In this document: positions 1-64,000 of the stretch, piece after piece
Layout of the letters: the number at the start of each line of letters is the position of its first letter
How positions within the stretch are numbered: the stretch's first letter is position 1
DNA from: Chitinophagales bacterium
GTDB taxonomy: Bacteria > Bacteroidota > Bacteroidia > Chitinophagales > UBA10324
DNA length: 64,000 bases
Direction: 5' to 3'
NCBI GenBank assembly: GCA_013816805.1
Contig: JACDDS010000004.1
Coordinates: forward strand, 102,051-166,050
The notes under the pieces: generated by a model
Told to the model about the DNA's origin: nothing
The model's database searches: none
The model's input: only the letters and a program-made list of their open reading frames with translations
Translations under genes and position numbers: made by a program

Positions 1-20
1 ATTATCAATACTTAATACTC

Positions 21-821
21 ATGTTCGCAGCAACGCTTTTATTATCTCTCTTAGAAAAGCTCACAGCCCTAAAAACGTTTGCTGCGGTAAAGGCAGGTAT
101 TTCCATGATACCCTCGCGAGGGTATACATTACATTCGTTTAACCATGATGTAAACCACAATTTGGTACGTGCACGCATTGCCCGTGATCTTCACGACAAT
201 ATCGGCTCTACACTTGGCAGTATTTCGTATTACAGTGAAATGGCACGTCACCTGCCTGAAGAAAAGAAATCACAGCGCAACATGCTGCTGAAGAAAATAG
301 AAGAAGCCTCTCACGACCTGATAGAAGAGATGAGTGATATGGTATGGGCAATCAATCCTGTAAATGATAGCCTGGAAAAACTCACCACCCGGATGAGGAA
401 CTATGGAACCGATTTTCTTTCAACCTGTAATATTGATTACTCATTTGAAACGAAGATTATTTCCGATATACCGCAGCTTTCTATCGAGCAACGTAAAAAT
501 ATTTTCCTCATTTACAAAGAAGCTATTTACAATGCATCTAAATATTCTGCTTGTTCCCGGTTAACGGCATCTATTATTCAATCCACCAATAACCTAATTA
601 TCGAAGTAAGGGATAATGGAAAAGGGTTTGATATAAATCAACCGGCACCATACAATGGAAATGGAATCATCAATATGAAATATAGAGCAAAAGAAATCGG
701 AGCCGAGTTTTATATTTTTTCAGAAAAAGGAAAGGGTACTCAGGTTTGTGTGTTAATTCCTGTAGAACCCGAAAAGTGTAATCCTCAAAATAAAAATCAG
801 GATTTAATGATTGACACTTAA
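21..821 (+). CDS. Sensor histidine kinase, LytS/NarX type (HisKA_3 + HATPase), 5' end possibly outside the window
   Basis: This is the kinase half of a two-component system; it autophosphorylates on His and passes the phosphate to a response regulator. The H-box RDLHDNIGSTL puts the phospho-His near residue 58. A HATPase_c domain follows: an N-box (EAIYNASKYS, about residue 168), the G1 box DNGKGFD (about 200) and a G2-like region (GNGIINM). The frame is open to the left edge and the 57 residues before the H-box do not look like a normal sensor or coiled coil, so the real start is probably upstream and a sensor region is missing. A response regulator begins 23 bases downstream, as expected for a cognate pair, but it is frameshifted. 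Confidence 0.85.
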   Translation: MFAATLLLSLLEKLTALKTFAAVKAGISMIPSRGYTLHSFNHDVNHNLVRARIARDLHDNIGSTLGSISYYSEMARHLPEEKKSQRNMLLKKIEEASHDLIEEMSDMVWAINPVNDSLEKLTTRMRNYGTDFLSTCNIDYSFETKIISDIPQLSIEQRKNIFLIYKEAIYNASKYSACSRLTASIIQSTNNLIIEVRDNGKGFDINQPAPYNGNGIINMKYRAKEIGAEFYIFSEKGKGTQVCVLIPVEPEKCNPQNKNQDLMIDT

Positions 822-844
822 ATGGAACTCTCACAATTGTGCGT

Positions 845-1484
845 ATGGTATCACCCATTACAATAATGCTCTTCGATGATAACAAGCGTATCCGGGATTC
901 GCTGGAAATTCTTTTTACATCCCATTCGGAATTTGAATGGCTGGGCGCTCACAGAGATGCCTCTCAAGCAACTGTGCTCGTCGGGACAAGTTTTCCTGAT
1001 GTGGTGCTGATGGATATTAATATGCCGGGAATCAGTGGCATTGAATCGACTTATTCTATTAAAAGAAAATTTCCTGATCAGGTAATAATGATGCTCACCA
1101 TATTCGATGATGATGATAAAGTATTCAATGCCATCTGTGCCGGTGCAGTAGGCTATATTGTAAAAAGCAAATCACTAACTCATTATTAAAGCAGTAAAGG
1201 AAGTACATGCAGGAGGTGCACCCATGACTCCCTCCGTGGCCCGCAATGTGCTTCAGCTATTTCAACAAAGAAATGCTCCTGCACCACCTGATGCTTTTGA
1301 CCTGACAGAAAGGGAAAAAGAAGTGCTGAGTCATCTTACTAAGGGCAGCGCTTATAAGATGATCGCAGATAAAATGAACATCTGCTACGATACCGTTCAT
1401 TCCCATATCAAAAACATCTATAAAAAACTTCACGTTAATTCTGTGAGCGAAGCGGTTTCGAAGGCCTTACGGGAGCGGTTGTAA
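845..1484 (+). pseudogene. LuxR/NarL-family response regulator, frameshifted between receiver and HTH
   Basis: The receiver half (845-1189) has the acidic pair (FDD) and the phospho-acceptor Asp in VVLMDINMPG. It stops early after GYIVKSK. The next frame carries straight on with IIKAVKEVHAGG and then a complete LuxR-type HTH (TEREKEVLSHLTKGSAYKMI, then DTVHSHIKNIYKKL) to 1484. A shift of one base near 1171-1181 (one base gained or two lost) separates the halves, which together have the usual ~210-residue length. The ATG at 845 is preferred over the upstream GTG. It follows the histidine kinase and is its likely partner. It is either a real null allele or a base-calling error; the paralogue at 3429-4077 is also broken. 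Confidence 0.8.
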
Positions 1485-1898
1485 TCTTTTAGACATTTCC
1501 AAGCTTTATTTCACATTATTTTCAATTGTGATCGGAAGTCTAACTGAAATTAATGTGCCGCTATAAACGGATTTGAATATTGATAGATCTAATATCAAGC
1601 CGTACCAACAACTGTGGCGAAAGGGATTTTTCATGATTAATATAACGAACCCCTCGACAGAAATAGTAAGTCGCTTTTTTACGTGAGTATTTCACAAGCG
1701 TATTAAAATCCTTGAATACTTGCTTTAATCTTTCTAATGTTAATTCATCAAACAAATAACAAGTCATAATCTAAATTCACCACTATTGGCGATTGACAGG
1801 ATAAACTCTTTTTTTCATCTTTACATCAATGCTTCAATGTTTAAGCTGATGCGGATAAGGATGCGTGATGTAAAGCACCTCATTTGATCATTTTCGAA
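1485..1898. other. Intergenic region before the DUF1254 gene
   Basis: No convincing gene is seen. A 68-codon minus-strand frame (1561-1767) resembles nothing recognised. The right part holds motif copy 1 (1781-1801) and, 16 bases further on, a CATCTTTAC box that resembles a degenerate Bacteroidota -7 element, so this is probably the promoter region of the DUF1254 gene. Confidence 0.5.
1781..1801 (+). promoter_or_regulatory. Motif copy 1, core TTGGCGATTGACA (candidate operator or -33 region)
   Basis: The core TTGGCGATTGACA occurs three times in the first 4.2 kb (1787, 3389 and 4150) and I found it nowhere else in the window. Here it lies about 100 bases before the DUF1254 start and 16 bases before a CATCTTTAC box. 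Copy 3 has almost the same spacing to CATCTTTGC, which suggests a promoter-linked regulator site. Confidence 0.5.
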
Positions 1899-3326
1899 AT
1901 GGCAATTTCTCTGCTGCGCTGTTGTATTTTTTCTTCGCTGCTGATCTTCCTTTCTTTTTTCACGCTGGCACAAAGCAATGAGGCGTCGAATAATACATCC
2001 GCTGTTTCTCCGGTGGATGCACAATTGATCCAGGCGGCGAAGGATGCATACATCTTCGGTTATCCACTTGTGATGATGGAAATCACCCGGAGGGTGATGA
2101 CCAACTACGAAAAGGCAACCGATCGCGGAGCACCAATGAACCAAATCTTCAGGAAAGAAACTTTTCCTGATGAAAAATTCAATACTGTAGTCAAGCCTAG
2201 CTGCGATACCTACTATGCACTGGCATGGATCGACCTTGGTCAGGAACCATTCGTCCTTGAAATTCCCAATACAAACGGGAGATTTTATTTACTGCCGATA
2301 CTCGACGCGTGGACCAATGTGATTGCATCACCGGGCAAGCGTACCACTGGCACAGCTTCACAAAAATTTATGATTACAGGGTCACATTGGAAGGGGAAAA
2401 TACCAAGGCAAATGACGGAGCTGCACTCACCAACCAATATGGCATGGATGGTGGGCCGTACCCAGGTGAACAGCAGGGAGGATGGTGCAAGTGTTGTGAA
2501 AGCGATCCAGCAAAGTTACCGCTTAACTCCTTTAAGCAGTTATCGCAAACGATACGATCCGCCCCGTTCCAAGGTGGATTCCCTCATTTCAATCAATCCG
2601 CCTCTGAAGCAGGTTTATGAAATGCCGGTCGAGGTATATTTTAATTTGTTAAATCAGCTGATGGTTGACAATCCCCCATTTCCTGCTGATTCAGCAATAT
2701 TAAAACGGGTTGGTCCTCTTGGAATATCACCCGGTAGAACTTTCGATTTGAAAAAATTTTCAGATAATGTTCAGGATTCAATCATTTCGATTCCTTTGTG
2801 GTTTAAAAAATACATGGCTGATTTAGCAAATAAGAAACAAAAAATTAACGGATGGACGGTCTATCGCGGCTTGGGCGAATACGGAATACGGTATGATTTC
2901 AGGGCAATGATTTCCAACAGGGGGCTCGGCGCCAACCTTGATGCCGATGCACTTTATCCTTCATCAACAACAGATGCTGATGGCGATAAGTACGACGGAG
3001 CAAAGTATCGCTATGTTTTGCATTTTGACGCCGGGAAGCTGCCGCCTGCGAATGCGTTCTGGAGTTTGACGATGTATGGCATGGATAATTTCCTGGTGGC
3101 TAATCCCATCAACCGCTTTGCGATTGGGGACAGGAATGATCTTAAAAAAAATTCCGACGGTTCGCTGGATATTTTTATTCAAAAGGATTCACCCGGGGAG
3201 GAGAGAGCATCTAACTGGTTGCCTGCTCCCGCTGCGCCATTTAACCTCACGTTGCGAATCTACTGGCCAGAGGAAGCTGTCTTAAACGGAAGTTGGATCC
3301 CGCCCGCTGTTGTGAAAGTTCAATAG
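1899..3326 (+). CDS. DUF1254/DUF1214 domain-containing secreted protein
   Basis: The protein is about 475 residues. A signal peptide (hydrophobic run ending FFTLAQ, about residue 25) is followed by a DUF1254 region (DAYIFGYPLVMMEITRRVM, about 45-190) and a C-terminal DUF1214 region (RYVLHFDAGKLPPANAFWS to TLRIYWPEE). The ATG at 1899 is chosen over the TTG at 1884 because it places the signal peptide at the N-terminus. The molecular function of these two domains is not established; they always occur together in envelope proteins. It sits between the two response regulators and downstream of motif copy 1, so it may be a target of that system. No T9SS sorting domain is visible. Confidence 0.85.
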   Translation: MAISLLRCCIFSSLLIFLSFFTLAQSNEASNNTSAVSPVDAQLIQAAKDAYIFGYPLVMMEITRRVMTNYEKATDRGAPMNQIFRKETFPDEKFNTVVKPSCDTYYALAWIDLGQEPFVLEIPNTNGRFYLLPILDAWTNVIASPGKRTTGTASQKFMITGSHWKGKIPRQMTELHSPTNMAWMVGRTQVNSREDGASVVKAIQQSYRLTPLSSYRKRYDPPRSKVDSLISINPPLKQVYEMPVEVYFNLLNQLMVDNPPFPADSAILKRVGPLGISPGRTFDLKKFSDNVQDSIISIPLWFKKYMADLANKKQKINGWTVYRGLGEYGIRYDFRAMISNRGLGANLDADALYPSSTTDADGDKYDGAKYRYVLHFDAGKLPPANAFWSLTMYGMDNFLVANPINRFAIGDRNDLKKNSDGSLDIFIQKDSPGEERASNWLPAPAAPFNLTLRIYWPEEAVLNGSWIPPAVVKVQ

Positions 3327-3380
3327 AGGATGTTTACTCAGTTCCCACACGAATCCTTCACGCGATATAATTGCACATTG

Positions 3381-3400
3381 ACCAATATTGGCGATTGACA
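3381..3400 (+). promoter_or_regulatory. Motif copy 2, core TTGGCGATTGACA
   Basis: Copy 2 lies just after the DUF1254 stop and about 30 bases before the first ATG of the second response-regulator pseudogene. It matches copies 1 and 3 through the core and in a preceding ACCA or CACC; the downstream sequence differs and no clear -7 box follows. Confidence 0.5.
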
Positions 3401-3428
3401 ACCTATTAGTTCTTCGATAACGTTACCA

Positions 3429-4077
3429 ATGATGACACCCCCTTATCAAAATAGAGCTGTTCTATTGACAACAGCCTGAAACGCGATTCACTCGAACTGC
3501 TTTCAACTTCAAAAGCCGGCTTTTAATGGGAACGTGGTTATGCTGATGCCGTTCAGGCGATGAACCTTCTGGAAAGTTCATTCACCTGATGTAGTGCTTA
3601 TGGACATAGATATTTCAGGAATCAGCGGTATCCAAGGTCACTTATGCTATCAAAAAGAATTTACCGGATCAGGTAATCATAATGTACACCCTATATGATA
3701 GTGACGAGAACATATTTCGCTCTATATGCGCTGGGGCTTCGGGTTACCTTTTAAAATACCTGTCACGCAGTAATCTAATTCCTGCAGTGAAAGAGTTACA
3801 TAGCGGCGGCTCACCCCTAACACCATCCGTGGCCCGCAATGTGCTTCAGCTATTTCAACAAAAAATTGCTCCTGCACCACCTGATGCTTTTGACTTGACA
3901 GAACGGGAAAAGGAAGTACTGAGTCATCTTACTAAAGGCAGCGCTTATAAGATGATCGCTGATAAAATGAACATCTGCTACGATACCGTTCATTCCCATA
4001 TTAAAAACATCTATAAAAAACTTCACGTTAATTCTGTAAGCGAAGCCGTTTCTAAGGCCTTGAGAGAACGGTTGTGA
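3429..4077 (+). pseudogene. Second LuxR-family response regulator, receiver domain decayed
   Basis: The receiver half (3429-3680) aligns with the copy at 845, including a phospho-site stretch (DVVLMDIDISG), but has stops and more than one frameshift. From 3682 the frame is open: the end of the receiver (ICAGASGYLL) and then a full LuxR HTH. The HTH DNA is almost identical to that of the first copy (roughly 15-20 differences over 250 bases by eye), while the receiver DNA is far more diverged. The open part could still make an HTH-only DNA-binding protein if translated from 3682. The two copies arose by duplication, probably with later gene conversion of the HTH half. Confidence 0.8.
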
Positions 4078-4422
4078 ATTTACTTTTCCCGCATTATTAC
4101 CTCTAACCCTTTCCCTACAATAATAATCCATAATAATACTCACCATAATTGGCGATTGACAGGCGCAGTTCTGCATCTCATCTTTGCATTAACAAATGAG
4201 CTTTAAACTTCAAAGGCTTTTGCCGCATACGATTAACCAGGAACGGGAGGTAGATATTGAATAATGAAAAGATGGGTTTGAAATCTTCCCCGGCGATTGA
4301 AATCAGTAAATTATGTAACACGCATAATAATAATGGTATTGAAATTTACAAATAGAGTTTTGAGATTTAAGATTTTCCCCTTAGTTCATTTTCACTTTTT
4401 CTGATTTCTAAAATTTATCTAT
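4078..4422. other. Intergenic region with motif copy 3 and a possible short remnant
   Basis: After motif copy 3 (4141-4163) and a CATCTTTGC box comes a 22-codon frame at 4197-4265 that resembles no known protein; it may be the remnant of a gene once driven by this promoter. The rest is AT-rich leader of the SBBP gene at 4423. Confidence 0.4.
4141..4163 (+). promoter_or_regulatory. Motif copy 3, core TTGGCGATTGACA
   Basis: This copy shares the core with copies 1 and 2 and, with copy 1, the following AGG and a CATCTTTG-like box about 15 bases downstream. No intact gene follows directly; the nearest is the SBBP protein 260 bases away. Confidence 0.5.
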
Positions 4423-7242
4423 ATGAAAACAATTCTCCTTTTATTCATTGCTCTTGCAAATATTTGCGTGGTCAGCGCCTCATCTGTCGCACCTTTTTCA
4501 CACACATTTAAATCCGGTGGTTTTGTTCAAAATAAAGGTCAGATTAAAAATCAATATGGCCTGGTAAATGATGATGTAAAATATTTATATTCCAATGGCT
4601 TCTTTAATCTTCAGCTTCGCAAGAATGGTTTTAGCTATGAAATCTTTGAAGCTAAAAAAAGTGCCATCTTCTTGTCCGCCGCAGAAGATGATGAAGATTT
4701 AGGGCAGCAGCAAAAGGTTGACCTTTCATCCAGCCGAATAGATGTCATATTACTGGGCGCCAATGCTTCCCCGGAAATGGTTGCTGAAGAAGGGTCGGGT
4801 ACCTATTTTAATTATTTTATCACTCCTTCTTATAAAAAAGGGATCGAACATGTTTTAGCCTTTAACAAGATCACATACAAAAATATATATCCCGGTATTG
4901 ATCTGGTCTTCACTGACGATTTGATAAATAATACCGTGGAATATTCTTATGTTATTCGTCCAAATGCCAATCCTGCGCTGATCCGGATGCAATACCTGGG
5001 AACATCAGGCATAGCTATAGACAAATTTCAACATTTAAATATTCAGGCCGAAAAAGGTTTTGTGAGTGAAATCAACCTCAGCTCTTTCACTAATGAAACC
5101 AAGAAAGAAGTCCCTTGTAGGTTAACGTTGGAAAACAATGAGGTAAGTTTCTCAGTTGGTTCTGTTGTAAATGAAACACTCGTCATTGACCCCAATATTA
5201 TTTGGGGAACCTATTTTGGAGGAGAGATAGATGAAAAGACAAATCCCGAAATTACCGTGGATCAGAAAGGCAAGCCCATCTTGGTAGGAACAACCAGCAG
5301 TACCACTCTTATTGCAAGCAGTGGTGCCTTTCAAACCAGATTCTCCGGAGTGTGTGATTTTTGCATATCAAAATTTAAGACAGATGGAAATTTAGATTGG
5401 GCTACCTATTTTGGAGGAAGTGGTCAGGACATTGCTTATGGCATTACCAGCGATGATGGGAATAATATTTATGTGGCAGGCAATACTACCAGTGATGGAT
5501 TAGCAACTCCAGGTGCCCATTTAACAACAAGGGCAGGCCAGGGAGATGCCATTCTTGCAAAGTTCAGCAGTACAGGGGGTTTACTATGGAGCACTTATTA
5601 TGGTGGGTTTTCTCCTGACCAAGCGCGAAGCGTTTGCATTGATAATTCAGGACATGTTTTTATAGCTGGCTATTGTAACAGTACAACAGGGATTTCTACA
5701 CCGGGTGTTTATCAGGAAACATATGGAGGTTATGGAGACGCTTTTGTTGCTATGTTTTCATCAAATGGCACACTGAGGTGGGGAAGTTATTTAGGCGGCA
5801 CTAAGCAAGATCGTATCCATGCAGTGAGTGTGGATAAAATGGGTGCAGTGTACATTGAGGGAACCTGTGAAAGCACGTCCGGCATCGCGACTCCCGGAGC
5901 TTATCAAACTGTTTTTGGAGGAGCTACGGATGCCCTGGTCGCTAAATTTGATACTTCAAATGGTAATATTTTCTGGTCCACTTACTATGGTGGCGAAGCT
6001 GAAGACCATGGCCGCGGAGTGGTTTGTGACTCAAAGGGAAATGTATATATAGCAGGTTTCACAGGCAGTCTAAATAATATTGCTACACCCGGTGCATACC
6101 AGGAGCTTTTGAATCTCTACGGACAGAGTGGAGGGTTCGATGGATTAGTTGTGAAATTTACGAGTGACGGCGAGCGCATATGGGGAACTTATTATGGTGG
6201 TGAAGGAAACGACCCCTTTTATGGAATGGCTATTGACAACAATTCAAACATTTATATTGCAGGTTCTACAAAAAGTATTTCAGGAATAGCAACCGCCAAT
6301 GCCATTCAGGGATCGATTGGCGGTGACAATAATTCTGATGGCGCACTTGCCAAGTTTGACAATGACGGACATTTACTAATGGGAACGTACTGGGGTGAAA
6401 CTGCCCAGGAAATATTCTATGATGTTGATGTAGATGATAAAGGATTTGCATTCGCTGCATGTCGTACTGAGGGCACCGTTGAAGTTACTCCCGGGGTTTA
6501 TCAGACTCAGAATAACGGTGGAGCTGACTATGCAGTATATAAAATATATGCCGGTGACAATTGTTACGATATTAATGAACCGAATGAAACCCTCTCCTCC
6601 TCGAAACTATTGAAAGCAACTACTGATACATCAAGCTGGGGTTATAGCGCGAGCATATCTTCTTCGACTGATCAGGATTGGTTTAAAATAAAGACAAAAG
6701 CAGATGGAACAAATCTTAAGATATTGCTCATGTATCCCCCGAAAACTTACACCCTAAAGCTTTGCGGTGACGACGGAGCAACTTTGGATTCTTCACGATT
6801 TCAGGGACCCGATACGCAAACCATTATATTTAATAATAATAATACAGGTTCATTCTACATTCAGGTTGTTCATACCAATACTCAATTCGATTCATTGAAT
6901 TGTTACCGGTTACTAATAATTAAAAGCAGTACTCCATTTTCTGTTCCACAAAAAGATTTGTCCCCACGATGGAATTCAAAGGCAAACGAAAGTGATTTCA
7001 GGATCGATCCGAATCCTGCCTGTACTCAGGTAAATGTGCATTTTATTTCTGATAAAAAAGGCATGGTTACGGGCATCTTATATGATATGTTGTGTCATCC
7101 TGTTTTTATGCAGCAATTTGAGGTGGATGAAGGAATAGTAGAACACCAGTTCACGCTTCCCTTGCTGACATCCGGCAGCTACATTTTCGAATGGAAACAA
7201 AACGATATAATTCATAGAAAACAATTGGTGATCAATCAGTAA
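4423..7242 (+). CDS. SBBP-repeat (beta-propeller) surface protein with T9SS sorting domain
   Basis: The protein has 939 residues. In order: a signal peptide (1-20); a DUF7948-type N-terminal domain opening with GGFVQNKGQIKN (about 30-260); SBBP repeats with the recurring pattern W.TY.GG....D (about 265-700); a pre-peptidase C-terminal (PPC)-like domain (NEPNETLSSSKLL ... DQDWFKI, about 716-820); and a T9SS type A sorting domain (DPNPACTQVNVHF to KQLVINQ, about 860-939). It should be exported by Sec, moved across the outer membrane by T9SS and attached or released. The ligand is unknown. It is the first gene of a 9-kb island of similar cargo; a distant relative lies at 43139-46570. Confidence 0.9.
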   Translation: MKTILLLFIALANICVVSASSVAPFSHTFKSGGFVQNKGQIKNQYGLVNDDVKYLYSNGFFNLQLRKNGFSYEIFEAKKSAIFLSAAEDDEDLGQQQKVDLSSSRIDVILLGANASPEMVAEEGSGTYFNYFITPSYKKGIEHVLAFNKITYKNIYPGIDLVFTDDLINNTVEYSYVIRPNANPALIRMQYLGTSGIAIDKFQHLNIQAEKGFVSEINLSSFTNETKKEVPCRLTLENNEVSFSVGSVVNETLVIDPNIIWGTYFGGEIDEKTNPEITVDQKGKPILVGTTSSTTLIASSGAFQTRFSGVCDFCISKFKTDGNLDWATYFGGSGQDIAYGITSDDGNNIYVAGNTTSDGLATPGAHLTTRAGQGDAILAKFSSTGGLLWSTYYGGFSPDQARSVCIDNSGHVFIAGYCNSTTGISTPGVYQETYGGYGDAFVAMFSSNGTLRWGSYLGGTKQDRIHAVSVDKMGAVYIEGTCESTSGIATPGAYQTVFGGATDALVAKFDTSNGNIFWSTYYGGEAEDHGRGVVCDSKGNVYIAGFTGSLNNIATPGAYQELLNLYGQSGGFDGLVVKFTSDGERIWGTYYGGEGNDPFYGMAIDNNSNIYIAGSTKSISGIATANAIQGSIGGDNNSDGALAKFDNDGHLLMGTYWGETAQEIFYDVDVDDKGFAFAACRTEGTVEVTPGVYQTQNNGGADYAVYKIYAGDNCYDINEPNETLSSSKLLKATTDTSSWGYSASISSSTDQDWFKIKTKADGTNLKILLMYPPKTYTLKLCGDDGATLDSSRFQGPDTQTIIFNNNNTGSFYIQVVHTNTQFDSLNCYRLLIIKSSTPFSVPQKDLSPRWNSKANESDFRIDPNPACTQVNVHFISDKKGMVTGILYDMLCHPVFMQQFEVDEGIVEHQFTLPLLTSGSYIFEWKQNDIIHRKQLVINQ

Positions 7243-7548
7243 TTACTATAGTATTTTTGTTCGCCTGGAGATAAGTGTTTCTTATTTGATTTAGAATCGC
7301 CTATTTAAAATCATTGATGAAGAACAGAAATTGTAATTGATTCAAGTCAAATGTAATTGAATGAGATCATCTTCCTGCCTTCATTCAGATAATCCACAAT
7401 GACAAGCAGAAATCAGGAAGCTGATGATCGAGAAATAATAATTAAAGGGTCGCACTTCGGGAGTGTGATACAGCATTCCTGAAGTGCTATCCTAAAATCA
7501 TTTCCTGTACCACGAAAAAATAAATAAGGTCACCTTAACCTCATCATA
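7243..7548. other. Gap holding a remnant of a Kelch-gene 3' end and a hairpin
   Basis: Bases 7385-7435 nearly repeat the last codons of the Kelch gene (GQAEIRKLMIQK region at 9074-9116). The following ~75 bases, including a CACTTCGGGA...TCCTGAAGTG hairpin, match the downstream flank of that gene. A lost paralogue probably stood here. Confidence 0.65.
7452..7488 (+). terminator. Hairpin resembling a terminator (remnant copy)
   Basis: GCACTTCGGGA pairs with TTCCTGAAGTGC across a 14-base loop. A related hairpin follows the Kelch gene at 9127-9164. No long T-run follows, so termination efficiency is uncertain. Confidence 0.4.
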
Positions 7549-9116
7549 ATGTTAATCACAACTACAATTAATCCGCAAGTGAAAGGCCGCATAGCAGAGA
7601 AAACAATCACCTTGCTTCTCACAATTTTATTAATAGCAGGCTTAATCTGCAGCTATGCACAAAACACCTGGACACAGAAAGCTAGCTTTGGAGGCACAGC
7701 AAGAGACGCTGCTGTCGGATTTTCTATTGATAACAATGGATACATTGGTACCGGCTGGGATGCCACTTCACCTTTCAAAAATGATTTCTGGGAATATAAT
7801 TCAGCCACTAACGCCTGGACTCAAAAAGCTAACTTCGGGGGAACGGGAAGAAACGGTGCAATAGGATTTTCCGTTGATAACAAAGGATATATCGGTACTG
7901 GTTATGATGTTAACTACGAGAAAAAAAATGATTTCTGGGAATACGATCCTGCAACGAATACTTGGATACAAAAAGCTAACTTCGGTGGAACAGCAAGAGA
8001 TTTAGCTGTGGGATTTTCTATCGGCAGCAAAGGGTACCTTGCTACCGGTCGGGATATCAACGGTTATACAAATGATCTCTGGGAATATGATCCTGTCACC
8101 AATGTCTGGATTCGGAAGGCTGACTTGGGTGATACGGGAAGATACGGTGCAGTAGGATTTTCCATTGACAGTAAAGGCTATATCGGTACCGGGTTTGATA
8201 TTAACTACCAGAAAAATGATTTCTGGGAATACGATCTGCAACGAATATGTGGATACCAAAGGCTAACTTCAATGGAACAGCAAGAGATTTAGCTGTGGGG
8301 TTTTCTATTGGCAGCAAAGGGTATTTAGGAACTGGATACAGTAGTAATGACTATAACAGGTGTTTCAGTGATTTCTGGGAATATGACCCGGCACCAAATA
8401 CCTGGATTAAAAAAGCTAACTGCGGGGGATGGGAAAGAGGTCAGGCAGTCGGATTTTCTATCGACGGAAAAGGATATATAGGCACCGGTTTTAATAATGG
8501 TTTCACTTACCTAAATGATCTCTGGGAATATACTCCTGACAATCCTGACGACTTATGTTCAGCACCCTATGATGGTTATACAAATAATATCACTTCCACC
8601 AGCGCAACTGTTTCATGGTTTGATTCTATTAACGCGGCTATTGGTTATCGGATTTACTATAAAGAGAAAAATACTTACGGTTGGAGCAAGGCACACGCGA
8701 AAGGAACTTCGCTCAGTAAGACAATAAAAGGATTACAACCAGGTACCACCTACGTTTGGATGGTTGGTGCAAAATGTGACTCAGCATTCCACTCAGATTT
8801 TTCTCAGCGGTATGAATTCACAACACTATCAGAGAAAGAAGCCGATGCTGCAAATCTTTCCGGTTTCGATTTATTCATATCTCCGAATCCAGGTGATGGA
8901 AATTTAACATTAGAAATCACACTTCAGCAAGAAGAATCACTCACCATTAAGTTGTTTGATGTGACGGGAATAGAAATGTATGCAGAGAACGTCGGCAACG
9001 TAGCGGGTACTTTAATTAAACAACTTCATCTAAACAATCTCTTTCATGGTTCCTACTTCATTCAAATTATTCATAATGGACAAGCAGAAATCAGGAAGCT
9101 GATGATCCAGAAGTAA
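7549..9116 (+). pseudogene. Kelch-repeat protein with FN3 and T9SS sorting domain, single-base frameshift
   Basis: Two overlapping frames (7549-8292 and 8247-9116) form one protein of about 522 residues: a signal peptide (hydrophobic 18-38), six to seven Kelch blades (pattern A.GFSI..KGYIGTG ... DFWEYDP.TN.W), an FN3 domain (TSTSATVSWFDS ... PGTTYVWMVGA, about 8590-8830) and a T9SS sorting domain (8868-9116). The break is at 8233-8238: other blades read GATCCTGCAACGAAT, here one C is missing. Everything else is intact, so the lesion is recent or a base-calling error. Closely related DNA for the FN3 and sorting domains recurs at 10890-11393. Confidence 0.85.
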
Positions 9117-9126
9117 ATTAAAGAGT

Positions 9127-9164
9127 AACATTTCGGAAGTGCTATTCAGCATTCCTGAAGTGTT
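9127..9164 (+). terminator. Hairpin downstream of the Kelch gene
   Basis: AACATTTCGGA pairs with TCCTGAAGTGTT ten bases after the Kelch stop and is followed by ATTTCT. It is a relative of the hairpin at 7452-7488 and is a plausible terminator. Confidence 0.45.
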
Positions 9165-9240
9165 ATTTCTAAAATCATTTCTGGTAATTACAAATACTTA
9201 ACGTAACCTAATAATCAATTCGCTTTAAAAATTCTATAGC

Positions 9241-10650
9241 ATGCTGACCAAAAACACAATTAACACTCAAGTGAACTCTCGTTTTTTAGTTAGGAAAAAC
9301 ATTCAACAAACAAAACACATTTTGAGATCTGGCTTCCCAAAAACGCATGGCTGGGGAATATTCCGCAAAAGAATTTTCACATGGGCGATCCTGATTTGTA
9401 TGATTGAATTTACTTATACATTCTCATTCGCGCAGGCTCCGGAGATACAGTGGCAAAACACCATTGGTGGTAAAAACTATGATGAGCTGTACTCTGTTAT
9501 TGAAATGGCTGACGGCGGTTACCTGCTCGGAGGCTATTCATATTCTGGCATTTCAGGCGATAAAACAGAAGCGAGCGAGGGTAGTTATGACTACTGGGTG
9601 GTGAAGTTGGATGGCTCAGGCAATATCGAATGGCAAAATACTATTGGTGGTAGTAGTGATGATGATCTGCAATCTGTTATTCAAACGGCTGATGGCGGTT
9701 ACCTGCTTGGAGGCTATTCACATTCCGGCATTTCAGGAGAGAAAACCGAAGCAAGTCAGGGAAGTTATGATTATTGGCTGGTGAAGCTCGATGGCTCAGG
9801 CAACATTGAATGGCAAAATACCATTGGCGGTAGCTACAATGATATTCTGTACTCTGTTATTCAAACGGCTGATGGCGGTTACCTGCTCGGAGGCTATTCA
9901 ATTTCGGGCAAATCAGGAGATAAAACTGAAAAGAGCCAGGGTGGTTTTGACTATTGGGTGGTGAAGCTGGATGGCTCAGGCAATATCGAATGGCAAAATA
10001 CCATTGGTGGTAGTGACTATGATTTTCTGTACTCTATTATTCAAACGACTGACGGCGGTTACCTGCTCGGAGGCGATTCATATTCCGGTATTTCAGGAGA
10101 TAAAAGCGAAGCGAACCAAGGCAATTATGATTATTATTATGGTTATACCGCTGATTATTGGGTAGTGAAGCTCGATGGCTCAGGCAATATCGAATGGCAA
10201 AATACCATTGGCGGAGATGGCGGTGATTATCTGTACTCTGTTATTCAAACCGCTGGCGGGGGTTACCTGCTCGGAGGCTATTCAGAGTCCGGCATTTCAG
10301 GAGATAAAACCGAAGCGAGCCAGGGTGATGAGGACTATTGGGTGGTGAAGCTCGAACCAGAAGCAATTGGAACAGGCATTACCTCAACCACTAATTTCAT
10401 AGATTTTTCAGTCTTTCCAAATCCTGATATTGGACGGATAACTATACAAGCAAAACTTCCACACAAGGAAAATCTCACTATCAAAGTGCTTGATCTTGCA
10501 GGAAAAGGATTGTACTCAAAAAACTTCGGCAATGTAACCGGCATCTTTTCCAAACAACTTGATCTCAGTAATTTTTCTGTGGGAACTTATCTCGTGCTAT
10601 TGGTTCACAATGGGAAGAAAGAAGTGAAGAAGCTGGTGATTCAAAAATAA
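9241..10650 (+). CDS. Secreted protein of five 60-residue repeats with T9SS sorting domain
   Basis: The protein has 469 residues. A hydrophobic signal (about 46-65, ending FSFAQ) follows an unusually long basic N-terminus with no better start seen. Five repeats follow with the pattern WQNTIGG..D..L.SVIQT.DGGYLLGG.S.SG.SGDKTE.S.G..DYWVVKLDGSGNIE, starting at 9451, 9631, 9811, 9991 and 10195. The fourth carries an 8-residue insert rich in Tyr (10132-10155). The C-terminus (FPNPDIGRITIQA to KKLVIQK) is a T9SS type A sorting domain. Each repeat may be one propeller blade; this is inference. The gene at 11765-13375 uses the same repeat family. Confidence 0.85.
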   Translation: MLTKNTINTQVNSRFLVRKNIQQTKHILRSGFPKTHGWGIFRKRIFTWAILICMIEFTYTFSFAQAPEIQWQNTIGGKNYDELYSVIEMADGGYLLGGYSYSGISGDKTEASEGSYDYWVVKLDGSGNIEWQNTIGGSSDDDLQSVIQTADGGYLLGGYSHSGISGEKTEASQGSYDYWLVKLDGSGNIEWQNTIGGSYNDILYSVIQTADGGYLLGGYSISGKSGDKTEKSQGGFDYWVVKLDGSGNIEWQNTIGGSDYDFLYSIIQTTDGGYLLGGDSYSGISGDKSEANQGNYDYYYGYTADYWVVKLDGSGNIEWQNTIGGDGGDYLYSVIQTAGGGYLLGGYSESGISGDKTEASQGDEDYWVVKLEPEAIGTGITSTTNFIDFSVFPNPDIGRITIQAKLPHKENLTIKVLDLAGKGLYSKNFGNVTGIFSKQLDLSNFSVGTYLVLLVHNGKKEVKKLVIQK

Positions 10651-10818
10651 AATGATGGAACTGTAACCAATTAAAAATAACTCTTTTCTTTTCCTGCTTA
10701 CTCTTCTTTGTGCATCAGCACTTTCGAGGAAGGTTACGTACAGAAGATGATTGCCAATTTCAGAATTGAAAACAGAAACTGATAATCCAATAATTCCCTC
10801 TCACAAAAAATTAATATC

Positions 10819-11393
10819 ATGAAAATTTTCACTTTCCTGATTGCAATTTTGGCGATTGCAGTCACAGCACAGGGACAAGGCACCTGGATACATGGAATGA
10901 TTCCTCAAATGCCGTAATTGGGAATCGCATTTACTATAAAGAGAAAAATACCTCCGGCTGGAGTAAGGCACATGCAAAAGGAACTTCTACCAGTAAAATA
11001 TTAAAACGATTGCTGCCTGGTACCACTTACGTTTGGATGGTTGGAGCAAAATGCGACTCAGCGTTCCACTCTGATTTCTTTCAGCGCTATAAATTCACAA
11101 CACTATCCGAGAAAGAAAGCTATGCTGCAAATCTTTCCGGTTTCAATTTATCCATCTCTCCTAATCCAAGCGATGGAAAGGTAACTATAGCAGCCACCTT
11201 TCAGCAGGAAGAATCAATTACCATTAAGTTGTTTGATGTGATGGGCAGAGAAGTGTATGCAGAGAACATCGGCAACGTAGCGGGAACTTTAATTAAACAA
11301 CTTGATCTAAACAATCTCTTGCCAAGTTCATACTTCATCCAGGTTATTCACAATGGGCAAGTAGAAATAAGGAAGCTGATCCTCCTTCATTAG
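10819..11393 (+). pseudogene. Kelch/FN3/T9SS paralogue with its propeller deleted
   Basis: ATG at 10819 opens a good signal peptide (MKIFTFLIAILAIAVTAQ), but the frame stops at about 10917. In another frame, 10890-11393 is continuous with the FN3 and T9SS sorting domains of the Kelch gene (for example RIYYKEKNT, PGTTYVWMVGAKCDS, SISPNPSDGK) at high DNA identity. The whole Kelch region is missing between them. An internal deletion with a frameshift explains this. The open stretch 11010-11393 has no signal peptide and cannot make an exported protein alone. Confidence 0.85.
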
Positions 11394-11516
11394 CGTTTCG
11401 TCGAATAAATGTTTCAGAAGTAAAATTAAAGGTTCACACTTCAGGAGTGCAATGCGCGCATTCCATCTCTCATCCACCACCATTTCATTACATTACAGCA
11501 AGATTCACGGGTGTAG

Positions 11517-11687
11517 ATTGAATTATATGATGTTGCAGGAAGAAAACTACAAACAGTGTTTGATGAAAATATTTATGCGGGTAATTATGAAGTGAATTTA
11601 GATCGTGATAAGTTGGCTGCAGGTATGTACTTACTGAAGATGCAGATGCCCTCATCCGTTATGACACAATCTATCATCGTTCAATGA
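11517..11687 (+). pseudogene. Orphan T9SS sorting-domain fragment
   Basis: The frame reads IELYDVAGRKLQ ... GNYEVNLDRDKLAAGMYLLK ... SIIVQ-stop, a typical C-terminal two-thirds of a T9SS type A sorting domain. No start, signal peptide or body precedes it. It is the 3' stub of a deleted cargo gene and does not closely match the neighbouring sorting domains. Confidence 0.75.
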
Positions 11688-11764
11688 AAACAAACATTTA
11701 AACTCTCCGAAGGAGTCCTTTGAACAAACATCAAATTCTATTTTACCTCAAAAAAACCAAACCA

Positions 11765-13375
11765 ATGAAAACTCTTACCACACTCTTCTCAATTGCTCTT
11801 GCCCTTTCAATTTCAATTGCAACGGCACAAACTCCACCTGGTAAGCAATGGGATGCACGGTTTGGAGGCACCAATAATGAATCCCTTAATTCTCTTCAGC
11901 AAACTGCCGACGGGGGATACATCCTGGGTGGATGGTCCCAGTCAGGAATCAGCGGAGACAAAACACAGGCGAGCCAGGGCGGTTATGATTACTGGATTGT
12001 AAAGACCGATGCCGATGGAATAAAGCAATGGGATGCGCGGTTTGGAAGCAGCGATTATGATTTCCTTCATTCTCTTCAGCAAACTGCCGACGGGGGATAT
12101 ATCCTGGGCGGATATTCCCAGTCAGGAATCAGCGGAGACAAAACTCAGGCAAGCCAGGGATTATATGATTACTGGATTGTAAAGACCGATGCGAATGGAG
12201 TAAAGCAATGGGATGCGCGGTTTGGAGGCAGCAGCGATGATTATCTTAATTCTATTCAGCAAACTGCCGACGGGGGATATATCCTGGGTGGATGGTCCCA
12301 GTCAGGAATCAGCGGAGACAAAACACAGGCAAGCCAGGGTAGTTATGATTACTGGATTGTAAAGACCGATGCGAATGGAGTAAAGCAATGGGATACGCGG
12401 TTTGGAGGCAGCAGCGATGATAGACTTTGGTCTCTTCAGCAAACTACCGACGGGGGATATATCCTGGGCGGATATTCCCAGTCAGGAATCAGCGGAGATA
12501 AAACCCAGGCAAGCCAGGGCGCTAGTGATTACTGGATTGTAAAGACCGATGCGAATGGAGTAAAGCAATGGGATGCACGGTTTGGAGGCAGCAGCGCTGA
12601 GGGACTTTGGTCTCTTCAGCAAACTACCGATGGAGGATATATCCTGGGTGGGGAGTCCATTTCAGAAATCAGCGGAGATAAAACCCAGGCAAGCCAGGGC
12701 GATTATGATTACTGGATTGTAAAGACCGATGCGAATGGAGTAAAGCAATGGGATGCGCAGTTTGGAGGCAGTAACCAGGATGAACTTAATTCTCTTCAGC
12801 AAACTGCCGACGGGGGATATATCCTGGGTGGATGGTCAGGGTCAGAAATCAGCGGAGACAAAACCCAGGCAAGCCAGGGCAGTTCTGATTACTGGATTGT
12901 AAAGACCGATGCGAATGGAGTAAAGCAATGGGATGCACGGTTTGGAGGCAACAACGCTGATGGACTTTGGTCTCTTCAGCAAACTACCGATGGAGGATAT
13001 ATCCTGGGTGGAACGTCCTCTTCAGGAATCAGCGGAGATAAAACACAGTCAAGCCAGGGCTTTGATGATTACTGGATTGTAAAGACGGATGCGGTGGCAA
13101 CCACTACCGAAACACTGGTTGACCCTGTAGACTTCTTTTCAGAAATATATCCCAATCCGGTTCAAAATCAACTCACGATCAATATGCCTGTACCTGCCAG
13201 TGCTGTCACCATACGTATCTATGATATAATGGGGGAAATGATTTCCCTTCCAACAACAATTCAAAACCCGCAGGCACAGATCAACACAATGGCTTTACCT
13301 GAAGGGTTGTACACACTTCAAATCACAAATAATAAGACCCGCGCGAGTAAGGTGCGCAAGTTTGTGAAGCAGTAG
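11765..13375 (+). CDS. Secreted protein of seven near-identical 60-residue repeats with T9SS sorting domain
   Basis: The protein has 536 residues from ATG 11765, which is preferred over TTG 11720 because the signal peptide MKTLTTLFSIALALSISIAT then begins at residue 1. Seven repeats of exactly 180 bases run from 11843 to 13102 with the pattern KQWDARFGG....D.L.SLQQT.DGGYILGG.S.S.ISGDKTQASQG..DYWIVKTDANGV. Variation is limited to a few positions (after FGG, after GG, after SQG). The T9SS sorting domain follows (IYPNPVQNQLTINMP to KVRKFVKQ). Seven units suit a seven-bladed propeller, but this is inference. The repeat DNA is uniform enough to allow unequal crossing-over. Confidence 0.88.
   Translation: MKTLTTLFSIALALSISIATAQTPPGKQWDARFGGTNNESLNSLQQTADGGYILGGWSQSGISGDKTQASQGGYDYWIVKTDADGIKQWDARFGSSDYDFLHSLQQTADGGYILGGYSQSGISGDKTQASQGLYDYWIVKTDANGVKQWDARFGGSSDDYLNSIQQTADGGYILGGWSQSGISGDKTQASQGSYDYWIVKTDANGVKQWDTRFGGSSDDRLWSLQQTTDGGYILGGYSQSGISGDKTQASQGASDYWIVKTDANGVKQWDARFGGSSAEGLWSLQQTTDGGYILGGESISEISGDKTQASQGDYDYWIVKTDANGVKQWDAQFGGSNQDELNSLQQTADGGYILGGWSGSEISGDKTQASQGSSDYWIVKTDANGVKQWDARFGGNNADGLWSLQQTTDGGYILGGTSSSGISGDKTQSSQGFDDYWIVKTDAVATTTETLVDPVDFFSEIYPNPVQNQLTINMPVPASAVTIRIYDIMGEMISLPTTIQNPQAQINTMALPEGLYTLQITNNKTRASKVRKFVKQ
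11843..13102 (+). repeat. Seven tandem 180-bp in-frame repeats
   Basis: Units start at 11843, 12023, 12203, 12383, 12563, 12743 and 12923, all 180 bases with no indels. Long blocks such as ATCAGCGGAGAYAAAACNCA and GATTACTGGATTGTAAAGAC are conserved in every unit at DNA level, including third codon positions, which shows recent amplification or homogenisation. Confidence 0.95.
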
Positions 13376-13730
13376 GCTGAGCGCCATTTTTTTCAACTCA
13401 TTTCGCATAGTAAAAAACTTTTCTTATATGAAAAATTTAAACACACCCATAATCTTCGCTCTTGGCTTTCATTTCGATTACGACGGCATAAACTGCCCGC
13501 GATAAGCAATGAAGCGACCTGGATTTGGTGAGGCGGAGAAATAGAAATCAGAAAGATCTGTAGCAGATTTCTCTTTCTCCGACAGATAGAAGGATAACTT
13601 TATCAGCTAACTTTCATACAGGAAAAATCATTAATTCTCCAGGTAAGTGATGGCGGCAGGGAACAATTTATGGAAAAACGTAGTCTCCTGAAGTATTTAC
13701 TATAGCTGAATCAGCAGAGCATTGTAAGAT
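13376..13730. other. Gap with the decayed 5' end of another 60-residue-repeat gene
   Basis: Bases 13428-13540 look like the start of a paralogue of the gene at 11765: an ATGAAAAATTTA start, an AT-rich signal-peptide-like stretch, then GATAAGCAATG and CTGGATTTGGTGAGGC matching the first repeat (GKQWDARFGG) with indels. The remainder to 13730 shows nothing recognisable. Confidence 0.5.
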
Positions 13731-14183
13731 TTACTTCCATTTTGTTTCCCGGTCGAAATCCCGCTTGGCATCCCGCTCTTTTATGCTGTCGCGTTTATCG
13801 TGAATCTTTTTTCCCTTAGCTAAAGCAATCTCCAATTTGGCCAAGCCTCTTTCAGAAATGAACAGGCGTAACGGAATAATGGTGAGCCCGCGTTCTTTGA
13901 TTTTTGCCTGCAGCTTCTCCAATTCTTTTTTGTTGAGTAAAAGCTTTCGCTGCCGGAGCGGATCGTGGTTGTAATGTGTGCCCCTGTCGTACTCGGAGAT
14001 ATTCAAATTCTTTACAGAGAGGTCATTCTTATGAAAGAAACACCAGGCGTCTGACAGGTTCGCTTTTCCCTGGCGAATAGATTTTATCTCCGTGCCGGTA
14101 AGCATAATTCCCGCAATAAATTTCTCAAGAAATTCATATTCGAAATAAGCCTTCTTATTTTTTATGTTTATAAAATCAGCCAT
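13731..14183 (-). CDS. smpB: SsrA-binding protein SmpB
   Basis: The protein has 150 residues, the normal length. SmpB binds tmRNA (SsrA) and brings it to stalled ribosomes for trans-translation. Family signatures are visible: the N-terminal [35 protein letters not shown], around the conserved Glu and tRNA-mimic face; the [12 protein letters not shown] motif; and the basic C-terminal tail [16 protein letters not shown]...R that enters the mRNA channel. It lies 33 bases downstream of the thioesterase on the same strand, so co-transcription is likely. No tmRNA gene is seen in the window. Confidence 0.97.
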
Positions 14184-14216
14184 AATAAAAATGCATAACT
14201 TTCAATTTGAGACGCT

Positions 14217-14624
14217 TTACATTGAATCTGTAACAATGGGGTTACTAAATATTTTTTTTAATTTTTCTTTTTTAAAAATTTTCTGCCCCTGTTCGCCAAT
14301 CGCAATCATCCTGTCTTCAATTTCAGCCTTGAATGCTGTAATTATTTCATGGTGATTAAGAGATTTTATTTTAGAAGTGAAAATTATCTCTTCTCCCGGA
14401 AAGGCCGGCGCAAGGTGCTGAATGAAGATCATGGTTCCAATTCCTTCCTCGTCGTCATCCCGCATTTCGAGAACAAACAACCGCCCACACCATTCGGCAT
14501 CTCTTGCAATGCAAAAAGTGGAATAGACTGCATGCACAAACCCTTCTACATATCCAGCAGTATCAGCTTCTGTAATTATTTTTGTAAATTTTTTTTCATC
14601 ACCCGGCTTAAAATTTTTTTTCAT
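14217..14624 (-). CDS. Hotdog-fold thioesterase-like protein
   Basis: The protein has 135 residues, a single hotdog domain. The pattern resembles FlK/YbgC-like acyl-CoA thioesterases: a helix with AVYSTFCIARDAEWC, then IFIQHLAPAFPGEEIIFTSKI and a final strand (AFKAEIEDRMIAIGEQGQKIF), where D, I and G positions recur in the family. Substrate and active residues cannot be assigned from the sequence. It is immediately upstream of smpB, with no obvious functional link. Confidence 0.6.
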   Translation of the reverse strand: MKKNFKPGDEKKFTKIITEADTAGYVEGFVHAVYSTFCIARDAEWCGRLFVLEMRDDDEEGIGTMIFIQHLAPAFPGEEIIFTSKIKSLNHHEIITAFKAEIEDRMIAIGEQGQKIFKKEKLKKIFSNPIVTDSM

Positions 14625-14638
14625 TGGTAGTGCTAAAA

Positions 14639-14738
14639 GGTATCAGCCATCAGCCTCAGTAATCAGCTTACAGCTATTTGTAATCAGTCTAATTCATATT
14701 TCTATTTTTTGCTGAAGGCTGACAGCTGATATCTGACC
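14639..14738. repeat. Inverted repeat between thioesterase and mntH
   Basis: TATCAGCCATCAGCCTCAG (14641-14659) is nearly complementary to CTGAAGGCTGACAGCTGATA (14712-14731), across a loop of about 50 bases. It lies between the 3' end of mntH and the start of the thioesterase gene, both on the minus strand. It may be a REP-like element or a transcript-end structure. Confidence 0.55.
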
Positions 14739-14744
14739 ACACTT

Positions 14745-16628
14745 TCATTTAACCGCAAGCAAAGGAATATCAATCTTGTGCCGCACGGCATTTATGGTTT
14801 CTCCAAAAATAGTATCTTTTAATGCCCTGTGCCCATGAGCGCCCATCACCAGTAAATCAGCATGGAATCTCTTTACCAGCTCCGGTATTACTTTCGACCG
14901 TCTGCCATAACCCAGTTCATAGTGTATTTGAAACCCCTGAAGTTCCAATGCCTGTGCATATTCTTTAAGCACCATCAGATCCTCATTGCTTTCGAGATCG
15001 GCTATTTCCTTGCCAATAAGCATGGCACCGGCAGATTCCACAATGTGAATCAATAGATACGAAGCATTATTTCCTCCCGTGGTCAGCGCCCGCGCAAGCG
15101 TATCATGATCTTTTTCTGAGAAATCCAGAGTAACTGCAATCTTCCGGAATTCGCTTTTAAGCTGGAAATCCATAGGCAGATTTTCAACATGCAGGCGTGG
15201 TAGAGTATATTTCTTCTTTACAAACAATGGTCGGAAAGTTATATAAAGTAATAATACACATGCAAGCAAAACAATCGGAATTACAATAACATAAATCCAA
15301 ATCCTGTAATCGCCGGCACTTTCTAACCATGAAGCAATCTCATCCACCACCAATTTTATGTTTAGGGAAATGATAACAGCTGCCGTGATCCACGATAAAG
15401 TTTTTGACACAGGACCAATAGCATGCTTGCCCATTTTTTCCTTATTACTTACAAAATGGATGAGCGGCACAACGGCAAAACCCAGCTGCAAACTTAAAAT
15501 AACCTGGCTGAGGATGAGCAGTTCTCCCGTTTTTTCATCCCCATAAAAAAAGATAACCAGGAATGCCGGAACTACTGCAAGCAGCCGTGTAATAAGCCGG
15601 CGCAGCCATGGGGCAATTCTCAAATTAAGGTAACCTTCCATCACAATCTGACCTGCCAAAGTTCCCGTAATGGTAGAGCTTTGTCCCGATGCAATTAATG
15701 CAACTGCAAAGAGAATGGGAGCGAGCTTTGTCCCCATTAAAGGAGCCATCAGCTGATGTGCATCTTGTATATCTGCAATTTCGAACAAGCCGTTTTTAAA
15801 AAATACTGCAGCCGCAAGAATGAGGATAGAAGCATTTACAAAAAAAGCCAGGTTAAGAGCAATAAAGGAATCAATAAAATTAAAGCGAATAGCCTTGCGC
15901 TGACCGGCTTCGTGGTGATCAATCTTTCTCGTTTGAACCAATGCAGAATGAAGGTATAAATTATGAGGCATTACGGTAGCCCCTATGATTCCGATAGTAA
16001 TGTATAGCGCGGTATTATTTGGTATTGAAGGAAGGAAACCTGTTAAGATGCTTGCTGCATCAGGTTTAGCTATGAAAATTTCTATGAAGAAAGAAGCGCC
16101 CATGATAAAAACCATGGAGATAATAAATGCTTCCATTTTCCTGATTCCCCATTGCATGATCAGCAGTAACAGCAACGCATCGAATAGGGCAATCGAAATT
16201 CCGGCAAGCAGCGGCAGATGAAATAATAAATTCAATCCTATTGCCAGCCCTAAAACTTCAGCCAGGTCACATGCAGCGATGGCGATTTCAGCGAGCAGGT
16301 ATAAAGGAATATTTATGATGGGCGGATAAATCTCTTTACTTGCTTGTGCAAGGTCGCGGCGCCTCACTATGCCTAACCGTGCGCAATGGCTTTGCAGCAG
16401 CAGTGCCATCAAATTCGACATCATTAAGACCCATATCAGCTTATATCCAAAAGCGCTGCCTGCAGCTATATCTGTGGCCCAGTTGCCAGGATCCATGTAG
16501 CCAACACTTACCAGGTAGGCGGGACCAACAAAAGCGAATAATGATTTTACCCAGCCTGTACGGTCCGTAGTATCTACACTGCCATGCACTTCTTCGAGCG
16601 ATTTGGGCACAACCGTTTGTTGTCTCAT
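14745..16628 (-). CDS. mntH: Nramp-family Mn2+/Fe2+ transporter with C-terminal universal stress (USP) domain
   Basis: The protein has 627 residues against about 410-450 for a plain MntH. Residues ~25-460 hold the Nramp core: VGYMDPGNWATDIAAGS in TM1 (the DPGN metal-binding motif) and GATVMPHNLYLHSALVQTR in TM6 (the MPH motif), with about 11 membrane segments. Residues ~475-627 are a UspA domain ending in DLLVMGAHGHRALKDTIFGE, the G-x-H-G-type nucleotide-binding signature. It imports divalent metal with protons; the cytoplasmic USP domain may sense ATP or regulate. Its start overlaps the stop of the upstream dtxR-type gene by four bases (ATGA), so the two are translationally coupled. Confidence 0.93.
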   Translation of the reverse strand: MRQQTVVPKSLEEVHGSVDTTDRTGWVKSLFAFVGPAYLVSVGYMDPGNWATDIAAGSAFGYKLIWVLMMSNLMALLLQSHCARLGIVRRRDLAQASKEIYPPIINIPLYLLAEIAIAACDLAEVLGLAIGLNLLFHLPLLAGISIALFDALLLLLIMQWGIRKMEAFIISMVFIMGASFFIEIFIAKPDAASILTGFLPSIPNNTALYITIGIIGATVMPHNLYLHSALVQTRKIDHHEAGQRKAIRFNFIDSFIALNLAFFVNASILILAAAVFFKNGLFEIADIQDAHQLMAPLMGTKLAPILFAVALIASGQSSTITGTLAGQIVMEGYLNLRIAPWLRRLITRLLAVVPAFLVIFFYGDEKTGELLILSQVILSLQLGFAVVPLIHFVSNKEKMGKHAIGPVSKTLSWITAAVIISLNIKLVVDEIASWLESAGDYRIWIYVIVIPIVLLACVLLLYITFRPLFVKKKYTLPRLHVENLPMDFQLKSEFRKIAVTLDFSEKDHDTLARALTTGGNNASYLLIHIVESAGAMLIGKEIADLESNEDLMVLKEYAQALELQGFQIHYELGYGRRSKVIPELVKRFHADLLVMGAHGHRALKDTIFGETINAVRHKIDIPLLAVK

Positions 16629-17284
16629 TTGGCTATTAAGATATTTTTAGCAATATCATGGCTGATATTAACGGTGATATGGTTGTTAATGGTGACCCCC
16701 ATGCTTTTATCAAACTCCATCTTGTCGGTTACCTTAATGGGAGTACCCATATGAATATTTAATTTATCGAGCTGTTTAAGGAAGGAGGGCTGCTGCTCAA
16801 TCACTCCTGCAACTTTGCCACGGTCTTTTATCCGGAGCTCACATAGATTTTTAAAACGGCCCGTAATTATTTTACCTTGCCGGTTTGGTATAGGATCGCC
16901 GTGCGGATCAAATTTAGGATAGTCCAAAAACCGGTCGAGTTTACTGATCAGCAATTCAGAGTTTACATGCTCCAGCTCTTCAGCTACTGTATGTACTTCA
17001 TCCCACTGGAATTTTAGTTTTGATACAAGAAAGAGTTCCCACAGCCTGTGCTTACGAATGATAGACATGGCCTTCATATTCCCTGCAGTAGTGAGCAGAA
17101 CACCCTGGTATTTTTTATAATGAATTAATTTCTTATCAGCCAGTCGTTTCATCATATCCGTAACGGAAGCAGCACTTGTTTCCAGCTGAAACGAGATATC
17201 ATTTGTCGATACCGGCTTTGCGGTAGTTTTTTCCTGAAGCAGGTATATGGCTTTTAAATAGTTTTCTTCCGTTGGAGAAACCAT
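16625..17284 (-). CDS. DtxR/MntR-family metal-dependent transcriptional regulator
   Basis: The protein has about 219 residues from ATG 17284 (MVSPTEENYLKAIYLL). The longer frame starting at 17341 adds 19 residues but would cover the promoter. A winged HTH (about 1-65, STNDISFQLETSAASVTDMM), a metal-binding/dimerisation domain with E/H/D residues (DEVHTVAEELEHVNSELL ... DPHGDPIP) and a C-terminal FeoA/SH3-like domain are visible. The family represses uptake genes when Mn2+ or Fe2+ is bound. Operon coupling to mntH and a palindrome in its own promoter suggest it represses this operon. Confidence 0.92.
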   Translation of the reverse strand: MVSPTEENYLKAIYLLQEKTTAKPVSTNDISFQLETSAASVTDMMKRLADKKLIHYKKYQGVLLTTAGNMKAMSIIRKHRLWELFLVSKLKFQWDEVHTVAEELEHVNSELLISKLDRFLDYPKFDPHGDPIPNRQGKIITGRFKNLCELRIKDRGKVAGVIEQQPSFLKQLDKLNIHMGTPIKVTDKMEFDKSMGVTINNHITVNISHDIAKNILIAK

Positions 17285-17298
17285 TTCTAAAATTTTGA

Positions 17299-17306
17299 CA
17301 AATATA
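17299..17306 (-). promoter_or_regulatory. -7 promoter box TATATTTG of the dtxR-mntH operon
   Basis: On the minus strand TATATTTG fits the Bacteroidota -7 consensus TAnnTTTG and lies 14 bases before the ATG at 17284. The 5' leader would be very short. Confidence 0.6.
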
Positions 17307-17314
17307 AATAAAAA

Positions 17315-17330
17315 TTTAGACCAACCTAAA
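17315..17330 (-). promoter_or_regulatory. Palindromic candidate DtxR/MntR operator
   Basis: TTTAGACCAACCTAAA is an inverted repeat (TTTAG-N6-CTAAA) resembling the spacing and half-sites of DtxR/IdeR/MntR boxes. It lies 8 bases upstream of the TATATTTG box, between the -7 and -33 positions, where bound repressor would block RNA polymerase. Binding is inferred. Confidence 0.6.
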
Positions 17331-17360
17331 AACTTCTCCATGGTTTTCTGGAAAAGGCAT

Positions 17361-17382
17361 AAAAAAGCCGGAGTTTCCGGCT
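17361..17382 (-). terminator. Rho-independent terminator of the VOC gene
   Basis: On the minus strand AGCCGGAAACTCCGGCT forms a tight hairpin followed directly by TTTTTT. It lies 25 bases after the stop of the VOC gene at 17407. Confidence 0.85.
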
Positions 17383-17406
17383 ATGTTACTTTGAATTTTT
17401 GAACAG

Positions 17407-17790
17407 TTAATCCTGGGCGTGAAGGGCCATTTTATTTCCTTCAGAATCTATGAAGAACGCCATATACCCTATTTGAGGGATTTCAGTTTTTGGCATTTCA
17501 ATTTTGCCACCGGCAGCTTCAATGCGATCGATCACCTTTTGAATCTCCGGGTTAGCGTTGAGGTAAATCACGCATCCATCCGTTGATGGCTTGTGCATCT
17601 GGCTTTGAACCAAAGCGCCATTTGCTTTCCCGCTTCCCATTTCCCACGGAAAGCCTACCATCTGCATTCCCATCATCTCCTGCATAGGCTCCATGTCAAT
17701 TTTAAAAATTGTTTCATAAAATTTCTTTGCTCTTGCGATGTCTTTTGCCGGTATTTCGAACCAGTTTAATGAATTTGAATTTTTGTCCAT
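17407..17790 (-). CDS. VOC-family (glyoxalase/bleomycin-resistance-like) protein
   Basis: The protein has 127 residues with a vicinal-oxygen-chelate fold: NSLNWFEIPAKDIARAKKFYETIF at the N-terminus and VIDRIEAAGGKIEMPKTEIPQIGYMAFFIDSEGNKMALH at the C-terminus, the usual beta-alpha-beta pair. This subgroup (WFEIP.D...A..FY) is common in Bacteroidota and its substrate is unknown. It has its own terminator. A second VOC protein at 18073-18486 is only distantly similar. Confidence 0.85.
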   Translation of the reverse strand: MDKNSNSLNWFEIPAKDIARAKKFYETIFKIDMEPMQEMMGMQMVGFPWEMGSGKANGALVQSQMHKPSTDGCVIYLNANPEIQKVIDRIEAAGGKIEMPKTEIPQIGYMAFFIDSEGNKMALHAQD

Positions 17791-17908
17791 AAGGTTAAAG
17801 ATTTTAAATTGTTGTTAATGGCCGAAAAATAAATATAAGCCGCCAGATTATTTATTGGTTGCTGAAAGAATAGGCGAATGCGGCATTGAAATAGACGGCT
17901 TAACCGAA

Positions 17909-17970
17909 CCCTTCGACAAGATCAGGGTGACACCTCAAATTAAGCGATGTCATGTTAAGCCTGTCGAAAG
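17909..17970. repeat. REP-like imperfect palindrome
   Basis: The left arm CTTCGACAAGATCAGGGTGA (17911-17930) is complementary, with mismatches, to the right arm ATGTTAAGCCTGTCGAAAG (17952-17970). The arm resembles the widespread intergenic repeat with core CTTCGACAAGCTCAGGGTGA. It occupies most of the 280-base gap between the two VOC genes; the rest of the gap shows nothing. Confidence 0.7.
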
Positions 17971-18072
17971 ATGTACAAGAGTATTTATTGCAAACTGAAA
18001 GATAGCGCAAGTACGGTTCACGAAATCATTTATAACTCGCAGGGCTACAAGATGAAAAATGATAGCAGCCTA

Positions 18073-18486
18073 TTATTTTTTCTGTCCTAAAGAAAACCAG
18101 TTGCCTGAATCGTCTTTAAACAAGGCTTCCACTCCATAAAACTCTTCTTTTGGTGCTTTAGTAAATTCAACACCCTTAGCTTTTAACTCTTCATAGGTAG
18201 CATAGATGTCATTGCATTCAAAGACACCAAAGCCGAATGTTCCCCTGCTCACTAAGCTTCTCATCTGCTCAGCAGCTTCTTTTTTAAACATCATTCCCTC
18301 ATCAATAGCCATTAAAGTGATTTCAAGGTCCTGCTGCTCAGGCGCACACACTGTTAGCCAGCGCATTCCGGGTCCCATGGTAGCATCGGTATGCACTTTA
18401 AAGCCCAGTTTATTCACATAAAAATCATAAGCACTGTCCTGGTTAAGCACGAAGATGCTCACGTGGTTCATTTTTGTAATCATCAT
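18073..18486 (-). CDS. VOC-family protein
   Basis: The protein has 137 residues. MNHVSIFVLNQDSAYDFYVNKLGFKVHTD and the C-terminal KAPKEEFYGVEALFKDDSGNWFSLGQ are typical of glyoxalase-like domains, with the His of MNHVSIFV as a candidate metal ligand. This type (DQD.A..FY...LGF) is found widely as uncharacterised VOC proteins. It lies 38 bases downstream of an AraC-type regulator on the same strand, so the two are probably co-transcribed. Confidence 0.85.
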   Translation of the reverse strand: MMITKMNHVSIFVLNQDSAYDFYVNKLGFKVHTDATMGPGMRWLTVCAPEQQDLEITLMAIDEGMMFKKEAAEQMRSLVSRGTFGFGVFECNDIYATYEELKAKGVEFTKAPKEEFYGVEALFKDDSGNWFSLGQKK

Positions 18487-18524
18487 TATAAGTTTTAGTT
18501 AAGAGTACAAAAGTGGTGAAGGAA

Positions 18525-18968
18525 TTATAATATCACTTCTTGAAAATTGCTCTTTTTTAGCCATTCGTTCTTCTCGGCAAAGCAATGGGGAATATATTTA
18601 AGCGGCACCTTGATAATATCAGCCCTGGTAATACGCTGTTGCTTTTGATAAAGCGAAGGTGTTTTATCAACCATCCGTTTAAACAATCCGCAAAATGAGC
18701 TTATGCTATCGAAGCCTACAGAGTGGCAAACCTCAGCAATACTTACACCGTTTTCCAGAAGTGCTTTAGCTTTTTCAATTCGTACAGAAATCAAATATTG
18801 ATGGGGTGTTTTACCATAAATTTTTTTGAATGAGCGGATAAAATGAAACTTAGAATAAAAGGCCTCATTCGCTATGTTATCGATGTCAATTATATCAGGG
18901 TAATGTGAATCTATAAATAGTTTGCTCTGAACGATCCTCCTGTATAAATAAACTTTTGGATAAATCAC
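18525..18968 (-). CDS. AraC-family transcriptional regulator (HTH only)
   Basis: The protein has 147 residues, mostly the double HTH of AraC proteins: the first helix pair in DIDNIANEAFYSKFHFIRSFKKIYGKTPHQYL, then a linker (RIEKAKALLENG), and the second in SIAEVCHSVGFDSISSFCGLFKRMVDKTPSLY. There is no N-terminal sensing domain, so ligand control is unlikely or acts through another protein. It stands directly before the VOC gene at 18073 and may regulate it. Confidence 0.88.
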   Translation of the reverse strand: MIYPKVYLYRRIVQSKLFIDSHYPDIIDIDNIANEAFYSKFHFIRSFKKIYGKTPHQYLISVRIEKAKALLENGVSIAEVCHSVGFDSISSFCGLFKRMVDKTPSLYQKQQRITRADIIKVPLKYIPHCFAEKNEWLKKSNFQEVIL

Positions 18969-19127
18969 AATAATCTGTTTTAATAATTTGCCTGTAAAAT
19001 AGGTATAAGTACAAACCTATGTGCAGAGGTTCTATAATGGCTGGCTTAAAAGTTCTTCAAGAAATAATTACATTTTAATTTTTAGACACTATGCTTTATT
19101 AGTTTTGCTTTGAACACTCGTGATAGG

Positions 19128-19856
19128 ATGACGGAAGAAAAACAGCTTTGTAGTAACTGCGGTACTATAGGAATGGGGAAGTACTGTTTTGAATGTGGTC
19201 AAAAATATAATCATGAACGGATCACCATTAGTCACCTTGTTCACGAAGTATTCCATTTTTTTACACACATGGAGAGCGGATTTATATACACGCTTCACAA
19301 GCTGGTAATTGAACCCGGAAGCATTCAGCAAGATTATCTGGAAGGAAAAAGGGGCAAAATCCAGAGACCCTTTTCGATGTTTTTTTTGTGCGCCACCGCA
19401 TGTGGGCTATGTATGTACTGGATTAATTTCTGGGTGGTGAATTATGAAGGAGCCGATAATGTTGAGGAGGTATTTTTTTTTCAGCACTATTTGGTGATTG
19501 TCCAGATTTTTTTAACTCCTGTATACGCCTTAGTCAGCTATTTATTTTTTATAAGGTATAAATATAATTACGCGGAATGGCTGATCATTGTATTGTACAC
19601 AACATCGTTTTTCTTCTTAATAGTGGTGTTTGTCAATTGCCTGAAATTCATCTGGCCCCACCTGGATACTAAATATATCGAGCTCCCGGTACTAATAATT
19701 TATAGTCTGGTTACAAATAATAAATTATTTCACCGATCGGTACGATGGAAAGTAATTATTATCAGCATTTGCAGCCTTACTATAACCTATGCAATAGCCG
19801 AATTCACCCAGGAAATTTTTATAAAATATTTTGTTTCCGGACAGCACTTGCCTTAA
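19128..19856 (+). CDS. DUF3667 membrane protein
   Basis: The protein has 242 residues from ATG 19128, preferred over TTG 19110. An N-terminal zinc-ribbon-like segment (CSNCGTIGMGKYCFECGQKY, two CxxC pairs) is followed by the DUF3667 signature (HLVHEVFHFFTHMESGFIYTLHKL, then PGSIQQDYLEGKRGKIQRPFSMFF) and four to five hydrophobic segments. The family is frequent in Bacteroidota and its function is unknown. It converges on the GH43 gene, with 29 bases between stops. Confidence 0.85.
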   Translation: MTEEKQLCSNCGTIGMGKYCFECGQKYNHERITISHLVHEVFHFFTHMESGFIYTLHKLVIEPGSIQQDYLEGKRGKIQRPFSMFFLCATACGLCMYWINFWVVNYEGADNVEEVFFFQHYLVIVQIFLTPVYALVSYLFFIRYKYNYAEWLIIVLYTTSFFFLIVVFVNCLKFIWPHLDTKYIELPVLIIYSLVTNNKLFHRSVRWKVIIISICSLTITYAIAEFTQEIFIKYFVSGQHLP

Positions 19857-19885
19857 CAGATATTCCGAATCCGGTTTATGTTTTT

Positions 19886-21676
19886 TTACTTACAATATAC
19901 TACTTCACTATGCCTCGAGACCCCTTTTTCATTAAAGGCTTCAATGGAAAAAAAATAATCCTGCCCTACATTCAGAGCGCGAAGTTCGAGGGAGCCCGGA
20001 TGATCGGAAAACAACTGGTATGTTTCGTACAGCTTATCTTTTGCTATGCCCCATAGAATGTTATAACCTACCACATCATCCACTTTACTCCAGGTAATAA
20101 AGGCATTCCGCGTATCCTTATCACGAACTACTGTTAATCTTTTTGGAGTCACCGGAATTTTTCCATAACCATTTCCAAATATCCTAATGTCACTTATCGC
20201 AAGATTTTGTGCACCTATATGTACGTGCTCATACCTTATGTAGCGGGCTTTCACGGGTTTTGGTAGTTCTATATACGCATTGGAACGGTCTTGCTTTTCA
20301 TTGGTCAGATCAGCGATCTTATACCATTGTTTTTCATCTAAACTGGCATACATCTTAAACTGAGTGTAAACACCGGAGTCGTTGCTATCGAAAATGTTCG
20401 ATTTATAATCTGTGTAATTAATCTGAGTCGCCTTCACTTCACAGGCGCGCAGCAAATCTATGGTTACCGATTCACCAGCTTTATTAGTTTTGGCCACCCA
20501 AAATGTTCTCGGATTTTCATCTGTAATATTTTGAGCAGTAAAGGTGTCTTTAACTGAAGAAGCCGTGCATGGCTTGCGATAGGAGAGCAGCATCCAGCCA
20601 GTAAACGGCTCGTCCTTATTGTTCCATTTTTTTGAAGGAATCAAGTGTGGAAAGTCTCCAAAACGGGTATTGGAAAATAGCTGTCCGTCTTTATCAAACC
20701 CTGCGGGAAACATAGCGATGCGCCTTTCAAAGTTCCAGTTCACTGCAATCCATGGCGTGCCGGTGTTCCAATAGTTTCCATAGTTGTCCTGAAAAGTGTT
20801 TCCATGACCGGCTCCCTGTACAAACCCGCCCGGCTTATACGAGACTGGGTTATAAGGAGCATAGGTAAAAGGGCCTAAAGGATCTTTAGCAGTATAAGTG
20901 CCGTTTGCATATACGTTATATTCAGTGCCTGGTGCCCCGTATTGTAAATAATAGATGCCATTATATTTAGTCATCCACGCGCCTTCTATGTAGGGACGAA
21001 TGGTATCCCGGTGATCTTTGCCAAAACGTTCCCAGCCATGGATATCGGGATGCAAGCTGATTAAGCCTTTGTAATCTGTTTTATAAGCAAGGCGCTTCGA
21101 TTTATCGAGCTCTGCTCCATAAACAGGATATAAGTTTGAAGAACCCCAATACATATACCATCGATCCGCTTCATCATCATAAAAAATATCCGGATCCCAC
21201 GGACCTACCTCTTTTGGCAATTGCGGCATCCATCTGTTATAAAAATATAGGTTTCCATTTTCTGGTGTAGTAGTAAAAAGAATGGGACGCTGATCAAACG
21301 TTGATTGAAATAAATACATCGTGTCTTTCACTGAAAGCGCGGCAGGAGCACAGATATCTTCCATTGGCCATTTGCTTGGCGTAATGTAATTCCAGTGTAA
21401 CAGATCTTTGGAATGCCAGTAACCGCCGGAGATAGTAACAAAAAGATAGTATTCATTTTTATGGTTTACTATTACCGGATCTGCACCTGCACGATAAGAT
21501 ATATTTGCATTAAGCTGTTCAAAATTATAGCGGTAATTTATATCCAGCGGATTGCAGTAAGTAGTTATGCCTGATGACTGTGCTTGGGCGCCGTTCATAG
21601 TTAACGCAATGAGATAAACCAGTAAAATCCCCAGCTTCTTATAATAATTAAGGAAAGCAGAATTTACTTCATTCAT
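19886..21676 (-). CDS. Glycoside hydrolase family 43 protein with discoidin-like and FN3 domains
   Basis: The protein has 596 residues. A signal peptide (about 16-33) is followed by a GH43 five-bladed propeller (about 40-350) with candidate catalytic acids in YRAGADPVIV, VGPWDPDIFYD and IRPYIEGAWMTKY. A discoidin/F5-8C-like carbohydrate-binding domain (CTASSVKDTFTAQNITDENP, about 370-500) and an FN3 domain (to 596) follow. GH43 enzymes cleave arabinosides or xylosides; the exact substrate cannot be read. There is no T9SS sorting domain and no SusC/SusD pair nearby, so it is probably periplasmic and not part of a visible polysaccharide utilisation locus. Confidence 0.88.
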   Translation of the reverse strand: MNEVNSAFLNYYKKLGILLVYLIALTMNGAQAQSSGITTYCNPLDINYRYNFEQLNANISYRAGADPVIVNHKNEYYLFVTISGGYWHSKDLLHWNYITPSKWPMEDICAPAALSVKDTMYLFQSTFDQRPILFTTTPENGNLYFYNRWMPQLPKEVGPWDPDIFYDDEADRWYMYWGSSNLYPVYGAELDKSKRLAYKTDYKGLISLHPDIHGWERFGKDHRDTIRPYIEGAWMTKYNGIYYLQYGAPGTEYNVYANGTYTAKDPLGPFTYAPYNPVSYKPGGFVQGAGHGNTFQDNYGNYWNTGTPWIAVNWNFERRIAMFPAGFDKDGQLFSNTRFGDFPHLIPSKKWNNKDEPFTGWMLLSYRKPCTASSVKDTFTAQNITDENPRTFWVAKTNKAGESVTIDLLRACEVKATQINYTDYKSNIFDSNDSGVYTQFKMYASLDEKQWYKIADLTNEKQDRSNAYIELPKPVKARYIRYEHVHIGAQNLAISDIRIFGNGYGKIPVTPKRLTVVRDKDTRNAFITWSKVDDVVGYNILWGIAKDKLYETYQLFSDHPGSLELRALNVGQDYFFSIEAFNEKGVSRHSEVVYCK

Positions 21677-21821
21677 AAAAAGACCAATATTGATTTTGCA
21701 GAATTATTTACAGAGATAATTTTAACAAATTATAAATGAAAGATGGAAATGTTTTGAGAAATCTTATAAGTATCTGACTAAATTATTCTGAAATAATATT
21801 AAATTACCTTTGTTATTCTTT

Positions 21822-21966
21822 ATGAAGCAAATGCTGTCCATAGCAATTTCCATCATCATTCTTATTTCATCAGTGGCAGTGGTTTCAACTTCGTCGGTAT
21901 GTAAAAATGTCGATGGAGAAGTCCGCAAAATCATGTTGCAGTGATGGTTGTGCTGGCACATGTTGA
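21822..21966 (+). pseudogene. Small Cys-rich secreted protein (HYC_CC_PP-like), frameshifted
   Basis: ATG 21822 begins a signal-like stretch (MKQMLSIAISIIILISSV) that runs to a stop at 21944. A different frame from 21901 reads MSMEKSAKSCCSDGCAGTC-stop, which is typical of the Cys-rich tail of small proteins found beside copper-type TonB receptors in Bacteroidota. A one-base shift near 21895 joins them. Its stop overlaps the start of the receptor fragment at 21960, as in a tight operon. Confidence 0.5.
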
Positions 21967-22738
21967 TAATCATTTGGCTCCTGCTGTCAACAATCTTAAG
22001 TACCCATGCGCAACAACACCTTGTTGGCTATGTGTACGGGATGGATCAAAACAAAGAAGTACCGGTTGCAGGGGCTAACGTCTTTTTCCCTGGCTCTTAC
22101 GCTGGAACATTTACAGATGAAGCAGGCAAGTTTGACATTGTAAAAATTGACTCTTCATTAAAAGAGCTTGTTATTTCTTATGCAGGCTATGTAAACGATA
22201 CAGTGAAGGTTGAATAGGATAACCTTAAAGTGCGGCTTAAGAAAACTATTATTTTAAATGAAGTAACAATTACAGAAAGTACGCCTGATCAGTATATTTC
22301 TTCAATACGGCCTTTTAAAACAGAAATAATTTCCTCGGAAGGATTGAAGAACAATGCATGCTGCAATCTTTCTGAAAGCTTCGAATCAAACCCAACAGTG
22401 GATGTGTCTTACTCAGATGCGGTAACCGGTGCAAAGCAAATACAATTATTGGGTCTTGCGGGTAGATATGCTCAGGTATTAACGGATGTGCTCCCTACAT
22501 TTCGTGGCCTTAATCTGACGTATGGCCTGAACTCCATTCCCGGGCCCTGGATAGAATCCATCAAAATAAGGGAACTGGAGGTGTTTCAAATGGTTATGAA
22601 TCTATAACGGGTCAGATTGATGTCGAATTAAAGAAGCCTGAAAAAACTGATAAATTTTATTTAAATCTCTATGGAAATAATGAAGCACGCCTGGAGGCAA
22701 ATATCTATTCAGCTCAAGAATACGCGCATACTTACTAA
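21960..22738 (+). pseudogene. TonB-dependent receptor (copper-type), truncated and interrupted
   Basis: The signal peptide and carboxypeptidase-like regulatory domain (PVAGANVFFPGSYAGTFTDE) end at an in-frame TAG (22215). The same frame then continues into the plug domain (LNEVTITES ... VTGAKQIQLLGLAGRYAQVL ... GLNSIPGPWIESIKI). A frameshift near 22570 follows, then GTGGVSNGYESITGQIDVEL and a stop at 22738. The whole ~500-residue barrel is missing. The plug motif GLNSIPG..IESI is typical of receptors next to HMA proteins. It cannot make a functional receptor. Confidence 0.85.
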
Positions 22739-22829
22739 ATTGCAGGATTCAGAAGAAAAAAAGAACCTACCCGAATTTAGCATCGTAAATTAGCATTTAT
22801 AAAAACCCATTGTAAAACCAATAGTAACT

Positions 22830-23201
22830 ATGAAAATGAAAAACATGAATTCCTTTTTTTCCGTAATGCTTTTACTGGTGCTGCCAGCCTTTGTATTTGC
22901 AAATAATGGAATAAAAAAAACACAGGTTATCTATATTCAGACATCTGCCGTTTGCGAAGACTGTAAGGCAAAAATTGAAGATGCCGTGAAACAATTGGAT
23001 GGTGTTAAAAATGCAGATCTAAACCTGAAAGATAAAAAACTGATGGTAAAATATTCTGCTGAAACAGTTTCTGAAGCACAGATTAAGATGGCCATTTCCA
23101 AAGCCGGTTATGACGCTGATGATGTTAAGGCAGATGCTTCCTCGTTAACTAATTTGCCAAAGTGTTGCCAGGATAAGAACAGTAAACCAAGCTGCCATTA
23201 A
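22830..23201 (+). CDS. Secreted heavy-metal-associated (HMA) domain protein
   Basis: The protein has 123 residues: a signal peptide (about 1-25, ending FVFA), an HMA domain with the metal-binding pair in TSAVCEDCKAKIEDAVKQLDGV and the usual KLMVKYSAETVSEAQIKMAISKAGYDAD, and a Cys-rich tail (CCQDKNSKPSCH). It probably binds Cu+ or a similar ion in the periplasm. It is the only intact member of what was probably a trio with the two upstream pseudogenes. A strong terminator follows 19 bases after the stop. Confidence 0.88.
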   Translation: MKMKNMNSFFSVMLLLVLPAFVFANNGIKKTQVIYIQTSAVCEDCKAKIEDAVKQLDGVKNADLNLKDKKLMVKYSAETVSEAQIKMAISKAGYDADDVKADASSLTNLPKCCQDKNSKPSCH

Positions 23202-23220
23202 ATTATATAATACACATGTA

Positions 23221-23250
23221 AGGCACTCCGAATATTCGGGTGCCTTTTTT
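23221..23250 (+). terminator. Rho-independent terminator after the HMA gene
   Basis: AGGCACTCCGAA pairs with TTCGGGTGCCT (one G-T pair) and is followed by TTTTTT. It overlaps the convergent ribF stop region. Confidence 0.9.
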
Positions 23251-24187
23251 ATTTACTCACCTTATCCAGGATCTGTTTCGCTTGTTCCTCATCATTTCTT
23301 ATTGCTTCAGTCATAAGGCCGATCGTTTCAAATTTTCTTTCTTCACGTATCCATTCTGCAAATTCGACCTTCAAAAGCTTACCGTAAATATCCTGTGTAA
23401 AATCAAACAGGAAGGCCTCAATAGTTCGATCTTTTCCATTGACTGTAGGCCTTAACCCAATGCTTATCACACCATTATAAATATTACCATCCAGTGTAGC
23501 TTTAATTGCATATATGCCATCTGCAGGAATCAGCTTATAGCCATCGTGCACTGAAATATTTGCCGTTGGATAACCGATCCTCGACCCTAGCTGATTGCCT
23601 TTTACTACCGTTCCCTCCACGGAATAGAGATGACCCAGCAGATGTGCGGCTGTTTTTACATCGCCTTCCTGCAAAGCAATTCGGATACGCGTAGAGCTCA
23701 CCTCAATGTCTTCCACTAATTGCTTGGTAATTTCTTCGACCCGGAAATTATTTTCTTTAGAAAGTTTTCTAAGCAACTCAATGTTGCCATCGCGATGGTG
23801 ACCAAACTGGTGATTGTAACCGATTACCACGATTGCAGGGTGAAATTTTTCAACCAGGAATTTTCTAACATATTGGGTTGCAGAAAGACGGGAAAACTCT
23901 TTGGTAAAAGGCATCACTACCAAGTGATCAATATTAAACTGGTTCAGCAAGAAGATTTTTTCCTCCAGCGTGGATAAGATTTTTAAAGAATGATCCTGAG
24001 GAAATACTACCGTGCGCGGATGGGGATCGAATGTAATCATTACACTTTCACCTTCCATTTCATGTGCAAGACTGTTGATCCGGCGGATCAATTGCTGGTG
24101 GCCCCGGTGCACCCCGTCAAAGGTTCCAACCGTAATGACTGCATTCTTAAAAAAAGGAAGCTGATCGAAATTTTTATGAACCTCCAT
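23249..24187 (-). CDS. ribF: Bifunctional riboflavin kinase/FAD synthetase
   Basis: The protein has 312 residues, the normal length. The N-terminal FAD synthetase domain has TVGTFDGVHRGHQQLIRR (GxFDGxHxGH nucleotidyl-transferase motif, about 20-37), ITFDPHPR and SSTRIR. The C-terminal riboflavin kinase domain (about 183-310) has GSRIGYPTANI and the DGIYAIKATLDG strand. It converts riboflavin to FMN and then FAD in the cytoplasm. It is the third gene of the uppP-truB-ribF run, 52 bases after truB. Confidence 0.97.
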   Translation of the reverse strand: MEVHKNFDQLPFFKNAVITVGTFDGVHRGHQQLIRRINSLAHEMEGESVMITFDPHPRTVVFPQDHSLKILSTLEEKIFLLNQFNIDHLVVMPFTKEFSRLSATQYVRKFLVEKFHPAIVVIGYNHQFGHHRDGNIELLRKLSKENNFRVEEITKQLVEDIEVSSTRIRIALQEGDVKTAAHLLGHLYSVEGTVVKGNQLGSRIGYPTANISVHDGYKLIPADGIYAIKATLDGNIYNGVISIGLRPTVNGKDRTIEAFLFDFTQDIYGKLLKVEFAEWIREERKFETIGLMTEAIRNDEEQAKQILDKVSK

Positions 24188-24239
24188 GTATTTAGCTGTA
24201 TATCCCGCAGAGAGTATTATTACCCATATTTATTATTAA

Positions 24240-24923
24240 TCAGGAAAGAGATTTTTCCTTATCCACAAAGCTCGCAAAATCGGTTATTTGCCAGGCATCC
24301 TTTAAATGATATTCGCCGATGCGGGTGCGGCAAAGTGAAGAAAGATACGCGCCGCTGTCTAAAGATTTGCCGAAGTCATTCGCCAAAGACCTTACATAAA
24401 AACCTTTCGCACAAATAATCCTGAAGTGAACCTTCGGCATTTCAATTTCAATTATCTCAAATTCATGCACCTGAACTAAACGTTTTTTCAATTCAAACAC
24501 ATCACCTCGTCTTGCTTTTTTATAGGCCCGTTTCCCATCTACCATTGCAGCTGAGTATATTGGGGGTGACTGCAGAATTTCTCCCTGGTATTGAATTGCC
24601 ATTTTTCTGATCAATTCTTCGGTGATATGGCTGGTATCAAAATACTGATCAGCCTCAGTTTCCATGTCGTAGCTCGGTGTAGACTTGCCCAGGGTTAAGG
24701 TGCCGGTATATTCTTTTTCTTTATTCTGAATTTCAGAGATCTTTTTGGTAAGCTGTTGTGTACACAGAATGAGCAATCCTGTTGCATATGGATCCAGTGT
24801 TCCGGCATGGCCGACCTTAGCCCCCGTTAATCTCTTTACTTTCTTTACCACATCGAAAGATGACCAGTCGAAAGGTTTATCGAAAAGCAGAATACTGCCA
24901 TTGAGGATGTCGGCAAAGGTCAT
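24240..24923 (-). CDS. truB: tRNA pseudouridine(55) synthase TruB
   Basis: The protein has 227 residues. It makes pseudouridine 55 in the T-loop of tRNAs. Catalytic Asp44 lies in [19 protein letters not shown]; the [11 protein letters not shown] motif and [19 protein letters not shown] are also typical. It lacks the long C-terminal PUA extension of E. coli TruB, as is usual for short forms. Its ATG overlaps the uppP stop (ATGA), which indicates translational coupling, and ribF follows. Confidence 0.97.
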
Positions 24924-25723
24924 TGCATAAACAGGTGTTTCCCCATTGATAGCAATATAAGAATTATTGCTCCAACAATAATCCGGTATATTCCAAAAAT
25001 CAGAAACCCGTGTTTGGTAAGGAAAGAAATAAAAGCCCTTATAGTAACAATGGCCACAATAAATGATACCACAATACCTATAAGCAAAGGGCCTATGGTA
25101 TCGTGCGTTATCGTTTTATAGTAATCGAGAAAGTCGAACAATGTAGCTGCTCCCATGGTGGGAACGGCGAGGAAAAAAGAGAATTCAGCGGCCTGTTTCC
25201 TGTTTAATTTTTGAGTAAGGCCCCCTATGATAGTAGCAGCAGACCGCGAGACACCGGGAATCAATGATATTACCTGGAAACATCCGATCTTAAAAGCCAT
25301 TGCATTGGTAATGGGTTTATAAGGGCCTTCCTCCGTTTTTCGGAAAATACGATCGATGAATAATAATACAATTCCACCAAGAAATAAGGAGATGGCAACT
25401 ACCATCACGCTTCCAAGCATTTGATCAACCTTATCTTTCAGCAATAAGCCAAAGATGGCTGCAGGAATAAATGCAAGCAGCAGCTTCAGGTAAAAGTTAA
25501 AAGTGTCCTTAATATTTCTCCTGGGAACGAATCGTTTCCAGTACAAAATGATTACTGCCAGAATGGCTCCGAACTGTATCACGACCTCAAACATTTTCAC
25601 AAAGTCATTTTCCTCGATTCCCATTATGGCAGAAGCAATAATCATGTGACCGGTAGAGGAAATAGGAAGAAATTCAGTAAGCCCTTCCACAATGCCAAGA
25701 ATGATTGCCTGAATAATAGTCAT
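24920..25723 (-). CDS. uppP: Undecaprenyl-diphosphatase UppP (BacA)
   Basis: The protein has 267 residues with about eight membrane segments. It dephosphorylates C55-PP to recycle the lipid carrier for peptidoglycan and confers bacitracin tolerance. Both signature motifs are present: [19 protein letters not shown] (about 13-31) and [14 protein letters not shown] (about 160). It is the first gene of uppP-truB-ribF; a CAAAGATA (TATCTTTG on the minus strand) at 25744-25751 is a good -7 box just upstream. Confidence 0.96.
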
Positions 25724-25743
25724 CGGTTCCTTTTAAACGGCGG

Positions 25744-25751
25744 CAAAGATA
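25744..25751 (-). promoter_or_regulatory. -7 box TATCTTTG before uppP
   Basis: It is a perfect match to TAnnTTTG on the minus strand, 20 bases upstream of the uppP ATG. The -33 element is not clear. Confidence 0.55.
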
Positions 25752-25924
25752 ATAGGAAGTTTGATTGACCTGTCTCGGAGGTTTTATTTTAGTGTTATCT
25801 TAACATATAAGAGACGTATCCTGACATCCTAATCGAAATAGTTTTAATCCATATCTTCGACTCGCTGCTTAATCTTACCTGCAAGCTTCATCCCTAGATC
25901 TTTAACTTTCAATCTTCATCTTCC

Positions 25925-26604
25925 ATGAAACATAAACTGCTTCACTATTTCACTATGCATTTCCCTATATTCCTTTGCACAATAGTCAAATGATTCACTT
26001 CAGGAATTAGATGCTTATGGAAATCGCTTGTTAGGAACAAAGGGACAGTTGATAGATCAGCAAAGCCAGGGCTCTTACCATGGGTCGTATCGAATAAAAA
26101 TACCGATGGCCTAATAACCATATTTACAGAAATTGGATATGCTGATGCAACATTAAAAGCAGTAAAAATCGATTACAATGCTAACCAGGTTTGGGAAACC
26201 ACTATATCTGCAGTGAACAGCAATAAGAACAATGTCACTGTTGATGATTATTCCCATCACCAGCCTATAGCAGTTTGGTACGACGACCGGAATGATGGAG
26301 GAGTGTATATGCACAAAATATAAACAATGATGGTACCATTGGCGATAACAGTGAACGTACGAAAATACCGTCACTCAATGCCGTATCTGTTTATCCGTCA
26401 ATAGCCATAGATCACATCTTCGTTACATACCCGGCAGTGCAGGTAATTTTAAATTATATTCACTGGAGGGAAAGGAATTGGTAGAAACAAAACTCAATAG
26501 TGAACTAACGGAAATCTTCGGCCACAGCTTAATGCCGGCTTGTATACGTACAAAATTTTTGACCTCGAAAAATATGCAGCTGGGAAACTAATGATAGTGC
26601 GTTA
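25925..26604 (+). pseudogene. Remnant of a T9SS-secreted protein
   Basis: ATG 25925 opens a short signal-like peptide that soon stops. Fragments in several frames then read DAYGNRLLGTKGQLIDQ, a ~240-base open stretch (NTDGLITIFTE ... QPIAVWYDDRNDGGVYMHKI) and a sorting-domain end (LYSLEGKELVETKL ... LNAGLYTYKIFD ... LMIVR-stop, with frameshifts). The W.DDRN pattern resembles repeat regions of large T9SS cargo. There are several stops and indels, so it is clearly dead; about 650 bases is far shorter than the likely parent. Confidence 0.7.
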
Positions 26605-26665
26605 AGAAAGGAAAGGTCAAAATCTGATTGAAATCTTTAATACTGCGGAATCTCAAAGATTGGCT

Positions 26666-27664
26666 TTAGTTCAACGGTGGCTGCTGCGTTATTTCCGTTT
26701 GATTTCTGATCTCTTCCTTCGGCTCTGAATCTTCATACGCTCTTATAATTTTTTTCACAAGGGGATGACGAACTACATCATTTTCGGTTAAGTGTACCGT
26801 ACCAATGCCTTTTATATCAGATAGAATGCTTAAAGCTTTAAATAATCCGCTGCGTTGTGATTTAGGCAGGTCGATTTGTGTGATGTCTCCGGTTACAATG
26901 CACTTTGCAGAAGAACCGATTCTTGTTAAAAACATCTTCAGCTGTACTTCGGTAGTGTTTTGTGCTTCATCCAAAATAATGTAAGCATGGTCGAGCGTTC
27001 GTCCGCGCATGAAGGCGAGAGGAGCCACCTCGATCACACGGTTTGCCATATAATAGTTCAGCTTATCAAGAGGGATCATATCATCCAGTGCATCGTACAA
27101 TGGACGTAAATACGGATCAATCTTTTCTTTTAAATCACCAGGCAAGTAACCGAGGTTTTCGCCAGCTTCGACTGCAGGACGGGTAAGTATTATTTTCCTT
27201 ATCTCCTTATTTTTTAAAGCACGCACTGCTAACGCAACTGCCGTATAGGTTTTTCCGGTTCCCGCAGGACCAATAGCAAATATGATGTCGTTATCTTCTG
27301 CCAGATCTACCATCCGTTTTTGATTCGGTGTTTTCGCCTTTACCACAATTCCATTTGGGCCGTAAACTATTGCATCAGGATGATGCTTCGGCATGTCCAC
27401 TTCAAAAGGATCAATATCGTCAAGCAGATCTTCGGCAGCTTTATCTGAAAGCCGACCGTATTTCTCAATAAAGTGCACCATATTGTTAAGCTTTTCTTCA
27501 AGCAGCTCCAGGTCCTGCGTATTTCCTTCAATCTTTATTTTATTTCCGCGTGACGTAATTTTCACCCGGGGAAAAGCATTTTTTATGGTTTGAAGCCGTG
27601 AATTGTTGATGCCAAGCAGATCGACAGGTTCTATCGAATCAAGATGAATAATTAATTCTGTCAA
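26666..27664 (-). CDS. phoH: PhoH-family ATPase
   Basis: The protein has 332 residues. It has an N-terminal KH-like region (about 1-80, ITSRGNKIKIEGNTQDLE) and then the PhoH P-loop domain: Walker A GPAGTGKT (132-139), Walker B AYIILDEAQNTT, and GDITQIDLP. It is predicted to be a cytoplasmic RNA-associated ATPase or helicase-like factor, by similarity to YbeZ, which works with the endoribonuclease YbeY. No ybeY is in the window. It is divergent from the SAM hydroxide adenosyltransferase at 27863. Confidence 0.93.
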   Translation of the reverse strand: MTELIIHLDSIEPVDLLGINNSRLQTIKNAFPRVKITSRGNKIKIEGNTQDLELLEEKLNNMVHFIEKYGRLSDKAAEDLLDDIDPFEVDMPKHHPDAIVYGPNGIVVKAKTPNQKRMVDLAEDNDIIFAIGPAGTGKTYTAVALAVRALKNKEIRKIILTRPAVEAGENLGYLPGDLKEKIDPYLRPLYDALDDMIPLDKLNYYMANRVIEVAPLAFMRGRTLDHAYIILDEAQNTTEVQLKMFLTRIGSSAKCIVTGDITQIDLPKSQRSGLFKALSILSDIKGIGTVHLTENDVVRHPLVKKIIRAYEDSEPKEEIRNQTEITQQPPLN

Positions 27665-27794
27665 CGGTTCTATTGTTTATGTTAAAACTAAGTAAAATGA
27701 GAACCAAATCACTGTAGAAAAGTTCATCGAGCAATTAAGAAACTAAAGAATACAAAATTGTGCAGCAAGTGAGTAAAGTCTTGAGAGAAGTTAA

Positions 27795-27824
27795 TTTGTT
27801 TCTGAGTTGCGAAGGTTACATTTG
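27795..27824 (+). promoter_or_regulatory. Bacteroidota-type promoter TTTG-N18-TACATTTG
   Basis: TTTG at 27795-27798 and TACATTTG at 27817-27824 fit the -33/-7 consensus with 18-base spacing. The start codon of the downstream gene is 38 bases further on. Confidence 0.65.
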
Positions 27825-27862
27825 CCACGTCAAATGCAAAAATTTAATTTGCATTTTCATGT

Positions 27863-28642
27863 ATGCCTGTAATCACGCTCACTACTGACCTGGGGACCCG
27901 CGACCACTACACGGGCACAGTAAAAGGCGAGCTGATGAAGGCCATTCCAAATGTTCAAATCGTTGATATTTCGAATGAAATTGAGCCATTTAATATTATG
28001 CATGGGGCTTTTGTTTTAAAAAACAGCTACCATCATTTTCCAAAAGGAACCTGCCATCTTATAGGTGTGAATACACTTAACGAAGAAGGCATGTCTTTTT
28101 TAGTGGTGCTAAATGAAGGATTTATTTTTATTGGTCCGGACAATGGTTTCTTCGGATTGATGTGGGAGGAATTGCCCTCGACAATTTTTCGCATCAGGGA
28201 GGATGCGGCAGAAATGTTCAGCACTCTTCCGATTAAAGATGTCTTTGTTCTGGCTGCTAAACATTTGCTTGCTGGTGGTGATCCGGAAGAAATTGCTGAT
28301 AAAATTTCAACTTACCGGCAGAGTGCGCTCGGCCGGCCTATGATCAATAATAATTTTATACGGTGTTCCATTATTTATTTTGACCGGTTTGAAAATGCAA
28401 TTCTCAATCTTACCCGGGAAGAGTTTGAAAAGGCTGCACATAACAGGAAATTTGTTGTTCATTTTAAGCGCTTTGATGATATCGATGCCGTGAGTGAAAA
28501 TTATTATTCAGTCCCTGAAAGTGAAAAGCTTATTCTATTTAATTCTGCAGGATACCTGGAGATCGCCATCAATAAAGGAAACGCAAAAGGATTATTAAAT
28601 TTAAGCGTCGGTGATTTGGTGCAAATAGAGTTTAAAGGATAA
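27863..28642 (+). CDS. SAM hydroxide adenosyltransferase family protein (DUF62)
   Basis: The protein has 259 residues, the typical length. ITLTTDLGTRDHYTGTVKGEL at the N-terminus carries the DxG...D SAM-binding residues, and PDNGFFGLMWEE and the C-terminal NSAGYLEIAINKGNA match the family. Characterised members hydrolyse S-adenosylmethionine to adenosine and methionine with an activated water; fluorinases and chlorinases share the fold. Halide use is not suggested here. It is a single gene with its own promoter. Confidence 0.9.
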   Translation: MPVITLTTDLGTRDHYTGTVKGELMKAIPNVQIVDISNEIEPFNIMHGAFVLKNSYHHFPKGTCHLIGVNTLNEEGMSFLVVLNEGFIFIGPDNGFFGLMWEELPSTIFRIREDAAEMFSTLPIKDVFVLAAKHLLAGGDPEEIADKISTYRQSALGRPMINNNFIRCSIIYFDRFENAILNLTREEFEKAAHNRKFVVHFKRFDDIDAVSENYYSVPESEKLILFNSAGYLEIAINKGNAKGLLNLSVGDLVQIEFKG

Positions 28643-28717
28643 CCAATCAGCGATAAACCCGGATTTTGCCGGTGTTACCATTCAAAAAATATAACTTTAA
28701 TCATCAAATACAAGTTG

Positions 28718-29066
28718 ATGAAACCGATCCTTTTCCTTTTCCTAAATGCCATGCTGTATCATCCTTTCTCTACGGCGCAAAGTTGGATTTGCCTCAGTTT
28801 TAAAAAATGGTCCGCAGGTAAATTTATTTCCCAATCCTTTTGCAGAACAGGCTACAGTCAATTTTGCTGTAACCGATTACATGGATTGCACCTTTAATCT
28901 TTACGACATAAATGGAAGGTTGGTAAAAACATTATTGGATGAACAGGTTAAACCAGGAACGAATCGTTTCACCTTTTCCCTGAAATATTTAGTACCGGGA
29001 AATTACGAGCTTATTATTTCCTCAGGATCAAAATTCATTAGCTCGAAGAAGATCATTAAAGAATAG
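28718..29066 (+). pseudogene. Signal peptide joined out of frame to a T9SS sorting domain
   Basis: From ATG 28718 the frame reads a signal peptide (MKPILFLFLNAMLYHPFSTAQS) and ends at 28897. Another frame gives VNLFPNPFAEQATVNFAV ... NLYDINGRLVKTLLDEQ ... SSKKIIKE-stop at 29066, a full sorting domain. There is essentially no cargo between them. It may be a gutted cargo gene, or a minimal secreted peptide with a one-base error. Confidence 0.65.
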
Positions 29067-29184
29067 TCCGGGTCGGCTACTCAATGTATAAAACCGAATA
29101 GGTATTCTCAATTCCTGCAGGAAATTTGTCTTTATATTGAAATAAGAGTGATTCATTTATTGTATTTTCAATAAAAACTTTGTT

Positions 29185-31002
29185 ATGAAATTATCAGTGG
29201 TTCATGTGGCAGGCATTAAAAAAAAGGAACACAGTTCTCTCAATTGTTATTACCCAAGACAAATAGAGAAAAGAAAGTTATCGGAGTTTATTTTTTTATT
29301 CCTGTTTCTGCTTCCGTTTAGTTCATTGGCACAAACAAATATTATTTGTACAAATCCCATTGCCGAACAGGTAATGGCGGGTAATTACGACCCTGCAGCG
29401 TATCATTTATCTCTTTTTTCCGACGATCCTAATGTAATCAGCCAGGGCATTAATGACTTTATAAATTCTGATTCGCTGAAAGCCGATCTTGAAAAGCTCG
29501 GGACATTTTTCAATCGCAATACTGCATCTGACACTGTTTCGCCAACCCGTGGAATCGGGGCAGCCCGCCGTTGGGTATACCAGAAGTTTCAGCAGTTTAG
29601 CACTTCAAACAGCGGTCATTTGCTTTCTTCCTATTTGCAGTTTGATACCACTATTTGTACTATGCGCCGGCATCGGGATGTATTTGCAGTTCTGCCGGGA
29701 ACAGATACCAGTGACCATTCCATAATTATTATTGAATCTCATTTAGACAGCCGGTGCGTTGATAACTGCGATACCAGCTGCCTCGCAGAAGGCATAGACG
29801 ATAATGGCAGTGGAACTGCCCTTGTAATAGAACTTGCAAGGGTCTTAAGCAAATATAATTTTAAGCACACGATTGTCTTTCTTGCCAATATCGGAGAAGA
29901 GCAGGGCCTGTTTGGCTCGACTGCTTTTGTCAATTATGCACAGCAAAAAAGTATTGATATAAAAGCGGTTTTAAATAACGATATAGTGGGTGGTGTTTTA
30001 TGCGGGCATACTTCTTCGCCGCCCAGCTGCTCTCCATTCGGAGATATTGATAGTACTGAGCTTCGGGTTTTTTCTTATGGTGGTTTTAATTCTTTACATA
30101 AAGGCCTGGCACGTTATATCAAGCTGCAATATCAAGAGCGACTATTACCTATAGCGAAGGTTCCTATGCTGATTTCTCTGATGGCGGCTGAAGACCGCAC
30201 CGGCAGGGGAGGAGATCACATTCCGTTTCGTCAGCGTGGCTATACCGCTATCCGATTCACTTCAGCAAATGAAAATGGAAATGCTAATGTCACAGATCCG
30301 GGCTATATAGATAATCAGCATACCTCGCGTGATGTGCTTGGGTATGATACTAACAGCGATGGCTCCCTGGATAGTTTCTTAGTAGATGTGCATTATCTGG
30401 CAAGAAACGCTCAGATCAACGCGGAAGCTGCGGCTATTGCGGCAATAAGTCCAAAAACACCAGACTTTGATTTGTCTCTAAATGGAAATCAATTTAACAT
30501 CACAATCCATTCAGCGGAAAGCTATCCAAAATATGATATAGGAGTACGAACTCTATCGTATGATTTCGACTCTGTATATACCATTTATGGAACAACAGGA
30601 ACGGTGACTACACCGGGTAGCGCTATCTATTATGTAAGCGTGGCATCTGTTGATTCAGATGGAGTAGAAAGCCTGTTCAGCGGAGAAAAGATGGAACATA
30701 TTACAGGAATTCATGACCCATATTCCGGGAAGGGAATATATCTTATGCCGGCAAAACCAAATCCGGCAGATGAAGCAGCAACCATTTCAGTGGTGGTTGA
30801 AAAAACCATTACTTATCATGAAGCAGCAATAGTGGTTATGGATTCAAATGGAAATGTAATAAAGAGATTTCCTATTGAATTAAAGAAAGGAATTAATGAA
30901 GTGCTTTTTCATCACGGGTATAATCCTTCCGGCAGCTATGTATATCAATTGGTGATTGATGGTAATATAGCAGATGCAAAAAAAATGATCTTCAGCAGGT
31001 AA
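29185..31002 (+). CDS. Secreted M28-family metallopeptidase with T9SS sorting domain
   Basis: The protein has 605 residues. The hydrophobic signal (about 33-50, ending FSSLAQ) follows a long N-terminus, so a later start is possible, but none is obvious. The M28 zinc peptidase domain has the expected ligands in order: H in IIESHLDSR (~185), D in GIDDNGSGTA (~204), the catalytic/ligand pair in IGEEQGL (~237), D in NNDIVGG (~265) and H in GGDHIPF (~344). A beta-rich domain and a sorting domain (KPNPADEAATISVVV to KKMIFSR) follow. It is probably an aminopeptidase on the cell surface or in the medium. Confidence 0.9.
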   Translation: MKLSVVHVAGIKKKEHSSLNCYYPRQIEKRKLSEFIFLFLFLLPFSSLAQTNIICTNPIAEQVMAGNYDPAAYHLSLFSDDPNVISQGINDFINSDSLKADLEKLGTFFNRNTASDTVSPTRGIGAARRWVYQKFQQFSTSNSGHLLSSYLQFDTTICTMRRHRDVFAVLPGTDTSDHSIIIIESHLDSRCVDNCDTSCLAEGIDDNGSGTALVIELARVLSKYNFKHTIVFLANIGEEQGLFGSTAFVNYAQQKSIDIKAVLNNDIVGGVLCGHTSSPPSCSPFGDIDSTELRVFSYGGFNSLHKGLARYIKLQYQERLLPIAKVPMLISLMAAEDRTGRGGDHIPFRQRGYTAIRFTSANENGNANVTDPGYIDNQHTSRDVLGYDTNSDGSLDSFLVDVHYLARNAQINAEAAAIAAISPKTPDFDLSLNGNQFNITIHSAESYPKYDIGVRTLSYDFDSVYTIYGTTGTVTTPGSAIYYVSVASVDSDGVESLFSGEKMEHITGIHDPYSGKGIYLMPAKPNPADEAATISVVVEKTITYHEAAIVVMDSNGNVIKRFPIELKKGINEVLFHHGYNPSGSYVYQLVIDGNIADAKKMIFSR

Positions 31003-31054
31003 AATTATTTTACTGCCCCGTGAGCTTGCATTTCCATACGGAGTAGTAGAAATT

Positions 31055-32747
31055 CTATTTATTAAGGATAAACTTTTTCACTTCAGAATATTTCGGTGTG
31101 CTTAATTTATAAAAATAAATACCGTTTGAAAGCATTGTGGCATAAAAAGATACCGTGTTATTTCCAGCCGGCATTTCTTCGTTAATAAGAGAAGCTACTT
31201 GTTTACCATTAATATCAATTACATCAAGGGTCACAAATTGTTTCTCCGGAATGGTAAACTGTATAGCAGTGGTTGAGCTAAAAGGATTTGGTAATGCCGA
31301 GGTGTTAAATTCCCGTTGATCAGATACTATTTCCGTTCGCGAGTTTTCGCACTGGGTGGTAGCCGTGTTACTGTTAGGATCATAAGTGTACCCATCTTTA
31401 GTAATATCAGTTATGGTAAAACACCACATACCGACAGGATTTGCCACTGAAGTCGTGGTTAACCTGGCGATTCCTTTTGTATTGGTTGTTGCACTCGTGA
31501 TTCCTGCGTTTGGTCCCGAATAGGAAGCTGTAACAGCGACACCTGAAACCGGCTGATCATCCTGATCAACAATGGTAACCTTATCTATTCCTTTGGTGCC
31601 GTTATTTTTTATTTTCCTGGATACTTCCTGGACCAGAACATGTAAAGCCGAAGCTTGCTGATTTAAATCAATCGTTCCAACCTTCAACTGATCACTTACA
31701 CTGTAAGCAATATAGCTTTTGTCTAATCAAGAAAAATCCAATGTTCTTATGCCGCCCGATGTTGGGCTTCCCTGCTTGTCCACGTATTCTTTTGCCAAAA
31801 CTCCATCAGGAACGGTCCAAAATAAAATTCTACCATAGTAACCAAGTCCTCCCAACCCGTACTGTATCAAACCAGAAGCTGCATATTTTCCGTCGGGAGT
31901 AAACTTCACTGTATTATATCCATAGTCACCATCTATGTGGAGTGTTTTAATCAACTGACCATCAGAAACTCTCCAAATCTTAGTAGTCATGTTGTAGCCG
32001 CTGCCGGCGCTTGCAACAAATTGTCCATCGGGAGAAACATCAACATTGACATTGGTTCCACCGTTAAGGTATGTCCCATGGGTAAGTGTTCTGATGAGAA
32101 CCCCGGTATTGTAATCCCAGAATTTCACGAGTCCATCATCACCACCGGAAATAAGATATTTTCCATCAGGAGTAAAGGCAAGACCGTCCGTTTCATACTG
32201 ATGACCGGGTAGTGTTCTCAGCAAATTGAAATTATTGTCATAGATTCTGATTTCGCCATTGTTATTATAACCCGCCGGCTGCAATAACAGTTTGATCCGG
32301 AGAATATTCAATAGCATATACATTCCCTCCGGGATTGGTCAATGATTTAAGCTGCCTTCCGTCTACCGCGTATTTAAATTGTCCGGGTTTATCTGCAGAA
32401 CATCCGCCATCAGGAGCACAATAAACACTTCCATTGCCAGAGATAATCGTTTGACCATCTGAAGAAACATCAACATCGTTTGTAAGCCCCATAGCTGGAT
32501 TTTCAATGGAAGTTAGTAAGTCACCATCCGTTACTTGCCAAACCTTGATTTGGCCGCATAGATAAGGAAAGCAATTATCAGCAGAACCGCCTGTGACAAG
32601 ACGTATGTTGTCCGGTGAAAATTTAATGGTTTGTACCTGTACGGTTTTCTGCCATAAAATATTAATATCTAACGACTGGGCAGTTACACTTTGGGCAATA
32701 AACAGCAATGAGCATATTGCCGGGATAAACCTGGAAAAATTTTTCAT
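31055..32747 (-). pseudogene. WD40-repeat protein with T9SS sorting domain, one frameshift and one in-frame stop
   Basis: Three frames belong to one gene of about 563 residues. From ATG 32747: a signal peptide (KNFSRFIPAICSLLFIAQSV) and WD40 blades (IKFSPDNIRLVTGGS...). An extra G near 32272 (GGCGGGTTAT for GGC GGT TAT) shifts the frame into more blades (FTPDGKYLISGGDDGLVKFWDYNTG). An in-frame TGA at 31727 then follows, after which the same frame continues with LDKSYIAYSVSDQLKVGTIDL, a carboxypeptidase-like beta domain (DQPVSGVAVTASYSG) and a sorting domain (ALPNPFSSTTAIQF to KKFILNK). Two lesions make a sequencing artefact less likely. Confidence 0.82.
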
Positions 32748-32914
32748 GGTTAAGCAATTTTCGTGAATGATTAATTTAAAATCAGTTTGTAAGCATTTGA
32801 GCAATCATATTACCACGCCATTATTCCGATGGCAATAGTTTAGAATTACAAAAATAATTAACCGCAGGCTCGAAATATCATGGAATTATAACATTTTCAC
32901 TTTTAAAAAACAAT

Positions 32915-33351
32915 CTACATTTCTTTGAAATCCGGATTAAAAATTTCTAATGGACATTCCCATATACTAAGACTTCCCCTCATCATAATTGGTTTCAAGA
33001 ACTGCTTACAATCGGTAAATAACCACGCAAACCGTCCCTCCGTATAATCGCCAAATGCTTTTTCTTCAATTGATAGCTCATTTAGAAAATAATCGGAATA
33101 ATTACAGTCCGGTATTTTGACAATATCTGTTACCGCAGCTTCTCCTATTATTGCGCCAAAAGGAAGCCCTGAAAAATTATTGATGTATTTGGTAAACGGA
33201 TATTTATCGCAGAAGATGATGCCTGCTTTACTTTTACTTGCATGAATAAGGATTCTTCCCCGATAGGTCGTCTGCCAGCTTCTTGTTTCTATTGTTTTAT
33301 GTCCTGTAACTACAAGAGTGCCCAGGGCTGCAAGAGTGATATAGCTTTCAT
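32915..33351 (-). pseudogene. ASCH-domain protein, single-base frameshift
   Basis: The gene is hidden because the long frame lacks a start codon. ATG 33351 gives MKAISLLQPWA. After a one-base loss near 33311-33318 the next frame reads LVVTGHKTIETRSWQTTYRG, then RILIHASKSKAG, FGAIIGEAAVTDIVKI, EGRFAWLFTDCKQF and a stop at 32915. The order Q-P-W-A, K-T-(V/I)-E-x-R-S/T-W, R-G-x-(L/I)-L-I-H-A and the late F-A-W match the ASC-1-like ASCH family (RNA-binding or nucleoside-processing fold). Repaired length is about 145 residues. Confidence 0.75.
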
Positions 33352-33497
33352 GAGAAATAGCTGTTACGATAGGTATCAGTTGTAAATATTGAAATCGCAG
33401 TATTTACAGTTCCATTATTGAATGCGATATTTTTCTACCTTGTCGGGATAATATCGTTAACCTTTTTTCCTCTTCAAAATAAAATCAAAACCCAATA

Positions 33498-35540
33498 ATG
33501 AAAAAACAATTACGAAGTCAGAGTAAAATTTCGAAATCGAGAACGCCACAACTTCTGCGGCTGGACATAAAGTTAGCTCCGCATTTTATCACCTTATTGA
33601 TGATGATATTCAGTTTAACCTATGGACAAAGTATGGCCCAGGGAACATGGACACCAGTTACAAGCCGTGCAATAGATCCAAACGGCGGCGGCATGCTTCT
33701 GCTCTCCGATGGCACTGTGATGGCAAAGACCTTTTCAGGTGGGGATTCTTATGGAAATATTTATGATAAGCTGACACCAGACAGCCATGGCAGCTACATT
33801 AATGGTACCTGGACAAGAATGCCTGCAATGCATAACACGCGTCTTTATTTTTCGTCTCAGATACTTATGGATGGCCGGGTATATGTTGCAGGTGGTGAAT
33901 ATGGAAGCGGTGGATCTCTTGGTGAAACCTTTGATCCGCTCACGAATGTATGGACTATGGCACCTAATCAGGGCCAGAGGATCAGCGATGCTAATTCAGA
34001 AATTTTACCAGACGGCAAAGTACTCCAGGCTCTTGTAACCGGCAGCCTGAAAGGGACTGACATTTATGATCCGGTGACTAATAAATACAGTACTGGTCCC
34101 ACCGCCCGTGGCATTCATAATGAATCCGCCTGGGTGAAGCTTCCCGATAACAGCATTTTATTTGTAGACCGTTTGAGCACCGCATCCGAAAGATATATAC
34201 CTTCCTTAAATCAATGGATTGCAGATGCAACAGTGCCGGTTTCTTTGTATGACTCTTTTGGTGATGAAACAGGTGCAGCAGTTTTATTACCTGATGGCCG
34301 CGCTTTCTTTATCGGATCCAGCGGACACACTGCTTATTATTCCCCTTCCGGTACAACCAGTCCGGGAACCTGGACTGCAGGGCCAAATATTCCCAGCGGA
34401 AAAGGAACCCCTGATGCACCGGCAGCAATGATGGTAAACGGCAAAGTTCTTTGTGCGGTCTCACCTGTTCCCACATCATCCAATCATTTTCCTTCACCAA
34501 CCTCTTTCTATGAGTTCGATTACATAGCTAATACGTTTACCTCTATTACCACTCCAAGAGGTGGTGCATCTATTAATGTGCCTTGTTATGTTACCGGAAT
34601 GCTTGATCTGCCTGATGGATCAGTGCTCTTTGCCATGCAGGATTCAACACGCTATTATGTCTACTCTCCGGATGGCATTCCAACTGCTTCAGGAAAACCG
34701 GTGATTAATACTATAAATCAACAGGATTGTGGTGCAGAATATACGCTTACAGGCACCTTATTTAATGGTATATCGGAAGGAGCCTACTATGGTGACGACT
34801 GGCAAATGGCGAGTAATTATCCGATCATAAGGCTGACTTCAGGTACCAATATATATTATGCACGAACCTATAACTGGAACAGCACCGGAGTACAGCGCGG
34901 AAGTGCAGCAGATACTGCTAAATTTACGCTTCCTGTCAACCTGCCGCAGGCAACTTATTCAATGGTAGTAACTTCTAATGGCTTTAGCTCAGATGCAGTA
35001 TCATTTACAGTTCAGCCAGGTCCTGATGCTAAGATTACCCCTTTGGGCAGCCTTGATATTTGCGGAACGGGATCTGTAATCCTTGAGGCTAACAGTGGCG
35101 ATGGATATACCTATCAATGGCTGAAAAGAGGAAATCCGATATCCGGTGCAACTGATCGAGCCTATACGGCCACTACTAAAGGATTTTATAAGGTAGTTGT
35201 AACTAACAGTAATGGCTGCAGTAAAACTTCTAACGGCACTAAGGTTATCAATTCCTGCATGCAAAGTGCAAAACTGGATTTAACTGAAGCAGATTTAACA
35301 ATTTTTCCTAACCCTGCAGAAACTAAAGCCAACGTGCATTTTACTATTTCAAACTCTTCTCATGTTTTATTACGAATATTTGACATGAGTGGAAAAAAAG
35401 TATTTACCATCTTGAATCAAAACCTGGCTGAAGGAGAATATTCTCTGGATTTGAATGCCAGTCAGTTTACGAAAGGGGTGTATCTGGTAAATTTGATCAC
35501 TGATTCAGCTACTCAAAATCAGAAATTAATTATACAATAG
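33498..35540 (+). CDS. Galactose-oxidase-like Kelch propeller protein with DUF1929-like, Ig-like and T9SS domains
   Basis: The protein has 680 residues: a signal peptide (about 30-48, after a basic N-terminus), a Kelch/galactose-oxidase propeller (about 50-400; YVAGGEYGSGG...LGETFDPLTN.W), a DUF1929-type C-terminal Ig-fold as in galactose/glyoxal oxidases (YYGDDWQMASNYPIIRLT ... ARTYNWNSTGV, about 405-500), an Ig-like domain (SVILEANSGDGYTYQWLKRG) and a sorting domain (IFPNPAETKANVHF to NQKLIIQ). I could not identify the Cys-Tyr cofactor and Cu ligands of true oxidases, so activity is uncertain. Confidence 0.85.
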   Translation: MKKQLRSQSKISKSRTPQLLRLDIKLAPHFITLLMMIFSLTYGQSMAQGTWTPVTSRAIDPNGGGMLLLSDGTVMAKTFSGGDSYGNIYDKLTPDSHGSYINGTWTRMPAMHNTRLYFSSQILMDGRVYVAGGEYGSGGSLGETFDPLTNVWTMAPNQGQRISDANSEILPDGKVLQALVTGSLKGTDIYDPVTNKYSTGPTARGIHNESAWVKLPDNSILFVDRLSTASERYIPSLNQWIADATVPVSLYDSFGDETGAAVLLPDGRAFFIGSSGHTAYYSPSGTTSPGTWTAGPNIPSGKGTPDAPAAMMVNGKVLCAVSPVPTSSNHFPSPTSFYEFDYIANTFTSITTPRGGASINVPCYVTGMLDLPDGSVLFAMQDSTRYYVYSPDGIPTASGKPVINTINQQDCGAEYTLTGTLFNGISEGAYYGDDWQMASNYPIIRLTSGTNIYYARTYNWNSTGVQRGSAADTAKFTLPVNLPQATYSMVVTSNGFSSDAVSFTVQPGPDAKITPLGSLDICGTGSVILEANSGDGYTYQWLKRGNPISGATDRAYTATTKGFYKVVVTNSNGCSKTSNGTKVINSCMQSAKLDLTEADLTIFPNPAETKANVHFTISNSSHVLLRIFDMSGKKVFTILNQNLAEGEYSLDLNASQFTKGVYLVNLITDSATQNQKLIIQ

Positions 35541-35550
35541 TATCCAAGAA

Positions 35551-35590
35551 AAAATAGCATCCTTTTGAAATGGGAGGATGCTATTTCTTC
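35551..35590 (+). terminator. Hairpin terminator after the galactose-oxidase-like gene
   Basis: AAATAGCATCCT pairs perfectly with AGGATGCTATTT across an 11-base loop, 12 bases after the stop. The T-run after it is weak. Confidence 0.65.
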
Positions 35591-35658
35591 CGTTATACAA
35601 ACCCACTGACATAGTGGATAAGTTAAATCGTTAAAGCCTTCAACCCATTTTAAGTGTT

Positions 35659-35666
35659 TATCTTTG
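35659..35666 (+). promoter_or_regulatory. -7 box TATCTTTG
   Basis: It is a perfect TAnnTTTG match 18 bases before the start of the DUF2158-like gene. Confidence 0.55.
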
Positions 35667-35684
35667 TGTGCTTAAATAATTACA

Positions 35685-35891
35685 ATGAGTGAATTTAAAC
35701 TAGGTGATGTTGTTTCCTTAAAGTCCGGAGGACCTGGCAGAAATGTTTGTTATGTAGATGGCAGCAGAGTAAGGGTAGACTGGTACGACGGGAAGAATAA
35801 CAAAATGGTCTATAAAACTTACCGTTCAGAAGATCTGAAAAAATACATAATGCCACAATATACAATTGGTGAGGTGGCAAACAATTTATAG
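35685..35891 (+). CDS. DUF2158 (YodC-like) small protein
   Basis: The protein has 68 residues. FKLGDVVSLKSGGPGRNVCYVDGSRVRVDWYDG matches the DUF2158 pattern (G..V.LKSGGP.M.V......V...W). This is a small SH3-like fold of unknown function, here with a slightly longer tail. It has its own promoter box. Confidence 0.75.
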   Translation: MSEFKLGDVVSLKSGGPGRNVCYVDGSRVRVDWYDGKNNKMVYKTYRSEDLKKYIMPQYTIGEVANNL

Positions 35892-35953
35892 CTCAAAGTA
35901 AAATGGGGTTATATTTTAATTCTTCAGCGTAATTCGTTATTAATTTCCACAAG

Positions 35954-36262
35954 TTAACGTGGCAAAACGGTAGCAGTATGATGGAACCTTTCTTCTTTGG
36001 TTTTCCGGAATCTCTGCCAAACCCACATTATAGTAAAGGAAGGAATAAAATCAAGGCCGGGCATTAATTCTTCCACGAAGTTAAATAAGCTTCCAAATGC
36101 TCCCCTCCAACCTCCAAATGCTTTATAGAAAATGAAAGCGGAAACGGGTGCCCACACCACATCACCTATCTCTCCTACAAATGGAATGGCATAGGTAGCA
36201 TAACCCATTGCATCCATTAAGATGCAAAAAAGCAGTGATGGCTGATTTTTCATGCTGTTCAT
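35954..36262 (-). CDS. Small membrane protein of unknown function
   Basis: The protein has 102 residues with two or three hydrophobic segments (about 7-25, 35-50, 75-85). The distinctive segments MGYATYAIPFVGEIGDVVWAPVSAFIFYKAFGG and LDFIPSFTIMWVW contain conserved-looking Gly, Pro and Asp within or near membranes. I recall similar unnamed proteins in Bacteroidota but cannot assign a family. It is convergent with the DUF2158 gene. Confidence 0.6.
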   Translation of the reverse strand: MNSMKNQPSLLFCILMDAMGYATYAIPFVGEIGDVVWAPVSAFIFYKAFGGWRGAFGSLFNFVEELMPGLDFIPSFTIMWVWQRFRKTKEERFHHTATVLPR

Positions 36263-36375
36263 TTTTTATATTAAGCGCGGCTATAATCAAAATACATACC
36301 ATCAGTAACGCATGAGAATCTTCCGCTTAAAAATTCGTTTTATTATTATTACAAAAGGAAAAAGATTACATCACT

Positions 36376-36975
36376 ATGATAAATTTTGAGATCGACACAT
36401 CGTCCTTTCCGTTGGTAGAAGCTTCTTTTGACCGGATTGCTACAGAGTTGATGAACCATTGCCAGCTAACATTAAATGATCGCGGATACAGATTTTTGGA
36501 CCTTGAGTTTTATTACCATTGTCCACTTCATCCCGATACCTTTTCTAATAAGCACCAGGAAGTTGCAGGTAAATTACGAGCTCATGATTATGGAGTTGAT
36601 ATCTCACTTGGTGCTGATAACGAATGCTTCGGCGGAGTCTTACTGAAAGGGTTGATCAGATCGGATAGTAAAGTTTTTTCAAAGCCTCAAATACTCAAAG
36701 AACTGTTTAATTGTTTGCATGTGGGAACAAACATCATTGAATTGAAACAAATAACTGATAGTAATGAAATACGCTATTTTAAGACCATCCGGGAATTTAC
36801 CGGAACGCCAGGTACAGAAGACCGGAAAAGCTTTTCTACCAAGAAATACCGCTATATAGCAAACTCGAAAGAATATTTTAAGTCTGTTAAAAGAAAGGAA
36901 TATACAATTAAGCATTCTAATCTCTCCCTGGAAGAACAACGTGCTCTTTTAGGGTATTCATTAAGGCTGGAATAA
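36376..36975 (+). CDS. Uncharacterised protein
   Basis: The protein has 199 residues and is soluble, with no signal peptide or membrane segment. A central region (LEFYYHCPLHPDTFSNKHQ ... DYGVDISLGADNECFGGVLLKGLI) resembles conserved unnamed proteins with a DHPDP-x(n)-G-x-DI-x(n)-FGGVLIRG pattern, for which no function is known to me. The C-terminal third is basic and rich in Tyr, Lys and Ser (KKYRYIANSKEYFKSVKRKEY), with a final SLEEQRALLGYSL helix. A nucleic-acid role would be a guess. Confidence 0.6.
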   Translation: MINFEIDTSSFPLVEASFDRIATELMNHCQLTLNDRGYRFLDLEFYYHCPLHPDTFSNKHQEVAGKLRAHDYGVDISLGADNECFGGVLLKGLIRSDSKVFSKPQILKELFNCLHVGTNIIELKQITDSNEIRYFKTIREFTGTPGTEDRKSFSTKKYRYIANSKEYFKSVKRKEYTIKHSNLSLEEQRALLGYSLRLE

Positions 36976-37195
36976 CCCGCAGCCCTTGCGATTGACTTTT
37001 CTTACGGAAACCAAAAGAGGTTTGGAAAGAAACAGGTTATCATGCCTTTTTCCTGTGTACGTTTCTTTCAAGGTTGGTATTCACCCATTCAGCATGTTTT
37101 ACCGTCGATTCAGTTCATTTCTTTTTTTCGGCAGCTTATGCTCAAATATTTTCGCAGCCATTCAACCACTAATACTCATTTAAAAAAATTCAACA

Positions 37196-38746
37196 ATGAA
37201 AAAATTTATTTACGGTTTTATGCTGCTGGGTTGCTGTTTAGCTACAAATGCGCAAACCATAAAGCAGCTTTCCTTCAGGCCCCTCACTTCCACGCTTGAA
37301 ATGAAATATATTCAAAACCACCTGGTGGTATCACAGGATGGCCTTTTAACATTTGATGTATCAAATCCTAATGTTACTCCAATATTGGATGCACAGGTTC
37401 CCTACCCTGGAAACACAGCCTACGAGGTAACTGCTGAAGGAAATCTTGCTTATATGGCTGACGGAAATAATGGAATATTTGCGGTGTATAATATTTCCAA
37501 CTTTAATGCACCGGTCCTTAAAGGATCCGTTGCAATACCTGCCACCTCCTTTTACATAAGCGGTGACATGGAACCCCATGGTAATTATGTCTATATCACA
37601 GGTGTAAATTCCCTTTTTGTTATGGATGTAACTAATCCTTCCTTACCAAAGCAGGTGAATGAGGTTGCAGTTCCAAACACAGGATTTGGTGGTGCCGGCG
37701 AAATTGGCATTGATCACAATAACCTGTTTGTAAGGGCTGATTTGGGTACCAATATATATGACATCAGTAATCCGACTGCCCCTGTTCTCATATCTGTTAT
37801 ATCAAATAAACATGCCAATAACGACGGACTTTCAACTGATACCCTTCGTCACCGTGTATTTCTGCCCTGGTTAAATGCAAGCCAGGAATTTATAGGGTAC
37901 GACGCATATGATGTTACCAATCCCCGGGCACCCCAATTTTTATACGCGGACAGTACTTTCTTCGGAAGCGGTAATTTTGGCCCATCTGCTTATTCCTATA
38001 CAAATAACGTAGTATACCTTGCATCTGCCTCATCTGTAAAAGCGTTTGATGCTTCTGCTCAATCTCATTCTTATCTTACTTCCTTTACTGGTGTGGATGT
38101 ATCCGGTTCCATTATTACCATCGACGTTAAAGACAGCGTCTTTTATGTTGCTAAAAATAACGGGCTGGAAGTACTGAAGTTTACTCCTGGCAATGTCCCT
38201 CTTTGTTCCGTGACTTCAGGTTTGATTGCAACGAATATTACCTCCACTTCGGCAGTATTAAATTGGTTTGCAGTTCCGGGAGCTCAGAAATATAAAGTGA
38301 AATATAGCGAAGTTGGAAGCAACGTAGAGACGGTTGTAAAATCAAAAGACAATAAGAAAAAGATAACAGGACTTTCACCAGCTACCACTTATACCTTCAG
38401 AGTAAAAACCATCTGCGGCAACAATGTAAAGTCAGACTATTCAGCACCATCCAATTTCACCACAGCGGTGGCACGTTTACTAAGCGAGGATATGATTAGC
38501 CTGCAGGTTTTTCCAAATCCGATGGTGGATGAGTCTGCAATAAGTATTTCTTTAAATGAAACAACTGTTATCTCTCTGGAGCTATTTAATCTGGAAGGTA
38601 AAAAGGTGGCAACCATCGCAAATGAAACAGCGATTGCCGGACCTCATTCCTATAAGCTCGATAAGAATTCATTGGGAAGCGGAGTTTACTTCCTGAAGTT
38701 AATTACCCCTCAAACTCAAATAACGACGAAGATTATCATTCAATAA
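37196..38746 (+). CDS. LVIVD-repeat propeller protein with FN3 and T9SS sorting domain
   Basis: The protein has 516 residues: a signal peptide (1-20, LGCCLATNAQ), LVIVD-type repeats (LLTFDVSNPNVTPIL, NGIFAVYNISNFNAPVL, SLFVMDVTNPSLPKQ, NIYDISNPTAPVL, AYDVTNPRAPQFL; about 30-335), an FN3 domain (ITSTSAVLNWFAVPGAQKY..., about 345-425) and a sorting domain (VFPNPMVDESAISIS to TTKIIIQ). The repeats build a propeller of unknown ligand. The FN3 domain resembles that of the Kelch gene only at family level. A strong hairpin follows the gene. Confidence 0.88.
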   Translation: MKKFIYGFMLLGCCLATNAQTIKQLSFRPLTSTLEMKYIQNHLVVSQDGLLTFDVSNPNVTPILDAQVPYPGNTAYEVTAEGNLAYMADGNNGIFAVYNISNFNAPVLKGSVAIPATSFYISGDMEPHGNYVYITGVNSLFVMDVTNPSLPKQVNEVAVPNTGFGGAGEIGIDHNNLFVRADLGTNIYDISNPTAPVLISVISNKHANNDGLSTDTLRHRVFLPWLNASQEFIGYDAYDVTNPRAPQFLYADSTFFGSGNFGPSAYSYTNNVVYLASASSVKAFDASAQSHSYLTSFTGVDVSGSIITIDVKDSVFYVAKNNGLEVLKFTPGNVPLCSVTSGLIATNITSTSAVLNWFAVPGAQKYKVKYSEVGSNVETVVKSKDNKKKITGLSPATTYTFRVKTICGNNVKSDYSAPSNFTTAVARLLSEDMISLQVFPNPMVDESAISISLNETTVISLELFNLEGKKVATIANETAIAGPHSYKLDKNSLGSGVYFLKLITPQTQITTKIIIQ

Positions 38747-38758
38747 TATTAATACAAG

Positions 38759-38800
38759 CAGCGCCGTATCGCCGAAAAGACGATGCGGCGCTGATATTTT
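38759..38800 (+). terminator. GC-rich hairpin terminator after the LVIVD gene
   Basis: CAGCGCCGTATCG pairs with CGATGCGGCGCTG (one mismatch) across a 9-base loop, followed by ATATTTT. Confidence 0.8.
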
Positions 38801-38977
38801 AACTTCAACGAAGGTGTCTCCGCATGAAAATTTTGAATTACTCATGACTACACCAGGTTTTCAATTCCCTTGGTATTTTAGAAGCTAATCCATTCCTGCG
38901 ACTGTCAGGTTGAACAAACATTCGTTTTACTTCCATAGCGTCCTGGGAGTATATTCCTATTCTACCACAACCAATAG

Positions 38978-39424
38978 GTGGCCGGTGGTTTGCCTGCAGA
39001 GAATTTCAGACAGCCAGAAGATGTGATCAATGCTGCTATTGAGATCAAAGATTTCATTCTGAATTACGAAAGAGAGCGAAAAGAAAAAGGACAGGTACCT
39101 TTTGAAATGCGAATCGGAATTCATACCGGACCTATTGTGGCTGGAATCGTTGGAATAAAGAAATTCGCCTACGATATATGGGGCGATACCGTAAACATTG
39201 CCTCACGCATGGAGCAATGCGGCGAGGTCGGTAAAGTAAATATTTCCGGAGATACGTACCGGTTGATACAACACCAGGTTAATTGCAGCTACAGGGGAAA
39301 AATAGCATCCAAGAATAAACAGGATATGGAAATGTACTTTGCGGAGGCGATGGGAAATTTAACGGTCCAAGGACTCAGAACTCTGTTGATGAGAGTTCCA
39401 AGGGTTGCAGGTCAGAGAATCTGA
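38978..39424 (+). pseudogene. C-terminal fragment of a class III adenylate/guanylate cyclase
   Basis: The frame opens at a GTG and reads AGGLPAENFRQPEDVINAAIEI, then FEMRIGIHTGPIVAGIVGIKKFAYDIWGDTVNIASRM and NISGDTYRLIQ. This is the second half of a class III nucleotidyl cyclase domain, including the DIWGDTVN..SRM motif. The first half, with both metal-binding Asp residues, and any sensor domain are absent; upstream DNA shows no trace of them. The fragment cannot be catalytic alone. Confidence 0.8.
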
Positions 39425-39503
39425 ATCGGCTCACCTTTGACTGACCATCAGATTAAGTTTTAATTACTACAGATTAATAGTGGCCATTACATATTGACAT
39501 ACA

Positions 39504-40370
39504 TTATAATGCCTTAAACCATTCTTTCTTTATGTTTAATTTTTCTACTAATTCAATCTCAATACCCAGCTTTAATTCTTTCAGTTTTTCAGCTAAGTCA
39601 TTCTCATCCATTAAATCAATTGGAGGTGCTCCATCTCTTTGAGCTTCTCTTTTTGCTTCTCTTGTGAAGGTACCAGTCGTAATAATTAGGCCTTTATCTG
39701 CCCGTCCTACCATTGCACCTCTAAAGTCACGCACAACTGAAGGTGATATACTATTTTTATAACGCTTTGCTTGAAAGATAACGTGGAAGGATAGCACACC
39801 ACCAATTCGCAATAGCCCTTTACCATCAATGCCACCATCATTTGATTTACCAGTTACTTCCACATTTTGAAAACCAAGTTCTCTTAAAAGCCTTTGACAA
39901 AGTCGTTCGAAGGAACTCGATGAAATAGTCTGTAATTCTGTAATTATTTCCTGTTGCCATGTAATTTTTTGTAATTCTTCATTATTATCTTGTTCTTCAT
40001 TTAAATTAGATTTTGTTTTTTTTTGTTTAACTATCCTTTCTTTTTTATCCTCAGTAACAACCTTCCGTTTTACAGCTTCCTTATCGACCGATTTAGTTTT
40101 TAAACCTTCTTCTGTTAAAGCCCAAACACCTCTCGCTGAATTTTCAAGTAAACCATAACGTTTTAAATAATTTTTAGCCCAAGCCAGCCTATAAGTCAGT
40201 TTACTTGTGTTTCCTCTATGTATTTCATTTACTTGTTCGTCAGTTAATTTTAAAATAGAAGTAACTTGTTCTTCAATTTCATTTACAGAACCTGAACCAC
40301 CTAAATTATGGAGTGCAGTCAAAGTTGGATTGAACAACTCATCATATTTATATTTAAAAGTCTCTTTCAT
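39504..40370 (-). CDS. mrr: Mrr-type restriction endonuclease (type IV, modified-DNA-directed)
   Basis: The protein has 288 residues. The N-terminal winged-helix Mrr_N domain (about 5-95, ELFNPTLTALHNLGGSGSVNEIEEQV ... LLENSARGVWALTEEG) is followed by a Lys/Glu-rich linker (95-140) and the Mrr catalytic domain (about 145-265): SFERLCQRLLRELGFQNVEVTG, the active-site D in NDGGIDGKG and Q-x-K in FHVIFQAKRYK, plus GLIITTGTFTREAKREA. It would cut methylated foreign DNA. It stands alone, is AT-rich, and has no partner methylase, as expected for type IV systems. Confidence 0.92.
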   Translation of the reverse strand: MKETFKYKYDELFNPTLTALHNLGGSGSVNEIEEQVTSILKLTDEQVNEIHRGNTSKLTYRLAWAKNYLKRYGLLENSARGVWALTEEGLKTKSVDKEAVKRKVVTEDKKERIVKQKKTKSNLNEEQDNNEELQKITWQQEIITELQTISSSSFERLCQRLLRELGFQNVEVTGKSNDGGIDGKGLLRIGGVLSFHVIFQAKRYKNSISPSVVRDFRGAMVGRADKGLIITTGTFTREAKREAQRDGAPPIDLMDENDLAEKLKELKLGIEIELVEKLNIKKEWFKAL

Positions 40371-40543
40371 TTCATCAATTGGTTGATTTAGATTTAAAGC
40401 AAGTCAAAAATATGAAAAGAGAAACGCGTGTTGCAAAATATTGATTAGCAAAAGCCAAAAATTGTCATAGAATAACTTAATGCCGTTATTAGGGTTTGAT
40501 CATCAACAAGTACACTTAAATTTGCTTCGATACATTTCGAAAT

Positions 40544-42022
40544 TCACCTCCCCAAATACTTCACCTTTCCCACCATATAAATTTTAGTTCCATACTCTCT
40601 TGCCAATGGATTGGTAACAGAATCCTTCAATTCAATATTGCTTAATTGAACACGCTCAGTGCTGTGCGGTGATTCATCATCTGAGATGATAATGAGTGAC
40701 GTAGCCGTAGGTTGCTTTGGATACCACAACATAAAGCTTGAGCTGCGACTGATTATATCCGGCAACGGATATTTTTTAGAATACCACATAAGAGCGCCGG
40801 CCTCGCCATAATTGTAACAGTAGACCATGGTATTTTTTTTCACTGAATCCGGCAGCGATGTATAAATATTCGCCGTCTTTACAGCCATCTCTTCCCACCC
40901 AAGCATGTCTGCAAAATCCTGTGGCAGCGCATGGTCTTTACCATCTTCCCATTGCAGCATCCCAACCTTTTGCATGTTGTTCCGTGCATAAAAAGATGCT
41001 GCTTTTGCAGGTGACAGGCAAGGCATCATCACAGGAATGGCAAACGGTGCAGGAAATATAATTAAAATTAAGAGCGCATACCGAATCCACTTTCGTCTCG
41101 CTGTATGCTGCTCAATCCAGACACCACCACCTGCCAGGAGCACAGGATAAAAGCCCATGGTGTAATAATCTTTTCCACCGGTAACAGTGAATAGCAGCAG
41201 CATGATGAAATAAGCCACGGTAATAAAAGAAAAACTCTTTTTATCCCTTACAAAAAACCACAAACCCAAAAGCCAGACAGGTAAAGAATTTACGAGCAAT
41301 AAAAATTGCTGTACTAAAAAAGTGAACGGCGAGATCAACTTCAATTGTGTTTCCTTCAGTTCTTCTACATGGCCCAAAGCAGGGAAGTCATGCTGAGCCT
41401 GCCACAACAGGTTCGGAAGAAAAATTATGCATGTAATACCAAGGGAGAACCATAGATGCTTGTTTAGAAGCAGGCGCCGTTGTTTGGTGAGAGCAACCGC
41501 TAAAAACAAAGACGCAATGAAAATTACTACCATGTATTTGCTGAGTAAAGCCAGTCCCAAAGAAACACCTGCTATATACATCCATTTATTTTCCTGTGTT
41601 TGGAAATAGGCAATCAGTGCATATGCGATCAGCGTCCAGAAAAAAATATCAAGGATGTTCGGCTGGAAAAGGATGTGAATGCGCAGATAAGCAGAAAATA
41701 AAAATGCAGAACATGCAATAACCTGTGCAATGCCCTTTCCACCAAGGCGGATAACAATAGCACCAAGGATCAGTATGGTTAATGCACCTAGTAAAGCAGG
41801 CCAGAATTTTACTAAATAAAACCAGTTGCCGAATACCAGACTAATGCGCCCTAAAAAGGGGAGGAGTGGAGCGGTTTCATTATAACCCCAGGCGAGGTGC
41901 CTTGCTTCGGCTAAATATAAAAATTCATCACGGTGCAGATCATAATCGTGATGAATACCCAACACAGAAATGAAAAATTTAATTACCGCAAAGCATGCAG
42001 GGATAATGAATTTGTTTCGCAT
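40544..42022 (-). CDS. GT39-like (ArnT/PMT-type) membrane glycosyltransferase
   Basis: The protein is about 492 residues from ATG 42022 (MRNKFIIPACFAVIKFF); a 26-residue longer form starting at 42100 is less likely. It has about 10-12 membrane segments in the first 350 residues and a soluble C-terminal domain. The first loop carries DYDLHRDEFLYLAEARHLAWG, with the DE pair typical of GT-C lipid-linked sugar transferases. It would move a sugar from a polyprenyl-phosphate donor onto lipid or protein on the periplasmic side. Acceptor is unknown. Confidence 0.82.
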   Translation of the reverse strand: MRNKFIIPACFAVIKFFISVLGIHHDYDLHRDEFLYLAEARHLAWGYNETAPLLPFLGRISLVFGNWFYLVKFWPALLGALTILILGAIVIRLGGKGIAQVIACSAFLFSAYLRIHILFQPNILDIFFWTLIAYALIAYFQTQENKWMYIAGVSLGLALLSKYMVVIFIASLFLAVALTKQRRLLLNKHLWFSLGITCIIFLPNLLWQAQHDFPALGHVEELKETQLKLISPFTFLVQQFLLLVNSLPVWLLGLWFFVRDKKSFSFITVAYFIMLLLFTVTGGKDYYTMGFYPVLLAGGGVWIEQHTARRKWIRYALLILIIFPAPFAIPVMMPCLSPAKAASFYARNNMQKVGMLQWEDGKDHALPQDFADMLGWEEMAVKTANIYTSLPDSVKKNTMVYCYNYGEAGALMWYSKKYPLPDIISRSSSFMLWYPKQPTATSLIIISDDESPHSTERVQLSNIELKDSVTNPLAREYGTKIYMVGKVKYLGR

Positions 42023-42182
42023 AATGGAAAGCAATAATAAAGATAACGGTTGACTGCTATCAATTGCTAATAACGCATTACGTAAAGCAGTTTTCACCAA
42101 AGCATACTATTTCACTTTAACAAAAGGATTTCTACGCAGGAAGCTAAAACATACTAATTTGGGATGCTTAAAACCTGGCAAG

Positions 42183-42827
42183 TTGAAAAAAGTTATTGCA
42201 GTTCTTATTTTTTCATTTTTATTTTTTTTCTTTATTATGAGCGATGTTTCTGCACAGAAGTATCTTTTTTACATGCATGGTAAAATAGTTGAAGATCAGG
42301 GCAAGCAAGCAGTGAGCCCGTATTTTGGAGCGTATCAATATGAAGCCATTCTAGATACCTTCCGAAGCCATCATTTTACAGTAATGAGTGAAGTCAGAAA
42401 ACCTAACACTGATGTCACCACCTACGCAAGAGAAATAAAGGTCCAGGTAGATAATCTACTCCTGAAAGGAATACCAGCCAAAGACATTACAGTAGTGGGT
42501 GCATCAAAGGGAGCGATAATCGCTATGCTGGTTTCTTATTATTTGCAAAACAGCGATGTGAATTTTGTTTTCCTGGCCGCCTGTAATGATGATAATTTTG
42601 AAAGTTTCCCGGATATAAAATTCTATGGAAACATCTTATCCATATATGAAAGAAGCGACGATATAGGTAATACTTGTGCACGATTTAAAAAGGCTTCGTC
42701 CGCAACTATCAGGCATTATAAAGAAGTAGAAATTAATACAGGACTGAAGCATGGATTTTTATTTCAGCCGCTTTCAGAATGGATAAATCCCGCCATAAAA
42801 TGGGCAAATGGAGATTACAGGCAGTAA
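42183..42827 (+). CDS. Secreted alpha/beta-hydrolase-like protein
   Basis: The first in-frame ATG (42237) would cut off the signal peptide KKVIAVLIFSFLFFFFIMS, so translation probably starts at TTG 42183 or TTG 42159. The mature protein (~190 residues) has YLFYMHGKIVED (oxyanion-type HG), the nucleophile elbow GASKGA in ITVVGASKGAIIAMLVSYY, and a late His in TGLKHGFLF. The acid residue is not certain. This suggests a small esterase-like enzyme in the periplasm; the substrate is unknown. The non-ATG start suggests low expression or a mis-called base. Confidence 0.7.
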   Translation: MKKVIAVLIFSFLFFFFIMSDVSAQKYLFYMHGKIVEDQGKQAVSPYFGAYQYEAILDTFRSHHFTVMSEVRKPNTDVTTYAREIKVQVDNLLLKGIPAKDITVVGASKGAIIAMLVSYYLQNSDVNFVFLAACNDDNFESFPDIKFYGNILSIYERSDDIGNTCARFKKASSATIRHYKEVEINTGLKHGFLFQPLSEWINPAIKWANGDYRQ

Positions 42828-43138
42828 AAACTTCGCTACCAAAAATTACTGTTCAAGCCGTTGTTACTTAAAAAACTTCTTCTACCTATGTTCCGTATTG
42901 CTATAAAATAAAGTGGAATGGCACTGTTTTATTTAGAATTATAAACTATACCGGCTATGAAAAAGAATATCTATTTAAATTTTCTACAAGACCTTAAGGT
43001 TGATAGCGACCTACAACAGTAAATTATTTCCTTCAAAAGAAACACCCGGCAGGGAAAAGCAAAGCCGGTATTGTAAAAAAAACTACAGCCCGAACTAAAA
43101 AGTAATCCGGGCTGCAGTAATTCAATATAGGGAAACGT
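42828..43138. other. Intergenic region with the terminator of the giant SBBP gene
   Basis: No gene is seen. The right part holds a strong minus-strand terminator (43073-43114). A short hairpin CCCGGC...GCCGGT near 43045-43069 may also form. Confidence 0.5.
43073..43114 (-). terminator. Rho-independent terminator of the SBBP/PKD gene
   Basis: On the minus strand CAGCCCG pairs with CGGGCTG, extended by ATTACT/AGT pairs, and is followed by a T-rich run (43073-43082). It lies 25 bases after the gene's stop. Confidence 0.85.
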
Positions 43139-46100
43139 TTATTTATCCAGGATTAACTTCCTGATCAGGCTTTCATTTCCCATAGAAATTTTAACGTTAT
43201 ACACACCTGAAGGTAATTGTGAAGCGTTTACTTCTCTTGTAAAGTTCTTTCCGCTTTCTCCTTCATAAATATCCATTACCACCTGGCTTAGAATGTTTTC
43301 AAGTTGTACTTTGATGTGCTCATTTGTCGCATTAGACAATGAAAGTATAAAATGGCCGTTCGCCGGGTTGGGATAAATGTTAAACGAAGACCCATTTAAG
43401 ATATCGGCTATTCCGCTGCAAATAGAAACGGCTACCTTAATTGAATCAGTGCCTGAGCATCCGTTACTGTCAGTTACCTGCACCCAGTAATTGTTGCCTG
43501 CTGAAACAACAATTGCCTGCGAGGAAGCGCCCGTAGACCATAGGTAAGAACGATATCCACTTCCTGCATCTAGGGTTAGTGAAGCAGTATCACAGATTGT
43601 GGTATCCATACCAAGATTCACCGTTGCCTGTGGATTTTCCGAAACCATCAATGCTAGAGAAGTATCGCTGCAGCCTGAAGAATTCATTTCAACCACTGCA
43701 TAAATCCCGGTTGCAGAAACAGTAAGCATAGCCGAAGTAGCGCCTGGAACTTCTGCATTATTGTTCAGCCATTTATAAGTCACGGTATCAGCGTTCGCAG
43801 TTAAAACAACAGAATCTCCCTCGCAAAAACCAACCGTTGCACCTTCCAGTATATATGCAGTAGGACCCGGCATAACTTCAACATGCACAATAGTCGATAT
43901 TGCCGAACATCCCGCTGCCGCTGTGATTACCACTTTATAATCGCCTGTTTCTGTAGCAGTATATGTGGAGCTGGTAGCACCGGAAATAAAGACTGGTCCG
44001 TTTTTCCACCTGTAACTATAATCGAAGCCTGTATTTGCAGCCAGCACTACTGATTGACCATGGCAGAATGTAGTAACGCCCTGTGGAGTAACTGTAGCAA
44101 AAAGAGGAGTGCTCACCACTGTAATAATAACAACAGTGGTGTCTGATAATCCAATAGTGGAGTTGGTACTGATAAGAGTTACTGTATAGTTTCCGGCGGA
44201 ATCATATGTATGAATAGGGGAGGTGAGGGTGCTGGTTGAATCATCTCCAAAATTCCAGGAATAAATATCTGCATTGCTGCTATTATTGCTAAACAGCACA
44301 TCAGTTGCAGTGCAGGGAACGTTGGTATAAGAGAAAGCAGCTACAGGCGGTGTGGCAGGAGCATGTACCTGTATTTTCACCAGCATTACATCGTCGTCAC
44401 CACCAAAATCCACTTGTGCTGTACCAGGAGTACCCAGTCCAGCGCTGCTGGCAGTACCCACCAGGTAAATATTCTGATGCTTATCATCAATAGCTAAGGC
44501 AAGGTTATCTTCATCTCCTTTACCACCGAAATAAGTGCCGTAATTCCTTCTTCCATTAGAATCCCATATTTCAAGGAACATATCGCCGCTTCCACCCCAA
44601 ACGGTTTGAAATCCATTAGGAGTTGACATAGTATCGGGGCTTTCCGTCGATCCGGAAATATAAATTTCATTATCACCAATCATAGTAATAGCCCGCCCAC
44701 GATCATCAAATGCACCACCCAGATAGGAAGACCAGACAATATGCCCGTCCAGTGTCCACTTCATCAATACCATGTCATGATAAGGTTCCCTGTGAAGATC
44801 ATATCCCGCCACCCAATGTTCCTGGTATGCACCGGGAGTAGCCACTCCCGTATCACTTGCAGAATAACCAGTGAAGTAAACATATTTGCTGGATGAATCT
44901 ACGAAAACGCCCCTGCCGCGGTCTTCAACAGCACCCCCCCAATAGCTAACCCATATTATTTGTCCTGCTGAAGTAAATGCACCTAAAAGATAGTCCTGCT
45001 TGTCAGCCAGTGTAGTTCTTGAAACTCCCGGTGTGGCAATACCTGGACTTGCCGTGCTGCCATTCACATATATATTATCATTTTTATCGACTGTAACACT
45101 TCGTCCATGATCTTCTTCTGTTCCGCCCAGATAGCTGCCCCAAATCAACTTTCCATCGGGGCTCCATTTACTCAGGCATAAATCGGCATTCCCCTTCCAT
45201 TGCGTTTGATAAACTCCAGGTGTAGCAATTCCGGTATCACTGAAGGTATAACCTACCATAATTACATTTTCATCGCGATCAATCGTAAGTCTGCGAATAG
45301 TTTCATCATCTGTGCCGCCATAGTACGTTGCAAATATTATAAAGCCATCAATACTGAAATATGCCAGTAATCCATCATCGCCAAGACCTCCGGCGTAGTG
45401 TTCACGATAAGCACCTGGCGTGGCTAACCCATCACTGTTGGCGTGGCATCCGAGGTACCAGTTGTTGATTTTATTTGATACCAGGCCCCGGCCATGGTCA
45501 TCTTCCGTTCCTCCATAATAGGTACCCCACAACCGGCGACCTGCAGAATCATATTTTTCTAATATGATATCTACATTCCCGGCTAACTGCGTTTGAAAGG
45601 CGCCTGTTGTAGCAATATTGTTAGTGCTGTTACTTCTGCCTATTAAGGCTACATTCCCAAGGCTATCCGTGCCAAGCCCACGTCCTTCCTCACTGGAATC
45701 ACCACCACAATACGTGGCCCAAACCAGCATAGGATCAATCACCAATGCCTGTTTTTTATCATAAGAGCCTGTAGTAAATCCGATAATATTTTTATTGAGG
45801 CTGAAGTGAACATCGACCGGCAAAACTTTTCTGCCAAGTTCATTTTTAAGATATGATTCAGGAATCATTTCTGTAATTTTCCCCTGCGCAGTTCCTGTTT
45901 CAATGTTTCCGCTGGAATACAGGATTTGATTATTGCCTCCATGATACCTGTACTGAATATCTTTTACATTTCCGCCCGGATGTACTAGGAAATCATAAGA
46001 TACGGAAGTTTTTGGTTTTTGATCCTGGGTAGCAATAAATACCAGGTCTATGTTTGGGTATAAATTCTTATAAGTTATCTTATTGTATTGTCTTACTTCT

Positions 46101-46570
46101 TTAATGTTATTTTTAGGAGCATATGTCAGGTAATAATTAAGGTAATCAGGCATCATCTCTTCTGCAGTAATTTCAGGATTTGGATTGGCGCCAATAAATT
46201 CTACATCAACGCGGCTGCTTTCATAACGCAGCTTCGGTGTGGGCCGATCTTCCGGGTCAAGCTCATTATAGTGAGGAACACCCTTCGATTCATCGAACCT
46301 GTTATTATCATCCTGCATAGTATAAAGCTCATAACTAATCCGGTTTTGCATTAGCTGAACTTTCATTCCTTTCCTCTCGAATAAATAAAGTAAATCAGTG
46401 CGGGGCTTTAGATTTTCATCAAAGAATTGTCCTTTATTTTCAATAAACCCAAGCGGGCCTGAAAGCTGCAAAGGCTTTGAAGATGAGTTGGGAGAACCAG
46501 CTGTTGCAGTCCGGTTAGATAGTGAAGCAATAATAATTATCACTCCAAAAAGAGGAAAAAAGGATTTCAT
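43139..46570 (-). CDS. Giant SBBP-repeat/PKD/Ig-like surface protein with T9SS sorting domain
   Basis: The protein has 1143 residues: a signal peptide (1-24); a DUF7948-type domain (GFIENKGQFFDENLKPRTDLL..., about 40-270); SBBP blades (W.TY.GG...D.GRG, about 280-730); a PKD domain (AAFSYTNVPCTATDVLFSNN ... YSWNFGDDSTST, about 745-830); three Ig-like/gliding-type domains (for example TFCHGQSVVLAANTG and TTICDTASLTLDAGSGYRSY, about 835-1060); and a sorting domain (IYPNPANGHFILSLS to IRKLILDK). The same architecture without PKD occurs at 4423. It is probably an adhesin-like or matrix protein, by analogy. Confidence 0.9.
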   Translation of the reverse strand: MKSFFPLFGVIIIIASLSNRTATAGSPNSSSKPLQLSGPLGFIENKGQFFDENLKPRTDLLYLFERKGMKVQLMQNRISYELYTMQDDNNRFDESKGVPHYNELDPEDRPTPKLRYESSRVDVEFIGANPNPEITAEEMMPDYLNYYLTYAPKNNIKEVRQYNKITYKNLYPNIDLVFIATQDQKPKTSVSYDFLVHPGGNVKDIQYRYHGGNNQILYSSGNIETGTAQGKITEMIPESYLKNELGRKVLPVDVHFSLNKNIIGFTTGSYDKKQALVIDPMLVWATYCGGDSSEEGRGLGTDSLGNVALIGRSNSTNNIATTGAFQTQLAGNVDIILEKYDSAGRRLWGTYYGGTEDDHGRGLVSNKINNWYLGCHANSDGLATPGAYREHYAGGLGDDGLLAYFSIDGFIIFATYYGGTDDETIRRLTIDRDENVIMVGYTFSDTGIATPGVYQTQWKGNADLCLSKWSPDGKLIWGSYLGGTEEDHGRSVTVDKNDNIYVNGSTASPGIATPGVSRTTLADKQDYLLGAFTSAGQIIWVSYWGGAVEDRGRGVFVDSSSKYVYFTGYSASDTGVATPGAYQEHWVAGYDLHREPYHDMVLMKWTLDGHIVWSSYLGGAFDDRGRAITMIGDNEIYISGSTESPDTMSTPNGFQTVWGGSGDMFLEIWDSNGRRNYGTYFGGKGDEDNLALAIDDKHQNIYLVGTASSAGLGTPGTAQVDFGGDDDVMLVKIQVHAPATPPVAAFSYTNVPCTATDVLFSNNSSNADIYSWNFGDDSTSTLTSPIHTYDSAGNYTVTLISTNSTIGLSDTTVVIITVVSTPLFATVTPQGVTTFCHGQSVVLAANTGFDYSYRWKNGPVFISGATSSTYTATETGDYKVVITAAAGCSAISTIVHVEVMPGPTAYILEGATVGFCEGDSVVLTANADTVTYKWLNNNAEVPGATSAMLTVSATGIYAVVEMNSSGCSDTSLALMVSENPQATVNLGMDTTICDTASLTLDAGSGYRSYLWSTGASSQAIVVSAGNNYWVQVTDSNGCSGTDSIKVAVSICSGIADILNGSSFNIYPNPANGHFILSLSNATNEHIKVQLENILSQVVMDIYEGESGKNFTREVNASQLPSGVYNVKISMGNESLIRKLILDK

Positions 46571-46592
46571 AACTGGGAAGTTGTTTAGCGCC

Positions 46593-46600
46593 CAAAAGTA
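46593..46600 (-). promoter_or_regulatory. -7 box TACTTTTG before the SBBP/PKD gene
   Basis: It matches TAnnTTTG on the minus strand, 22 bases upstream of the ATG at 46570. Confidence 0.5.
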
Positions 46601-46836
46601 TATTTTTTTAACGAACTGATTTCCAATCTATAAATATTTTACCTCGGGCAAGTTCATTTTAACATTTCTCTTTTTTAACTAACTTCTGAAAAATTGTAAA
46701 AACCGGTAAATTATGAATCCCTGTTTTATTTCCCGCTGGAGTTATTCTTCATATCATAACAAAACAAAAACTTTAAAGCCCTTTGTTATCTTCAATAACA
46801 ATCAGGTTGCATAACTGCAATTAATAATAGATTCAA

Positions 46837-47349
46837 ATGTTTTCACTTTCGTTACGGTTTGTTTTTGCATGTTCAGGGATTGTCGGAGTGTTTTTTTTAT
46901 TGAAATGCATTTCCAGGCTTATATCACTTTATAATAGCCCCTTTACCATTGAATTCAGCGCAAAGCAGCCTTCAATAATTTTGGCAATCCGAAAGCCGGG
47001 AACATATGAAATTTCTGTCAGGAGATCTTCTTTTTTTGGGATCATTCCCTACAAAATTTTAGTCTGCATGGTTGATCTGGAAACTTCTTCCCAAGTCGCT
47101 GTTATTCCGAATTTAAACCTGATGAGCCAGAGAACTACTATGTCCGGAGAGCGAATTATTCCGGTACTTCAATTTAAAGCTGATAAAGTTGGAAGCTATC
47201 AATTAGAGAACTTAAGCACTAACCTTTTTAGGGAAAATGATAAACTGCTGATAATGCCTGAGACCGGAGTTAAGGGACTGCTATTAATTTTAGGGATTAT
47301 ATTCTTCGCAATACTTTTTATTGGTGGACTGGTTCTGACTTTCATGTAA
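46837..47349 (+). CDS. Uncharacterised membrane protein
   Basis: The protein has 170 residues with one hydrophobic segment at each end (about 5-28 and 145-168) and a ~115-residue beta-rich middle (TIEFSAKQPSIILAIRKPGTYEISVRR ... FKADKVGSYQLENLS). The topology suggests a soluble domain held by two membrane anchors, probably in the periplasm. I do not recognise the family. It is followed convergently by the APP1-like gene. Confidence 0.6.
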   Translation: MFSLSLRFVFACSGIVGVFFLLKCISRLISLYNSPFTIEFSAKQPSIILAIRKPGTYEISVRRSSFFGIIPYKILVCMVDLETSSQVAVIPNLNLMSQRTTMSGERIIPVLQFKADKVGSYQLENLSTNLFRENDKLLIMPETGVKGLLLILGIIFFAILFIGGLVLTFM

Positions 47350-47429
47350 TCTCTCCATGGATAAATTCCCATAATCACTCTACTTGATACATATCATAAT
47401 GATTATTTCTGGCAAAATGTGATGCTTAT

Positions 47430-48455
47430 TTAATTAATCAGTCCAATTTTTTTAGAATGAAGAATAGCTTCTGAGCTATGTTGGTATAAGAAGCAATGGA
47501 CACCAGATTGTTCCAGTTCAGATAATGCAGATTGCACTTTTTCCCTGTTCTTTTGATAAACATCACGTATATAAACTGCGCGTATTTTACCTGGAAAATG
47601 GTATGCTATTGAAGCATAAATTTCGGTATCATGCTGTGAGCTATCACCTAAAAGGACAAATTTTTGCTGTGGAAATGCTTCGAGTATTCTCACTATCCTG
47701 GTGAACTTAGTAGCATGGTTATTCTGACCTGTTTTTAGTATCTGGTTAAATACTTTCAACTGGTTGAGTAAGAAAACACCTTCAGGAAATCCGTTTACCC
47801 TATGGAATTCAACCAGGTAATCATAAAGGTTCCATTCACTGCTGGACACATAAAAGAAGGGGTTTGGAACTCCGCTTTCTGTCTGTGCATGCATTAGCGC
47901 CTTATAATGATTCACTACTTCCTCAAAAGGTTTTCTGCTGCGCGCATTGTTTGTAAATAACACCGATAAACGTTTCCGGAGGTTAGAAGAATGGGAGACA
48001 AGAAATGTATCATCTATATCGGAAATAAATCCTGCCTGGGTAGGATGAGGCACGAATAATGAGCCGGAACCTGAAGTAATAACAGTATCGGGCATGTTTA
48101 TCAGTTCCACTTTTACATTGTGCCATCCGAAAGAAAATGGTTGAGCAGGTTTCCATTCCAGCTTAAAAAAACCTTCAGGATCCGATCTTGTGCTAATATA
48201 TTCCCCGTTTGCATATATACGGAGTGTTGCACCGTTTACCGGCCTGACAATAAATAATCGGATTAGTGAAAAAAAATTAACGAATAGATTTTGCCGGTAA
48301 TTTTTTCTCGGCAGTGGCCAAAGCGATAAAACATGACCCAAAATAGTGACGTGCTCGGTATTTCCGTACCCATTGTAAACCTTTATTGCGACCTCATTGC
48401 TAAGTCGCAACCAATTCAACAGCATCCGTTTCCATCTACCACTGCCTTTTTTCAA
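47430..48455 (-). CDS. APP1-like phosphatidate phosphatase domain protein
   Basis: The protein has 341 residues. An N-terminal beta-rich part (LRIYANGEYISTRSDPEGFFKLEW, about 75-150) is followed by an APP1 catalytic domain with the HAD-like nucleophile motif GFISDIDDTFLVSHS (about 165), FFYVSSSEWNLYDYL, the GVFLLN segment and FVLLGDSSQHDTEIY. APP1 proteins dephosphorylate phosphatidate to diacylglycerol in yeast; bacterial members are less studied. It diverges from a diacylglycerol kinase gene only 62 bases away. Confidence 0.85.
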   Translation of the reverse strand: MKKGSGRWKRMLLNWLRLSNEVAIKVYNGYGNTEHVTILGHVLSLWPLPRKNYRQNLFVNFFSLIRLFIVRPVNGATLRIYANGEYISTRSDPEGFFKLEWKPAQPFSFGWHNVKVELINMPDTVITSGSGSLFVPHPTQAGFISDIDDTFLVSHSSNLRKRLSVLFTNNARSRKPFEEVVNHYKALMHAQTESGVPNPFFYVSSSEWNLYDYLVEFHRVNGFPEGVFLLNQLKVFNQILKTGQNNHATKFTRIVRILEAFPQQKFVLLGDSSQHDTEIYASIAYHFPGKIRAVYIRDVYQKNREKVQSALSELEQSGVHCFLYQHSSEAILHSKKIGLIN

Positions 48456-48517
48456 TTGTGCATTGTATTTATTCTTTCATTAGTTTGCGCCTGTAACTCT
48501 ATAATCATTCTTAAAAT

Positions 48518-49423
48518 ATGATTGATAGCCACCAATCAAAATTACTATTTGTAATTAACCCAATATCCGGCGGAAAGGAAAAAACCGATTGGGAATCGGG
48601 AATAAAAGAATACTTCCATGGTTCTTCACTTGATATTTATTTCCATGGACTGAAAGGGGAAAATGATGCAATACTGCTGAAAGATCAGATTTCGAAATAC
48701 CAGCCTGATAAAGTAATTGCCGTTGGAGGTGATGGCACGCTTAAACTCGTAGCTGAGCAGTTGTTAAATACCAATATGGCATTAGGAATTTTACCTGCAG
48801 GTTCAGCAAATGGAATGGCGAAGGAGCTGGGTATACCCGATGAGATTAATGATGCACTGAACGTAATACATAAAGGCACCATCAGGAAGATAGATGTAGT
48901 AAAAATAAATGATAATGAGATCTCGCTCCACCTGAGTGATATAGGTCTGAATGCATTACTTATAAAATACTATCAGAAAGGAAAAAAAAGGGGCATGTGG
49001 GGATATGCCAAAGCAATATTCAGAGTACTTTCTGAGCGGAGATACATGAGGGTAGAAATGCAAATACCCGGACAAAAGCTGGTTCGTAAGGCATTTATGG
49101 TAGTGGTAGCAAACACCAGGACTTACGGGACTGGTGCCATTATTAACCCGGAAGGAAATCTTTATGACGGAAAGTTTGAATTGGTAGTTGTAAAAAAATT
49201 ATCTGTTCCCGAGCTGTTTAAAATGATCCTGACGCATCAATCTTTTAATCCCGAAAAAATTGAAACAATACAAACAGAACAAGTCGCTATTACTATTCCG
49301 CACAGATCCTATTTTCAGGTAGACGGGGAATACCGTGGCAAGGTAAGAGGGCTTGAGGCCAAAATTTTACCCGCATCCCTGAACATGCTATTGCCGATTC
49401 AATCGGATTCATACAAGTCTTAA
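48518..49423 (+). CDS. Diacylglycerol kinase family lipid kinase
   Basis: The protein has 301 residues, the normal length for DagK/YegS/BmrU proteins. FVINPISGGKEKTDWE at the N-terminus, the nucleotide-binding motif AVGGDGTLKLVAEQLL (about 70) and ILPAGSANGMAKELGIP (about 95) are diagnostic. The C-terminal lobe ends in YFQVDGEYRGKVRGLEAKILPASL. It phosphorylates diacylglycerol or a related lipid. It is followed 54 bases later by a PAP2 phosphatase on the same strand. Confidence 0.93.
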   Translation: MIDSHQSKLLFVINPISGGKEKTDWESGIKEYFHGSSLDIYFHGLKGENDAILLKDQISKYQPDKVIAVGGDGTLKLVAEQLLNTNMALGILPAGSANGMAKELGIPDEINDALNVIHKGTIRKIDVVKINDNEISLHLSDIGLNALLIKYYQKGKKRGMWGYAKAIFRVLSERRYMRVEMQIPGQKLVRKAFMVVVANTRTYGTGAIINPEGNLYDGKFELVVVKKLSVPELFKMILTHQSFNPEKIETIQTEQVAITIPHRSYFQVDGEYRGKVRGLEAKILPASLNMLLPIQSDSYKS

Positions 49424-49477
49424 AAAATCTTTTTAACAGGATGAGCAGGTTGATTTCGAGGAAAACTGACTTATAAT

Positions 49478-50158
49478 ATGAAAATTAAATTTCAAAATTT
49501 TCTTAAGACCATTACACTTAAGATTCTTGTTGTTGCTGTGTTGTTTGTAGCTTCTTTATTTTTATTTGCCGTAATTGCTGATGAGGCTGTTTTGGAAAAT
49601 GAGAATCAATTCGATCAAAAAATATTCGGCATAATTTCTCCATATTCAACACCTAATTTTGTTCATGTAATGGAGAAAATTACTTTTTTCGGATCAGGTG
49701 AATTTCTCCTACCTGCTTACCTTTTGCTCGCATCCTATCTATTTATAAGAAAAAGATTCCGGGAGACAATAGACATTGCTGTAGTGGCATTAAGCAGCAC
49801 CGCTTTAACCTTTGCCCTGAAGCAGTATTTTCACCGGGCAAGGCCAGACCTCTCTCTTATTAAACGCCTTACTACATTCAGTTTCCCCAGCGGCCATACC
49901 ATCTCCTCTTTCATCCTGAGCTTTATTTTAATGTATGTAATCTCTAATACGGGATTGAAAAAAGGAATAAAATGGTTGCTCTACTTTTTACTATTATCGT
50001 ACACGCTTTCGGTAGGACTAAGCCGAATTGTATTGCATGTTCACTATCCTACAGATGTACTGGCTGGCTATTGCTTTGCACTAGCGTGGCTTATTATAAG
50101 CTTTTGGGCACTGCAAAAAATACCTTTTACTAAAATTATTTCTAACCCGGTACGATGA
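49478..50158 (+). CDS. PAP2-family membrane phosphatase
   Basis: The protein has 226 residues with about six membrane segments. All three PAP2 motifs are present: KQYFHRARP (KxxxxxxRP, about 118), FSFPSGHT (PSGH, about 138) and SRIVLHVHYPTDVLAG (SR-x5-H-x3-D, about 192). It dephosphorylates lipid phosphates such as phosphatidate, phosphatidylglycerophosphate or C55-PP. Its place after a DAG kinase suggests lipid-phosphate turnover. Confidence 0.93.
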   Translation: MKIKFQNFLKTITLKILVVAVLFVASLFLFAVIADEAVLENENQFDQKIFGIISPYSTPNFVHVMEKITFFGSGEFLLPAYLLLASYLFIRKRFRETIDIAVVALSSTALTFALKQYFHRARPDLSLIKRLTTFSFPSGHTISSFILSFILMYVISNTGLKKGIKWLLYFLLLSYTLSVGLSRIVLHVHYPTDVLAGYCFALAWLIISFWALQKIPFTKIISNPVR

Positions 50159-50330
50159 TTATATTTTAAACCGATGGATTCTTACATTGAAGAAAGAGCC
50201 ATAATTTTCTGCCCGAAATTTCATAAAGGATTTACTGAAAAAATCCTGTTTGCATATTAACGTATATTATCAGCTACTTAAAAATTCAGAGAAATTAACA
50301 AGATACGTAACGATGCTATTTTTAAGCACA

Positions 50331-52715
50331 TTAAATTTTCACTGTTACCTGCAGCTGGAAATTCTGAGGAGCTTCAAGTAATGCCGGCCGTATAGAGTAG
50401 GTGCGATTTAGTAAATTTTTAGAAATAAGGGATATTCGAACACTGCTGACTATATCATATGAAAGCCTGAAATCAATTATATAATCGCCATTCTTGTGGC
50501 GATTGCGCCATTCCTTTACTCCGGGTATTAATTCGGTAGGTTTTTCGAAAAGTGTTATCAATAATGGATCGGTACCTTCAAAAAATGGGTCTACGTTTAC
50601 CATATAGCTATTGTACCTCATCTCAGCCCCTGCAGAAAATTTATTATAACTCAATTCAACGTTAAATTTTGCGGTTGTTTTAAAACGGTAATTTAAAATT
50701 TTAGTCTCATTTAATGAATCAACCTGCTGGTTTGAAAGCACGGTGCTGTTATTAATAATACTGTCAACCAGTTTTTTTTGCGTTCTGTTTATAGGAGATA
50801 TAAAATCTATACCTGCTAATAAGTTTGTTTTCAAATTTCCAATATTTCCTTCACCAATTACAGATAGCTCAATACCGGTTATGGAAGCATTCCCGATGTT
50901 TATTGATTTAAATCCTACGAAAGAAAAATCGTAATCACCTGCCGTTAATTCAGGGGGGTAATATCCAAACTTGAATTCAATTAAATTACTGTAGCGTTGA
51001 GTAAAACCAGACAGGTCAAGATAACTCAGCCAATTGCCAATTTTCAACGCTTGTTTCAGGCCAATATCAGCGCTCCATCCTTTTTCGGGCTGTACACCAG
51101 GATTTGGAAAAATCTTTAAAGCACCAACAGACGTGCTTATATATTTTTCAGCGATAGAAGGAAAACGGTATCCCTGCCCGAATGAAGCACGCAGATACGT
51201 TCCTTTCAACAGTTGATAATTGATTCCGGCTCTGAACACTGGCCTAGAATTGCCTGTAAATGAATCGACCTTAAAAGTTTCATAGCGCAATCCTGCTACT
51301 GCATTCAGCCTTCCTATTTTTTTATCGACCTGCGTGAAAATAGCAAAATTACTTGCCAGATGGTTACCGTATAGTTCTGCAGTAACAACAGAATAGCTGC
51401 CCACTGCACCGGCCGTAAAACTGATATCGTGAAATATTATTTTCTGATACAAATACTGGCTGTAATACCAATTGGAAACAGCTCCCTGACTTGTGTTGTT
51501 ATTATTTTTTGTATAAAAATATCTTAACCTTAAATCATGGTGGCCTCCGTTTGGCGAAAAAAAAGTTACAAAAGGATCCAGGTTAAACCGCGTATTTTTT
51601 CCTTCTGAAAGCGTAGTAGTTGACGTATCGAGTCCGCCGAGAGGTCGCAGTGCTCCGGTGGTATCATTTGCCCATAAAAAATAAGTCCCTGACTGGTAAT
51701 ACATCAAATTGGTATTGATGCCTGCAGAAAGACCTATATTTTTAAAACGATATCGTGTATTTGCATTTATCCGGCCACGCTGGGTAAATTCTCCTTCATG
51801 AAAGCTTGATTCGTTATATACATTGCCTCCCAACACTAAATCAAATTGATGGTAACGGCGGCTGTGGGAAAAATTTCCTCCATTAAAATAAGGCTGCTTA
51901 TTTTGCCACCATATCAGATTTTTATCAGGCGGATTAATATATAAACCCTGAAAGATATTTATCCTGGTTTCTGGTTTCGAAACAGGGTAAGCAGTACGTA
52001 TGTTGATTACACCATTTAATGCTGAAGATCCGTATAGTACCGAAGAGGCACCTTTAATAATTTCAACCTGGTTTAAATTTTCGATGGGCAGGAACTCCCA
52101 TTTCACATCATTTGCATCACCAGTTAATTCCGGAATATCATCCACCAGAACCATTACACGACTGCCTGCTCCATATGAAAATCCGCTTCCTCCGCGAATG
52201 TTAGCTTGGTTGTCTATTATTGTAACCCCGGGCACTTTTTCAAGCGCCTGGTCCATGCTGATTGCATTCGTATTATGTATGAAATCTGGTTTCAAAACCT
52301 CCATGGAAACGGTTTCATCTGTAATCTGTTTATTGTATTTACTCGCACTTATTACTATTAAATTTAATTCACTCGTATCCTCGTTAAGGTCTGCATTCAG
52401 AATTAGTATTTGGTCGGGAATAAGAGAAATGGTTTTCTGCTGTTTTGCATACCCAAGGTGACTAAATGTTATAGTGTAATTACCTGCGTTTACTATTAAT
52501 TTATAATTACCCAATGCATCAGTACTCGTTCCCTGACCATCCGCTGATCTCACTATAGCTCCTGTAATGGCTTCACCATTGCGACTGTTTTTTACTGAAC
52601 CTTTCATTGTGGCTTCCTGAGAAAAACAACAGGTGCTACAATGCACCAATGAAAGAAAAATGCAGGCCAATCTTAAATACTCAAAATATATTTTCTTCAA
52701 TAAATTGTGTTTCAA
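50331..52715 (-). CDS. TonB-dependent outer-membrane receptor
   Basis: The protein has 794 residues: a signal peptide (about 12-33), an N-terminal carboxypeptidase-like regulatory domain (GSVKNSRNGEAITGAIVRSADGQGTSTDALGNYKL, about 38-120), a plug (SMDQALEKVPGVTIIDNQANIRGGSGFSYGAGSRVMVLVDDIPEL ... GASSVLYGSSALNGVINI, about 150-245) and a 22-strand-type barrel to the C-terminus. It imports a ligand such as a siderophore, metal or vitamin using TonB energy; the ligand cannot be read. It has no SusD partner, which argues against glycan import. Confidence 0.92.
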   Translation of the reverse strand: MKHNLLKKIYFEYLRLACIFLSLVHCSTCCFSQEATMKGSVKNSRNGEAITGAIVRSADGQGTSTDALGNYKLIVNAGNYTITFSHLGYAKQQKTISLIPDQILILNADLNEDTSELNLIVISASKYNKQITDETVSMEVLKPDFIHNTNAISMDQALEKVPGVTIIDNQANIRGGSGFSYGAGSRVMVLVDDIPELTGDANDVKWEFLPIENLNQVEIIKGASSVLYGSSALNGVINIRTAYPVSKPETRINIFQGLYINPPDKNLIWWQNKQPYFNGGNFSHSRRYHQFDLVLGGNVYNESSFHEGEFTQRGRINANTRYRFKNIGLSAGINTNLMYYQSGTYFLWANDTTGALRPLGGLDTSTTTLSEGKNTRFNLDPFVTFFSPNGGHHDLRLRYFYTKNNNNTSQGAVSNWYYSQYLYQKIIFHDISFTAGAVGSYSVVTAELYGNHLASNFAIFTQVDKKIGRLNAVAGLRYETFKVDSFTGNSRPVFRAGINYQLLKGTYLRASFGQGYRFPSIAEKYISTSVGALKIFPNPGVQPEKGWSADIGLKQALKIGNWLSYLDLSGFTQRYSNLIEFKFGYYPPELTAGDYDFSFVGFKSINIGNASITGIELSVIGEGNIGNLKTNLLAGIDFISPINRTQKKLVDSIINNSTVLSNQQVDSLNETKILNYRFKTTAKFNVELSYNKFSAGAEMRYNSYMVNVDPFFEGTDPLLITLFEKPTELIPGVKEWRNRHKNGDYIIDFRLSYDIVSSVRISLISKNLLNRTYSIRPALLEAPQNFQLQVTVKI

Positions 52716-52872
52716 TTTATATCCATTTAGGAATTATGAAGATAAAATTTATCAGTTTTCTAATATTATTAATTACCATAGCTCTGAATGTATAATATTA
52801 TTTTTAGAGACATGAAAATCAGCTATAGGCATTCATAGCAATATCTGAATTGAATTACAAAAATTGAAAGTT

Positions 52873-52880
52873 TAAATTTG
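52873..52880 (+). promoter_or_regulatory. -7 box TAAATTTG with a very short leader
   Basis: It matches TAnnTTTG and lies 12 bases before ATG 52893, so the transcript would be nearly leaderless. Confidence 0.4.
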
Positions 52881-52892
52881 CGGTTAAAAATT

Positions 52893-53849
52893 ATGAAGAA
52901 AACAAACTGGGCGGTGTTGCTTTTTTTGTGCTGTGGGTTTTTCAACATTTGCTGCATTCATCATCCTAAAGTGGAGGAACACAAAAATATTGATAGTATT
53001 TCCACTACTGCTGGTTCTTCTTCAAAGTATCCATTCTTGTATGATCTTGATCATCCTTCCCAAAAATTAAAATTACCGGATGCCTTAACAGAGATTTCCG
53101 GAATGGATGTTTATAAAGATGCAGAACTGGTTTGTAACCAGGATGAAAAAGGAAATGTGTATTTGTATGATGTTAATAAAGGAGAATTGGATAAACGCAT
53201 TCCGTTTGCCAAGGACGGAGACTATGAAGGTATCGCTAATGTGAATGACACGATTTATGTTTTAAAAAGCGATGGAAAACTTTATCAGCTGATTAATTTT
53301 AATAAGCAAGACCAAAAGACGGTGGTTATAAAGACATTCCTTCAAAAAGAGAATAACACGGAAGGCCTTTGCTTTGATAAAAAAAATTACAGGCTCCTTA
53401 TAGCCTGCAAAAGTGACCCGGGGGCAGGACTCAAAAATGTTCGCGCCATATATTCTTTTGATCTGAAAACAAAGCAGCTTTTACAAAAGCCGGTATTTAC
53501 AATTTCCCTGGATTCCATAAAAAGATATATTGCCAAAGTTTCTCCAGCCGAATTTACCGCCGAAGAATTACGTGATATTATTGATGCAAAAAAAGGAGAT
53601 GTAGCCTTCCAGCCGTCTGATCTTGCCATTCATCCCATTAGTGGTGATATTTATGTTATTGCTACAGTAGGGAAGCTAATGGTGATTTTACATCCTGATG
53701 GTACCATTGCTTTTATCAAGCAATTTTCAGCTACTGAGTTTAAGCAGCCTGAGGGAATAACATTTTTAAATGATGGAACCATGTTTATTTCTGATGAGGG
53801 CCGAAACGGGCTTGGCAACATTTTAAAATTTAATTACCAGTCAAAATGA
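52893..53849 (+). CDS. SdiA-regulated-domain (YjiK-like) secreted propeller protein
   Basis: The protein is about 318 residues from ATG 52893 (TTG 52878 is less likely). The N-terminus (NWAVLLFLCCGFFNICCIHH) is a signal sequence with Cys residues that could be a lipoprotein site. The body has propeller-type motifs of the SdiA-regulated family: LTEISGMDVYKDAELVCNQDEKGNVYLYD, DYEGIANVNDTIYVLKSDG, NNTEGLCFDKKNYRLLIACK, HPISGDIYVIATVGKLMVIL and PEGITFLNDGTMFISDEG. Function is unknown. Its stop overlaps the start of the barrel gene (ATGA), indicating translational coupling. Confidence 0.85.
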   Translation: MKKTNWAVLLFLCCGFFNICCIHHPKVEEHKNIDSISTTAGSSSKYPFLYDLDHPSQKLKLPDALTEISGMDVYKDAELVCNQDEKGNVYLYDVNKGELDKRIPFAKDGDYEGIANVNDTIYVLKSDGKLYQLINFNKQDQKTVVIKTFLQKENNTEGLCFDKKNYRLLIACKSDPGAGLKNVRAIYSFDLKTKQLLQKPVFTISLDSIKRYIAKVSPAEFTAEELRDIIDAKKGDVAFQPSDLAIHPISGDIYVIATVGKLMVILHPDGTIAFIKQFSATEFKQPEGITFLNDGTMFISDEGRNGLGNILKFNYQSK

Positions 53850-56470
53850 AATACAGCAGCGGGATAAATATTTCTTTTCTTTCCAGATGTTTCGTTCGTA
53901 GTTTTTCTTCTTGTGTGTTCTTTCTTTTTTTTGCAGTCAATGCCTTTTGCCAGTATCCGGATTATACCGATTCCACTATTACCATTGCTGCCAGTGATAA
54001 ATATCATGCTGAATTTTTAGGGAAAGTGTTGTTAGGAAACCATTACCGGAATATATGGTCGGCACCGGTTACACTTCACTATTTAGATATGGGCGTGGAT
54101 GCAGGAGGATTAACCCCACTTAAACGGGGCGGAGGTCTTCAGACCAAATCCCTTCGGCTCATGGGCGCAGATAGCAATCAGTATGTAATACGAACCATTG
54201 ACAAAGATCCATCTAAGACCGTTTCACATATTTTTCAAAACACCATTATTACCGATCTTATCCAGGATCAGATTTCTGCCTCACATCCTTACGCACCGTT
54301 AGCGGTTTCGAAACTTGCAGATTATGCTGGTATTTATCACACCAATCCCCAAATTTTATACATGCCCGATGATCCCCGTTTAGGGAAGTTCAGGAATGAT
54401 TTTAAAAACAGGATGGTACTGTATGAAGTGAGGGAATTGAATTCACAGGATGTTGGTCAGGGTCCAGGAGAGCTAAAGAAAATTATCAGCACATTCGATC
54501 TGTATGATAAGATGCAGAAGAGCAGCGACAACCGTATTGATAGCCGGTTTGTGCTTCGCTCGCGGTTATTTGATATGTGGATCGGTGATTGGGACCGCCA
54601 CGAGGATCAATGGCGGTGGGCCGAATTTAAGAGTGAAACGGGCAAGCTATTTCGCCCCATCCCCAGGGACAGGGACCAGGCATTTTTTACTTTCGATGGG
54701 CTGCTTCCTACATATGCAAGCCTCGATGTTGCTGCCACTCGTAAAATGCAGCGTTTCAGGCCGATGCCGGTTAGCATAAGCTGGTTTAATTATAATGCAC
54801 GTTTTTTTGACAGGGCTTTCTTGCCATCTCTCAATCGTGAAGATTGGAAAGAAGTTGCTGATAGCTTAATGACAGCAATATCTGATGAAAATATTAATGA
54901 TGCCTTTAAAACCTGGCCGGATACTATTTATAAATTATCTGCGCCAAGAATTATAAATGTCCTGAAAGAGCGAAGAAATAACCTTCCGGTTATGGCGGAT
55001 AAATATTATGCCTTTCTGGCCCGTCAGGTAGATGTAGTTGGTTGTGATAAGGATGATTACTATGAGATAAAAAGGTCAGAGCCTAACGTTACCGATGTTT
55101 CCGTTTATCAGTATATGAACGGAGAAAAAGGGGACCTCACCTTTCACAGGATATTTAATGCGAAAGAAACAGAAGAATTAAGATTATACGGATTAGGAGG
55201 AAATGATGTATTTAACATTTCCGGCAAGGCAGATAAAACTTCTTTGCTGCGTATTATTGGGGGGAAAGGGATGGATAGTATTATTGATCACTCAACGGCT
55301 GGTGGATTTGGAAAGCGCACACGCATCTATGATTCCAGGGAGGGAAACTTTATCTCCCTAAATAACGATGCTGCAAACAAAACTTCAGATGATACCCTTT
55401 TGAATACCTACAATAGAAAGGAATTAAATTACACGTTTAATGGGTTAAATCCTGCTTTCGGTTTTAATATTGATGATGGGGTTTTTTTAGGTGTCAGTAT
55501 AGCCCGGACTACTTACGGGTTCAAGAAATTTCCATACCAGAGTAAACAGATTTTTTCCGGTGGGTTAGCGTTTAGAACGGTTGCTTATAATTTTAAATAC
55601 CGTGGTGATTTTACAGATGTTATCGGAAAAATGAATTTTGTAGTATCCGCTGATGTGCAGGCCCCGAATTTTCGTCAGAATTTTTTTGGTTATGGAAATG
55701 AAACTCCCCAGGATTCAGAGTTCCAGTATTATAGACTACGCATCAACCAGATTTTTTTATTTCCTTCTTTTGAGTTAGGATCAGGTAAGCTTCATTTTTT
55801 AATCGGTCCGCTGTATCAACAGGCAAAGCTCAGGCCGGATAACACTGATAAAGTAATAGATGCTCTTCCGTTTCTGCAGGAACAGGTTAACAAAAGAAGA
55901 AATTATCTGGGCTTTAATACCGAGTTGGAATTTCAAAAATTCGACCGTGATACATTACCCCATATCGGCTTCGGATTTTTTATGAATACCGGAAGCTTAT
56001 TTGAGTTGAATGGAACATCGATAAATTTTGGATTCTTAAGAGGTAGTGTTGCACTCACCTATACTTTCTATAAACCCTTCCGTCTTACCATTGCTACCCG
56101 GTTTGGAGGAGGCCATAATGTGGGTGATTTCGCTTTTTATCAATCCAATAACATTGGCGGAAGAAATACGGTGAGGGGATTCCGGGGAGAGCGTTATTCC
56201 GGTCGCAGCGCATTGTATAATAACCTGGAGGCTCGGGTAAAGCTCTTTCATTTTAATGCTTATATCTTTCCTGCGGATATTGGTATTTTGGGTCTGGTTG
56301 ACAATGGCAGAGTTTGGATTGACGGAGAGAGCTCGGATAAAATACACACCAGTTATGGCGGAGGCCTTTGGATAAGTCCCTTTGGATTAGCGGTGCTCAC
56401 AATCACAGACTCCTTTTCTGATGAGCAGCCTAACGGATTATTGAATATAAAATTAGGTTGGTGGTTTTAA
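53846..56470 (+). CDS. BamA/TamA-like outer-membrane barrel protein with N-terminal kinase-like motifs
   Basis: The protein has 874 residues. After the signal peptide (about 15-37) comes a soluble region (about 40-400) containing YVIRTIDKDPSKT (~113-125, a possible ATP-binding Lys strand), MWIGDWDRHEDQWRW (D250-R251-H252) and PIPRDRDQAFF (D275, D277). The DRH and later Asp resemble the catalytic loop and metal site of HipA/Fam20/CotH-type kinases. The second half is an Omp85-type barrel with TVRGFRGERYSG (V776, the VRGF loop-6 motif) and a terminal Phe. It is translationally coupled to the SdiA-like gene. A kinase function is inference; no similarity search was possible. Confidence 0.7.
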   Translation: MKYSSGINISFLSRCFVRSFSSCVFFLFFAVNAFCQYPDYTDSTITIAASDKYHAEFLGKVLLGNHYRNIWSAPVTLHYLDMGVDAGGLTPLKRGGGLQTKSLRLMGADSNQYVIRTIDKDPSKTVSHIFQNTIITDLIQDQISASHPYAPLAVSKLADYAGIYHTNPQILYMPDDPRLGKFRNDFKNRMVLYEVRELNSQDVGQGPGELKKIISTFDLYDKMQKSSDNRIDSRFVLRSRLFDMWIGDWDRHEDQWRWAEFKSETGKLFRPIPRDRDQAFFTFDGLLPTYASLDVAATRKMQRFRPMPVSISWFNYNARFFDRAFLPSLNREDWKEVADSLMTAISDENINDAFKTWPDTIYKLSAPRIINVLKERRNNLPVMADKYYAFLARQVDVVGCDKDDYYEIKRSEPNVTDVSVYQYMNGEKGDLTFHRIFNAKETEELRLYGLGGNDVFNISGKADKTSLLRIIGGKGMDSIIDHSTAGGFGKRTRIYDSREGNFISLNNDAANKTSDDTLLNTYNRKELNYTFNGLNPAFGFNIDDGVFLGVSIARTTYGFKKFPYQSKQIFSGGLAFRTVAYNFKYRGDFTDVIGKMNFVVSADVQAPNFRQNFFGYGNETPQDSEFQYYRLRINQIFLFPSFELGSGKLHFLIGPLYQQAKLRPDNTDKVIDALPFLQEQVNKRRNYLGFNTELEFQKFDRDTLPHIGFGFFMNTGSLFELNGTSINFGFLRGSVALTYTFYKPFRLTIATRFGGGHNVGDFAFYQSNNIGGRNTVRGFRGERYSGRSALYNNLEARVKLFHFNAYIFPADIGILGLVDNGRVWIDGESSDKIHTSYGGGLWISPFGLAVLTITDSFSDEQPNGLLNIKLGWWF

Positions 56471-56511
56471 AACTGATTGGAAGTTTCTAACGATAAGTAA
56501 TAAAATAATCA

Positions 56512-56541
56512 TTTGTTTTTCCTATTAAAAACATATCTTTG
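56512..56541 (+). promoter_or_regulatory. Promoter TTTG-N18-TATCTTTG of the rpsF operon
   Basis: TTTG at 56512-56515 and TATCTTTG at 56534-56541 fit the Bacteroidota -33/-7 consensus. rpsF starts 33 bases later. Confidence 0.75.
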
Positions 56542-56573
56542 CCGTCCTAAAAAAACCAAATTCAATCGATTTC

Positions 56574-56975
56574 ATGCTTAACAATTATGAAACGGTAATT
56601 ATTTTTTCTCCTCTTCTTTCCGAAGAAGATATAAAAAAAGGAATTGCCAAGTATACCAAACTCGTTGCGGATTCAGGTGCAGTTATCGTAGAGGAAAGGA
56701 CGTGGGGACTGCGTCAAATGTCCTATTCTATTAAGGGCAAGAGTAATGGCATTTACTACATACTCGAATATGCGGCAACAGCTCCCTTAGTTCAGAAAAT
56801 AGAAATTGAATATAAGCGCGATGAAAACATATTGCGTTTCCTCACCGTAAAGCTTGATAAGTTTGGGATAGATTACAACGATCGCAGGCGTAGAGGTTTG
56901 GTTGGTAAGGATAAGAAAAAAGAGGTTAAACAAGAAGATTCCTTAATTCCTGCAGCAGGAGAAAAAGTGGCTTAA
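56574..56975 (+). CDS. rpsF: 30S ribosomal protein bS6
   Basis: The protein has 133 residues. NNYETVIIFSPLLSEEDIKKGIAKY at the N-terminus, WGLRQMSYSIKGKSNGIYYILEY and the late FLTVKLDKF are characteristic of bS6. A lysine-rich tail (RRRRGLVGKDKKKEVKQED) extends past the core, as is common in this phylum. bS6 pairs with bS18 on the platform of the 30S subunit, and rpsR follows after three bases. Confidence 0.97.
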   Translation: MLNNYETVIIFSPLLSEEDIKKGIAKYTKLVADSGAVIVEERTWGLRQMSYSIKGKSNGIYYILEYAATAPLVQKIEIEYKRDENILRFLTVKLDKFGIDYNDRRRRGLVGKDKKKEVKQEDSLIPAAGEKVA

Positions 56976-56978
56976 TCA

Positions 56979-57251
56979 ATGGCAATCAAAAGCAATAAAG
57001 ATATTAAATACCTTACTTCACCCAAGGTGGTGAAGAGAGCAAAGAAATATTGCCGCTTTAAGAAAAACGGCATCAAGTATATCGATTACAAGGAAACCGA
57101 ATTCCTTCTCAAATTTGTAAATGACCAGGGTAAAATGCTGCCACGGCGTCTCACCGGTAACTCCTTAAAGTACCAGCGGAAAGTCTCTCAGGCTGTTAAA
57201 CGTGCCCGCCATCTTGCATTAATGCCTTATGTTACTGACCTTTTAAAGTAA
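56979..57251 (+). CDS. rpsR: 30S ribosomal protein bS18
   Basis: The protein has 90 residues. KYCRFKKNGIKYIDYKETEFLLKFVNDQGKMLPRRLTGNSLKYQRKVSQAVKRARHLALMPYV is a full bS18 core, with the conserved IDYK..., GK..PRR.TG and R.R.LAL segments. It binds 16S rRNA with bS6. It is the middle gene of rpsF-rpsR-rplI. Confidence 0.98.
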   Translation: MAIKSNKDIKYLTSPKVVKRAKKYCRFKKNGIKYIDYKETEFLLKFVNDQGKMLPRRLTGNSLKYQRKVSQAVKRARHLALMPYVTDLLK

Positions 57252-57257
57252 ATAGTT

Positions 57258-57704
57258 ATGGAAGTTATTTTGTTACAGGATGTCGATAAGCTCGGAAAAG
57301 AAAACGAGATGGTGAAAGTGCGTCCTGGTTATGCACGCAATTACCTTTTGCCTTCCAAATTGGCTGTAATTGCCGATTTGGGTCAAAAGAAAATGCTGGA
57401 TGAGCGTATGAAGCAGGAAACCCGGAGAGAGGATAAGCTGCTAAAGCAGATCAGCAGCGTGGTTGACGTGCTGAAAAATACAAAGTACACGGTTGGCGCA
57501 AAAACCGGTACCAGCGGCAAGATATTCGGTAGTGTAACCACGCTTCAGCTATCTCATGCTATTAAAAAACAGTCCAACATCTCAGTAGATCGCAAAAAAA
57601 TTATGCTTCCTGAAGACATAAGCATGCTTGGGGATTATAAGGCCAATATTAACCTGCATAAGGATGTAAATGTGGAAATAAATTTTGAAGTGGTGGCAGA
57701 GTAA
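57258..57704 (+). CDS. rplI: 50S ribosomal protein bL9
   Basis: The protein has 148 residues, the normal size. The N-terminal globular domain (VILLQDVDKLGKENEMVKVRPGYARNYLLPSKLA) is diagnostic; a long connecting helix (MLDERMKQETRREDKLLKQI) and the C-terminal domain (YTVGAKTGTSGKIFGSVTTLQLSHAIKKQ) follow. It binds domain V of 23S rRNA near the L1 stalk. It is the last gene of the ribosomal operon. Confidence 0.98.
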   Translation: MEVILLQDVDKLGKENEMVKVRPGYARNYLLPSKLAVIADLGQKKMLDERMKQETRREDKLLKQISSVVDVLKNTKYTVGAKTGTSGKIFGSVTTLQLSHAIKKQSNISVDRKKIMLPEDISMLGDYKANINLHKDVNVEINFEVVAE

Positions 57705-58036
57705 GTCCTCTTTCTTTTTGCGAAATAGGCCACTTTAACCCTTATTATAATAAAATACTGCTAATCATAAGGTTTGGGGCCATTCCAATCTTTAGCTTCC
57801 AATGAAAACTGATCTTATTTTGGGGCAAAAAATCTTCAGAAGTATTTCATTCAGGAAAGACGCCATTTCCGAACATAGGAATGCGCAATTGTTGGTTCAG
57901 CAACGATACAGATGGATTCACATGGTTGTTGTTCACCCACCGGATGTGATGGTAAAGTCGTTGCGCATGTTTCACTGAAAAATAAGCACGGGAAAGGATG
58001 AAAATCAGAATCTTTTTCATCTTTAGTTTTTAAAAT
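57705..58036. other. Intergenic region between rplI and the RelA/SpoT gene
   Basis: The region lies between convergent genes. No gene or clear remnant was recognised. An AT-rich hairpin GATGAAAA...TTTTTCATC near 57998-58021 could act as a minus-strand terminator after the RelA/SpoT gene, but it is weak. Confidence 0.4.
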
Positions 58037-60262
58037 TTATACTGCAATGGTTTCTTCCTCGTACCTTGATACAGATAATATCCCATCAAGCTCCCTCAGC
58101 CGGTCCATTAACTGGTTAAGATGAAGGGTATCCTTCACAAAGATTTTAATGGTGCCTTCAAAAATTCCGTCCTTAGTATCAATTGTTATCGACTGCATAT
58201 TCACTTTCAATTCTCCACTGATCACATTAGTAATTTTATACATCACTCCAACATCATCTATACCGGTGATTTTCAGTCCTGTAAGAAAAGCAAGCTGATG
58301 CTGTTTGGTCCATTTTGTCCGCACAATATCGTAGCCATACTTTGATATGGCATTGATTGCCTTTGTGCAATTCGTTCTGTGGATTTCTACCTCTTTGTTT
58401 TTATTCACATAACCAAATACATCATCCCCAGGAATAGGCTTGCAGCAACCAGCCAGGTTGTAGTCCACCGTTTCAGTTAAATCGCCAAACATGAAAAGGC
58501 TTGCATTGGAGATCAGCTTATTTTTAATGGCCAGCTCCATATTTTCATTCACAGGTTTTGATTGATCCTTCAACTCTATATTATCACCGATATGGGTAAA
58601 GTGGTCCATGTCACTGAACTTAAAATTACCGACGCCTATGCTATAAAAAAGGTCGTGTGTGGCAGAAATTTTAAAATACTCCAGCACTTTACTCAGGTTA
58701 TGCGTATTAAAGGCAACTTTCTTTTCCTGGAAAATTTGCTCCAGCGCTTTTCGGCCTATTTCTATAATCCGCTTGCGCTCAATCTTGATAACATCTTTTA
58801 TTTTTGATTTTGCCTTTGCAGTTACTGCATACTGCAACCAGTCTTCTGCAGGTTTTTGCTTTTTCGATGTCAGTATTTCCACCTGGTCGCCGTTATTTAG
58901 CTGGTAGCTGATTGGTACAATTTTATGGTTGACTTTAGCTCCAATACAGCGGATGCCAATATCAGAATGGATTTCAAAGGCAAAATCAAGCACCGAAGAT
59001 TTAGCCGGAAGAATTTTTAATTCTCCCTTGGGAGTAAATACATAGATCTCTTCTGCAAAAAGGTTCAGCTTAAAATCATCAATAAAATCAAGCGTGTTTG
59101 TATTCGGATTTTCGAGCAGGTCACGTATTTTCCGAAGCCATTCGTCTATGGCGGTATCCGAACTTTGTTTCTCTTTATATTTGTAATGCGCCGCATATCC
59201 CTTCTCCGCAATCTCGTTCATTCGCTCCGTCCTTATTTGCACTTCAACCCAATTACCATTCGGCCCCATTACCGTGGTATGGAGCGCTTCGTAGCCATTT
59301 GCTTTGGGATTTGAAATCCAATCCCGTAACCGGTCGGGGTTTGGGCGGTATACATCTGTAACTATCGAATATACACGCCAGCAATCCGTTTTTTCATTCT
59401 CATAAGCTGACTGGATGATGATCCGAATGGCAAACTTGTCATAGACCTCATGAAAAGGAATACTTTGTTCCCGCATCTTTCGCCAGATGGAATAGACTGT
59501 TTTAAGCCGTCCATAAATTCGAAAATTAAAAGCCTGTGCATTAAGCGCAGCCTTCAGGGGCTCGATAAATTCATGGATAAAAAGATCTCTTTCCTTTTGC
59601 GATTCAGTTATTTTCTCAGAGATCTGGTTGTAGATTTTCGGTTCACTATACTTCATCGACAAATCTTCCAACTCCGATTTTATTTCAAACAATCCCAGAC
59701 GGTGAGCCAAAGGCACGTATAAATATATAGTCTCAGAGGCAATTTTAATTTGCTTATCCCTGGGCATAGAACCCATGGTTCGCATGTTATGCAACCGGTC
59801 TGATAATTTGATGAGGATAACCCGCACATCTTTGGAAAGCGAAAGCATGATCTTTCGGATATTCTCGGCCTGAATGTAGCCGTGTACATCGAAAATCACC
59901 GAAATCTTGGTCAAGCCATCAATAATTCCAGCAACAGTTTTTCCAAATTCACGCTCAATATCTTCAAGAGTTACTTCGGTATCCTCTACAGTGTCATGAA
60001 GCAAAGCACATATCACTCCAATGGCACCAAGGCCAATTTCACTGGTTGCCACTTGGGCTACTGCTAACGGATGCAGGATATATGGCTCTCCTGACTTTCG
60101 CCTCATATCTTTATGTGCATCAAATGCAACTTCAAAAGCAAGACGAATCATTTTACGGTCACCTTTTTGAAGCTGCGGCTTAAGAGAATGGAGTAACCTC
60201 CGGTATTGCTGCAGAATAATTTTTTTTTCGCTTTCCTGTATGGTAGTTACGGGCTGATCCAT
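58037..60262 (-). CDS. rsh: Bifunctional (p)ppGpp synthetase/hydrolase (RelA/SpoT homologue)
   Basis: The protein has 741 residues, full length. The N-terminal HD hydrolase domain (about 40-200) has HPLAVAQV and ALLHDTVEDTEV (HD metal ligands intact, so hydrolysis is likely); the synthetase domain (about 240-360) has YDKFAIRIII and GYEALHTTVMGP; TGS (about 395-460, ILPAKSSVLDFAFEIHS), a helical/CC region with the GCCKPIPGDDVFGYV motif, and a C-terminal ACT domain (about 660-735) follow. As is typical for Bacteroidota, one long Rsh enzyme probably does both synthesis and breakdown of the alarmone. Confidence 0.96.
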   Translation of the reverse strand: MDQPVTTIQESEKKIILQQYRRLLHSLKPQLQKGDRKMIRLAFEVAFDAHKDMRRKSGEPYILHPLAVAQVATSEIGLGAIGVICALLHDTVEDTEVTLEDIEREFGKTVAGIIDGLTKISVIFDVHGYIQAENIRKIMLSLSKDVRVILIKLSDRLHNMRTMGSMPRDKQIKIASETIYLYVPLAHRLGLFEIKSELEDLSMKYSEPKIYNQISEKITESQKERDLFIHEFIEPLKAALNAQAFNFRIYGRLKTVYSIWRKMREQSIPFHEVYDKFAIRIIIQSAYENEKTDCWRVYSIVTDVYRPNPDRLRDWISNPKANGYEALHTTVMGPNGNWVEVQIRTERMNEIAEKGYAAHYKYKEKQSSDTAIDEWLRKIRDLLENPNTNTLDFIDDFKLNLFAEEIYVFTPKGELKILPAKSSVLDFAFEIHSDIGIRCIGAKVNHKIVPISYQLNNGDQVEILTSKKQKPAEDWLQYAVTAKAKSKIKDVIKIERKRIIEIGRKALEQIFQEKKVAFNTHNLSKVLEYFKISATHDLFYSIGVGNFKFSDMDHFTHIGDNIELKDQSKPVNENMELAIKNKLISNASLFMFGDLTETVDYNLAGCCKPIPGDDVFGYVNKNKEVEIHRTNCTKAINAISKYGYDIVRTKWTKQHQLAFLTGLKITGIDDVGVMYKITNVISGELKVNMQSITIDTKDGIFEGTIKIFVKDTLHLNQLMDRLRELDGILSVSRYEEETIAV

Positions 60263-60391
60263 GTGTATCAGGTAAACTTAAAAGAATTAAAGGGTTTCTT
60301 TATGAGATAAAACATGGAAAATAGGTGACGTTTAAAGATACGCATGTTGACAATTAATTGCTGCTGTATGGACAGATTTAATTTAAATCAA

Positions 60392-60399
60392 TATTTTTG
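60392..60399 (+). promoter_or_regulatory. -7 box TATTTTTG before the orphan response regulator
   Basis: It matches TAnnTTTG and lies 29 bases before ATG 60429. Confidence 0.5.
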
Positions 60400-60428
60400 T
60401 TATAAACTTGGATAAGGTAGTTGTGAAT

Positions 60429-61088
60429 ATGAAACAGAAAATAAAAATAGTAATAGCAGATGATCATCAAATTTTCATTGAAGGAATTAAAGCCCTGATT
60501 AAAGAGAACGATCCGGTATCTATGGTAGGTGAAGCAAGGGACGGTGAAACATTAATGCAGCTTTTAAAAATTAAAAAGCCAGATGTTGTCCTGATGGATT
60601 TGAACATGCCCCGAATGAATGGCATTGAAGCTACCCGTCAGATAAAAGCTCTTTATCCCCTGGTTCGCATTATTGGGCTTACTATGCATGACGATACCTC
60701 GAATATTTCTGATATGATGAAAGCAGGGGCATCCGGCTATTTATTAAAGACTACCGGTAAACAGGAATTGATTGGCGCTATTTCACGCGTAAATAAAGGG
60801 GAGAAATATTTAAGCAATGAGGTATCAACCAAGCTGCTTGAAAGCATGTTTACAGAAGAGTCGGAAAAAGTGATGCCTGTTCAAAGCCGGAAGGTAGAAT
60901 TTACAAAACGCGAAATGGATATTATTCGCCTCATTGCACAAGAACTGACCAATGTGGAAATAGCAGCAAAGTTGAATAACAGCCCTATGACTATTATTAC
61001 TCATAGGAAAAATCTATTGCGGAAGCTAGGTGTAAAAAATACTGCCGGGCTGGTTAAATATGCTGTTCAGAACGGACTATTAGAATAA
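60429..61088 (+). CDS. LuxR/NarL-family response regulator (orphan)
   Basis: The protein is about 219 residues from ATG 60429; TTG 60408 is less likely. The receiver has the acidic pair in IVIADDHQIFIEG, the phospho-acceptor Asp in VVLMDLNMPRMNG and the conserved Lys of YLLKTTGKQE. The LuxR HTH is in VEFTKREMDIIRLIAQELTNVEIAAKLNNSPMTIITHRKNLLRKLGVKN. It is intact, in contrast to the two broken regulators at the left end, and is not closely similar to them. No histidine kinase is adjacent, so the partner is elsewhere. Confidence 0.94.
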   Translation: MKQKIKIVIADDHQIFIEGIKALIKENDPVSMVGEARDGETLMQLLKIKKPDVVLMDLNMPRMNGIEATRQIKALYPLVRIIGLTMHDDTSNISDMMKAGASGYLLKTTGKQELIGAISRVNKGEKYLSNEVSTKLLESMFTEESEKVMPVQSRKVEFTKREMDIIRLIAQELTNVEIAAKLNNSPMTIITHRKNLLRKLGVKNTAGLVKYAVQNGLLE

Positions 61089-61483
61089 TTTCCTTCGTCC
61101 AATTAATCTCTTTGTTGCACTTGTATTGAGCAACTTTCAAAATTAAATGTAGGTAATCAGATCTCCATCACTAGCTTTGCTTTGCCTCAGCTTAACTGCT
61201 GTAGTGTTAATAAAATAAATTTCTACAGATTGAATAATTTATTAAAAAGTTACCTATTTTTGGGTAGTTAATTAAGTAATACCGCTCAGGGTCTACTTCC
61301 ATTTAGTCGGAAAGTTTTTGGTGTTTTACTTTCTGATGATTGTCCTGATACAATTCCCCCTCGGAAGCCCTTGAGCGGTTTTAAATTCTTCACCGATACA
61401 ATTCCAAAAAAGGTGATCAGCTATTCGTAACACTATTCAATTAGGTTTCACTAACTTTGCGCGCCTCTTTAAAAAGTAGTTAT
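61089..61483. other. Intergenic region before tRNA-Leu
   Basis: No gene was recognised. A -7-type box TAACTTTG at 61452-61459, 24 bases before the tRNA, is the likely tRNA promoter. An imperfect pair of ACCGCTCAGGG (61281) and CCCTTGAGCGGT (61369) could form a long-range stem over ~80 bases, of unknown meaning. Confidence 0.45.
61452..61459 (+). promoter_or_regulatory. -7 box TAACTTTG of tRNA-Leu
   Basis: It is a TAnnTTTG match placed about 24 bases before the mature tRNA 5' end. Confidence 0.55.
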
Positions 61484-61565
61484 GCGGATATGGCGTAATT
61501 GGTAGCCGCGTCAGACTTAGGATCTGATGCCGAAAGGCGTGGGGGTTCGAGTCCCTTTATCCGCA
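61484..61565 (+). tRNA. tRNA-Leu (anticodon TAG)
   Basis: The cloverleaf is complete at 82 bases: acceptor GCGGATA pairs with TATCCGC plus discriminator A; anticodon stem CAGA/TCTG encloses loop CTTAGGA, giving TAG; a class II variable arm (GCCGAAAGGC) and the T arm (GGGGGTTCGAGTCCCTT) follow. No CCA is encoded. The long variable arm and anticodon fix it as leucine, reading CUA and related codons. Confidence 0.96.
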
Positions 61566-61647
61566 CAGAAGATATTTAATGGTGGTTTTAAATCACAAGC
61601 ATTAATAAATCGTCTCCATTATCATACTATAAAAAATTGTTATCCTC

Positions 61648-62994
61648 GTGAATATTACCGAAGAAAAGATCGGAGAAAACCATGTAAAGCTGGTTATAAA
61701 TCTGGATCCTGAAGATTACATGAACAAGGTGGAGGGTGAGATTAAAATATTGCGGAAAAAATTAACGCTCGATGGATTCCGGCCGGGAAAGGTACCCGAG
61801 GGTATTGCTAAAAAACAATATGGTAATACAGTATTGGCGGAACAGTTGAATAAAATTATTCAGGACTCTGTATTCGGCTATATTGACGAAAAAAAGCTCA
61901 GGATCATGGGACAGCCTTTGCCTTTTGAAATTCGAAATCAGCAAATAGATATTTACCATCCTGACAAATACGCTTTCGGATTTGAAGTAGGTTTAATTCC
62001 GGACTTTGAGTTACCTCCAATAGATCAGAAAGAGTTTGAAAAAAAAGTGATACGAATTTCAGATGAAATGATAGATGAAGAAATACAGCGTATTCGATCC
62101 GTATACGGTGAACGCTCTTATCCTGAAACTGCAGGACCTGATGACATTTTAAATGGTGAATGGAAGGAACTGGGTGAAGATGGCGGAATAAAAGAAAACG
62201 GTATTTTATCTTCCTCCTCTTTTTCGATTACTGTTATTAAGGATGATGTAATAAAACAGGTGCTTGTTAATTTAAGAAAAGAAGAATCGACAAGCATTAA
62301 TATCAGAACAGCTTTCGGTAACGATATGGAACTTATTATCCATAACATTCTGAAAATTGACCACCACCAAGCTGATCAAATGAATGACCACTTCCAATTC
62401 TTGCTTAAAAATATTATACATATAGATAAAGCTGAGATTGGCCAGGCCCTTTTTGATAAGGCATTCAAAGGCAATTCAGTCACTTCTGAAGAGCAAATGA
62501 AAGAGAAGATCAAGGAAGATTTACAAAAAGAATATGAGCGTTACTCTCTGGCTGATCTTGACCGAGGTGTTCAGGCATATTTAATCAGGGAGACAAATAT
62601 GCAATTACCGGTTGGATTTATACGAAAGCTAATAAATACAACTAAAGAAGAGGGACAGGCAGATATTGATGATCATGAATTAGAGCACTATGTTCAACAG
62701 GCAAAACGGGATCTTATTCAGGAACGCATTGCCCGGGAATCAAATATAAATGTTACAGAAGAAGAATTAAAGCATCGCGCAAAACAGGATATTTCCAATT
62801 ATTATAAGCAGCCATCTGATTTAGAAAATGATGGAGGTCCTCTGGACCAGCTCGCAGATTCTTTGATAAAGGATGAAAAATATGTACATAAAATCCGCCA
62901 GGAAGTCCTGAACTATAAAATATCTGATGTGTTAAAAACAAAAATCACCATTCAGGAGAAAGAAGTAGATCAGCATGATTTTTTTCACCAGTAA
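61648..62994 (+). CDS. tig: Trigger factor
   Basis: The protein has 448 residues from a GTG start; no in-frame ATG precedes the conserved N-terminus NITEEKIGENHVKLVINL. The ribosome-binding domain has the signature GFRPGKVP (GFRxGxxP, about 50-57). The middle PPIase-like region (about 145-245) is poorly conserved, as in other Bacteroidota trigger factors, and the C-terminal helical chaperone domain ends near 435. It binds nascent chains at the tunnel exit. clpP follows 14 bases later, the usual tig-clpP-clpX order. Confidence 0.95.
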   Translation: MNITEEKIGENHVKLVINLDPEDYMNKVEGEIKILRKKLTLDGFRPGKVPEGIAKKQYGNTVLAEQLNKIIQDSVFGYIDEKKLRIMGQPLPFEIRNQQIDIYHPDKYAFGFEVGLIPDFELPPIDQKEFEKKVIRISDEMIDEEIQRIRSVYGERSYPETAGPDDILNGEWKELGEDGGIKENGILSSSSFSITVIKDDVIKQVLVNLRKEESTSINIRTAFGNDMELIIHNILKIDHHQADQMNDHFQFLLKNIIHIDKAEIGQALFDKAFKGNSVTSEEQMKEKIKEDLQKEYERYSLADLDRGVQAYLIRETNMQLPVGFIRKLINTTKEEGQADIDDHELEHYVQQAKRDLIQERIARESNINVTEEELKHRAKQDISNYYKQPSDLENDGGPLDQLADSLIKDEKYVHKIRQEVLNYKISDVLKTKITIQEKEVDQHDFFHQ

Positions 62995-63008
62995 AAGAAT
63001 ATTAGGGT

Positions 63009-63692
63009 ATGAATGACAATAATGAATTCGCGAAATATGCGGTGCATCACCGCGGTATGAGCAGTATGCATCTTGAAAAATATACTTCGCGTCAAATCTC
63101 CAATTTAACGCCATACATCATAGAAGAACGTCCAATGAACGTTGCTTCCATGGATGTTTTTTCTCGCTTAATGATGGACCGCATCATTTTTATGGGCGAC
63201 CCTATTAATGATTATGTTGCGAGCGTAATACAGGCGCAGCTGCTTTTCCTGGAGTCTACCGATGCAAAGCGCGATGTGCAACTGTATATTAACAGCCCGG
63301 GCGGTTCTGTATATGCCGGCCTTGGCATCTATGACACCATGCAAATTGTGGGTCCTAATATTGCTACTATATGTACCGGTATTGCGGCTTCCATGGCAGC
63401 GGTATTACTCAGTGCGGGAACCAAAGGCAGCCGTACTGCATTAAAACATTCACGGGTAATGATCCATCAGCCAATGGGGGGCGCAGAAGGACAGGCAAGT
63501 GATATAGAAATTACGGCAAGAGAGATTGGAAAATTGAAGCGTGAGCTGTACGATATTCTCGCTTTACACACTGGCCAGCCTTATGATAGGGTTTTAAAGG
63601 ATGCTGACCGGGATTACTGGATGCTTGCGGAAGAAGCAAAAGAATATGGAATGATAGATGAAGTTCTGGTTAAAAGCAAAAAGAGCATTTAG
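63009..63692 (+). CDS. clpP: ATP-dependent Clp protease proteolytic subunit
   Basis: The protein has 227 residues with a typical N-terminal extension before SRLMMDRIIFMGDPIND. The catalytic triad is visible: Ser in TGIAASMAAVLLSAG, His in RVMIHQPMGGAEGQASD and Asp in LKDADRDYWML. The substrate-binding YINSPGGSVYAGLGIYD is intact. It forms the tetradecameric serine protease fed by ClpX. It lies between tig and clpX. Confidence 0.97.
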   Translation: MNDNNEFAKYAVHHRGMSSMHLEKYTSRQISNLTPYIIEERPMNVASMDVFSRLMMDRIIFMGDPINDYVASVIQAQLLFLESTDAKRDVQLYINSPGGSVYAGLGIYDTMQIVGPNIATICTGIAASMAAVLLSAGTKGSRTALKHSRVMIHQPMGGAEGQASDIEITAREIGKLKRELYDILALHTGQPYDRVLKDADRDYWMLAEEAKEYGMIDEVLVKSKKSI

Positions 63693-63767
63693 AATTTTCT
63701 CTTTAATTTAGAAGAAACCGTCAAAAGCTTTTGTAATAATCTTTTAGAAATAGCTTACAAAACAGAA

Positions 63768-64000
63768 ATGGCTCTAAAAAAAACACCCGAAAAATGTTCG
63801 TTTTGCGGACGAAAAAAAGAAGATACGCTAATCCTGATTTCTGGGCAGGAAGCATTTATCTGTGAAAACTGCGTGGACCAGGCACTCGGCATTATAGATG
63901 AAGAGCTTGGCCACAGAAAGCATACAGGGGATTTTACATCGCATCCGCAATTTAAAACACCACAGGAAATCAAGACTTTTCTGGATCAATATGTAATAGG
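63768..64000 (+). CDS. clpX: ATP-dependent Clp protease ATP-binding subunit ClpX, 5' part
   Basis: ATG 63768 starts a frame open to the right edge (about 77 residues seen). The N-terminal zinc-binding domain is clear: KCSFCGRKKEDTLILISG ... FICENCVDQ, with four Cys (CxxC and CxxC). A linker and PQEIKTFLDQYVIG, just before the AAA+ domain, follow. ClpX unfolds substrates for ClpP. The rest of the gene lies outside the window. Confidence 0.95.
   Translation, partial: MALKKTPEKCSFCGRKKEDTLILISGQEAFICENCVDQALGIIDEELGHRKHTGDFTSHPQFKTPQEIKTFLDQYVI

Follow-up and report, generated by a model that had tools for sequence, protein, structure and literature searches.

The window analysed here, a stretch of 64,000 nucleotides from a Chitinophagales bacterium, contains an open reading frame encoding an exported protein of 874 amino acids, present as a single copy in its genome and called the kinase-barrel protein below (Table 1). 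The stop codon of a beta-propeller gene overlaps its start codon (ATGA, 53846-53849), by which the two genes are likely to be translationally coupled. Pfam and NCBIfam searches of the protein recognised the C-terminal barrel alone, and residues 76-391 matched no Pfam family. The region of homology shared by the kinase-barrel family begins just past the putative signal peptide.

Table 1. Features of the kinase-barrel gene and its upstream neighbour, in window positions; the last row uses positions within the loci of two relatives.
Feature	Position	Strand	Basis
SdiA-regulated/phytase-like beta-propeller gene, likely lipoprotein	52893..53849	+	PF06977, E 9.1e-10, above cut-off
Kinase-barrel gene, putative outer-membrane protein of 874 aa	53846..56470	+	ORF, homologues
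Probable signal peptide, residues 1-35	53846..53950	+	hydrophobic stretch CVFFLFFAVNAFC, by inspection
Predicted kinase-fold domain, residues 76-391 (model residues 42-357)	54071..55018	+	AF2 pLDDT 88; CotH 5jd9, Z 14.5
Gly-rich loop RGGGLQTK, residues 94-101	54125..54148	+	conservation; between N-lobe strands 1 and 2 in the model
Strand-3 basic residues R116 and K120	54191..54205	+	122/122 homologues
Putative catalytic loop DWDRHEDQWRW, residues 248-258	54587..54619	+	HHalign to CotH, CotH alignment, conservation
Putative metal-binding motif PIPRDRDQAF, residues 271-280; D275 at the CotH D251 position	54656..54685	+	HHalign, CotH IPWDYDATWG, conservation
Predicted all-beta linker domain, residues 394-514, with GLGGND and GGKGMD motifs	55025..55387	+	DSSP of the model: strands only
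Predicted 16-stranded Omp85 barrel, residues 531-872	55436..56461	+	AF2; TamA 4c00; NF047779, E 6e-16
VRGF motif of Omp85 barrels, residues 776-779	56171..56182	+	sequence; R777 and G778 invariant in the family alignment
Three-gene kinase/phosphatase/barrel loci	L191 3449-7594; L192 2341-6329		

Fold and conservation of the N-terminal half

The original prediction had taken the N-terminal half for a HipA/Fam20-like kinase, and the motifs on which it relied are present in the sequence: D248-W-D250-R-H252...Q255-W-R-W258, then P271-I-P-R-D275-R-D277-Q-A-F280, with the basic strand YVIR116-T-I-D-K120 upstream. AlphaFold2 (AF2), run on residues 35-515 with 54 sequences, predicts a two-lobed kinase (pLDDT 88, pTM 0.89), the lack of which would have refuted that reading. 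Foldseek searches with this model retrieved CtkA (3e-6), HipA (3e-5), CotH (3e-5) and Fam20 (8.5e-5); the TM-scores are low (0.2-0.35), partly because they are normalised to the whole 481-residue model, in which the linker is counted. A second structure aligner placed CotH (5jd9) at the top (Z 14.5, rmsd 3.9, 247 residues aligned), with a match covering model residues 42-355 and hence both lobes, followed by PI4KII (Z 13.9), CtkA (13.5), HipA (11.2) and Fam20 (10.3). Rows less than 1 Z apart are regarded as ties, so that PI4KII is tied with CotH. The clan named in the original prediction is matched by the fold, with CotH rather than HipA or Fam20 as its closest member.

The link to kinases is visible solely by fold and profile-profile comparison. 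The Pfam model of CotH (PF08757) did not match the 874-residue protein at E up to 10, nor did the Fam20 model, for which the similarity is one of fold only; HipA_C (PF07804) had no Pfam match in the protein or anywhere in the genome of the window, and PDB sequence searches with the single protein and with the family profile found no kinase. HHalign comparison of the family with 28 Bacteroidota CotH sequences gave a score of 37.8 (p 5e-4) over 180 C-lobe columns, against a maximum of 18.9 among 20 column shuffles and a reversed profile used as controls. The register places GDWDRH on the CotH GxWD and PIPRDRDQAF on the CotH IPxDxD, and D250 and D275 align with the catalytic and metal-binding Asp of CotH. 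A Bacteroidota CotH protein aligned to Bacillus cereus CotH reads NFDGFVHN ... IPWDYDATWG with 23 residues between the aspartates, which is the D228-D251 interval of CotH; the D250-D275 interval of the window protein is 25. Both D228 and D251 are needed in CotH, mutation of either abolishing activity (PMC7821199). By this alignment D250 would be the catalytic Asp and Q255 would occupy the metal ligand position, the activity itself being inferred. Comparison of the family with HipA is weaker (p 0.027), yet in register. Since the CotH profile match is confined to the C-lobe, it is not settled whether R116 or K120 is the nucleotide-binding residue.

A match at E <= 0.001 is present in 139 of the 296 Bacteroidota genomes sampled; about 29 of these matches are weak and mostly barrel-only (counted from the match table), and the kinase region is kept in roughly 110 of the 296 genomes, about a third. 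R116, K120, D248, R251, H252, D275 and D277 are invariant in 122 Bacteroidota homologues, D250 is present in 121 of them, and G95, G96 and Q99 of the Gly-rich loop are found in 118-121. The position of Q255, which is that of the metal-binding Asn, holds Q in 119 homologues and N in the other three. The set is rich in Hymenobacter, and 39 representatives below 70% identity give the same picture, with values of 0.92-1.00 at the catalytic positions. This conservation is not due to chance. Loss of D250, H252 or D275 among homologues would have counted as a refutation of the original prediction; the kinase-like reading of the N-terminal half is instead supported, while kinase activity is inferred without an assay. 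It is conceivable that the fold survives as a pseudokinase that serves the barrel for binding or as a scaffold, given that no activity is known and that Gln is found where Asn is usual. We consider this quite improbable, because even homologues of only about 30% identity keep the catalytic residues unchanged, as a dead enzyme would not be expected to do, and because Q255 alternates with N only.

Barrel, linker and the phosphatase of relatives

The full-length AF2 model (pLDDT 85) predicts 16 strands within residues 531-872, and the barrel matches TamA (4c00; Z 26.4, 293 residues, rmsd 3.0) as well as BamA and FhaC. Together with the VRGF motif and the C-terminal aromatic (WWF), both named in the original prediction as barrel signatures, this meets the feature test for an Omp85 protein. 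The linker consists of strands without helices in the model, so that it holds no POTRA-like beta-alpha-alpha-beta-beta unit, and Pfam found no POTRA in the window protein. The classical definition of Omp85 proteins calls for at least one POTRA domain. Subfamilies lacking POTRA have been accepted (PMC4104836). The linker motifs GLGGND and GGKGMD (55190-55276) resemble RTX-type calcium-binding turns, and their Asp residues are invariant in the family alignment.

Most relatives have about 1250 residues, with a PF00149 domain at the N-terminus, giving a phosphatase-kinase-barrel architecture; by inspection, the motifs of this domain (GDAG, GDNxY, GNHD and GHxH) are like those of purple acid phosphatases. 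The window lineage has the kinase-barrel form. Pfam detected no PF00149 in the window protein, and the phosphatase domain of the relatives was not found in a search of the window's genome, which was run without a positive control. On the family tree, three or more changes in the presence or absence of the phosphatase fall on well-supported branches. Two genomes belonging to one genus encode the kinase (579 and 530 aa), the phosphatase (411 and 405 aa) and the barrel (402 and 400 aa) in three consecutive genes that abut or overlap, a strong indication that the three modules act together as a single functional unit. One of these loci (L191) has ABC-2 permease genes and MgtE at its flanks. A Riemerella metallophosphoesterase was considered as a related protein and set aside; it is a T9SS effector according to a review and is probably unrelated.

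PF00149 is the domain by which Heinz and Lithgow (2014) defined the 'Metallo' or metalloprotease subfamily of Omp85 proteins (PMC4104836), a label repeated in the PlpD paper (PMC11116518). PF00149 is Metallophos, the calcineurin-like phosphoesterase family, which that classification treats as a metalloprotease. The phosphatase-kinase-barrel relatives are probably this subfamily, a judgement made without comparison with the published tables, and as a phosphoesterase defines it, the kinase appears to have been overlooked there.

The N-terminal enzyme domain of PlpD on its Omp85 barrel has been shown to be periplasmic (PMC11116518). From this analogy and from Omp85 topology, the kinase most likely lies on the periplasmic side. 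An autotransporter-like role of the barrel, translocating the kinase to the cell surface to act on outside targets, would fit its close likeness to TamA and FhaC and is how PlpD was long thought to act (PMC4104836), but it is unlikely in view of the periplasmic PlpD domain, the periplasmic N-termini of Omp85 proteins and the existence of the three modules as separate genes.

Gene neighbours

The pairing of the kinase-barrel gene with an SdiA-like propeller gene, proposed in the original prediction, is borne out beyond the window, where the propeller matches PF06977 (E 9e-10): the two genes adjoin on the same strand in 26 of the 38 sampled genomes that hold both, with the propeller gene nearly always upstream. 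It occurs beside both architectures, and its presence next to phosphatase-kinase-barrel genes rules it out as a stand-in for the missing phosphatase.

Other genes recurring across the fetched loci encode HD-PycTM (77 loci), PPK1 (44) and class III cyclases (14), the first two counts being dominated by Hymenobacter. In Fulvivirga, Niastella and others, an HD-PycTM gene overlaps the start of a kinase-barrel or kinase-only gene or is separated from it by 14-53 bp. The fusion of HD to a PycTM domain recurs across Bacteroidota, and at one locus (L052 3297-8556) a class III cyclase gene (Pycsar PycC models), an HD-PycTM gene and a kinase-barrel gene follow one another on a single strand. The window's genome has its HD-PycTM gene elsewhere, not at the kinase-barrel locus; this gene adjoins, by inspection, a SixA-like phosphohistidine phosphatase gene on contig C5 (L159 5685-7464). 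PPK1 genes are found close to the phosphatase-kinase-barrel gene at L050 (750-2738) and at Hymenobacter loci, and upstream of the kinase gene at L056 and L057. PADLOC did not recognise the kinase-barrel proteins; Pycsar models do match the cyclase and PycTM genes that lie next to them in relatives, and there is no evidence of a defence role.

Genes for an APP1-type phosphatidate phosphatase, a YegS-like lipid kinase and a PAP2 phosphatase lie side by side in the window (47430-50158), less than 6 kb from the kinase-barrel gene. This cluster was dropped as a functional partner, its genes not being found near relatives. It bears nonetheless on a further explanation, that the kinase fold is active without being an ATP-dependent protein kinase and instead uses another donor (polyphosphate or lipid phosphate), AMPylates its target or phosphorylates lipids in the manner of PI4KII. 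The tie of PI4KII with CotH in the fold search, the 44 loci with polyphosphate kinase genes, the lipid-phosphate genes of the window and the lack of a known ATP pool in the periplasm all fit this explanation, which we regard as possible but doubtful, as many of the PPK1-linked loci come from one genus and the lipid genes of the window were not seen beside relatives.

Proposed phosphate transfer and comparison with known systems

We propose, with a probability of roughly two in three, that this protein is a kinase module anchored in the outer membrane, most likely facing the periplasm, that phosphorylates an envelope substrate. The signal peptide would lead to export, the TamA-like 16-stranded Omp85 barrel would anchor the protein in the outer membrane, and the all-beta linker would carry the CotH/HipA/Fam20-clan kinase domain, in all likelihood at the periplasmic face. 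The phosphoryl donor may be bound through the Gly-rich loop and R116/K120 and the metal placed by Q255 and D275, with D250 as the putative catalytic Asp; the target, likewise inferred, would be an envelope protein or lipid. Of this proposal, the sequence, its conservation, the variation in architecture and the linkage of genes are directly established, the fold and barrel rest on prediction, and activity, periplasmic location, donor and substrate are inferences. The window copy, which has no phosphatase, may work with the co-transcribed propeller protein. As most relatives carry a purple-acid-phosphatase-like domain in the same polypeptide, the ancestral form was probably able both to add phosphate and to remove it. 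Points against a kinase module are Q255 in place of the usual Asn, the restriction of the HHalign match to the C-lobe and the failure of Pfam kinase models to match. To our knowledge the periplasm has no ATP pool, which leaves the phosphoryl donor unexplained; polyphosphate is a possible alternative, for which the gene neighbourhood is the only hint.

The presence of both kinase and phosphatase in the family points to a phosphate-transfer system that has gone unrecognised, located where ATP is not known to occur. A more extensive picture, serious but still tentative, is that of a widespread outer-membrane phosphorylation machine of Bacteroidota, in which a kinase, a purple-acid-like phosphatase and an Omp85 barrel, joined in one chain or operon, would reversibly phosphorylate envelope molecules without a known ATP pool and would be tied to cytoplasmic-side cyclic-nucleotide genes (class III cyclase, HD-PycTM) and polyphosphate genes. 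The literature searched, whose coverage excluded most subscription journals, yielded no description of a kinase in an Omp85 protein and none of a kinase fixed to the outer membrane of a bacterium. If the kinase is active, a large share of Bacteroidota can phosphorylate envelope molecules outside the cytoplasm, and the phosphate donor there becomes the question. The record on the Omp85 'metalloprotease' subfamily is also corrected, its defining domain being a phosphoesterase and a hidden kinase very probably lying within it. With kinase and phosphatase both present, reversible regulation is testable in genetically tractable bacteria.

Among known systems, CotH (PF08757; PDB 5jd9, 5jda) is the best fold match; it shares the order of catalytic and metal-binding Asp at similar spacing (23 versus 25) and the I-P-x-D-x-D motif, and it too acts outside the cytoplasm. 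The window protein differs in lacking a Pfam match, in its DRH loop with Q rather than N at +5, and in its fusion to an outer-membrane barrel, and in relatives also to a phosphatase, in a Gram-negative envelope. HipA, CtkA, Fam20C and PI4KII share the clan fold (Z 10-14) and a DRH or D-x-H catalytic loop, whereas their sequence link is weaker (p 0.03 for HipA) and their cell location and partners are different. The Omp85 'Metallo' subfamily resembles the phosphatase-kinase-barrel relatives in combining PF00149 with an Omp85 barrel without POTRA; the region between domain and barrel is left undescribed there (PMC4104836), and the window protein has no PF00149. The patatin-Omp85 protein PlpD likewise has an enzyme domain tethered by an Omp85 barrel, but PlpD is a phospholipase with POTRA, whereas the window protein combines a predicted kinase with an all-beta linker.
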